A stretch of DNA of 34,365 nt from an uncultured Parvibacter sp. Lineage in GTDB: Bacteria > Actinomycetota > Coriobacteriia > Coriobacteriales > Eggerthellaceae. The translations under genes were made by a program, and so were the position numbers. The stretch is taken from the NCBI GenBank assembly GCA_947649875.1, contig CANSTH010000011.1, positions 1-34,365 of the forward strand, written 5' to 3'. Below the pieces are notes generated by a model. That model did no database searches. It was not told where the DNA came from and worked only from the letters and a program-made list of their open reading frames with translations. Shown one piece after another: positions 1 through 34,365 of this stretch. Within the stretch, counting starts at the first letter, position 1, and the number at the start of each line of letters is the position of its first letter.

Positions 1-246
1 TTCGGCCAATGCACCTACTGCGGCCACTGCCAGCCCTGCGTGGTGGGCATAAACATCGCCACGGTGAACAAGTTCGCCGACCTGGCAAAGGCGCAGCCGG
101 AAGTGCCCGAGAGCGTGCGCCAGCACTACCTGGCGCTGGACAAGAACGCCAGCGATTGCATCGGGTGCCAAAGTTGCGAACCCAACTGCCCCTTCGGGGT
201 GAAGATTGCCGAGCGTATGGAGGAAACAACCCAGCTGTTCGCCTAA
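1..246 (+). CDS. Aldo/keto reductase with C-terminal [4Fe-4S] ferredoxin-like domain (3' end only)
   Basis: The reading frame is open from the first base and ends with TAA at 244-246, so only the last 81 residues are present; the ORF track starts it internally at a GTG. Two cysteine groups are visible, CTYCGHCQPC near the left edge and CIGCQSCEPNCPFGV about 45 residues later. This pair is typical of the ferredoxin-like tail of the bacterial aldo/keto reductases that carry iron-sulfur clusters (a short-chain NAD(P)H-dependent TIM-barrel enzyme with an electron-transfer tail). The catalytic barrel lies outside the window, so the substrate is unknown and a different iron-sulfur oxidoreductase cannot be excluded. 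A strong hairpin follows 33 bases after the stop. Confidence 0.7.
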   Translation, partial: FGQCTYCGHCQPCVVGINIATVNKFADLAKAQPEVPESVRQHYLALDKNASDCIGCQSCEPNCPFGVKIAERMEETTQLFA

Positions 247-278
247 AACGCACAGCGAATGCCCCCGATGCGCTAAAC

Positions 279-317
279 CGTGATGCCCTGCAACCGTCTT
301 GGCTGCAGGGCATCACG
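279..317. terminator. Perfect 14-bp hairpin between convergent genes
   Basis: The arms CGTGATGCCCTGCA and TGCAGGGCATCACG pair perfectly around an 11-base loop. The hairpin sits between the end of the aldo/keto reductase gene (+) and the end of the EamA gene (-), where a shared terminator is expected. There is no clear T-run on either side, so it may act bidirectionally with limited efficiency. Confidence 0.65.
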
Positions 318-346
318 GGTATTGGCTACAAAGCAAATTGCAGTTC

Positions 347-1387
347 TTAGGATCGAAAACGAACCGGAGTTGGGGGCTTCAGGACAGAGGCAACAGGGGC
401 TGCAGATGGGACAGAAAAGCTCGGCGCACCATGAGGCTCCGCAGGGGCGGCCACCGGGGCTTGAGATTCCACGGCAAGTGCTGGCGCCGTGGATAGCTCC
501 GAATTGTCCTCGCGGCCGTCAACGCAGGTAGCGGCCACGATGGTAGCCACGATGATCGCTGCCCCCATAAGGCCAGCACCCGAGAGCGTCTCCCCTAAAA
601 GCAGGAAGGCGAACAGAGCCGTGAGCACCGGCTCGCCTGTTAGCAGAAGCGAAACCGTGGTGGAAGACAGCCGGCCCAAGGCCAACGTCTGCAGCAGAAA
701 TGTGAGACAAGTAGACAACAGCGCCAAAAATGCGATGACGCCCCAAGCCACCGGCTGCACCGCCGCCACGTCGAGCGCCGGCTCGAAAGCCAACGCGCAT
801 CCAAGGCAGAGGGCGAACGAGACGAATATCTGGGTTCCCGCCACCGTTATGGCATCCAGCTGGGCCAATGCCTGTTTGCCGAACACAAGCGCCGCCGCCA
901 ACCCAATGGAGGCCACCAAGGCAAAAGCCTCCCCCAAGCCGAAGGTGAGACTTCCCCCTTGGCTGCACAGAAGGCATAGCCCCACAATTACGGCCACCTG
1001 AAACGGAATGAGCGCCCTTGGGTAGCGGGTGCGGTAAGCCAGCAACGATAAAATGGGCGTGAACATTATCGGCAGCGCCAGCAGAAAGCCAACGTTTGTG
1101 GCAGTGGTAAGGTCTAACGCCACGTTGCAGAACAGGTACGAAACCGCCATTCCCAGTGCCGCCGGCAGCCATGCCCGCACTTTCGCAGTGTGCAGCTGCC
1201 CCACCATGCGGCGACCGAAGAACACGGCGAACACGAGCGCAGCTAGGCCAAAACGCACGGCCAGGCACCACATGGGCGTAATGGACTCGTAGGCGAACTT
1301 GGTCACCGCACTGCCGAAGCCGAAGATAACCACCTCTAGTATCACGAAGGCAACATAGGGCCAACGCGCATTTTTCCAGTGTTCCAT
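347..1387 (-). CDS. EamA/DMT-family membrane transporter
   Basis: The protein is about 346 residues of mostly hydrophobic sequence in roughly ten membrane segments, in two internally similar halves, as in drug/metabolite transporters of the EamA (RhaT/YdcZ-like) type. Motifs such as ITPMWCLAVRFGLAALVF near the first helix pair and LLLTGEPVLTALFAFLLLGE near the end match the two EamA repeats. These carriers usually export small metabolites; the substrate is unknown. The ORF track begins 18 codons upstream, but the ATG at 1387 is preceded by AGGAAGGGG at good spacing and is chosen as start. The C-terminal ~55 residues are a Pro/Ala-rich cytoplasmic tail. It is divergent from the LysR gene at 1592, which is its likely regulator. 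Confidence 0.85.
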   Translation of the reverse strand: MEHWKNARWPYVAFVILEVVIFGFGSAVTKFAYESITPMWCLAVRFGLAALVFAVFFGRRMVGQLHTAKVRAWLPAALGMAVSYLFCNVALDLTTATNVGFLLALPIMFTPILSLLAYRTRYPRALIPFQVAVIVGLCLLCSQGGSLTFGLGEAFALVASIGLAAALVFGKQALAQLDAITVAGTQIFVSFALCLGCALAFEPALDVAAVQPVAWGVIAFLALLSTCLTFLLQTLALGRLSSTTVSLLLTGEPVLTALFAFLLLGETLSGAGLMGAAIIVATIVAATCVDGREDNSELSTAPALAVESQAPVAAPAEPHGAPSFSVPSAAPVASVLKPPTPVRFRS

Positions 1388-1479
1388 CACTTCCCCTTCC
1401 TGCTTGCTAATGGCGCGAGAGCGCACGTTCTCAAACCCCATGCCGGGGCTTTTTTGTTTCTGGATGAGGAACGGCTGCT

Positions 1480-1508
1480 ATAGTAAGCTTCCCATTGTGA
1501 AAAGTAAA
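1480..1508 (-). promoter_or_regulatory. Candidate promoter for the EamA gene
   Basis: On the minus strand TTTACT (1508-1503) and TACTAT (1485-1480) are separated by 17 bases, a plausible sigma-70 type -35/-10 pair. It would give a leader of about 85 bases ahead of the ATG at 1387. Confidence 0.4.
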
Positions 1509-1513
1509 ACGAG

Positions 1514-1548
1514 ACTTCTTGTAAAACATTTAAAGAAGTTCTTATACT
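1514..1548 (+). promoter_or_regulatory. LysR-type operator overlapping the lysR promoter
   Basis: The dyad ACTTCTT-N12-AAGAAGT (1514-1539) lies in the divergent space and fits the interrupted-dyad pattern of LysR-family binding sites. A candidate promoter for the LysR gene, TTGTAA (1519-1524) and TATACT (1543-1548) with 18 bases between, overlaps it. This suggests autoregulation plus control of the divergent exporter. Confidence 0.5.
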
Positions 1549-1591
1549 TAGGGGACCATCACAGGCCGCGCCGTTAGAACTAGGAGAATCG

Positions 1592-2482
1592 ATGGCCAAC
1601 CAAAAATACGATGCCTTCCTTGCAGTGGCACGCCTGGGCAGCTTCAAGGCAGCCGCACAAGAACTGGGCTACACCCAAGCGGGCGTCAGCTACCTGATAA
1701 ACGCCCTCGAAAAGGAGTTCGGGGTTCCGCTGTTCGTGCGCGATTACGGCGGCGCTCACCTCACCGCCGACGGTCAGGAAGTGCTGGGGCTGGTGCAGCA
1801 GATAAGCGCCGATGAGAACGCCCTGGCCACCCGCCTTCACGAGTTGGCCCACCGGGAATGGGGGCTGGTACGGGTAGGGGCGTTCACCAGCGTGGCCATC
1901 GAGTGGTTCCCGCAAATTGCCAAGGTATTTCTTGCCCAGTACCCGAAAATCGACCTCAAGCTACTGTGCATCGATGACGAGGAGGAGCTGCGCAGTGCCA
2001 CCTGGGAAGGGCGCGCCGATTGCTTCTTCTCCATTGCCCCCCAGCTGCCCAACATGACCGCAGTGCCCCTGCACACCGACCCACTGCTGGTAGTACTGCC
2101 ACCGGATCATCCTCTGGCTGGGGCAGAAGTGTTCCCCACCGATGCGCTGGCCAGCGAGCCCTATATCCAGCTGCAGGGAAACGCCCGCCCTTCTGAAATG
2201 GAAGTGCTCTTCGAGGCAAACGGCATAACCCCCAACGTGCGCTTCACCGTAGACAGCGACTACGCGGTGATGTCAATGGTAAGTGCCGGCCTGGGGTTCT
2301 CGGTACTGCCCAGCCTCATCCTGAGCCACCCTCTGTTTCCCCTTGCCGTGCTGCCGGCCGAGAAAGAGTGCTTCCGCCACATATCGCTGGCCGTGCGCTC
2401 ATGGGAAACCGCTTCAACTGCCACCCGAGCATTCGTCGAGACTACGCAGGCCTGGGTGGCAGAGCGCTACGCGAACCAATAG
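1592..2482 (+). CDS. LysR-family transcriptional regulator
   Basis: A 296-residue protein of standard LysR length. The N-terminal winged helix-turn-helix covers about residues 1-60 (YDAFLAVARLGSFKAAAQELGYTQAGVSYLI), followed by a periplasmic-binding-like effector domain from about residue 90 to the end. The start ATG is preceded by AGGAG at proper spacing. LysR proteins usually bind a dyad next to the divergent target gene and respond to a small molecule; here the divergent target is the EamA exporter and a dyad lies in the gap. The effector is unknown. Confidence 0.93.
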   Translation: MANQKYDAFLAVARLGSFKAAAQELGYTQAGVSYLINALEKEFGVPLFVRDYGGAHLTADGQEVLGLVQQISADENALATRLHELAHREWGLVRVGAFTSVAIEWFPQIAKVFLAQYPKIDLKLLCIDDEEELRSATWEGRADCFFSIAPQLPNMTAVPLHTDPLLVVLPPDHPLAGAEVFPTDALASEPYIQLQGNARPSEMEVLFEANGITPNVRFTVDSDYAVMSMVSAGLGFSVLPSLILSHPLFPLAVLPAEKECFRHISLAVRSWETASTATRAFVETTQAWVAERYANQ

Positions 2483-2546
2483 GCTACCCCCAAGATGGAC
2501 GTCTGCATGGCGTTTTTCTTTGCCGAACACTAGGGAGGACAGCAAG

Positions 2547-2963
2547 CTACTCCTCCCCCACCTCGGCTTTCCAATCGAAATCGGGCGGCGGCCCAAGCGG
2601 GGCATCAGCTTCATCGTCAGCCCCTTCCCTGTCGAATGCCATCCGGCCGTCCCACTGGAACTTCTCCATCAAAACGCGGCCTTCTTCATCGAAGGCCACC
2701 CCCTCTGCCGCCAGCATCTTTCGTTGCTCGTCAGGACCGCCGAACGCGAATCCGGTGGCCATGCTTCCGTCTTTGAACACCACTCGGTGACAGGGAGTGC
2801 ATCCAGGCCCACTGCCCGGATTGGGGTTGCCGTGCAGCGCATAGCCCACATAGCGGGCGGAACGCGGTGCCCCGACAAGACGCCCTACCTGGCCGTAGGT
2901 GGCCACTTTCCCTTGAGGGATCTGCCGCACCACCGAAAACACCCGCTCTGAAAAATCGCCCAT
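2547..2963 (-). CDS. MGMT-family methylated-DNA--protein cysteine methyltransferase (short form)
   Basis: This 138-residue protein consists of the DNA-binding and active-site domain of O6-alkylguanine DNA alkyltransferases without the usual N-terminal domain. The winged-helix part (IPQGKVATYGQVGRLVG), the arginine-finger region (SARYVGYAL) and the PCHRVV active site are all present. Because the cysteine is kept, it can in principle accept alkyl groups, unlike alkyltransferase-like (ATL) proteins, where it is replaced. The C-terminal ~35 residues are acidic and Pro-rich and look dispensable. The ATG at 2963 has AAAGGTG just upstream. It is convergent with the LysR gene. Confidence in the family is high; a repair rather than sensor role is inferred from the cysteine. 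Confidence 0.88.
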   Translation of the reverse strand: MGDFSERVFSVVRQIPQGKVATYGQVGRLVGAPRSARYVGYALHGNPNPGSGPGCTPCHRVVFKDGSMATGFAFGGPDEQRKMLAAEGVAFDEEGRVLMEKFQWDGRMAFDREGADDEADAPLGPPPDFDWKAEVGEE

Positions 2964-3022
2964 CCTGCACCTTTCGCCACGCAGCTTGCAACTTGAACCA
3001 TTATAGAAGAGGCACGCCGATG

Positions 3023-3060
3023 CCCAGGGCCCAGAATAAACGCCTATTCTGGGCCCTGGG
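3023..3060. repeat. Perfect 16-bp-arm palindrome, copy 1
   Basis: The arms are perfectly complementary around a 6-base loop (AACGCC). The inner part CCAGAATA...TATTCTGG recurs at 3152-3178 with a nearly identical loop. It lies 60 bases upstream of the MGMT start and about 290 bases upstream of the MFS gene, so it could be an operator or structured RNA rather than a terminator; no gene end points at it. Confidence 0.6.
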
Positions 3061-3088
3061 CTTACAGAAGTGCAAGCTGCACTCGCTT

Positions 3089-3107
3089 ATTATATGATCC
3101 ATATAAT
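3089..3107. promoter_or_regulatory. AT-rich perfect palindrome, candidate operator
   Basis: ATTATATGATCCATATAAT is a perfect 8-bp dyad with a 3-base centre in otherwise GC-rich DNA, and carries TATAAT-like boxes on both strands. A shorter dyad, AGTGCA-AGC-TGCACT, lies just before it at 3069-3083. Position between two oppositely oriented genes suggests a regulator site controlling the MFS gene, the MGMT gene or both. Confidence 0.45.
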
Positions 3108-3151
3108 CTTTGACGATACAAGCGGCTTTTTTGGACCTCTAAGCCATTTTT

Positions 3152-3178
3152 GGCCAGAATAAGCGCCTATTCTGGGCC
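3152..3178. repeat. Palindrome, copy 2 of the CCAGAATA dyad
   Basis: CCAGAATA and TATTCTGG pair around the loop AGCGCC, and flanking GG/CC extends the stem past one bulged G. This is the same element as 3031-3052, about 121 bases further on, placing both copies on one side of the MFS gene. Paired copies are common for operators that bind a dimer at two sites. Confidence 0.55.
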
Positions 3179-3349
3179 GAGGCGCTCGCGAAAGTGTACT
3201 CCACCATTCCCAAGCCACTCTTCAGCGCCCACACAGGGCCGCTTCCTTTTCGGTTTCGTACCGCCAGAGCAACGACTGCCGCCGCGTGCCTGTCACTTTG
3301 CCAAGAGTGGCCTAGATTTGAGGAAACAATACTCGCAAAGGAACATACC

Positions 3350-4858
3350 ATGGCCAGCAGCAACTTGACTACACCCGCCCCGGCCGTCAACTCCGCCGGC
3401 GTGCCCGTTACCACTCCCAATCAGGGGGCTCTGGACGCCGTGGCTAAAGGCAGTATCCCGACGGGGCGGGCCATGTGGGTGATGATGGCGCTCATGCTGG
3501 GCAGCAACTTGCTGGCTTCCTTCAACCAGTCGCTCATGAATGTCGCCCTCGACGACGTGGCCACCGAGTTTCACGTAAGTCTTTCAGTAGCCAACTGGAT
3601 GGTGCTGGGGTTCACCATCGTGGCCGCTACCACCATCACCATGGCGGCATCGCTGCTCAAACGCTACGGCATCCGTCGAGTGATGGCCTTCGGCTATCTT
3701 GCCTCGCTAGCAGGCTCGCTGCTGGGATTCTTCGCCTGGAACTTCTTCCCCATGCTGGTGGCCCGCCTCGTCCAGGCGCTCACTGCGGGGCTGTTCTTCC
3801 CCGTGGTCACCAGCGTCATCCTCACCATGGCGCCCACGGGCAAGAAGGGCATTATGCTAGCCATCAACAGCGGCGTGATTGGGGCAGGACTTGCATTTGC
3901 GCCCCTGGTGGCCGGCCTGCTTATCACCTACACCGGGCTGCGCACGCTGTTTTTGGTTCCCGCCGTGATGTCGTTGGCGCTGCTGGTGCTAGGGTATTTC
4001 TTCCTGCACAACATCTATCAACGCCAAAACCGTCCCATTGATGCGCTCAGCGTGGTTTTGAGCTTTGCGGGCCTGGGGCTTTTCATCTACGGCTTGAACG
4101 AAGTCACCCGCATGCTTGTGCCGTCGCTGGCATTCATGGCTGCCGGAGCCGTCGTGATAGGGCTATTCGCCCGGCGGCAATTCCGCATAGAAAACCCGTT
4201 GCTCAACCTAAGCCCCCTCAAACACCGCAACTTCGTGGTGGGAGAAACACTGATGATGCTGGGCTACATGGGATCCATCTACATGAGCCTGCTGGTGCCT
4301 CTTTATCTGGAAGGCACCGCCGGCTACAGCGCGTTCATCGCTGGCTGCCTGCTGGCAGCCCCCATCCTGTGCTATGCGGGCGCTTGCTTCGTAGGAGGTC
4401 GCATCGAGGACAAACACGGCATCTGGCCGCTGGTACCTGCCGGATTCCTGCTCATCCTGGTGGCCTTCATCGGCATGAAAGCGTTCTCTTCCATAGGAAT
4501 AGCCCTTGCCGTAGTGGCCTGTGCGGCGGCTGCCTACATTGGTGTAGGGCTGGTGTTCCCCACCCTTAAGGCATCAGACCTGGGGGTGCTGCCACCAGCC
4601 ATCTATTCCTTCGGGTCCTCTATCCACTCAACCCTGGTGCAGATTGCCGGCTCGGTGGGATCGGCCCTGTTCGTGGGCATCATGTCCGCCGATGCCGACC
4701 GCCTCATGGCCACCGGCGTCACCAAGGCCAGCGCCTATGCATCAGGGTTTTCCCACACCGTAATCATCAGTATCGTCATCTTGGTTGTAGCCCTTGCGGG
4801 TTCTATAGTGTTCGCGCGAATGATGGCGAAGCACAATCAACGTCCCAACAAAGCATAG
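3350..4858 (+). CDS. MFS exporter, DHA2 (EmrB/QacA-like) family
   Basis: The ORF track begins at 3194, but the ATG at 3350 follows AAAGGA at suitable spacing and begins a normal MFS N-terminus, giving about 502 residues. Around 14 hydrophobic segments are visible. Family motifs include SFNQSLMNVALDDVATEF in the first helix, ANWMVLGFTIVAATTITMAA and the loop LKRYGIRRVM after helix 2, typical of proton-driven drug/metabolite exporters with 14 helices. Substrate is unknown. The gene stands alone, with a 386-base upstream region rich in palindromes and a composite repeat that starts at its stop codon. No regulator gene is adjacent on the same strand. Confidence 0.88.
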   Translation: MASSNLTTPAPAVNSAGVPVTTPNQGALDAVAKGSIPTGRAMWVMMALMLGSNLLASFNQSLMNVALDDVATEFHVSLSVANWMVLGFTIVAATTITMAASLLKRYGIRRVMAFGYLASLAGSLLGFFAWNFFPMLVARLVQALTAGLFFPVVTSVILTMAPTGKKGIMLAINSGVIGAGLAFAPLVAGLLITYTGLRTLFLVPAVMSLALLVLGYFFLHNIYQRQNRPIDALSVVLSFAGLGLFIYGLNEVTRMLVPSLAFMAAGAVVIGLFARRQFRIENPLLNLSPLKHRNFVVGETLMMLGYMGSIYMSLLVPLYLEGTAGYSAFIAGCLLAAPILCYAGACFVGGRIEDKHGIWPLVPAGFLLILVAFIGMKAFSSIGIALAVVACAAAAYIGVGLVFPTLKASDLGVLPPAIYSFGSSIHSTLVQIAGSVGSALFVGIMSADADRLMATGVTKASAYASGFSHTVIISIVILVVALAGSIVFARMMAKHNQRPNKA

Positions 4859-5225
4859 GTTTCTGGTTCGGTAGTCTTCCGGAGGTGGGCCGGTTCGACA
4901 GGCCTGCGCTCGACGCTCCGCTAGTCGTAGCCGAACTCGGGCTCCGCCCGAGTGGATCTCCTCCGCGCTCCGCTTGGCCGGACCTCGCTCCGACCTGCCG
5001 AACCGGCCCATCCAGGATGTTGATCTAGCAGATTGACCGGGATAACGCTTTGCGGGGAAAGGGCGGGGGCGGTCAAACCGAGCGAGTTCCGCACGACGCG
5101 AAAGCGCCAGTGGCGCTTTCGCCAAAGCAGGACTGTCTGAGCGAATTTGATTGCCCCCGTCCTTTCCCCTGCTCCAATAAACCTATAGGTTTCCGGCGAC
5201 ATCCTCCCAAAACGGGCCGGTTCTT
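4855..5225. repeat. Composite intergenic repeat with nested inverted repeats
   Basis: This 371-base non-coding stretch is bracketed by an imperfect ~40-bp direct repeat that starts ATAGGTTTC and ends GGGCCGGTTC (about 4855-4896 and 5179-5218). Inside, TGGGCCGGTTCG (4886-4897) pairs with CGAACCGGCCCA (4999-5010), enclosing the hairpin ACTCGGGC-TCC-GCCCGAGT (4935-4953). A second module has 24-base arms at 5054-5077 and 5146-5169 whose three mismatches are all G-U pairable, around a perfect 12-bp hairpin at 5098-5122. Short ORFs crossing it on both strands look like by-products. It may be a REP/MITE-like dispersed element or a structured RNA; it may also terminate the MFS transcript. Confidence 0.65.
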
Positions 5226-5309
5226 ATCATGTAAGATTTTGTTCACTAAAAGTGGCGAAAAAACTTATATATCCCCAGTTCAGAGCCATATGAAGAGAAA
5301 CTTGTTTCC

Positions 5310-5339
5310 TTGAATTGGCCCCTGTTCTCCCCCTACACT
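5310..5339 (+). promoter_or_regulatory. Candidate promoter of the molybdoenzyme operon
   Basis: TTGAAT (5310-5315) and TACACT (5334-5339) are separated by 18 bases, 45 bases upstream of the ATG at 5385. No FNR-type or other recognised regulator box was found around it. Confidence 0.45.
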
Positions 5340-5384
5340 TTAGTCACGGAAAAAGGCATTTTCCAAGAAGGAGAAGGAGGAGAA

Positions 5385-7889
5385 ATGACCGATTCTTCGC
5401 AACCGCTTAACCGCATTTCCCGCCGAAGCTTTTTGAAGGCTTCGGGGGCCGCGGCGGGCATACTGGGAATAGCAGGGGCTTCCTCGGTGCTGTCGCTGGC
5501 CGTTGAGCAAGGCAACGCCAACGCCCAACCTTCCGAGTACATTGCCCGCACCTACCACCAGGTGCACTGCGGCGGCATGTGCTCGCTGGCCTGCACGGTA
5601 CGCGACGGGCGCCTGGTGAAGGTGCAACCTAATGGGGTGGGCAACCCCGACTTCCAGACCATTTGCCTGAAGGGCATCTCGGAAGTGTCCCATATCTACG
5701 GCACCGGCCGGGTGCAAGCGCCGATGAAGCGCACCGGGGCCCGCGGCGCCGGCGAGTTCGAGCGCATCAGCTGGGATCAGGCGCTGGACGAGATCGCTGC
5801 TGCCATCAAAGAGGCCCAGGCGGCCCACGGCAACGATGCAGTGCTGGTAATGACCACCGATGAGGCGGACTTCGGCTTCCTGGCCCCCATGCTGGGAGCC
5901 CAAACCGGCGGCATGTCCGGCATCGACGTGGGAATTGGAAACGGCCTCGACCCGGCCACGGGAATGGGCGCTGGCTACGCCATGAGCGCCCCCGAGGCCC
6001 GCGACTGGCAGCGCTCCAAGCTGGTGCTCACCGTGGGCTCCAATTACTGCGAATCCAGCTTGCCCAACGTTTTCACTTTCCTGGATGCCAAAGAGGCGGG
6101 CGCTCATATGGTTACCGTAGACCCCCACTACTCCACGACCGCCTCGAAATCCGACGAGTGGATTCCCATTGAGCCGGGCACAGACGCGGCGCTGTTCTTG
6201 GGGATGACCTCTTATATCTTGGCCAATGGGCTGGCCGACGAAGAGTTCATGAAACTGCACACTAGCCTGCCCTTCCTGGTAGACCAGGCCAGCGGCCAGC
6301 TGGCCCGTCACCACGGTACCACAGCCATCGCCACGGCGGCCAACTTCGCCACCGACTCTGTCGCTGCCGCCGGAGAGCTGGGCGAGATATCGGTGGGCGG
6401 CAGCCCCAACGAGGGAGCCTCCGATGGAGCCACCCCGGCGGTCCCGGAAACCGGCGAGGAGAATCCCTTCTACGTTATCGATGCCGCCACTGGCGTTCCC
6501 ATGCCCTACAACAGCTGCGACAATCCCCAGCTGGAAGGCACCATCACCATCGGGAACAGCAGCTATGCGACCGCCTACAGCCTGCTGCTGGACACCCAGG
6601 CACCCTTCACCACCCAATGGGCAGCAGAAATCACCGGCATCCCGCAGGAGCGCATCGAGGCGCTGGCGAAAGAGTACGCCGAGGGCCCCTCGGCTCTGGC
6701 GCTGGGCTGGGGTGGCAACGACAAGATGACCAATGCCGACATCGCCGGCCACGCCGCCGCTATCCTCACTGCCGTCACCGGCAACATCGGCAAGCCCGGC
6801 GCCGGCGTGGGGGTTTACGTGGGTCCCTCTTACAACGGCTACAGCGCACCGCTGGGCAGCTGGGCCCTCCCGGAGGACTGGGCCGTGGCCTCCTCCACCT
6901 TGAGCCTCTACGACATGCCCTTCAAGCAGAACAACGTCCATGGCGCCATCTTCTGCGGCGACTTCGTGGCCCAGCATGTAGCGGCCATGGACAACCTCAC
7001 CCAGTGGGTGGATACCCTGGACTTCGTGGTGAGCATCGACCCCTACTTCACCGAGGGCGCAAAATGGGCCGACTACGTGCTGCCCGCCACCTCTCGCTTC
7101 GAGTACGACGAGCCCTTCGGCAATGTGAAGAGCGGCTACAGCCAGATAGTCATCCAGGAGAAGGTGATCGACCCGCTGTTCGAGGCGAAAACGGACCTGT
7201 GGATCACCCGCGAGATAGCCAAGCGACTCGGCCTGGAAGCGGGGCTGCCCGCCACCGCCGTGGAGCGCTGCAACGCCATCTTGGCCAGCTCGGCCGAAGA
7301 GTGGGTGTCCAGCCTTACCGTGGAGCAGATTTCCGAAAACGGCGCCGTGTGGCCGGTGCCCGACCGCGATACCATCCGTGAGGTAGTGCCCGATCTGGTA
7401 TTCCCCACCACTTCCGGCCGCATGGACGTGTACTACGACAACCTGGTGGAGTACGGCCAGGAACTGCCCCAATGGGAGGCCTGCACCGAAATCGCCGACG
7501 AGGCGCTGCGGGCCCAGTTCCCCCTGCAGCTGTCCAACGTGCGCACCCGCTTCCGCATCCACAACCAGTTCTACGACGCCGACTGGCTGCAGCTGCTGTA
7601 CGAGCCGCTGATCATGATCAACCCCGAGGACGCCAGCGCCCGCAACCTTTCCACCGGCGATGTGGTGAAGGTGTACAACAACCGCGGCAGCTTCCAGGTG
7701 AAGGTGGCGGCCAACAACGCCATCCGCCCCGGCTCGGCCCGCATCTACGAAGCCGCCACCGCCCTGCACAACGTAGAGGGCAACCTGCAGAGCACCACCA
7801 ACGACACCCTCATCCAGCGCGGCAGCGCGCTGATGTGCGGCCCGGTCATTCCGTTTTCGGACACCCTGGTGGAAATCGAGAAAGCTTAA
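5385..7889 (+). CDS. Tat-exported molybdopterin oxidoreductase, DMSO reductase family catalytic subunit
   Basis: About 834 residues. The start is the ATG at 5385, after a GAAGGAGGAG ribosome site; the longer track ORF has no such signal. A Tat signal peptide (SRRSFLK at residues 12-18, then a hydrophobic stretch to about residue 47) predicts folded export. The [4Fe-4S] site is C62-x3-C66-x3-C70-x23-C94. Family landmarks follow: FERISWDQALDEIA, EWIPIEPGTDAAL, and a C-terminal MGD-binding domain (DVVKVYNNRGSFQVKV). The serine motif DYSSAQ that supplies the Mo ligand in DmsA is absent; the matching region reads GIDVGIGNG (D181), so the ligand is unclear. It heads an operon with a ferredoxin and an NrfD anchor. 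The substrate (sulfoxide, N-oxide, catechol or other) cannot be deduced, and no TorD-like chaperone gene is nearby. Confidence 0.9.
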   Translation: MTDSSQPLNRISRRSFLKASGAAAGILGIAGASSVLSLAVEQGNANAQPSEYIARTYHQVHCGGMCSLACTVRDGRLVKVQPNGVGNPDFQTICLKGISEVSHIYGTGRVQAPMKRTGARGAGEFERISWDQALDEIAAAIKEAQAAHGNDAVLVMTTDEADFGFLAPMLGAQTGGMSGIDVGIGNGLDPATGMGAGYAMSAPEARDWQRSKLVLTVGSNYCESSLPNVFTFLDAKEAGAHMVTVDPHYSTTASKSDEWIPIEPGTDAALFLGMTSYILANGLADEEFMKLHTSLPFLVDQASGQLARHHGTTAIATAANFATDSVAAAGELGEISVGGSPNEGASDGATPAVPETGEENPFYVIDAATGVPMPYNSCDNPQLEGTITIGNSSYATAYSLLLDTQAPFTTQWAAEITGIPQERIEALAKEYAEGPSALALGWGGNDKMTNADIAGHAAAILTAVTGNIGKPGAGVGVYVGPSYNGYSAPLGSWALPEDWAVASSTLSLYDMPFKQNNVHGAIFCGDFVAQHVAAMDNLTQWVDTLDFVVSIDPYFTEGAKWADYVLPATSRFEYDEPFGNVKSGYSQIVIQEKVIDPLFEAKTDLWITREIAKRLGLEAGLPATAVERCNAILASSAEEWVSSLTVEQISENGAVWPVPDRDTIREVVPDLVFPTTSGRMDVYYDNLVEYGQELPQWEACTEIADEALRAQFPLQLSNVRTRFRIHNQFYDADWLQLLYEPLIMINPEDASARNLSTGDVVKVYNNRGSFQVKVAANNAIRPGSARIYEAATALHNVEGNLQSTTNDTLIQRGSALMCGPVIPFSDTLVEIEKA

Positions 7890-7904
7890 AAGGAGGTTTG
7901 AGGA

Positions 7905-8522
7905 ATGACTCGTTTAGCAATCGCCATCAACCTTGACCGCTGCGTGGGCTGCCACACCTGCACCATGGCCTGCAAGATGCAGAACAACGTGCCGGAAGGG
8001 CTGCTGTGGAACCGCGTGCTCACCACCAACTGCGACGTGGTGGACGGCGCCGAGGGCACCTACCCCAACGTAAGCCGCGTGTACACCCCCATCGCCTGCC
8101 AGCACTGCCAAAACGCCGCCTGCCAGCGGGTGTGCCCCACCGGCGCCACCTATAAGGACGAGAAGGGCCGCGTGGAAATCGACTACGAGAAGTGCATCGG
8201 CTGCCGCATGTGCATGGCCGCCTGCCCCTACAACGCCCGCGTGTTCAACTGGCAGACCCCCGTGCGCACCACCGGCGCCAACTACGGCGATGCCGCCGTG
8301 CCGGTGCGCCCCAAGGGAGTGGCCGAGAAGTGCACCCTGTGCAAGGAGCGCACCGACAACGGCGAAGAGCCCATGTGCGTGGTGTGCTGCCCCGCCCACG
8401 CCCGCATCTTCGGCGACTTGGACGACCCCGACAGCGAGGTGTCGCGCCTGGTGCGGGAGCGCCACGGCTATCAGATGCTCGAGGACATGGGCACCAATCC
8501 ATCGGTGCACTACATCGGTTAG
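7905..8522 (+). CDS. Four-cluster [4Fe-4S] ferredoxin subunit (DmsB/PsrB type)
   Basis: This 205-residue protein carries sixteen-cysteine electron-transfer architecture: CVGCHTCTMAC at the N-terminus, CQHCQNAACQRVCP, CIGCRMCMAACP and a distal CTLC...MCVVCCP group. It is the usual wire between a molybdopterin subunit and a membrane quinone-reactive subunit. It has no signal peptide, so it would be exported with its Tat-bearing partner encoded 15 bases upstream. An AAGGAGG ribosome site precedes the ATG. The gene is in one operon with its neighbours on both sides. Confidence 0.92.
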   Translation: MTRLAIAINLDRCVGCHTCTMACKMQNNVPEGLLWNRVLTTNCDVVDGAEGTYPNVSRVYTPIACQHCQNAACQRVCPTGATYKDEKGRVEIDYEKCIGCRMCMAACPYNARVFNWQTPVRTTGANYGDAAVPVRPKGVAEKCTLCKERTDNGEEPMCVVCCPAHARIFGDLDDPDSEVSRLVRERHGYQMLEDMGTNPSVHYIG

Positions 8523-8532
8523 GAGACAACTT

Positions 8533-9711
8533 ATGCAACTCATCAAGCGATACAAAGTGGCCTCGGCGCTGCTGGCGGCGCTCGTGGTGGTGGGCGTTGG
8601 CTGCTGGATCTACCAGCTGCTGCAGGGCCTTACCGTGACCGGCATGAACAACGGCACCTCGTGGGGCCTCTACATCACCAACTTCATGTTCTTCGTGGGG
8701 CTTTCCGCCGGCGGTCTGATTGTGGCCTCCTCCGCCAGTGTGTTCCACATCGCCAAATTCAAGCAGGTGGCACTGCCCGCCATCATCCTCTCCACCGTGT
8801 GCATCTGCGCTGCCGGCATGTTCGTGCTCATCGATTTGGGCGGCGTGCAGCGGGTATGGCGGCTGATTACCGGCCCCAACCCCACCTCGCCTTTGCTGTG
8901 GGACGTGTGCGTAATCACCTGCTACCTTATCATCAACATCTGCTACCTGACGTTCATGGCCAGGGGCAACAACCGCGCCGTCACCATCACCTCCCGCTTC
9001 GCCCTGCCCTGCGCTATCCTGGTGCACTCGGTAACCGCGTGGATCTTCGGCTTGGAGATTGCCAAAGAGGGCTGGAACTCCGCCATCCTGGCCCCCATCT
9101 TCGTGGCCAGCGCCATGGACTCCGGCCTGGCCCTGCTCCTGCTGGTACTGTCGGCCCTGAAGAAGGCCCGCATCTTCGACACTTCCCGCGACCTCATGGC
9201 CTCGCTGGCCGGCCTTCTGGCCACCTGCATCGCGGTGGACGCCTTCTTCATCTTCTGCGAGCTGCTCACCATGGGCTACAACGGCACCCACGGCGCCACC
9301 GTCATCCTGAACGAGCTGTTCTTCGGCGCCACCGCCCCCTTCTTCTGGTTCGAGGTGGTGGGCGGCCTGGTGGTGCCCTTCTGCATCCTGGTGTTTCAGA
9401 AGAACCGCGAAAAGCCGCTGCTGGTGAACATCGCCTGCGCGCTGGTGGTGCTGGGCGTGTTCTGCAAGCGCGTGTGGCTGCTGTTCACCGCCTTCATCAC
9501 CCCCAACCTCATGGGCGCACCGGGGCTCATCTCGGGCTCCAGCGAGGCCATTCGCGAAACTGGCACCGCCTCGTTCGCCGTACTCAGCTCCTACGCCCCC
9601 ACCGTGTTCGAGGTGCTCATCGTGGTTGGAGTGCTTGCCCTGGTGGTGCTGGCCTTTCTGCTGTTGGCGGGGCTGCTGCTTAAGCCCGGCAAGCCAAAAG
9701 CATCCGAATAG
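8533..9711 (+). CDS. NrfD/PsrC-type membrane anchor subunit
   Basis: The start is the ATG at 8533, 10 bases after the ferredoxin stop with AGGAG in between; the track ORF begins much further upstream inside the ferredoxin gene. The 392-residue protein is strongly hydrophobic with roughly ten membrane helices. NrfD-family landmarks include NNGTSWGLYITNFMFFVGLSAGG in the first loop and helix. It should anchor the Mo/ferredoxin subunits and exchange electrons with menaquinol. Its C-terminal segment (VFCKRVWLLFTAF) resembles that of the partial protein at the right edge of the window, pointing to a paralogue there. Confidence 0.9.
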   Translation: MQLIKRYKVASALLAALVVVGVGCWIYQLLQGLTVTGMNNGTSWGLYITNFMFFVGLSAGGLIVASSASVFHIAKFKQVALPAIILSTVCICAAGMFVLIDLGGVQRVWRLITGPNPTSPLLWDVCVITCYLIINICYLTFMARGNNRAVTITSRFALPCAILVHSVTAWIFGLEIAKEGWNSAILAPIFVASAMDSGLALLLLVLSALKKARIFDTSRDLMASLAGLLATCIAVDAFFIFCELLTMGYNGTHGATVILNELFFGATAPFFWFEVVGGLVVPFCILVFQKNREKPLLVNIACALVVLGVFCKRVWLLFTAFITPNLMGAPGLISGSSEAIRETGTASFAVLSSYAPTVFEVLIVVGVLALVVLAFLLLAGLLLKPGKPKASE

Positions 9712-9721
9712 TGGGCAAACT

Positions 9722-9749
9722 GAAAGGAAGGGGCTGGCCCCGGCCTTTC
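9722..9749 (+). terminator. Hairpin after the molybdoenzyme operon
   Basis: GAAAGG and GGGGC pair with GCCCC and CCTTTC, giving an 11-bp stem interrupted by an AA/GG mismatch, 11 bases after the NrfD stop. No T-run follows, so termination may be partial. Confidence 0.5.
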
Positions 9750-9759
9750 GCCCATCGGC

Positions 9760-9836
9760 TATAATGGCAGCACTCAAGAGCCCTTAAGGCTGTATCGGGG
9801 AAACGCGTCGCCTGTGGTTCGGCGGCGCGTTTCCCC
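9760..9836 (+). promoter_or_regulatory. -10 box and leader hairpin upstream of the tandem-MarR gene
   Basis: A consensus TATAAT occurs at 9760-9765 without a recognisable -35. About 30 bases later GGGGAAACGCG (9797-9807) pairs perfectly with CGCGTTTCCCC (9826-9836), with a short inner GCC/GGC extension. The hairpin ends 8 bases before the AAGGAGG at 9845-9851, so it could either be a second terminator of the previous operon or a leader element affecting translation of the regulator. Confidence 0.4.
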
Positions 9837-9862
9837 TTGTGTGCAAGGAGGCAAGAGCTGCC

Positions 9863-10759
9863 ATGGATGCCCAGAAGGCGCACTTCGTCACCCTCTGGTG
9901 TGCCGCCATCTCGAAGTTCGAGAAGGGGCTGGGGCGGGCTTTGGCCCCCACCCTCACTGCGGCCCAGTATCGCGTTTTGGCCTCCCTTGCCCTTCCGGAA
10001 GCGGACCAGGGCACCAAGGCCCGCCTGGCCTGGACCGCCTCCATGCGTCCCGACGAGGTGGAGGCCGCTCTGGAGGACTTGGCCCAGGCTTCTCTGGTGG
10101 CGCTGCCCTCCCCCCATGACCCCCGCGGTGCCGCCCGCCTCACCAATACCGGCCGCGAGGCGCTGCAGCGGGCCAATGGCGCTGTGACCGAATGGGAGCA
10201 GCAGTGCGCCGAAGCGCTGCAGCCCAGCGAGCAGCAGCTGCTGGCCTCCGTTTTGGCCCGCGCCCTCACTGTGCCCGGCAGCTACTACGCCCGCCACCTG
10301 CAACCGGGCGCCCAGGGGCTTTCCCCAGTACAGCGAGTTACCGTGCTCCACGCCATCCATCAGGCCATGGCCCATGCCATACGGAAGAACACCGACCTCT
10401 CCCTTACCGACTTCCGCTTTCTGCTGGAGCTGTATCCGAAAAAGCAGCGGGGCGACAAGCGGCTGCGGGCTAGGGAAATTGTGAGTTACTTGCGGGTGGG
10501 GCGCTCCTATGTTACAACTGCCTCCCTGCGGCTGGAGCAGGAGGGCCTCATCGAGCGCATTCCCGACGAGCAAGACGCCCGGGGCATCCTTTTCCGGCTC
10601 ACTCCCCAAGGCGCCCAGGCAGTGCAGGCCGCCGGAGACGACATCTTCGTGCTGCTCACGTCGCTTTTCGGGAATCTTATGGAAGACCGCCGATTCCTGC
10701 TGCTCATGAAACATTGGCTAAGGGCAGAGGATGAGGCGCTTGCGACTAAGAGGCCCTGA
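9863..10759 (+). CDS. Tandem MarR-type winged-helix regulator
   Basis: The ATG at 9863 is preferred over the track's GTG at 9839, which overlaps the AAGGAGG ribosome site. The 298-residue protein appears to contain two MarR-like domains: one at about residues 5-135 and a second, better conserved one at about 150-290, with SLTDFRFLLELY, a recognition-helix region and the wing GLIERIPDEQDARGILFRLTPQG. Ordinary MarR proteins are ~150 residues and dimerise, so this looks like a covalent dimer. It ends 4 bases before dmsA and is co-directional, making DmsAB its likely target. The ligand is unknown. Confidence 0.75.
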   Translation: MDAQKAHFVTLWCAAISKFEKGLGRALAPTLTAAQYRVLASLALPEADQGTKARLAWTASMRPDEVEAALEDLAQASLVALPSPHDPRGAARLTNTGREALQRANGAVTEWEQQCAEALQPSEQQLLASVLARALTVPGSYYARHLQPGAQGLSPVQRVTVLHAIHQAMAHAIRKNTDLSLTDFRFLLELYPKKQRGDKRLRAREIVSYLRVGRSYVTTASLRLEQEGLIERIPDEQDARGILFRLTPQGAQAVQAAGDDIFVLLTSLFGNLMEDRRFLLLMKHWLRAEDEALATKRP

Positions 10760-10763
10760 CCCT

Positions 10764-13169
10764 ATGAAAACCGCCCCCGACAAAACCGTGCTCCAATCGT
10801 GCGGGTTCAACTGCGGCTCCCGCTGCCAACTGCGCCTTCATGCGGAAGACGGACAGGTTGCGTGGGTGGAATCCGACACCGGCCCCGATGCCCCTGACGC
10901 TCCCCAAATGCGCGCCTGCCTGTGCGGTCGCGCGTGGGGTCACTGGGTGAACAGCCCCCATCGGTTGGACTATCCGCTGAAACGGGTGGGGCCCCGCGGC
11001 TCCGGGCAGTTCCAACGCATCAGCTGGGACGAGGCATTGGACGAGATTGCCGCGCAAATCAAGCGCATCACCGCCGATTTCGGGCCCGAGGCCATCTTCT
11101 TCCCCTATGCTTCGGGTATCTTGGCCAGCGGGCAATCGCCGCTGGAGCGGGCGATAGACTGCTACGGCGGCCACTTGCGTCTGCATTCCGACTACAGCAG
11201 CGCGCAATTGCAGGCCGGGACGATGGCCCTGTTCGGCGACGACGGCTATTACAGCGGCTCGCCTTTGGAAGAGGCCGCCAACTCCGATGTGCTGGTGCTG
11301 TTCGGCTCCTCGATGTTCGCCACCCGCCAGGGAGGCGCCGCGGGCGGCCACTATCTCAACCAGCTGCGAGAGCAGGCGGCCGCCGAGGGGCGCCCCTTCA
11401 AGGTGGTGTCCATCGACCCTCGCCACACCCCCGAGGTGCGCGGCGCCCAAGACCAGTGGATACCGCTGCGCCCGGGCACCGATGCCGCCTTCGTGGCCGC
11501 CGTCATCCACGAGCTGCTGATAGACGGCCTGGCCGACGAGGAGTTGCTGCGCAGCCATTGCGTGGGCTTCTTCGAAGACACGCTGCCCCCGGGCACCCCG
11601 CCCCACAGCAGCTACAGCGACTACGTTTTGGGGCGCGGCCCCGACGGCACCGAGAAAACCTGCGCCTGGGCGGCCGCCATCACCGGTTGCCCCGCCGCCA
11701 CTATCCGCCAATTCGCCCGCACGCTGGCCCAGGCCAAGAGCGCCTTCATCACCCAAGGATGGGGGCCGCAGCGCAGCGAGTACGGCGAGCAGACCAGCCG
11801 CGCCATATGCCTCTTGGCGGTGGCCAGCGGCCACTTCGGACGCCCCGGCACCAACAGCGGCGTCCATGAGCCGATGCGCCCCTACACCCCCTCGCTGCCG
11901 GGCGGCCGGGAGAACCCCGTGCGCGCCGCACTGCCGGCGTTCCTGTGGACCGAGTGCCTGCAAGGGGGCGGCATCACTCAGGCCCAAGGGCTGCGAGGCG
12001 CCCAGCAGCTGCCCTTCCCCATCAAGATGATCGTCAACCATGGCGGCAATTGCCTCACCAACCAGCATGCCGCCATCAACGCCACCCACGACCTACTGGC
12101 GGACGAGAGCCGCTGCGAGTTCATCGTGGTGTGCGATGTGATGCTGAACGACTCCGCCCGCTATGGCGACATCGTGCTGCCCGAGCTGGCCCTGGGCGAG
12201 CGGGAAAACGCCGTGCTCTCCGGTTTCGGCGACCGGGTGAGTTGTTTGCGCCATGGCGAGAGCTGGAGCCACTTCACCGGCGAGCGCCGCGATCCCTGGA
12301 GCATCGGGCGCGCCCTGGCCGAAAGGCTGGGAGTGCTGGAAGCCTTTGAAGAAGGCGCAGGGGACGGCGACGAAACGCTAGCGGCGCGAATGGCCAGCGA
12401 AGGGCAGGTGTTCGCCGCCTCTTCCGCGGACTCCGCCGGCCACACGGGCGAAGACGACAACGGAAAGGCCGCTGCTTCTGCCGGCCGTGCAGACGAGGAC
12501 GCCCGGAGGCTACCCGCCCCCGGACATGAGATGCGGGCCCTGCGCGCGCCACTGCCCTGCGCCTACGGGGCCTTCCGCGCCAATCCCACGGCGCATCCGC
12601 TGCCCACTCCCTCCGGCAAGATAGAGGTGTACTCAGAGGCCCTCGCCCGCATGGCCCAGACGGCCCAGCTGCCCGATGGCCAAGTCATCAGCCCCATACC
12701 CGCCTATCTTCCAGCCGCAGAAGGGCCTGGTTCCCCCACCGCCGAGCGCTTCCCGTTGCAGCTCATCACCTACCACGGCTACCAGAGCATCCATTCCAAC
12801 TTCTCCCACCTAGCCATCGTGGAGTCGGTAATGCCCCACGCCCTTCAGGTGAACCCTGTGGATGGGGCGGCAAACGCCTTGGTGGAGGGCCAGCCAGTAG
12901 TGGTGGAGAACGATCGCGGAGCGCTGGTGGCCCGCGTGCACCTTACCCCCTGCATCATGCCCGGCGTGGTGGCGCTGCCCAACGGCGCCTGGCACAACGC
13001 CGACATGGCCGGCTCGCGGCTGGACTGGGGCGGATGTGCCAACACCCTCACCTCCTTGCGCCCCAGCCCCATCGCCCGGGGCAATGGCCAGAACAGCTGC
13101 CTGGTAAGGCTGCGCCCCCTTACCGCCGAGGAGCAGGCAGCAGGAAGGGAGCGGGGCTATGACTGCTAA
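10764..13169 (+). CDS. dmsA: DmsA-like molybdopterin subunit without Tat signal
   Basis: The ATG at 10764 gives 801 residues. The sequence strongly resembles E. coli DmsA from its first cysteine: C13-x3-C17-x3-C21 and C52 for the [4Fe-4S] cluster, KRVGPRGSGQFQRISWDEAL, the Mo-ligand motif DYSSAQ near residue 145, QWIPLRPGTDAAFV and FITQGWGPQR. The C-terminal MGD domain contains PLPTPSGKIEVYSEALA. E. coli DmsA begins with a ~45-residue Tat leader; here the protein starts 12 residues before the cluster, and the few upstream in-frame codons contain no leader, so a cytoplasmic enzyme is predicted. A low-complexity Ala/Gly/Asp/Ser segment of about 60 residues (near 535-595) replaces a conserved stretch. 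It overlaps dmsB by 11 bases. Confidence 0.9.
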   Translation: MKTAPDKTVLQSCGFNCGSRCQLRLHAEDGQVAWVESDTGPDAPDAPQMRACLCGRAWGHWVNSPHRLDYPLKRVGPRGSGQFQRISWDEALDEIAAQIKRITADFGPEAIFFPYASGILASGQSPLERAIDCYGGHLRLHSDYSSAQLQAGTMALFGDDGYYSGSPLEEAANSDVLVLFGSSMFATRQGGAAGGHYLNQLREQAAAEGRPFKVVSIDPRHTPEVRGAQDQWIPLRPGTDAAFVAAVIHELLIDGLADEELLRSHCVGFFEDTLPPGTPPHSSYSDYVLGRGPDGTEKTCAWAAAITGCPAATIRQFARTLAQAKSAFITQGWGPQRSEYGEQTSRAICLLAVASGHFGRPGTNSGVHEPMRPYTPSLPGGRENPVRAALPAFLWTECLQGGGITQAQGLRGAQQLPFPIKMIVNHGGNCLTNQHAAINATHDLLADESRCEFIVVCDVMLNDSARYGDIVLPELALGERENAVLSGFGDRVSCLRHGESWSHFTGERRDPWSIGRALAERLGVLEAFEEGAGDGDETLAARMASEGQVFAASSADSAGHTGEDDNGKAAASAGRADEDARRLPAPGHEMRALRAPLPCAYGAFRANPTAHPLPTPSGKIEVYSEALARMAQTAQLPDGQVISPIPAYLPAAEGPGSPTAERFPLQLITYHGYQSIHSNFSHLAIVESVMPHALQVNPVDGAANALVEGQPVVVENDRGALVARVHLTPCIMPGVVALPNGAWHNADMAGSRLDWGGCANTLTSLRPSPIARGNGQNSCLVRLRPLTAEEQAAGRERGYDC

Positions 13170-13833
13170 GCGCGCTACCACCGCCGCCCCAAAAGGGGCA
13201 GCCCCGTCGCCAGACCGGGAGCAGTACGGCTTCACCTTCAACCAGAACCGCTGCTCGGGGTGTCGCACCTGCGAACTGGCCTGCAAGGATTACCATCATC
13301 TGGAAGGCGATGTGGCCTTTCGCACCATCCATGAGTTCGTGGGAGGCGAATGGCATCAGAACAACGACGGCAGCTGGGACCAGGACGTGTTTTCGTTCTA
13401 CGTGTCCATGTCTTGCAACCATTGCAGCAATCCCGCCTGCCTGCGGTTCTGCCCATCGGACTCCATTTCCAAAGACAGCAACGGGTTCGTGGTGGTGAAC
13501 AGCGATACCTGCGTGGGCTGCCAATCGTGCATGGTGGCCTGCCCTTACCACGCCCCTCGCTTCGACGAGGCCAGCGGCCACACAGTGAAGTGCGACGGCT
13601 GCCGCGACCGCATAGAGGCGGGGCTCAAGCCCATCTGCGTGGAGGCGTGCCCGCAGCGGGCGCTGGAATTCGGCCCCTACTCCCATCTCTCCGACAACGC
13701 TGACGTGGTAGAGCAGGTGGGCACCATGCCCAGCCCCGACATAACGCAGCCCAACTACGCCATTATCCCGGCCCCTCACGCCCAAGGCACCACCGGCAGC
13801 AACGCCCAACTAATCAACTGCCGCGAGGTGTAG
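13159..13833 (+). CDS. dmsB: DmsB-like four-cluster ferredoxin subunit
   Basis: This 224-residue protein matches E. coli DmsB in order and spacing of motifs: QYGFTFNQNRCSGCRTCELACKDY-like start (quoted in part), SMSCNHCSNPACLRFCP, CVGCQSCMVACPYHAPRF, HTVKCDGCRDRIEAGLKP and CVEACPQRALEFGP. It would carry electrons to DmsA through four [4Fe-4S] clusters. About 20 extra Ala/Pro-rich residues precede the first motif. Its ATG lies inside the end of dmsA, implying translational coupling. No DmsC anchor gene follows: the next gene is on the other strand and stops only 3 bases away. Confidence 0.92.
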   Translation: MTAKRATTAAPKGAAPSPDREQYGFTFNQNRCSGCRTCELACKDYHHLEGDVAFRTIHEFVGGEWHQNNDGSWDQDVFSFYVSMSCNHCSNPACLRFCPSDSISKDSNGFVVVNSDTCVGCQSCMVACPYHAPRFDEASGHTVKCDGCRDRIEAGLKPICVEACPQRALEFGPYSHLSDNADVVEQVGTMPSPDITQPNYAIIPAPHAQGTTGSNAQLINCREV

Positions 13834-13836
13834 GCG

Positions 13837-14412
13837 TTACTGCATCGGATCCAGCAGGATCCTGTTCCCCGATTGCGAGAATTCGAACAACCAGTCGGTT
13901 AGCTCCTCAGGAGAAACCTTCAGCCCCGATCGCAGCCATTCGGTGATAACCCCCACGTTTGCGCCGGCGGTGAAATGGGCCGCGTAGCGGTACTTCTCGC
14001 TGCAATTGCCCGTCTCGCCGCGGAACAAATCGATGCTGGCGGCGGCCAGCACCTCCCGCATCACCTGGCCGATGATGCCGATACGACCCTGCACTACCGC
14101 CGACGCATAGAAGTCCCGGTTGTCGTAGATGGTCTCCAGCATCCGCTGCGTGAGCATCTTTCCGCCGGCCGTCCCCGAACCCATGGGCAGAAGATCCATC
14201 ATGGTGGCAATGGGCGTCACCACATCGCCGCGCACGATGCTCCGCAGCACCCCTTCTTTCCCATCAAAGTAAACATAGAGAGTCTTGCGCGACACACCGG
14301 CACGCTCGCAGATGTCCACCACGGTAATCTTGTCGTAGTCGGTCTCCTGCAAGAGCCCCTTGAAAGCCTCCATTATGCGGGTCGGCGTGTCTTCCCCTCC
14401 GCGTTTATCCAT
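13837..14412 (-). CDS. TetR-family transcriptional regulator
   Basis: A 191-residue protein with an N-terminal TetR DNA-binding domain at about residues 10-57 (ITVVDICERAGVSRKTLYVYFDGKEG) and a helical ligand-binding domain after it. The start ATG at 14412 has a GAGGGGGAA stretch just upstream. It is divergent from the Tat-ferredoxin/AOR operon, with a nested dyad in the 167-base gap, so it most likely represses itself and that operon. It is convergent with dmsB. The ligand is unknown. Confidence 0.92.
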   Translation of the reverse strand: MDKRGGEDTPTRIMEAFKGLLQETDYDKITVVDICERAGVSRKTLYVYFDGKEGVLRSIVRGDVVTPIATMMDLLPMGSGTAGGKMLTQRMLETIYDNRDFYASAVVQGRIGIIGQVMREVLAAASIDLFRGETGNCSEKYRYAAHFTAGANVGVITEWLRSGLKVSPEELTDWLFEFSQSGNRILLDPMQ

Positions 14413-14424
14413 TGTTCCCCCTCT

Positions 14425-14482
14425 GTAGAATGGCAGGTAACAACAAACCCTCTTTGTTACCCATCGAAACCCATTCTACGTT
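14425..14482. promoter_or_regulatory. Nested dyad operator with overlapping promoter
   Basis: The inner dyad GGTAACAA (14436-14443) / TTGTTACC (14454-14461) is enclosed by an outer dyad GTAGAATGG (14425-14433) / CCATTCTAC (14471-14479) with almost the same centre. A candidate promoter for the AOR operon, TTGTTA (14454-14459) and TACGTT (14477-14482) with 17 bases between, lies on the right halves. A TetR-type dimer or pair of dimers bound here would block it. Confidence 0.55.
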
Positions 14483-14531
14483 CTCTGTCACTGTCGTGTC
14501 CAGAGCCTTTCACCTCACCATGGCTTCAACA

Positions 14532-14554
14532 GGAATCGCAGAGGAGGCGATTCC
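14532..14554 (+). promoter_or_regulatory. Leader hairpin upstream of the AOR operon
   Basis: GGAATCGC and GCGATTCC pair perfectly around the loop AGAGGAG and are followed by GCTCTTTTG, resembling a weak attenuator or an RNA stability element. The true ribosome site AAGGGGG lies between it and the GTG start. Confidence 0.35.
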
Positions 14555-14579
14555 GCTCTTTTGAGAAGGGGGACGATCA

Positions 14580-15599
14580 GTGAAGAATCTCCAACCCATC
14601 ACCGAGGAAGGCTTGTCGCGGCGAAACTTCCTCACCGGCGCCGGCATAGTGGCCGGCGGCGTGGCGGCGGCCGCAATGCTGCCAAACATCGCCCATGCCG
14701 AAGAGTCTGTGGCTGCCCAACCGCTGCCGGGCGCCACCAACGGCAACAAGCTGTGGGAGGGCACCCAGCTGGCACTGGGACGCGTGGTGCACAATCCCGA
14801 CATCTGCTCCGGCTGCCGCACCTGCGAAATCGTATGCTCCACCTTCCATGAAGGAAAGGCCAGCTCGTACCGCTCACGACTGCAATGGGACAAGGCGGTG
14901 ATGGACGCCTGCATCACCGACATCCACACCTGTCGCCAATGCGCCGGCCCCGAGTGCGTGGCGGTGTGCCCCACTGGCGCCCTGTCCATCGACCCGGAAA
15001 CCGGCGCCCGCGTGATCGACGAGGAAGTGTGCGTCGGCTGCCGACTGTGCGAAGGGGCCTGCCCGGTAAAACCCTCCATGATTCGCTACGACGAGCGCAC
15101 CAGCACCTGCTTCAAGTGCGACCTGTGCGGTGGCGACCCCCAGTGCGTGAAGTTCTGCCCCACCGGCGCCCTGCAATCCTCCTGGGATATTCGATCCGCC
15201 GAAGAGGAAGACGACGGTTTCTGGGAAATCGAGGTTACCGGCGATGCCAAGACCTTCGCCCATATCGAGAAGCCCACGCTGGTGCTTTCCGATGTGTCCG
15301 GCGGCATTCAGTTCGATGGCGTTGTGTGGACCAGCCACGCCACTCAGTTCAACATCATCATGGCCACCTTCGATGCCACCGCCGAAGCCTACGACAAGAG
15401 CGGCAACTCGGTGGGCACCTCCGACAGCAGCGCCCATATGGAAATCCCCGAAATGCAATCGGCGGAATTCTCGCTGTTCATCCCCACATCCGCAAAGGTG
15501 GCCGACCTGGGGCACATGGCATTGCGCATCGAGAGCGCCTACATAACCAACGCACCGGGCGAAGAAGCTGCGGCTGACGGCGCCGCCCAGACGGCATAG
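14580..15599 (+). CDS. Tat-exported 4Fe-4S ferredoxin subunit of the AOR module
   Basis: The 339-residue product begins at a GTG preceded by AGAAGGGGG. A Tat signal is clear (LSRRNFLTG at residues 12-20, hydrophobic to about residue 40, AHA cleavage-like site). The middle holds four cysteine groups: CSGCRTCEIVC, CRQCAGPECVAVCP, CVGCRLCEGACP and CFKCDLCGGDPQCVKFCP, enough for up to four [4Fe-4S] clusters. A C-terminal region of about 130 residues has no cysteines and is not recognised; it may contact the partner. AOR is encoded 10 bases downstream. It is comparable to the ferredoxins of the E. coli ydh operon, but this assignment is by gene content only. Confidence 0.88.
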   Translation: MKNLQPITEEGLSRRNFLTGAGIVAGGVAAAAMLPNIAHAEESVAAQPLPGATNGNKLWEGTQLALGRVVHNPDICSGCRTCEIVCSTFHEGKASSYRSRLQWDKAVMDACITDIHTCRQCAGPECVAVCPTGALSIDPETGARVIDEEVCVGCRLCEGACPVKPSMIRYDERTSTCFKCDLCGGDPQCVKFCPTGALQSSWDIRSAEEEDDGFWEIEVTGDAKTFAHIEKPTLVLSDVSGGIQFDGVVWTSHATQFNIIMATFDATAEAYDKSGNSVGTSDSSAHMEIPEMQSAEFSLFIPTSAKVADLGHMALRIESAYITNAPGEEAAADGAAQTA

Positions 15600-15609
15600 G
15601 AGGAAAACC

Positions 15610-17565
15610 ATGGCAGATTTGTACGGATATACCGGTAAGATTCTAGTGGTGGACCTCACCAGCGGGGAAACCTCCACACTGGACACCACCAACTACACCG
15701 ACTTCATCGGCGGCCGCGGCATGGGCGCCAAGCTGCACTGGGATCTGGTGGGCCCCGACGTGAAGGGCACCGACCCGGAAAACGTGCTGGCCTTCACCAC
15801 CAGCCCCACCACCGGCACCCCGTGTCCCGGCGGCCAAAAAACCTGCGTCACCGGCGTGGCGCCCCACATGTACCCAGTGGAGACTTACCTGAAAAGCGTG
15901 TTCGGCGGCATGTGGGGCCCCGAGCTGAAGTACGCCGGCTGGGACGGCGTGGTGTTGAAGGGCGCTTCTGCTACCCCGGTGTACATCCTCATCCAGGACG
16001 ACCGGGTGGAAATCCGCGACGCCGACGATTTATGGGGATTGGACACCCAGTCCACCGAGCGCATGTTGTGGGACCGCTTTGACGACAAGCACCGCATCGT
16101 CACCATCGGCCCTGCCGGTGAAAATCTGGTAAGCGATGCCGTCATCCTTTCCGACGACTCCAATACCGCAGGCAAGGGCGGTTTCGGCGCCGTAATGGGC
16201 TCTAAGAAAGTGAAGGCCATCGTGGTACGCGGCACCGGCGAGGTAACAATGGCGCGCCCCGAGGAGTTGCTAGAGCTGGCCTATGAGAGCCAACGACTGA
16301 TCACTCGCAAGGAAACCGAAGCGCAACCATCACACCCCTACCGCGGCAGCCTGTTCGGCCCGCTTTCCACCGAAGGCAATGACATCTGGAAAGAGGGGCA
16401 AGAGGGCAAAAATGTGCGCACCGGCCTGGCCGGCTGCATGATGTGCCCCATTGCCTGTGGCATGTCCATCAAGTTCAAAGACGGCTACAGCGAATCCACC
16501 GGCCACATCATGTGCGTAGAATGCAACGCCGAGCCAGAAGAAATGGTAGTGGAAAACGAGAACTGGGGTCGCGCCGCCTTCTCGCGCCTGAAGGAAATGG
16601 ACAAGATGGGCTACTCGGTGTGGTCCATGCACTTGGACATCTGGCCGCTGTTCACCTACGGGGTGCTGAAACCGGAGGACCTGGAAATCGATGCCCCGGT
16701 AGGCTCTAAGAAATTCTCGAAAGAGCTTGTGCGCAAGATCAGCATGCGCGAAGGGCTGGGGGACGAGCTGGCCAAGGGCCGCGCCCACTTCCTCAACGAG
16801 TTCATTGGCACCGACCAAACCAAGCTCATGTACCAGATGCAGGCGGTTACCTCTGGCCAAAGCCGTCTCACCTATAACTACGGCGCCAACTTCTACGGCC
16901 CCATTGGCTGGGTGGGCTGCTGCGTTTCCCGCGGCCGCGACAACGACCAAACCTGGGCGTTCTCCAACACCATCACCGACCCGCGCGTGGTAGCGCCGGG
17001 AAGCAAAGCCTACATGCAACTGCAGCAGGATATCGGCAATATGCTGTGGGATACCGACCAAGGGGCCATCGACAACGCCAATCGTGTGGTGTCCGACAAA
17101 ATTGCCCCCATGGCCTATACCGCCCACAACTTCAAGTGCTGGGTAGACACCGTGGGCAGCTGTTCCCAGTTCATGCCCCATATTTCCATGTATTCCGACA
17201 ACTATATGGGCAAATGGGATATCCGGCGCCAACTGGTGTCGGCAGTTTCCGGCCTGGACATCGACTCCGATGAAAAGGAAAACGAGTACTGCGACCGTAT
17301 TTGGATGCTGGAGCGCTGCATCGGCGCCCGCCAGGGGCAAACCAAAGAAGACGACTGGATGTACGACTGCATATTCGAGGATCCCTCCTATAAGGACTGG
17401 GGCCTTACCCGCGAAGGGCTGCGAAGCGCCATCGATCAGTACTACGAGATTCGCGGCATCGACGTGGAAACCGGGCTGCCGAGGCGCTCGACACTGGAGC
17501 GGCTGGGGCTCAAGGACGTGGCCGACCGCATGGAAGGTGAGTACGGCATCGCGCTGCCGGCCTAA
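15610..17565 (+). CDS. Aldehyde:ferredoxin oxidoreductase (AOR) family tungsten/molybdenum enzyme
   Basis: This 651-residue protein has normal AOR-family length. It begins with the typical GYTGKILVVDLTSGE and has FIGGRGMGAKLHWD in the first pterin-binding part, GPAGENLVSDAVILSDD and GKGGFGAVMGSKKVKAIVV. The single [4Fe-4S] cluster is bound by C276-x2-C279-x3-C283 (CMMCPIAC) and a fourth cysteine near residue 515 (DTVGSCSQF). The family binds a bis-pterin W or Mo centre and oxidises aldehydes or catalyses reverse low-potential reactions. There is no signal peptide, although both ferredoxin partners have Tat signals, so it is either co-exported with one of them or works on the inner face. Its substrate is unknown. 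The ribosome site is AGGAGG. Confidence 0.92.
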   Translation: MADLYGYTGKILVVDLTSGETSTLDTTNYTDFIGGRGMGAKLHWDLVGPDVKGTDPENVLAFTTSPTTGTPCPGGQKTCVTGVAPHMYPVETYLKSVFGGMWGPELKYAGWDGVVLKGASATPVYILIQDDRVEIRDADDLWGLDTQSTERMLWDRFDDKHRIVTIGPAGENLVSDAVILSDDSNTAGKGGFGAVMGSKKVKAIVVRGTGEVTMARPEELLELAYESQRLITRKETEAQPSHPYRGSLFGPLSTEGNDIWKEGQEGKNVRTGLAGCMMCPIACGMSIKFKDGYSESTGHIMCVECNAEPEEMVVENENWGRAAFSRLKEMDKMGYSVWSMHLDIWPLFTYGVLKPEDLEIDAPVGSKKFSKELVRKISMREGLGDELAKGRAHFLNEFIGTDQTKLMYQMQAVTSGQSRLTYNYGANFYGPIGWVGCCVSRGRDNDQTWAFSNTITDPRVVAPGSKAYMQLQQDIGNMLWDTDQGAIDNANRVVSDKIAPMAYTAHNFKCWVDTVGSCSQFMPHISMYSDNYMGKWDIRRQLVSAVSGLDIDSDEKENEYCDRIWMLERCIGARQGQTKEDDWMYDCIFEDPSYKDWGLTREGLRSAIDQYYEIRGIDVETGLPRRSTLERLGLKDVADRMEGEYGIALPA

Positions 17566-17612
17566 ACGCCAGTCAAACGGCCATTTGATTTCTGCACAAC
17601 ATAGGAGGGGAC

Positions 17613-18167
17613 ATGGACGAGAAAGTACGGGCCATCCAAGAGCGACTGCGACAGCAGTTCGGTGCCTCGATGGTGCCCGGGCAACGCTTCGACGGCGTGC
17701 CGCTGGTGGCATTCGACGAGGTGGCAGGGCTTCCTACCGGGGGCGAAGCCTTCGTGGACAACCTGCTCGCGGAGCTGAAGCGCCGCGGATGGCGGGTGGC
17801 CCACGTAGTGCGGCAGCTGGCGGAGGGCGTCGATGCCCCGGAGGCCAGCGAGCCCGTTACTGAACCGGACGCATCGGTAACGGTGGGGCAAGGGCGCCTG
17901 ACCATTTCCCGTCCCATTCCCCCCGCCGATGCCCTCGATGCCGCCGTGGATGCGGTGCGGGAAGGCTACGACATCGTGATCGGACAGAACTTCGGTTTCG
18001 CCATCGTGCCCCGCGTGCTGCTCACCCGACGGGTGCAAGAGGGCTTCAACCTGGGGCTCCCCAATGTGGTGGCCTATGTGTCCGACAGCGGACTGGACGT
18101 GGCCATCCCCCACTTCACTGCGCTGGAAGTCGAGCGGCCGATCTCATCGAACAAACCCTGGGGCTAG
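17613..18167 (+). CDS. Conserved-looking small protein of the AOR operon, function unknown
   Basis: A 184-residue soluble protein with AGGAGG before its ATG, placed between the AOR and NrfD genes. I do not recognise a catalytic motif. The pattern VDNLLAELKRRGWRVAHVVRQ near the start, and YDIVIGQNFGF about 80 residues later, recall the alternating strand-helix layout of MobB-like nucleotide proteins, but no P-loop is present. In the E. coli ydh operon the gene after the AOR homologue (ydhW) is also a small protein of unknown function, so a shared role in assembly of the AOR complex is possible. This is inference from position only. Confidence 0.7.
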   Translation: MDEKVRAIQERLRQQFGASMVPGQRFDGVPLVAFDEVAGLPTGGEAFVDNLLAELKRRGWRVAHVVRQLAEGVDAPEASEPVTEPDASVTVGQGRLTISRPIPPADALDAAVDAVREGYDIVIGQNFGFAIVPRVLLTRRVQEGFNLGLPNVVAYVSDSGLDVAIPHFTALEVERPISSNKPWG

Positions 18168-18198
18168 AAAAAGCTCTGGATACCTTAGAGGAGTAATT

Positions 18199-19197
18199 AT
18201 GGGAGAAATTGCATTGCAAACCTCATGGGGCGTGCAGATTGCTCTCTACCTGTTCTTGGGCGGCCTAGCCGGCGGCACTGCGCTGGTAACTGGCATTGTC
18301 CAACTGAAACAGGGCGAGAGGTTCAAGAACCTGGTGCGCTTCGGGGCATGGGCGGCGGTGCTGCTTCTGCTGGCAGGCGTGCTGTGCCTGGTGACGGAGG
18401 TTACCATGCCGCTACGGGCCATGCAGCTGTGGCGCGCTTTCACCAACCCCATATCCTGGATGACCATCGGCGCCTGGCTGCTGGTGGCCGGCATCGTGGC
18501 AACGGGGCTGTTCGCCCTTGCGGCCACCCCGGCCATCGGGGGCAAGGTGCTGGGGCAGAAGGCCCCTTCCTTCAAGCGGGTGCTGGCCATCATATCGGCC
18601 GTATTGGGCGCCTGCATCGCCATCTACACCGGCATCCTGCTGTGCGTGCTGCTGAACCATCCGCTGTGGAACACCCCGCTTCTGCCGGTTCTGTTCACCG
18701 TTTCCGCCTTCGATACCGGCATTGCCCTCATCTGCACCTACCTGTGCCTGGGCAAGCCCTTGGGGGCGGCGAAGGAAGCGCCTGCGAAAGACACGCCTTC
18801 CGAGCCTGATGCGGTCGACGGCGAGAAAGCCGCCACGGCCATGAAGGTCACAGAAGATGCTGCCGTCCTTGCCAAGATGACCGCTCTGCTGGAGGAGTGC
18901 AGCGTTGGGCTGATTGCCGCCGAGGCCGTTGTGCTTGCTGTGCTGCTGCTTATGACCAGTGGCGCCGGCGAGGCTGGGGCGCTTTCCGCTTGGGTGCTGA
19001 CCGCAGGGCCCCTGGCCGTGCCCTTCTGGGTGATTCTCATCGTGGCGGGCCTGGCAGTGCCGCTGGTGCTGGAGCTTTTACAGCTCAAGGGCAACCATGC
19101 GAAGTGGATGGCACTCGCCTCCCCCTTGCTCATCTTGGTGGGCGGCTGCGCACTGCGCTTCCTTATCCTGTACGCTGGCCTTCCCCTTGCCCTGTAG
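18199..19197 (+). CDS. NrfD-type membrane anchor of the AOR module
   Basis: The ATG at 18199, preceded by AGAGGAG, gives 332 residues with roughly eight to nine membrane helices; the longer track ORF runs through the previous gene. The first helix carries the NrfD signature YLFLGGLAGGTALVTG. A hydrophilic loop of about 45 residues in the middle is charged and Ala-rich. It should link the exported ferredoxins to the quinone pool. It is followed by the second Tat ferredoxin after 13 bases. Confidence 0.87.
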   Translation: MGEIALQTSWGVQIALYLFLGGLAGGTALVTGIVQLKQGERFKNLVRFGAWAAVLLLLAGVLCLVTEVTMPLRAMQLWRAFTNPISWMTIGAWLLVAGIVATGLFALAATPAIGGKVLGQKAPSFKRVLAIISAVLGACIAIYTGILLCVLLNHPLWNTPLLPVLFTVSAFDTGIALICTYLCLGKPLGAAKEAPAKDTPSEPDAVDGEKAATAMKVTEDAAVLAKMTALLEECSVGLIAAEAVVLAVLLLMTSGAGEAGALSAWVLTAGPLAVPFWVILIVAGLAVPLVLELLQLKGNHAKWMALASPLLILVGGCALRFLILYAGLPLAL

Positions 19198-19210
19198 GAG
19201 GCGACTTGCT

Positions 19211-20050
19211 ATGACTTCTATTCAAACTGCTACGCCCCGCTCATCGGTAAGCCGCCGCAACTTCTTGGGCGCGCTGGGGGCTGCCGGCGCCGGGCTTGTG
19301 GCCGCCGCTGCGGCAACGGCCGTGCCCGCCCTTGCCGCCGACAACCTGTCGGGCAAGAAGGGCATTCTGTTCGACGCCACCAAGTGCGTGGGCTGCCATT
19401 ACTGCGAAGTGGCCTGCAAAAAGGCCAACGGGCTTACCTGCGATGTGGCCCTGGACTTGAAGGCTCTCCCCGAAAGCGCCGTTCCCAGCGGCATGAAATC
19501 CGCCGATGTGCTGTTCGGCAAGAACCGCCCAGCGCCCGTAACCGAAGACGACCGCGATGCTAACCGCTGGCTGCGGGTGGTGCGCACCACCGTCGCTGAC
19601 GGCGACAGCAAAGTGGAGCTGAACATGCGCCACTCCTGCACCCACTGCGGCCTATGCGCCAGCGTGTGCCCCTCCGGCGCCATGAATAAGCGCGAGGACG
19701 GCATTATAGACGTGGACCGCGAGCTGTGCATCGGCTGCGGCTACTGTTATCAGGCCTGTCCCTTCGACATTCCCCACTACCCGGCCGAAGGCGACCGAGC
19801 GGTGACGAAATGCACCGGCTGCGCTGGTCGCGTGGACGAGGGGCTGGAGCCCGCCTGCGTGTCCATCTGCCCCACCGGCGCCCTGGCCTTCGGCGATCGC
19901 GCCTCAGTAGCCGCCTCGGGCGAAGCACGCGCGGCGGAGGTCGGCGGCAACGCCCACCTCTTCGGCAAGACTGAGCTGGGCGGCATCGGGGTGATGACGG
20001 TGACAGCCCACTCCAGCCAGGACAGCGGACTGCCGCCCCTGCCCAACTAG
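19211..20050 (+). CDS. Second Tat-exported 4Fe-4S ferredoxin (NrfC/HybA-like)
   Basis: The ATG at 19211 follows AGGAGG; the track ORF extends it falsely into the NrfD gene. The 279-residue protein opens with a Tat signal (VSRRNFLGALG at residues 13-23, hydrophobic to about residue 45). Cysteine groups CVGCHYCEVACKKANG, CTHCGLCASVCPSGA, CIGCGYCYQACPFD and CTGCAGRVDEGLEPACVSICP bind up to four [4Fe-4S] clusters. A ~60-residue insertion separates the first and second groups. It differs from the first ferredoxin of the operon in lacking its long C-terminal domain, so the two probably have distinct places in the electron path. Two hairpins close the operon. Confidence 0.9.
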   Translation: MTSIQTATPRSSVSRRNFLGALGAAGAGLVAAAAATAVPALAADNLSGKKGILFDATKCVGCHYCEVACKKANGLTCDVALDLKALPESAVPSGMKSADVLFGKNRPAPVTEDDRDANRWLRVVRTTVADGDSKVELNMRHSCTHCGLCASVCPSGAMNKREDGIIDVDRELCIGCGYCYQACPFDIPHYPAEGDRAVTKCTGCAGRVDEGLEPACVSICPTGALAFGDRASVAASGEARAAEVGGNAHLFGKTELGGIGVMTVTAHSSQDSGLPPLPN

Positions 20051-20060
20051 CCCTCCCCTC

Positions 20061-20102
20061 GGGGCGTCCGCATCCCCCTGACATTTCAGCGGGCGCCCCT
20101 TT
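20061..20102 (+). terminator. Operon-end hairpin 1
   Basis: GGGGCGTCCGC (20061-20071) pairs with GCGGGCGCCCC (20089-20099), with one G-U pair, followed by TTT. It starts 10 bases after the ferredoxin stop. Confidence 0.6.
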
Positions 20103-20110
20103 CCGCACAA

Positions 20111-20140
20111 ACAGCGCCCCAACCCCCCACGGGGCGCTGT
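20111..20140 (+). terminator. Operon-end hairpin 2
   Basis: ACAGCGCCCC and GGGGCGCTGT pair perfectly around a 10-base C-rich loop, directly after hairpin 1. A tandem terminator would separate fdhD from the AOR operon; fdhD probably has its own promoter. Confidence 0.55.
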
Positions 20141-20276
20141 CTGCAAGAACGTCAAGGCAGCATGGGGCATTTACGGTGCGGTTTCACCGCGTTCAGCAGG
20201 GCGGATTGCCTGCGGCCACCCGACACAGGCGCGCTTGCCCCCCATCTTCGCCTTTCCCGTATCCGAGGTGATTCCC

Positions 20277-21191
20277 GTGAAAGCCATCGGCTGTTCCCCC
20301 GCCCAACCGACGCTTGCCAGCTGCGAGTACGCCCTGTGCCGCCCCGACGGCAGCGCCTCGGCGGTGCAAAGCCAAACCCAACACGAGCACCTGCTGAGTA
20401 TCGTGATGAACGGCCAGCTGGCCTTCACCCTCACCTGCACTCCGCAGTACCTGTTGGAACTGACACTGGGGCGGCTGTTCAGCGAGGGGCTGATAAGCGA
20501 CATCAGCGACGTTGCCTCTATCCACGGCTGTCAGAAGGGCGATGTGGTGAAAGTGAAGCTGCAGGACGGCGCCCGGTTCGAGCAGGCGAAAGCCGTTCGC
20601 GTATCTACCTGCAACGACGCCCGCGAGGCTCACTTGGCAAGGCGGCGCCGTCTAGAGCTTCCGCCGCTGGAACCCGCCGTCTTCGACCGCCGTTGGGTGT
20701 TCGCCGCCGCCGAGGCCTTCGCCCAGGACACCCCCATGCACCAACGCTCGCGGGGCGCCCACAGCTGTTCTTTGGCGCAAGGCGGGCGTATACTGTTCTC
20801 GTGCGAGGATCTGGGCCGCCACAACGCCTTCGACAAGGCTATAGGCTGGGGGCTGCGCAACGGGGTGGACTTCCGCCGCTGCTTCGCCATAACCAGCGGC
20901 CGCGTGCCCACCGACATGGCCGCCAAAGCGGTGCGCGCGGGCATTCCCGTGCTGCTGTCCGCCTCGGTGCCCACCGATGCAGCCCTGCAACTGGCCCACG
21001 AGAAAAACCTCACCATCATCGGCCGCATCAAACCCGATGGCGTAGCAGTCTATCACGACCCCACGGGCTCGATGGCCATGCCTTACCACATATCTTCCAG
21101 CGTCACCAAACGGCAGCCTGCCTTCTGCGCTTCGGCCCTGCACTCTTCAGTGAATCCCGCCTTCGAGAACAGAAGCAGTTGCAGGGGCTGA
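20277..21191 (+). CDS. fdhD: FdhD-like formate dehydrogenase accessory sulfurtransferase, atypical
   Basis: The GTG at 20277 with GAGGTG six bases upstream is preferred to the track's TTG, giving 304 residues. FdhD passes sulfur from IscS to the Mo cofactor of formate dehydrogenases. Family hallmarks are present: LLELTLGRLFSEGLI, DLGRHNAFDKAIGWGL and TSGRVPTDMAAKAVRAGIPVLLSAS. The sulfur-transfer loop, usually CxxC, reads STCNDARE: the first cysteine (C112) is kept, the second is Ala. The last ~30 residues lie beyond the normal family end and overlap the opposite-strand ATPase gene by 109 bases, suggesting an altered 3' end. No formate dehydrogenase gene is in the window, so its client is unknown. 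Confidence 0.82.
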   Translation: MKAIGCSPAQPTLASCEYALCRPDGSASAVQSQTQHEHLLSIVMNGQLAFTLTCTPQYLLELTLGRLFSEGLISDISDVASIHGCQKGDVVKVKLQDGARFEQAKAVRVSTCNDAREAHLARRRRLELPPLEPAVFDRRWVFAAAEAFAQDTPMHQRSRGAHSCSLAQGGRILFSCEDLGRHNAFDKAIGWGLRNGVDFRRCFAITSGRVPTDMAAKAVRAGIPVLLSASVPTDAALQLAHEKNLTIIGRIKPDGVAVYHDPTGSMAMPYHISSSVTKRQPAFCASALHSSVNPAFENRSSCRG

Positions 21192-22498
21192 CCATGCTGG
21201 ATTAGCGAGGCGCGATGCTGAAGGGTACGGAGCACGTCATCGCCTACCGGCTTCGACTGCCATTTGCACTCGCCGCAAATGAGGGTTCCGTCATCGCACT
21301 GGGCCACAACGTCTATCTCGGCCTGAGCCTTGCGGACAGGATCGGTTCCCCACCAGCGGCCCACATTTAAAATGAAAGGAACATCGTCCCTCATGGATTC
21401 TTCAAGCAGCCATTGTCGACACACTTCTTCAAAAACCGGCCCCGTGTAGGTGGCAAGATGCTCGCGGACTATCAGCTGCGCCACTTCACGCTCACGTCCT
21501 ACCTGCAAGGGCGTAAGATACTGGGGGACAAACCGGTACCAAAACCGAAAGAGAGGATCGCTCACGACGTAACGAACCTTCTTCCTGCTGGCGTCCACCA
21601 TGGGCTCTTCGCGACGAATAATCCCCAGCTCGATAAGCGACTTGAGATAGCTGGTGGCAGCAGTGCGCTCGATGCCCGCCCCATCGGCAATATTGGTGAG
21701 CTTTCCTTCTCCACCGGCAATCGTCTGAATAATTGCCTTGTATTTTGCTGGTTCCCGCATCTCCTGCTGCAGAAAGGCATCCGGCTCCCCAAAGAGAAAG
21801 CTGTCGATGCCTAACACGTTTTGGGCAATGTTCTGCTCTACCGAAAGACCGGTATCGAACTGTTCCAAGTAAAGAGGCACTCCACCGGCAATCCCATACC
21901 ACGCAACATTGTCCTCAACAGAAGCGCCGGACAAAAGCTGGCACGCCTCCCTGAAGCCGAAGGGCTCGACTTTAATTTGCGCCGTACGTCGCCCGTAGAG
22001 GGGGCTCTTGTACCCCAGCACCTGATGTTCCATGAAACTCATCGACGAGCCGCATAGGATAAGGAACAGATTACTAGCCTCCCGGTTCTTGTCGATAAGA
22101 TGCTGCAAAACGGAGGAAACGGATTTGTCGCTCTGGGCAAGATAAGGGTATTCGTCGATGACGAACACCAGCCGTTGCTGGCTGGCAAGCGAGAACACAT
22201 AAGAGAAGGCGTCCTCGAATGCGGGAAAGACGGCTACCGGTTTGTCGGTTAGCTCGAATGAGCCGAAGTTGCCCGACTCTGCGAATTCGGCGATAGCCTT
22301 GCTCAGCGCCACGAGATTTTCTTTGGCAGTTGATTCGCGGGCCGAAAAGAAAATAGCCCTTTTCCCCTCCACAAATTGGTTGATGAGGCTAGTCTTTCCC
22401 ACGCGCCGCCGCCCGTAAACAACCGGCATCTGAAAACCTGGAGCCCCATACAGTCTTTCAAGGGTGTCCAATTCCCGCTGCCTGCCAACAAACTTCAT
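21083..22498 (-). CDS. AAA-type ATPase with DUF234-like C-terminus
   Basis: A 471-residue protein of the archaeal-ATPase type common in lineage-specific regions. The N-terminus MKFVGRQRELDTLERLY, Walker A GRRRVGKTS near residue 31, Walker B LVFVIDEYPYL and the sensor LILCGSSMSFM are intact. A winged-helix-like segment (GEGKLTNIADGAGIERTAATSYLKSLIELG) follows, and the C-terminus shows the nuclease-like pattern EIDVV...GTLICGECKW, a PD-(D/E)xK arrangement. The biological role of this family is not established; toxin-like and mobile-element links have been suggested. Base composition is lower in GC than its neighbours, and it overlaps fdhD tail-to-tail, both consistent with acquisition. Confidence 0.88.
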   Translation of the reverse strand: MKFVGRQRELDTLERLYGAPGFQMPVVYGRRRVGKTSLINQFVEGKRAIFFSARESTAKENLVALSKAIAEFAESGNFGSFELTDKPVAVFPAFEDAFSYVFSLASQQRLVFVIDEYPYLAQSDKSVSSVLQHLIDKNREASNLFLILCGSSMSFMEHQVLGYKSPLYGRRTAQIKVEPFGFREACQLLSGASVEDNVAWYGIAGGVPLYLEQFDTGLSVEQNIAQNVLGIDSFLFGEPDAFLQQEMREPAKYKAIIQTIAGGEGKLTNIADGAGIERTAATSYLKSLIELGIIRREEPMVDASRKKVRYVVSDPLFRFWYRFVPQYLTPLQVGREREVAQLIVREHLATYTGPVFEEVCRQWLLEESMRDDVPFILNVGRWWGTDPVRKAQAEIDVVAQCDDGTLICGECKWQSKPVGDDVLRTLQHRASLIQHGQPLQLLLFSKAGFTEECRAEAQKAGCRLVTLEDMW

Positions 22499-22507
22499 GC
22501 CATCACC

Positions 22508-22565
22508 TTTTGTATAGTTACGTTTATACTATTTACGATTATACAAAATAGGCAATCCTTGACAA
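22508..22565 (-). promoter_or_regulatory. Promoter and dyad of the ATPase gene
   Basis: On the minus strand TTGTCA (22565-22560) and TATAAT (22543-22538) are spaced by 16 bases, close to consensus. An AT-rich dyad TTTTGTATA / TATACAAAA (22508-22516, 22540-22548) and two near-copies of a 15-base ATAA-CGTAA repeat cover the -10 and start region, suggesting autoregulation. Confidence 0.6.
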
Positions 22566-22659
22566 GAGAATCCACAGCGGGAACACGAGGCTATAGCGCA
22601 CCGGCACGATGTCGCAACGACACGGTCTCACCCGGTCACAAAAACCAACCAGCCGCGCC

Positions 22660-23778
22660 CTATTCCCCCGACTGGTCCTTCACGAAGGTTTGCACGCTGA
22701 TGGAGGCAACGGCGCACAAAAGGCCGCCCACCACCCATGCCATCCAGAAAAACGGAGTGCGGTAATCGGGCACAAATAGCATCACCAGGCCGGCTATGGT
22801 GGCCACCACCATGATGAGGCCGCACAGGCCACCGGTCAGCTGGCTCTTGCGCCGTTTGCGCTCAAGGCGGGCACGGACGCGGGTCAGCTCCTCATCGGAG
22901 GCCTCTGTTACTCCCAGCAAATTGCACAGCTGCTCATCGGTGTACATGGCGCGCAGCGCCGCCACGTCCTCATAGGCCAGGATCTTTCCCTCATCGCTCT
23001 CGGCGATGGTCTGCTCGCGGGCCTCGTTGTAATTGGCAATGTTCAGGCGCCCCAGCATGATGCCGCCGTATACAATAAGGGCAGCACCCACCGCCACCAG
23101 AGCTATAAGCCCCGCAGCAGCCAGCTGCTGCGCTACCTCAGAAGCCTCATCGAAGAAGATGCACAGCACAACTCCGCCAAAGATGCACAAGATGCCGCCC
23201 ACCAGCTGCCACACAAACGCCTGCTGCGTTCTCTGGCGGTCCTCTGCGGTGTAGAAGTCCTGCAGGAAGGGATGGCTGCGCTGAAACTCTGCATGTCGGA
23301 ACGCAGCGGTCACCAACAGCGCTACGCCAATGCCAATGCCGAGGAACAGGGGGATGGCACCCAGTGCCTCGATGCTGGCCGGCCCCTGAAGATCACCGAT
23401 GCCAGCAATGGCCACAAACAGCGCTGCCCCCATAACGATGCTGAAGACGCCCAAAGCAAGGCGCCGGGCGAAAGCGCGCATATGTTGGTCGTAGCCGCAC
23501 ACATCCTGAGGTGGCGCGCCAGCAGAGGCGCGCATAGCTTGGGCCTTGGCCCTTGCGGATCCAGTAGGAGGCTGGCCAGTGAGGTCCCCTTGCACTAAAT
23601 CATCCAAGCTGCACTCGAATATCTGGCACATCTTCAGCAGCTTGTCCATCTCAGGGTAAGAGCGCTCGGCCTCCCATTTGGTTACCGATTGGCGGCTCAC
23701 CCCCAGCAGCATGGCCAGCTGCTCTTGGGTCATGGAGTGAGTGGCGCGCAGGTACTGCAAGTTCTCGCGGAAGCTCAT
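22660..23778 (-). CDS. XRE-family helix-turn-helix protein with membrane domain
   Basis: The track ORF of 648 residues runs into shadow sequence; the real start is the ATG at 23778, giving 372 residues. Residues 1-60 form an XRE/HTH_3 domain (MTQEQLAMLLGVSRQSVTKWEAERSYPEMDKLLKM, quoted here only as the family pattern region). Four hydrophobic segments follow: two pairs near residues 105-150 and 180-240, and another pair close to the C-terminus. This build, a DNA-binding domain tied to membrane helices, is frequent in Gram-positive bacteria and suggests sensing at the membrane. The ribosome site is weak. The kinase gene lies upstream on the same strand, 377 bases away. Confidence 0.8.
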   Translation of the reverse strand: MSFRENLQYLRATHSMTQEQLAMLLGVSRQSVTKWEAERSYPEMDKLLKMCQIFECSLDDLVQGDLTGQPPTGSARAKAQAMRASAGAPPQDVCGYDQHMRAFARRLALGVFSIVMGAALFVAIAGIGDLQGPASIEALGAIPLFLGIGIGVALLVTAAFRHAEFQRSHPFLQDFYTAEDRQRTQQAFVWQLVGGILCIFGGVVLCIFFDEASEVAQQLAAAGLIALVAVGAALIVYGGIMLGRLNIANYNEAREQTIAESDEGKILAYEDVAALRAMYTDEQLCNLLGVTEASDEELTRVRARLERKRRKSQLTGGLCGLIMVVATIAGLVMLFVPDYRTPFFWMAWVVGGLLCAVASISVQTFVKDQSGE

Positions 23779-24155
23779 GGTTCTTCGCTTTCTTATGATG
23801 TGCGGTGCCGCTTGGAAGTCGCGCACCGCGAACGGTCGGGAATGTTGATCAACAGCGCCCACTTTACCGGTTGCCGCGCCGTCCCGCCACCAACTTCCGG
23901 CATCATTTTCGCATATTTTCAGGTGCCTTGCGGTTGCTTTCCCCAGATGAGAAGCCATTGGGCCCATAGACGCAAGACCGGCAAAAACCAGCATCCGCAA
24001 TCTGGGGGGATCAGCAGTGCTGGGGCTGCACCTTCGCCTGAACGGATGGCTCGCACGCGATTGCAGCGCAGGCAGAGATAGAATCTCTGCCCTACGATGG
24101 GCCACTTGAAGTCTTTCTGCCCCAGCCATGATGAACCACTTGGAACCTTGGTGTT
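23779..24155. other. 377-base gap between the kinase and XRE-membrane genes
   Basis: No credible gene was found. In frame with the kinase, beyond its TAG, a 69-codon open stretch contains a CLRC and a DCGC group and a hydrophobic end, but it has no start codon or ribosome site. The minus-strand ORF crossing the gap is an extension of the XRE gene frame and has no coding look. Confidence 0.5.
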
Positions 24156-25556
24156 CTAGCTGGATGCCGAAGGGTAGGCCACTGCACCAGTGGCAATGCA
24201 GATGACGCACAGCAGCATAAACGCGCAACCGATGGCCACCAATATGACCCCCAGGATAAGGCCCCTCTTGAACGTTTGGCCCTTCATGAAGGGAATGTGG
24301 CGCCGTAGCCAACGCTTGTCCAGCAACGCGTAGGCAATGCCGGAGAAGCAGGGCCAGAAGAACCCAATGTACTCCATGAGCAGAAACCACAAGGGTAATT
24401 GCTGGTCGTTCTGATTGGGATTCACCACCGCTACCGTACTGGCCAGCATGAACAGCCCCCAGGTAAGCAGCACCAACACGTTCCACACCATGCCCACCAC
24501 GATAGATGCCCGGTAGGCAGTAGAAGGGGAAGCTGGCGCCTGGGAAGAAATGCCAACCGGAGAGGACGCATCTGCAGCATTTGGGCTGGTTGATGCCGCC
24601 GAACATGCCGTTCCCACCACAGGAGAGGCGAATGCGGCCAAAGGCGCCTCAGAACCGGACGCTCCAGACGGCGGAAAAGCGGCGGACGAAGGAGGAGCCA
24701 ACGGCACTCCGGCCGCTTGCCCCTGTCCGGCCTGGGCACGATGCGGCATCTCCGCCTGGGCAGCGGCCATAAACGCCGCTTTTAGCTCTTGCACCGACTG
24801 GAAACGGGACGCAGGATCGAACGCGCAGGCGCGGGCCAGCACACCGCGCACAAGCGGCGGAATCTCCGGATCGGGGAATCCAGCGCGCACCACCGCTGGC
24901 GACGGCTCCCGCTCGGTGAGCAGGAAGTACAGAATCATCCCCAGCGCATAGCCATCGCTGCGCACGTCAGTTTGGCCGTAGCCGAACTGCTCGGGCGGCG
25001 CATAGGAGCGAGTGCCGAAGTGAGTGGTATCGCTATCGGCGCCGTCCCGGTAAGGGCGGGCAATGCCGAAGTCCAGCACCGTCAGCTGCCCCTCTCCCAC
25101 CAGCACGTTATCGGGTTTCAGGTCGCGATGGATGAGCGGTGAGGGCGCAAGCGAATGCATCTCGGCAACGCCATCGCACAACAGCGGGAACCAGCGAAGC
25201 GCCAGCTTGAGCGAGGGGTCGCAGGCAAACACCTCGTCCCGCAGCGTGCGGCCGGCCACGAATTCCATCACCACTATCAGCTCGTCGTCGCGACGATGCA
25301 CGTCGTAGATACGCGGCAGATGTAAGAAGCGCCGCCCCGCCCGCTGGGCCTCTAGCAAGTGATAATAGCCCTTCCCCATTTCCGCATCGCAGTTGATGCG
25401 CTTGCGCACAAACGGCCCCAGCTGCGCGTCGTTGGCCCCCACAAAATAAACCACTTCGGTGGTCTCGTGGGGCGACTGCTTTAGCACCCGTTGCACGCGA
25501 TAGCAGTCATCGCGTGCAAGGGCATCCAAGTATGTGGCAAGGGGATCGTTTTCCAT
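24156..25556 (-). CDS. Membrane-anchored Ser/Thr protein kinase
   Basis: Starting at the ATG at 25556, the protein has 466 residues; earlier TTG or ATG codons are possible and no start has a strong ribosome site. A Hanks-type kinase domain spans about residues 15-285 with IHRDLKPDNVLV, LDFGIARPY, FGTRSYAPPEQFG and SDGYALGMILYFLLT all intact, so it should be active. The glycine-rich loop is not canonical. A Pro/Ala/Ser-rich linker (about 300-365) leads to three membrane helices at the C-terminus rather than PASTA sensor repeats. It probably phosphorylates cytoplasmic or membrane partners encoded nearby, such as the XRE-type proteins. Confidence 0.88.
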   Translation of the reverse strand: MENDPLATYLDALARDDCYRVQRVLKQSPHETTEVVYFVGANDAQLGPFVRKRINCDAEMGKGYYHLLEAQRAGRRFLHLPRIYDVHRRDDELIVVMEFVAGRTLRDEVFACDPSLKLALRWFPLLCDGVAEMHSLAPSPLIHRDLKPDNVLVGEGQLTVLDFGIARPYRDGADSDTTHFGTRSYAPPEQFGYGQTDVRSDGYALGMILYFLLTEREPSPAVVRAGFPDPEIPPLVRGVLARACAFDPASRFQSVQELKAAFMAAAQAEMPHRAQAGQGQAAGVPLAPPSSAAFPPSGASGSEAPLAAFASPVVGTACSAASTSPNAADASSPVGISSQAPASPSTAYRASIVVGMVWNVLVLLTWGLFMLASTVAVVNPNQNDQQLPLWFLLMEYIGFFWPCFSGIAYALLDKRWLRRHIPFMKGQTFKRGLILGVILVAIGCAFMLLCVICIATGAVAYPSASS

Positions 25557-25653
25557 GGAGCCCATCATACCAAAAGCGCAGGACAGGCGCGCCCATGCCT
25601 CATCGGACTTCTGCCGATTCCACCGGCGCTCGATGCGACGCAAATGATATCCG

Positions 25654-26097
25654 TTAGCTGAGAGTAGGCTCGCCGAAGCGGTACAGGTCTTCCTCCACTT
25701 GCTGCAGCGATGCCCCGCGGTCGATGGAGAAGATGATGATGGCGTCGCGGCGGCTCTTGCAGTACAGCTCGTTGGCGCCGCCCGCCTTCAGCAACCGGTT
25801 AGTCTCTCGCAGCGTGCAGCCCATGGCCAGGGCAATCTTCAGCAGGTTGTCCCGCGAAGCCCGTCGCGCACCGGTGAAAATCTGATAGCCGAAGGTCTCG
25901 TTGATGCCCGCTTCTCGCACCACCGCCGCACGCTTCAGCCCCTTCGCCTCCAAGAGCTGGGCCAAATAGCCGCTCAAGCTGCGCTCCCCTACATCGGCTT
26001 TCTTGATGAAGGCACGCGGGTCGGGAGCTCTCAAAAGCTCTGCAAGCATGTCTTCTGTGAGCGGCTCTTCCACGCGCTTCTTTCTCCTTCGTCCCAT
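25654..26097 (-). CDS. Small XRE-like helix-turn-helix protein upstream of the kinase
   Basis: The ATG at 26097 has GGAG seven bases upstream and is preferred to the track's GTG at 26136; it gives 147 residues. The basic start (GRRRKKR) is followed by a Cro/CI-like helix-turn-helix: SLSGYLAQLLEAKGLKRAA, GINETFGYQIFTG and SRDNLLKIALAMGC. The C-terminal part (ALAMGC to FGEPTLS) is conserved-looking and has no known domain to me. Proteins of this build are commonly encoded just before Ser/Thr kinase genes in Gram-positive gut anaerobes, so it may be a kinase target. Confidence 0.8.
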   Translation of the reverse strand: MGRRRKKRVEEPLTEDMLAELLRAPDPRAFIKKADVGERSLSGYLAQLLEAKGLKRAAVVREAGINETFGYQIFTGARRASRDNLLKIALAMGCTLRETNRLLKAGGANELYCKSRRDAIIIFSIDRGASLQQVEEDLYRFGEPTLS

Positions 26098-26306
26098 TTC
26101 AGGCTCCGAACGGCAGAGGGTGGGGGCATTGGCCACCTTGTCTCGGTCTGCGCCGCTTCACGCTGCTGCAGAAACGTGGCGAATCGCCCGACCTCTGTCG
26201 TCTTCTCATTGTAACGGCAGATCGCCGCCCGAGGGAACAGCCCCCCGGTGCGGCAACCTGAAAACATCGCGGCATTCCACTGCTACTACCACTGTGCAAA
26301 ATTGCA

Positions 26307-26317
26307 AGATTTGTACG
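26307..26317 (+). repeat. AGATTTGTACG element, copy 1
   Basis: First of three exact copies of this 11-mer in the 421-base gap 26098-26518, which otherwise holds no gene I can support. Here it lies on the plus strand and is preceded by GCAAAATTGCA. Confidence 0.6.
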
Positions 26318-26428
26318 CCATTCCGATTAGTCGAATACCATTTTCAACGGCTCATTTGGGTGAGTGCGCCATTATGCCAGGTCACAGCCGTGTGCGAGAT
26401 TCGAAACGAGGGATACCTTCTCGATCGT

Positions 26429-26440
26429 CGTACAAATCTC
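26429..26440 (-). repeat. AGATTTGTACG element, copy 2
   Basis: Exact copy on the minus strand (GAGATTTGTACG), preceded on that strand by GCAAAAAAGC, so the similarity to copy 1 extends beyond the 11-mer. Confidence 0.6.
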
Positions 26441-26459
26441 GCTTTTTTGCGCGCCGAAG

Positions 26460-26471
26460 CGTACAAATCTC
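26460..26471 (-). repeat. AGATTTGTACG element, copy 3
   Basis: Exact minus-strand copy 31 bases from copy 2, about three DNA turns, preceded by CCGAAAAGAT. Same-face spacing suits cooperative protein binding. It sits about 50 bases beyond the DUF4190 gene end. Confidence 0.6.
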
Positions 26472-26518
26472 ATCTTTTCGGCCATCTGGATTCCGTTGAC
26501 CTTCGCACCCAGATGCCG

Positions 26519-27238
26519 TTAGCTCAGCGAGAACGTCTTTTCTGCAAGCAGCTCATCGCTGAAACTGAACAGCTCTTCCACCTCAACGGTCACATCGCTG
26601 GTATCCGTCAGCTCGTAGGCCAGCGCGTAGGTAACAGAGGCGCCCGGCTTAATCTCGCTCATCGACTTGCTGCTTTCCGCGCCGTCCACGCCGATGGCGC
26701 CCTCCAGCTGCATGCCATTCTGGAATGCCTTGGCACTTACCGCCACCAAGGGGCTAACGGCTTCATCGGAGTTGTTGACGAAGGTATAAGACACCAGGAT
26801 AGCCGGGTTGCCCTGGTAGTCATCCACTGTACGGGTCTCGCCGATGGTCACCTGGTAGTCGGCCGCCTCGCCGCCGCTCTGGGCTGCTTCCGGCTGCTGG
26901 GCTTCTGACCCCTGAGTCCCTTGGGCCGACTGCTGTGCCGCCTGCCCCGAGTCACCCTGCCCCTTGCCAGCGGCATCGGAGGCAGCCCCCGCACTGCCGT
27001 ACATCACCGCAGTCACCAGCAGCGCGATGATGCCCAACACTAACCCGGCAATGGCAATGCCCTTGCCGCCTTTCGTGCCCTTCACCGTTTGCCACACGCC
27101 GATGCCGCCAAAGATGATGGCCAGCAGCACGAACGGGAACGACAGCAGGTTCAGCAGCGGCACGAACGAGCTGACCAGCGCAATGATGCCGCATACCAGG
27201 CCCGCCACTGCAAGACCGGAGGTTGATTTCTTCTCCAC
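26519..27238 (-). CDS. DUF4190/DUF5067-like membrane-anchored protein
   Basis: The 239-residue protein starts at a GTG after AAAGGAGAAGG. Two membrane helices at about residues 8-45 and 60-82 form the DUF4190-like part (GLAVAGLVCGIIAL and GIAIAGLVLGIIALL). A Gln/Ser/Gly-rich linker leads to an outer domain (about residues 125-239) with YQVTIGETRTVDDYQGNPAI and AFQNGMQLEGA, the pattern of DUF5067 extracellular domains. The function is unknown; such proteins are surface-exposed. It follows the kinase group but reads away from the 26098-26518 gap. Confidence 0.82.
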   Translation of the reverse strand: MEKKSTSGLAVAGLVCGIIALVSSFVPLLNLLSFPFVLLAIIFGGIGVWQTVKGTKGGKGIAIAGLVLGIIALLVTAVMYGSAGAASDAAGKGQGDSGQAAQQSAQGTQGSEAQQPEAAQSGGEAADYQVTIGETRTVDDYQGNPAILVSYTFVNNSDEAVSPLVAVSAKAFQNGMQLEGAIGVDGAESSKSMSEIKPGASVTYALAYELTDTSDVTVEVEELFSFSDELLAEKTFSLS

Positions 27239-27363
27239 AATAAGTCCCTTCTCCTTTTGAGCTCTTGCTCATTACAAGACAAGGAAGAAGGGTGTCGGTT
27301 CGCCGCCCGCGTTTCATTAGCTGCCAGCTAAGGTGGCGAAGGAACGTATTGCCAGCGGAGCAG

Positions 27364-28026
27364 CTAAAACGAGCGCAGAGTGGGGTCGGTTTTGGGGGTG
27401 GTGGCCACGAACTTCAGGTAGTAGATGGCATCCAGCACGGCGGGGATGCACAGCAGGAGCAACGTGAGGGCCGCCTCGATGAGCAGATAGCTCATGTCGT
27501 ACGTGACCGAGTACAGGAAGTTCGCCCAAAAGCCGGCGCGATCGGGCGGATAGAACAGGTTGGCGGAAAGGACGTAACAGCCGCCCAGGCAGAACACTCC
27601 CAACAGATAGCCGGCCCGCAGCCCGAAGCTGTCGCGGGCCACGCCGTCTTCCTCCCATTGCACATGGCGCCGGTTCAGCAACAGCCCGCCCAGCGCGAAT
27701 GCCCCATAGGCCACCGGGTACTCCAGCAGCAGGGCACCGGGATTGTAATTGATGAACTCGCCGGTGAGGTAGGTTACCCCCAACTTCAAGAAGCCGAACA
27801 GCACCCCTATGCAAAACCCGTAGCGGGGACCGTAGAAGAAGGTGATCAGCCACAGGAACAGCAGGCTGAAACAGGTGACGGCGCCGCCATCGGGCAGCAC
27901 CACCGGCTTCACAGCCGACAGCAGAGTGGCCATAGTCAGCAGCACTACCGTCCAGAACAGGCGGTTGCCCCGCAGCCGATCAACGGGGCGAAGGCGGAAG
28001 TTCGGGCGCGTATCGATGGTTTCCAT
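27364..28026 (-). CDS. thiT: ThiT-like thiamine ECF transporter S component
   Basis: The ATG at 28026, with AGGAGGT five bases upstream, gives 220 residues; the track's GTG overlaps that ribosome site. Six or so membrane helices are visible. The ThiT pattern is recognisable: LPDGGAVTCFSLLFLWLITF followed by FYGPRYGFCIGVLFGFLK and LLLEYPVAYGAFALGGLL. ThiT binds thiamine and works with a shared ECF energising module encoded elsewhere. No TPP riboswitch is visible in front of it. Its ribosome site overlaps the stop of the GNAT-like gene, so the two are translated from one mRNA. Confidence 0.75.
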   Translation of the reverse strand: METIDTRPNFRLRPVDRLRGNRLFWTVVLLTMATLLSAVKPVVLPDGGAVTCFSLLFLWLITFFYGPRYGFCIGVLFGFLKLGVTYLTGEFINYNPGALLLEYPVAYGAFALGGLLLNRRHVQWEEDGVARDSFGLRAGYLLGVFCLGGCYVLSANLFYPPDRAGFWANFLYSVTYDMSYLLIEAALTLLLLCIPAVLDAIYYLKFVATTPKTDPTLRSF

Positions 28027-28035
28027 GGGCACCTC

Positions 28036-30039
28036 CTAATACCTGCGAGCTTCCAAATGACGCTTGCGGCGATGGTTTACCAGCACCACCAGCACCAGCA
28101 GCAACGTGCCACTCAAAATGCCGAGGTTGATGGTGGTCTCGGCGTATACCGCCTGAATGCCCATCTCCTGGTAGAAGCCCTGTAGCAGCTCGATGAACAA
28201 CGGCTGCAGCTGCGCTACCGCCAGCAGAATGGCCACGAAGTTTATCACCATGCCGTTGCGGCTCTCGGTGATGGCCGCCCGCGATGCCACCACGTGCTCG
28301 AGGTATTCCTGCTGCTCGTTGTAGGCATCGTGCAGCTGTTGATTGCCGAAGGCCTCCCGCAGCTGCGCCGCCTCCAGCTGCGACGACAGGTACTTGAAGT
28401 TCTGCATCTCCCAAAACCGTACCGTGGCACCGTATTCGCGGTCGATGATCAGCTTCGTTTCCGGCGTGATGTTGGTGCTCTCCTCCAAAATGCCCGTCAC
28501 CCGCTTCGCCGCCTTCGCCAGCGCCGTGTTCTGGAACAGCGTGAGGATGACGATGAACAGATAGTCGGCGAAGCCATCGATGCGCTCCTCGATGGCGGGG
28601 GCGAACTTTTTGTCGATGTACACCACCGCCCGCTGCGAAAGGTACACCTCATAATGGGCGAATTGGGAGCGGTTGCTGCAGCTGCTCTGCTGGATGCACT
28701 CGCTTTCGATGCAATACTCACGCTCGAAGTTGTGATAGGCCTCCCCCACCAGCATATCCTGTAGTTCCCGCAGGTCAGCGGGCTTTCGGGAAAGGCACAG
28801 GGCGCATACGCCGTTGCCGCAGGTATGCAGCCCAAACTTCTCCAACAAGTACCCGGCGAAGAAGATGTCGGGCGGCAACGGCTTTTCCGCCGTATCGTCC
28901 ACCGGGCTGTTGCCTTTCGCGCCCTTCGAGCCGGCCGCCTTCCCCTCTTCCACCTTCTCCTGCCCGGCAGGGCGCATCATAGCCCTCCAGCCCAGGGCCG
29001 ACACGCATTTGCCCACGTCCGGCGGCATCGCTACCTTCAGGTAGTCGAACGACATCTGGTCTTCCATCTGGGTAAACGAGTAGGAGAAGCTGGGCAGCAG
29101 TGTGCACAGCACGTACATGTGGGTCTTCGGATGGGCTATCAGCACGCTGTGGCCGCGGGCATGGCCGATAACCGTTTCCTGGGCCGGATCTTCCAGCCCG
29201 CTGTACTCATCGGTGGTCTGCAGAAAGTCGAAGCTGCCGATGTAGGCCAGCTCCAGCTCTCCCACCACCTCGTTGCTGCACTCGTAGGCGATGCAGTCTT
29301 TCAAGTCATCGATAAGCTCTTCCGCCAGAGCACGGTCGGCAGCTGTGCCCGGCAATACGGCGTGGCCCGCTCGATAGTCTTCCAGAAAATTCTCCAACCG
29401 CAGGTTGTCGCGGTGGTCGGCCATGGGCATCAGCAGGTACATATCGCCCTTGTAGCCCCTCACCTCCAGCTGCCCTGCCAATAAGTGCCGCAGCAGCTTG
29501 CCGTCGCAGATGTACACGGTGTTGCCGTCCTCCAGTGTGCGCACCTCGCGGAACAGGTAGTTGACCAGCGCTTTCTTCCCGTGGGGCGAAACCGCCGTGC
29601 CCACGATGTCGGTTATGGGAAGGCCCTCGCTTTCCAGCCGGTTGAGGTACTCCACCCAGCCGTTGGACAGCAGCTTTATCACCTCGGTGCCCTGGTAATC
29701 GGGGTGCACCGCCAACGAGATGACGAACAAGTGGTTGGCATCGGTGCGATAGGGCGCCACCTCTTCCGGCAAAATGTCATCGTCACGGATTACCGGACAG
29801 CGCTCCAGATTGTCGAGATAGAGCCCCTCTTCGCAGGGAAAGAAGTTGATGTAGCCGGCCAGACGGCCGGTTTCATCGTCCTCCACGAACACGAAGGAGC
29901 GGCGGTTTTTCAGGTAGCGATCCACCGTTTTCTGCGGGTCGCCCCAATACTCCTCGCTATAGCAGGTCTGGTCTACCGGCACCAGCTTGTCCAGATAGGC
30001 CGCGTCCACCTCTTCCCCGAAGCGCACCGTAAAGCTCAT
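28036..30039 (-). CDS. GNAT-like / Cys-rich / two-TM fusion protein, unknown function
   Basis: The ATG at 30039, preceded by AGAGGAG, gives 667 residues; the track ORF extends it falsely. Residues 1-190 resemble a GNAT acetyltransferase: FVFVEDDETGRLAGYINFF and SLAVHPDYQGTEVIKLL (acetyl-CoA-binding motif A). The middle has no family I know, with two cysteine groups, HTCGNGVCALC and YCIESECIQQSSC, in about residues 425-490, which might bind a metal. From about 520 the sequence is helical and ends in two membrane helices (VINFVAILLAVAQL and GILSGTLLLVLVVLV) and a basic tail, a layout recalling CorA-like or YagE/Rmd1 membrane ends, though no GMN motif is present. It is followed by thiT. Confidence 0.65.
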   Translation of the reverse strand: MSFTVRFGEEVDAAYLDKLVPVDQTCYSEEYWGDPQKTVDRYLKNRRSFVFVEDDETGRLAGYINFFPCEEGLYLDNLERCPVIRDDDILPEEVAPYRTDANHLFVISLAVHPDYQGTEVIKLLSNGWVEYLNRLESEGLPITDIVGTAVSPHGKKALVNYLFREVRTLEDGNTVYICDGKLLRHLLAGQLEVRGYKGDMYLLMPMADHRDNLRLENFLEDYRAGHAVLPGTAADRALAEELIDDLKDCIAYECSNEVVGELELAYIGSFDFLQTTDEYSGLEDPAQETVIGHARGHSVLIAHPKTHMYVLCTLLPSFSYSFTQMEDQMSFDYLKVAMPPDVGKCVSALGWRAMMRPAGQEKVEEGKAAGSKGAKGNSPVDDTAEKPLPPDIFFAGYLLEKFGLHTCGNGVCALCLSRKPADLRELQDMLVGEAYHNFEREYCIESECIQQSSCSNRSQFAHYEVYLSQRAVVYIDKKFAPAIEERIDGFADYLFIVILTLFQNTALAKAAKRVTGILEESTNITPETKLIIDREYGATVRFWEMQNFKYLSSQLEAAQLREAFGNQQLHDAYNEQQEYLEHVVASRAAITESRNGMVINFVAILLAVAQLQPLFIELLQGFYQEMGIQAVYAETTINLGILSGTLLLVLVVLVNHRRKRHLEARRY

Positions 30040-30095
30040 GGGCTCCTCTTTCACACTCCCGCTTATATATCGCCTGCCACCAAGCCGGCTTGTCG

Positions 30096-30467
30096 CTATT
30101 GCCCCAAGCCCAATGCTTCGGCCCACGCGGCTTCCCTGAAGCCGGGAACAATCGCAGCATCGGTTACCAGCAGCGGGCGCTTTACCAGCATGCCGTTGGT
30201 GGACAGCAGCTCGATCTGCTCCTCCTCGGACATGTCCGGCAGCTTTTTGGCCAGCTCCATCTCGCGATAGAGCATCCCGCTGGTGTTGAAGAAGCGCCGC
30301 AGGGGCAGCCCACTGCGACGGTGCCATTCCAGCAGCTCATCGGCGGTGGGGCGCTCGTTCACGATGTCGCGGTCGGCAAATTGAACGCCATGCCCTTCCA
30401 GCCACTGTTTCGCCTTCTTGCACGTGCTGCATTTCGGGTATTCCACAAACAATACGTCCTGCGCCAC
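30096..30467 (-). CDS. ArsC/Spx-family thioredoxin-fold protein
   Basis: The 123-residue protein starts at a GTG after AAGGAAGGAGC. It has the family pattern YPKCSTCKKAKQWLEGHGV near the N-terminus (CxxC redox pair), FFNTSG in the middle and LVKRPLLVTD with the conserved arginine-proline. Families include arsenate reductases and Spx/MgsR regulators; with CxxC it resembles the Spx-like 'arsenate reductase family' proteins whose substrate is generally unproven. It precedes the GNAT-like gene by 56 bases on the same strand. Confidence 0.85.
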   Translation of the reverse strand: MAQDVLFVEYPKCSTCKKAKQWLEGHGVQFADRDIVNERPTADELLEWHRRSGLPLRRFFNTSGMLYREMELAKKLPDMSEEEQIELLSTNGMLVKRPLLVTDAAIVPGFREAAWAEALGLGQ

Positions 30468-30575
30468 AACTGCTCCTTCCTTTAGCTGCGGCTATGGTAC
30501 CACGACTACATCGATACAATAGCCAGCCAGCGGATTCCCGCACGCCCCAAGACGAGGGACGATGACGCGCCCTAT

Positions 30576-31550
30576 CTACCTCTCGAACGGGCCGTTTACG
30601 CAGTTTTCGGGACGTTTGCCCAATACGGCGTCGATGGCGTTTTGGGTGCAGCGGGTGCGTAGCTCTATGGCCGACTCTTCCGACCAATAGGCGGCATGGG
30701 AGGTGAGCACCGTGTGCGGGGCTTCGCAGATGGGGGCGTCGAACGCCACTGGCTCCTGCTCGAACACGTCGATGCCGGCGCCCCAGAGCCGCCCCTCCTG
30801 CAGCGCTTGGGCCAGAGCATCGGTGTCCACCACCGCGCCGCGTGAGGTGTTCACCACGATGGCATCGGGCTTCATGGTGGCAATGCGCCGGGCGTTCAAC
30901 AGGTGATAGGTTTCCGGCACCAGCGCCGTATGGAAGCTCAGCACATCGGCGCGGGCGATGAGGTCGTCCAGCGCCGCATAGGGAAAGCCCTCGGGGGTCA
31001 AGCGCCCCGGCACCCCTTTTCGGTCCCAAACCACCACATCAAACCCCATGCCACGGGCCTTGCGCGCCACCGCCCGGCCGATGGAGCCGTAGCCCACCAC
31101 GCCGAAGGTGCGGCCGTGCACCTGCCCCAATGGGCGGCGCTTGCGGAAGTCCCATATGCCGTTTCGCATATCGGCGTCAATCTCGTTGATGCGCCGCAGC
31201 ACGCACAGCGCCAGCGCCAAGGCGTGGTCGGACACCACTTCGGTGCCGTAGCCGGGCACGTTGCACACCAAGGTGCGGTTCTTCGTGGCGGCGGCCACGT
31301 CGATGTTGTCCACCCCGGTACCGGTTTTGCTGACCACGCGCAGGTGCGGCAGCGCCTCGAACACCTCGGCGGTGAAGCTGCCGTAGGAGGTTATGGCGCC
31401 ATCGGCCCCCTGCAGGTGCTCGATTATCTCGCGAGGGCTGCGGGCATCCGCATCGTTGAAGGCGGCGAACCTGATGCCCGCCGCTTCTACCATCTTCCGC
31501 TCGAATTCCGAATCGCCGAAATCGGTATCGGTGACTACGATCTTTGCCAT
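30576..31550 (-). CDS. D-2-hydroxyacid dehydrogenase, C-terminal-binding-protein type
   Basis: This 324-residue NAD-dependent enzyme has the full two-domain layout: substrate domain at the ends and a Rossmann centre with GVVGYGSIGRAVA. The catalytic triad is visible: Arg in VNTSRGAVVD, Glu in GIDVFEQEP and His in VLTSHAAYWSEES. It would interconvert a 2-oxo acid and a D-2-hydroxyacid; the substrate is unknown. AAGGGG precedes the ATG, which lies 16 bases after the radical SAM stop, so the two form an operon. Confidence 0.92.
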   Translation of the reverse strand: MAKIVVTDTDFGDSEFERKMVEAAGIRFAAFNDADARSPREIIEHLQGADGAITSYGSFTAEVFEALPHLRVVSKTGTGVDNIDVAAATKNRTLVCNVPGYGTEVVSDHALALALCVLRRINEIDADMRNGIWDFRKRRPLGQVHGRTFGVVGYGSIGRAVARKARGMGFDVVVWDRKGVPGRLTPEGFPYAALDDLIARADVLSFHTALVPETYHLLNARRIATMKPDAIVVNTSRGAVVDTDALAQALQEGRLWGAGIDVFEQEPVAFDAPICEAPHTVLTSHAAYWSEESAIELRTRCTQNAIDAVLGKRPENCVNGPFER

Positions 31551-31566
31551 TGTTTACCCCTTCCGC

Positions 31567-32865
31567 CTACGCCAGCCGCAGCGCCAATTCCCGTACGGCA
31601 ATGCCTTCGGGATAATTCTCCAGCACGTTGAAGGAGATGGCCGGCAACGTGCCAGCGCCGGCCACCAGCGGCAGATGCCGGGGATGGAACTGCAGGCTCT
31701 CCTCATCGGGGTCTTCCTGGTATGGCACGCCGGCAGCTTTCAGCAGCTGCTTCGTAACCGCCATGTCGCCGTCGAACACTTTAGCGGTCTTCCAGAAAAA
31801 GTCCTCGTCGTCGAACAGCCATAGTGCGCCGTCCAGCCGCGCCTGGGTATTCTGCTGATGCATTTGCATGCGGTTTTTGTTCTCAAGCGAACAATAGTGG
31901 ATGCCCAGCTCAAGCCCTTGGTCCATGGCCCAATCCAGCAGCTGCAGGCAAGCCAGTTCACTACCGGCCACTGGCAGGCCGCCGGCATAGCTGTACTCAT
32001 AGGGAATGGCGAAGGGCGGGTTGGCAATCTGGTAACCACGGGCCGCAAAGGGCGCCCAATCGCCCATAGGGTAGCCGAATTCCAATAGGTTGATGCCGAA
32101 GGCGCCGATTGCGTTCATTCCCAACAGCAGCCCCTTCATCTCCTCCAGCATGTCGGGGGCCACGGGCATTTCCACCATCACATCGGGGATGAACTGCTTG
32201 GCCATGGCCAGACGGCGGATGGCTTCTTCGAAGGCGCCCGGCTCGTCCGGTTTCACCGAGAGCCGCAGTTCTTGCAGTCCGGCATCGGCCAGCTGTCTTG
32301 CCAGCCCCTCGTCCAGAAAATCGCCATCGGAGTAGAGGCGCAGGTGCGCCTGCGGGGCCGCCTCATGCACGTGAGCGAAGAAGGCCAGCGCCTCTTGGAC
32401 ATGCAGCAGCGGCTCGCCGCCGGTGAGGGCCACATGGGTCACCGGCACGGCGCCCTCCAGAAACTCGTCCACTTCTTGGCGCCAGTTCTTCTTCAGCAGC
32501 CGATCCGCCTCGTAGTTCACCTGGTTTTTGTTGAAGCAGAAATAGCAATCGCGGTTGCAGGCCAGCGAAAGGTAGAAGGTGCGGCTGCCGGGGTCGTCGG
32601 CGCAGGCCACGCAGGCACTGGAGAGCGGCCCGGTGGAGATGCTGGCTCCGCCGTTGCGGAAGCGGGCGCCCTGGGAGCGCAACTGCTTCAGCAGCGCTTG
32701 ACGCTGGGGCAAGTCGGCATCACGAGAAGCGAAGTCTACGCCGAAGCCAGCCAGACTGTCGATGTATTCCCGTTGGATGGCATCATATTCGGAAAGCCAC
32801 GCCGCCAACGTGGGGCGGACGGCTATGGCGTCTTGCACGGAAGAGCCGGCAGCGGTGTCTTGCAT
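31567..32865 (-). CDS. Radical SAM protein of unknown substrate
   Basis: The 432-residue protein has the radical SAM site CNRDCYFC (CxxxCxxC) near residue 110, followed by the ALTGGEPLLH SAM-binding motif. A CVAC pair lies about 20 residues before the site, and YCSLENKNR further on adds another cysteine, so an extra metal site is possible. I do not recognise a named subfamily. It is translated from an ATG directly abutting a 16-bp palindrome that contains its ribosome site. A joint pathway with the adjacent dehydrogenase is plausible but unproven. Confidence 0.85.
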   Translation of the reverse strand: MQDTAAGSSVQDAIAVRPTLAAWLSEYDAIQREYIDSLAGFGVDFASRDADLPQRQALLKQLRSQGARFRNGGASISTGPLSSACVACADDPGSRTFYLSLACNRDCYFCFNKNQVNYEADRLLKKNWRQEVDEFLEGAVPVTHVALTGGEPLLHVQEALAFFAHVHEAAPQAHLRLYSDGDFLDEGLARQLADAGLQELRLSVKPDEPGAFEEAIRRLAMAKQFIPDVMVEMPVAPDMLEEMKGLLLGMNAIGAFGINLLEFGYPMGDWAPFAARGYQIANPPFAIPYEYSYAGGLPVAGSELACLQLLDWAMDQGLELGIHYCSLENKNRMQMHQQNTQARLDGALWLFDDEDFFWKTAKVFDGDMAVTKQLLKAAGVPYQEDPDEESLQFHPRHLPLVAGAGTLPAISFNVLENYPEGIAVRELALRLA

Positions 32866-32881
32866 AGAGGAGGCCTCCTCT
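32866..32881 (-). promoter_or_regulatory. Palindrome containing the ribosome site of the radical SAM gene
   Basis: AGAGGAGGCCTCCTCT is a perfect 16-bp palindrome touching the start codon. The Shine-Dalgarno half AGAGGAGG is followed by its complement, just before the ATG. Loop-free palindromes cannot fold tightly within one RNA, but mRNA pairing or a DNA-binding protein could occlude initiation. Confidence 0.5.
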
Positions 32882-32928
32882 TGTTCGAAAATGAGCCCTA
32901 CGCGGGGCGATTATGGGTGTTGCCAAAA

Positions 32929-32952
32929 TTATAGCGAAGGCAGGCGCTATAA
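32929..32952. promoter_or_regulatory. Dyad overlapping a -10 box upstream of the radical SAM gene
   Basis: TTATAGCG and CGCTATAA pair perfectly around 8 bases. On the minus strand TATAAT (32933-32928) overlaps the dyad, 63 bases from the ATG; no convincing -35 was seen. It could be an operator or the terminator of the AlkD-like gene, which ends 40 bases away. Confidence 0.4.
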
Positions 32953-32992
32953 GCCCAGCCACGGCTCGCAGCCACAAGAACCACAGGGCACT

Positions 32993-33682
32993 CTACTGGC
33001 GGCGCAGAGTGCGCAGGTGGGCCTTCTGCTCGGGCGTTATGCGGCGGCTTTCGATGGCTTTCTGGATAGCTTTGTTATGGGTCCATGTGTCCAGATGCCC
33101 CTTCTCGATGAAGGGCAGCGCCGCTTCCGGCTGCTTCGCCAGCGCCTCGGCGAAATACCAGGCGCGCATCATGTTCACATAGTATTCCCCGGAGCGCAGG
33201 TCGGCCACTGCCCGCATCTGCCGCACGTGGAAGTGCTCCCCTAAGAACAGCTGCATCAGCATGCCGATGCCGTAGCGCACCGTGTAGGGATGCGCAGACC
33301 CCATCCACTTAAGCGCTAGTTGTTGGGCCCACGCGGGGTCTTTCCCCAGCTTGCGCGGCGACATCTGGTCGCAGGTGGCCCAGTTGTCCACGTAGGGAAG
33401 GAAGCTCTCTATGGCCGTTGCCATCTCATCAATGCTGCCGCGGCTGCTTATGATGAAGGCGTGCAGCTGGTTCTCCTCGAAGGTGCGGTGGGGAACCGCT
33501 GTCAGGAACTCCTCCACGTCCGGCCGCTTGGCCAGCTGTTGCGCAAAAGAGCGCAGCGCCGGCGTGCGCACGCCGATAATGGAGTCGGGCTCGATGGAGG
33601 GAATCAGCTTCGCCTGGAACTTCTGATATTCCGCATCACGGTTCTGCGCCAGAAACCCCTGTATGTCATCGGCAATTGTCAC
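32993..33682 (-). CDS. AlkD-like DNA alkylation repair protein
   Basis: The 229-residue protein starts at a GTG after AAAGGAGC. It is helical and HEAT-repeat-like, as in AlkC/AlkD DNA glycosylases that excise alkylated bases without flipping. The family motif VDNWATCDQMSPR (catalytic Asp and nearby Trp) is present, as is NMMRAWYFAEAL with the second Trp. The N-terminal part SIIGVRTPALRSFAQQLAK also fits. Together with the MGMT protein at 2547 this is the second alkylation-repair gene in the window, though they are far apart. Confidence 0.85.
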   Translation of the reverse strand: MTIADDIQGFLAQNRDAEYQKFQAKLIPSIEPDSIIGVRTPALRSFAQQLAKRPDVEEFLTAVPHRTFEENQLHAFIISSRGSIDEMATAIESFLPYVDNWATCDQMSPRKLGKDPAWAQQLALKWMGSAHPYTVRYGIGMLMQLFLGEHFHVRQMRAVADLRSGEYYVNMMRAWYFAEALAKQPEAALPFIEKGHLDTWTHNKAIQKAIESRRITPEQKAHLRTLRRQ

Positions 33683-33994
33683 GGGCTCGCTCCTTTACAT
33701 GTCCACTCTTACCTAAAGTGTAGACCCTTTGATCAACCGGCTTGTCAGCAATACTAGCAAACACGCCTTAAGAGACTGTCTGCTACTCGCCCTCCCCTTC
33801 AAGCCTCCCCATCGCCATCTGTTTGCTCTATCGAAACAAGAACACATCGGAGCGATTTCGGGCTCCTTCTTCAAGCTAGGGCGTGAACCCCGCGATGCTG
33901 AAGACCGTGAATACGGGAGAGGTTTTCGCAAACGAAGAGAATACAGCTATTGCTCGTGTGCCGCACGGAACTATCGCCTCCACCTCGGCAAAAA

Positions 33995-34025
33995 GATACT
34001 TCAAAGCATAATACTTTGAAGTATC
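33995..34025 (-). terminator. Perfect 12-bp AT-rich hairpin followed by T5
   Basis: GATACTTCAAAG and CTTTGAAGTATC pair perfectly around 7 bases. Read on the minus strand the stem is directly followed by TTTTT, as in an intrinsic terminator for the gene entering from the right. It might instead be an operator, since its composition is far from the neighbouring DNA. Confidence 0.5.
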
Positions 34026-34061
34026 ACCATATAAACAAGCAAAAGCTCATGCCCACAGCAG

Positions 34062-34089
34062 AAGTGCCCCGAATTGCTCCGGGGCACTT
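34062..34089 (-). terminator. GC-rich hairpin after the right-edge gene
   Basis: AAGTGCCCCG and CGGGGCACTT pair perfectly around an 8-base loop, 28 bases beyond the stop of the NrfD-type gene on the minus strand. It is the first of two likely terminators. Confidence 0.6.
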
Positions 34090-34117
34090 GCATGAAGGGG
34101 CATCGAACGGATGGGGG

Positions 34118-34365
34118 CTACTCCTGCTCGGCCGGCTTGAGCGGCAGGAACTTGAGCCCCAGGAAGAAGACGAGGAAGGCGAGGCCGACCACGCCCAGGG
34201 CTATGCCGAACTCGAGCGGGGTGGGCCAGTAGACCATGCCCGCGTAGGCCTGGGCCATGTTCCCCTCCCAGTTGGTCACCGTGAAGGGGGTCATCACGGC
34301 GGGCAGGTCGACGTTGGGGATCTGGAAGCCGCCGACGAGCAGCTGGGCGCGCTTGCAGAAGATGG
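34118..34365 (-). CDS. NrfD/DmsC-type membrane anchor (3' end only)
   Basis: Not in the ORF track because it is cut by the window edge. The minus strand is open from the edge to TAG at 34118-34120, giving 82 residues. They read as the end of a membrane protein: FCKRAQLLVGGFQIP, then a loop with NWEGNMAQAYAGMVYWPTP and a last helix GIALGVVGLAFLVFFLG with a short charged tail. The FCKR-x-LL pattern and last helix match the end of the NrfD protein at 8533. It probably anchors another molybdoenzyme whose genes lie to the right. Confidence 0.75.
   Translation of the reverse strand, partial: IFCKRAQLLVGGFQIPNVDLPAVMTPFTVTNWEGNMAQAYAGMVYWPTPLEFGIALGVVGLAFLVFFLGLKFLPLKPAEQE

Follow-up and report, generated by a model that had tools for sequence, protein, structure and literature searches.

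In the S-component ThiT, the thiazole ring lies sandwiched between Trp34 and His125, the pyrimidine is bound by Glu84, and a further stacking interaction comes from Trp133 (PMC5037267). An AXXXA motif in helix 1 of S-components is needed for docking to the ECF transporter through EcfT, and the 5TMR histidine-kinase group contains receptors that have the S-component fold but lack this helix-1 motif (PMC11109136). The words acetyltransferase and GNAT are absent from that review of S-component-fold receptors (PMC11109136), and literature searches returned no description of a protein in which a GNAT domain is fused to a helical region and two transmembrane (TM) helices.

Such a fusion is encoded in the 34,365-nucleotide stretch of DNA from an uncultured Parvibacter sp. 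that was analysed here (hereafter the window). The open reading frame runs on the minus strand from 30039 to 28036 (28036..30039), comprises 667 residues plus a stop codon, exactly the chain that the original prediction had placed there, and is preceded by an AGAGGAG ribosome site upstream of its ATG at 30039. Its product consists of an N-terminal GNAT domain, an unclassified middle part, helical regions and two TM helices, an architecture that is new to every library searched, in agreement with the earlier impression of an unfamiliar combination in one chain. Full-length homologs share 48–80% identity. In pairwise comparison with the congener Parvibacter caecicola, dN/dS was 0.19 overall and 0.09–0.23 per segment, and this value of about 0.2 indicates a genuine gene on which purifying selection acts.

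Residues 1–189 (29473..30039, minus strand) form a GNAT domain according to Pfam, AlphaFold, Foldseek and alignment. They match PF00583 (Acetyltransf_1) with 26.7 bits (cut-off 20.7), and the same family is above its cut-off in nine of nine homologs. AlphaFold pLDDT values are about 80–90 across most of residues 1–150, and the N-terminal model is similar to GNATs in Foldseek (E value 1.9e-6; best TM-score by target 0.63–0.72), which confirms the acetyltransferase-like domain first proposed from the sequence. None of the NCBIfam GNAT subfamilies was matched by this domain. Invariant motifs include YWG, IRDDDI, NH and HPxYQ; the highly conserved acidic motifs IRDDDI, P-x-E and R-x-D-x-NH would suit a cationic substrate. 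The loop expected to bind the CoA pyrophosphate reads YQGTEVI and departs from the pattern Q/R-x-x-G-x-G/A: its last position is Ile, in place of Gly/Ala, in all ten sequences covering the region, and the fourth position is Glu in most fusions, with Gly only in two stand-alone copies and in one fusion genome (G042). Because this loop deviates from the GNAT consensus, catalysis by the fusion is uncertain.

The middle region (residues about 190–415; 28795..29472, minus strand) contains invariant H209, C254, H303, H307, H405 and C407, and a low-complexity insert at residues about 345–390 (window about 28870–29005) that is confined to proteins of the Parvibacter group. It is followed by a helical region (residues 416–594; 28258..28794, minus strand) with the conserved core LFQNTAL, RFWExQNFKYL and EYLEH, and by two TM helices with a basic C-terminal tail (residues about 595–667; 28039..28257, minus strand). 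The TM helices were assigned from hydropathy, which places hydrophobic segments at about 596–620 and 634–655, and from secondary structure in the models. Residues 190–594 match no Pfam family in eight homologs, and searches of the PDB by sequence and by profile, run with the complete fusion, its C-terminal two thirds or the helical end, produced only chance-level matches. AlphaFold models of the C-terminal two thirds were poor, and a Foldseek search with the C-terminal model, which returned nothing at E ≤ 0.001, is uninformative at a pLDDT of 50. The original prediction had also singled out two cysteine groups. These are not conserved across homologs, and their interpretation as a metal site was rejected: C443, C448 and C454 are not shared outside the genus, C412 and C415 are shared only in part, and only H405 and C407 are invariant in this region.

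Invariant columns make up 43% of the GNAT domain, 39% of the helical part (seven fusion homologs) and 14–19% of the TM helices. The helical part thus comes close to the GNAT domain in conservation and the TM helices rank lowest, which suggests that function resides in the cytoplasmic part and that the helices may serve as an anchor or docking element. This gradient also bears on the CorA- or YagE-like membrane end that had been proposed at first, of which the two hydrophobic C-terminal segments were recovered and the family assignment was not. A soluble part followed by long helices and two C-terminal TM helices does resemble the outline of CorA and RMND1/YagE proteins, and the fusion could by this token be an ion channel or scaffold carrying a GNAT sensor rather than an enzyme. 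Against this stands the low conservation of the TM helices, which is below that of every other part compared. CorA (PF01544) was rejected as a relative: hhalign against a profile of eight Coriobacteriales CorA sequences gave a probability of 0.3%, the TM1–TM2 loop contains no GMN motif, and no Pfam CorA match was found in eight homologs. RMND1/YagE (DUF155, PF02582) likewise found no support in Pfam, with no match in eight homologs at E values up to 10, a search in which the HMMER filters drop very weak matches. We therefore regard the channel or scaffold interpretation as highly improbable.

Immediately downstream, on the same strand, lies a gene for a ThiT-like ECF S-component that matches PF09515 (27364..28026, minus strand; likely start ATG 28026). 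The stop codon of the fusion (TAG, 28036–28038) overlaps its ribosome site (AGGAGG, 28032–28037), as the original prediction had it, an overlap of the kind associated with co-translation, and in every lineage these two elements either overlap or directly adjoin each other. The ThiT-like gene follows the fusion directly, on the same strand, in 13 of 13 fusion genomes, in each of which it is the sole ThiT above the Pfam cut-off. Because the coupling is kept in all of these genomes, across five genera, it is not unique to the strain, the outcome that had been named in advance as speaking against a link between the two genes. In the opposite direction, a profile built from the paired subfamily recovered none of its members among 21 genomes that carry ThiT or other S-components and lack the fusion (one 36-bit match was a canonical ThiT). 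The two genomes whose GNAT homolog stands alone (G299 and G358) have no ThiT.

Outside the pair, gene neighbourhoods vary from genus to genus, which speaks against general synteny as the sole reason for the pairing, and no third partner gene is conserved across genera. A DNA-alkylation-repair gene and a gene of the methionine-aminopeptidase type, found close to the stand-alone GNAT in G358 and likewise close to some of the fusions, are only weak hints of synteny. Pairwise identities of the fusion and ThiT-like proteins correlate (r = 0.94), as would also be expected under plain vertical descent. Three other genes of the window were also observed. A radical SAM protein (31567–32865, minus strand) has no NCBIfam model above cut-off; its homolog in Parvibacter caecicola is directly upstream of the fusion, and in the window a dehydrogenase gene and an ArsC/Spx-like gene intervene. 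A membrane protein (26519–27238, minus strand; DUF4190-like and DUF5067 matches) is conserved close to the pair, but not outside the genus. Another gene (24156–25643, minus strand) encodes a Ser/Thr protein kinase domain, then a linker of low complexity and, at the C-terminus, membrane segments.

Protein and profile searches recovered relatives of the fusion only in Coriobacteriales, and none were found in a defence library, PHROGs, phages, plasmids or viral contigs. The C-terminal part is present in 13 of 399 genomes of the order, always behind a GNAT domain where the contig is complete; these genomes span five genera and two families. In the family of the window, the carriers are three species of its own genus (including Parvibacter caecicola), two species of a second genus (one of them Enterorhabdus sp. 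P55) and one species of a third. The other family contributes two genera, one of which holds six near-identical copies, so that 6 of the 13 genomes are closely related members of a single genus. The fusion proteins of that genus (g50; loci L023, L024, L025, L026, L027 and L040) are nearly identical and those flanks that were read are common to them, which suggests that these copies of the locus share a recent ancestor. The stand-alone GNAT homologs of G299 and G358 lack the C-terminal part; downstream of the one in G358 is a gene (L029:4683-5042, minus strand) for a protein of 120 residues that contains the cysteine run VGCGCGCGG and belongs to no Pfam family.

The ThiT-like protein matches PF09515 (Thia_YuaJ) over nearly its whole length (61.6 bits, cut-off 25.8, E value 1.3e-16), whereas its score against the NCBIfam ThiT equivalog TIGR02357 is 49.9, below the cut-off of 108.45. 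Among 191 sampled genomes of the order, the carriers of canonical ThiT belong mostly to three other families, and their ThiT proteins score far higher. Pocket residues were compared in eight paired members by alignment with PDB 4TKR and canonical Coriobacteriales ThiT. The equivalent of Glu84 is kept within an LEYP motif, and the positions of His125 and Trp133 are occupied by Tyr153 and Tyr161, invariant in all eight. The position of Asn151, which we take to be a ThiT pocket residue, is Asp in 8/8 members, Trp34 has no clear equivalent, and the family carries a conserved C-terminal DPT tail. The changed pocket could still be aromatic and cation-binding, so that thiamine or a related ring is a possible ligand.

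No TPP riboswitch was found at the fusion/ThiT-like locus. Since the canonical Coriobacteriales ThiT loci sampled likewise lack one, this is not a strong contrast. The single TPP riboswitch of the window genome (L103, G000:C38:2605-2712) is located elsewhere, upstream of an ABC permease gene, and in two other genomes (G060 and G042) a TPP riboswitch adjoins a gene that by eye resembles thiC. The link with thiamine uptake suggested by the original prediction is borne out only in part: the coupling to a ThiT-like partner holds, but this partner is divergent in its pocket and the locus has no TPP riboswitch. Ordinary thiamine uptake would make the partner a working ThiT served by a shared ECF module, and the fusion a co-transcribed membrane acetyltransferase with an unrelated protein target. 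The Pfam score, the retained Glu84 equivalent and the presence of an ECF T component (in nine of nine genomes checked) are consistent with this explanation, but pairing that is exclusive in both directions among the genomes sampled, the Tyr and Asp substitutions in every member and the low equivalog score argue against it, and we consider it unlikely.

A strict AXXXA motif is absent from helix 1 of the window ThiT-like protein in either alignment register, and is present in four of eight family members at the MAFFT register, the register of helix 1 being uncertain. The partner might accordingly be thought a receptor instead of an importer, forming a transceptor in which the fusion's membrane helices would relay a ligand signal to the GNAT domain, which would then modify a cytoplasmic target or work as an acyl-CoA-responsive switch. 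Receptors of the 5TMR group share the S-component fold and lack AXXXA (PMC11109136), and the altered pocket residues and the locus free of a TPP riboswitch point in the same direction. Yet half of the ThiT-like family keeps the motif in this uncertain register, ECF T components are encoded in the genomes, and none of the known receptor output domains occurs here, which leaves the transceptor improbable. Its more specific form, a split transceptor in which an importer-derived receptor of S-component fold is no longer served by ECF and signals in trans to a membrane-anchored GNAT protein, appears somewhat less likely still.

The best explanation, in our view, is a dedicated two-protein membrane module made up of an S-component-like ligand binder and an obligate GNAT-bearing partner, because neither gene was found without the other in the genomes sampled, and this pairing extends across five genera whose flanking genes differ. 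That the two proteins form one functional module is probable; the chances of the complete statement are about even. Conserved neighbour genes can persist without joint function, and this weighs against the module. The ThiT-like protein would capture, on the outer side, a small ligand that is probably cationic or of the aminopyrimidine type, and the fusion would be placed beside it, as obligate partner, by its two C-terminal TM helices and conserved helical region. The GNAT domain, putatively at the cytoplasmic face, may act on the ligand or in response to it. Its role may be modification of the imported ligand, receptor output on ligand binding, or that of a pseudo-enzyme; that it modifies the ligand itself seems doubtful.

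The pair offers a concrete example, open to experiment, of a vitamin S-component to which a cytoplasmic partner appears to be dedicated, whereas such proteins as a rule are served by the ECF motor only. If the ThiT-like protein has changed its ligand or become a receptor, the locus would show the rewiring of an importer in gut Coriobacteriales; if the split transceptor were true, it would represent nutrient-controlled acylation at the bacterial membrane. The helical region and the two TM helices constitute an undescribed family that occurs only with this GNAT domain and this ThiT-like protein in the genomes searched, so the module should be easy to recognise elsewhere.

Compared with known systems, the fusion has the same Pfam match as the GNAT superfamily (PF00583; nearest solved folds CurA GNATL, 2ree, and Ard1, 5c88) and a confident fold in its N-terminal 185 residues, and differs from it by the deviant CoA loop and by the attachment to a membrane-anchored region without known relatives. 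It is like CorA (PF01544) in that long helices precede a pair of TM helices at the C-terminus, without a sequence-profile relation or the GMN motif. The partner shares the Pfam match and the Glu84 equivalent with ThiT/Thia_YuaJ ECF S-components (PF09515, TIGR02357; PDB 3RLB and 4TKR), and is distinguished by Tyr at the His125 and Trp133 positions, Asp at that of Asn151, the sub-cut-off equivalog score, the DPT tail and the lack of a TPP riboswitch. Receptors of the 5TMR/LytS type (PMC11109136) are a candidate only for how the module might work, with a membrane S-component fold, a cytoplasmic output and, as in the window protein, no AXXXA. Unlike in those receptors, the two parts are here encoded by separate genes and not fused, the partner belongs by sequence to the ThiT family and not to PF07694, and the output would be a GNAT domain instead of a kinase, cyclase or phosphatase.
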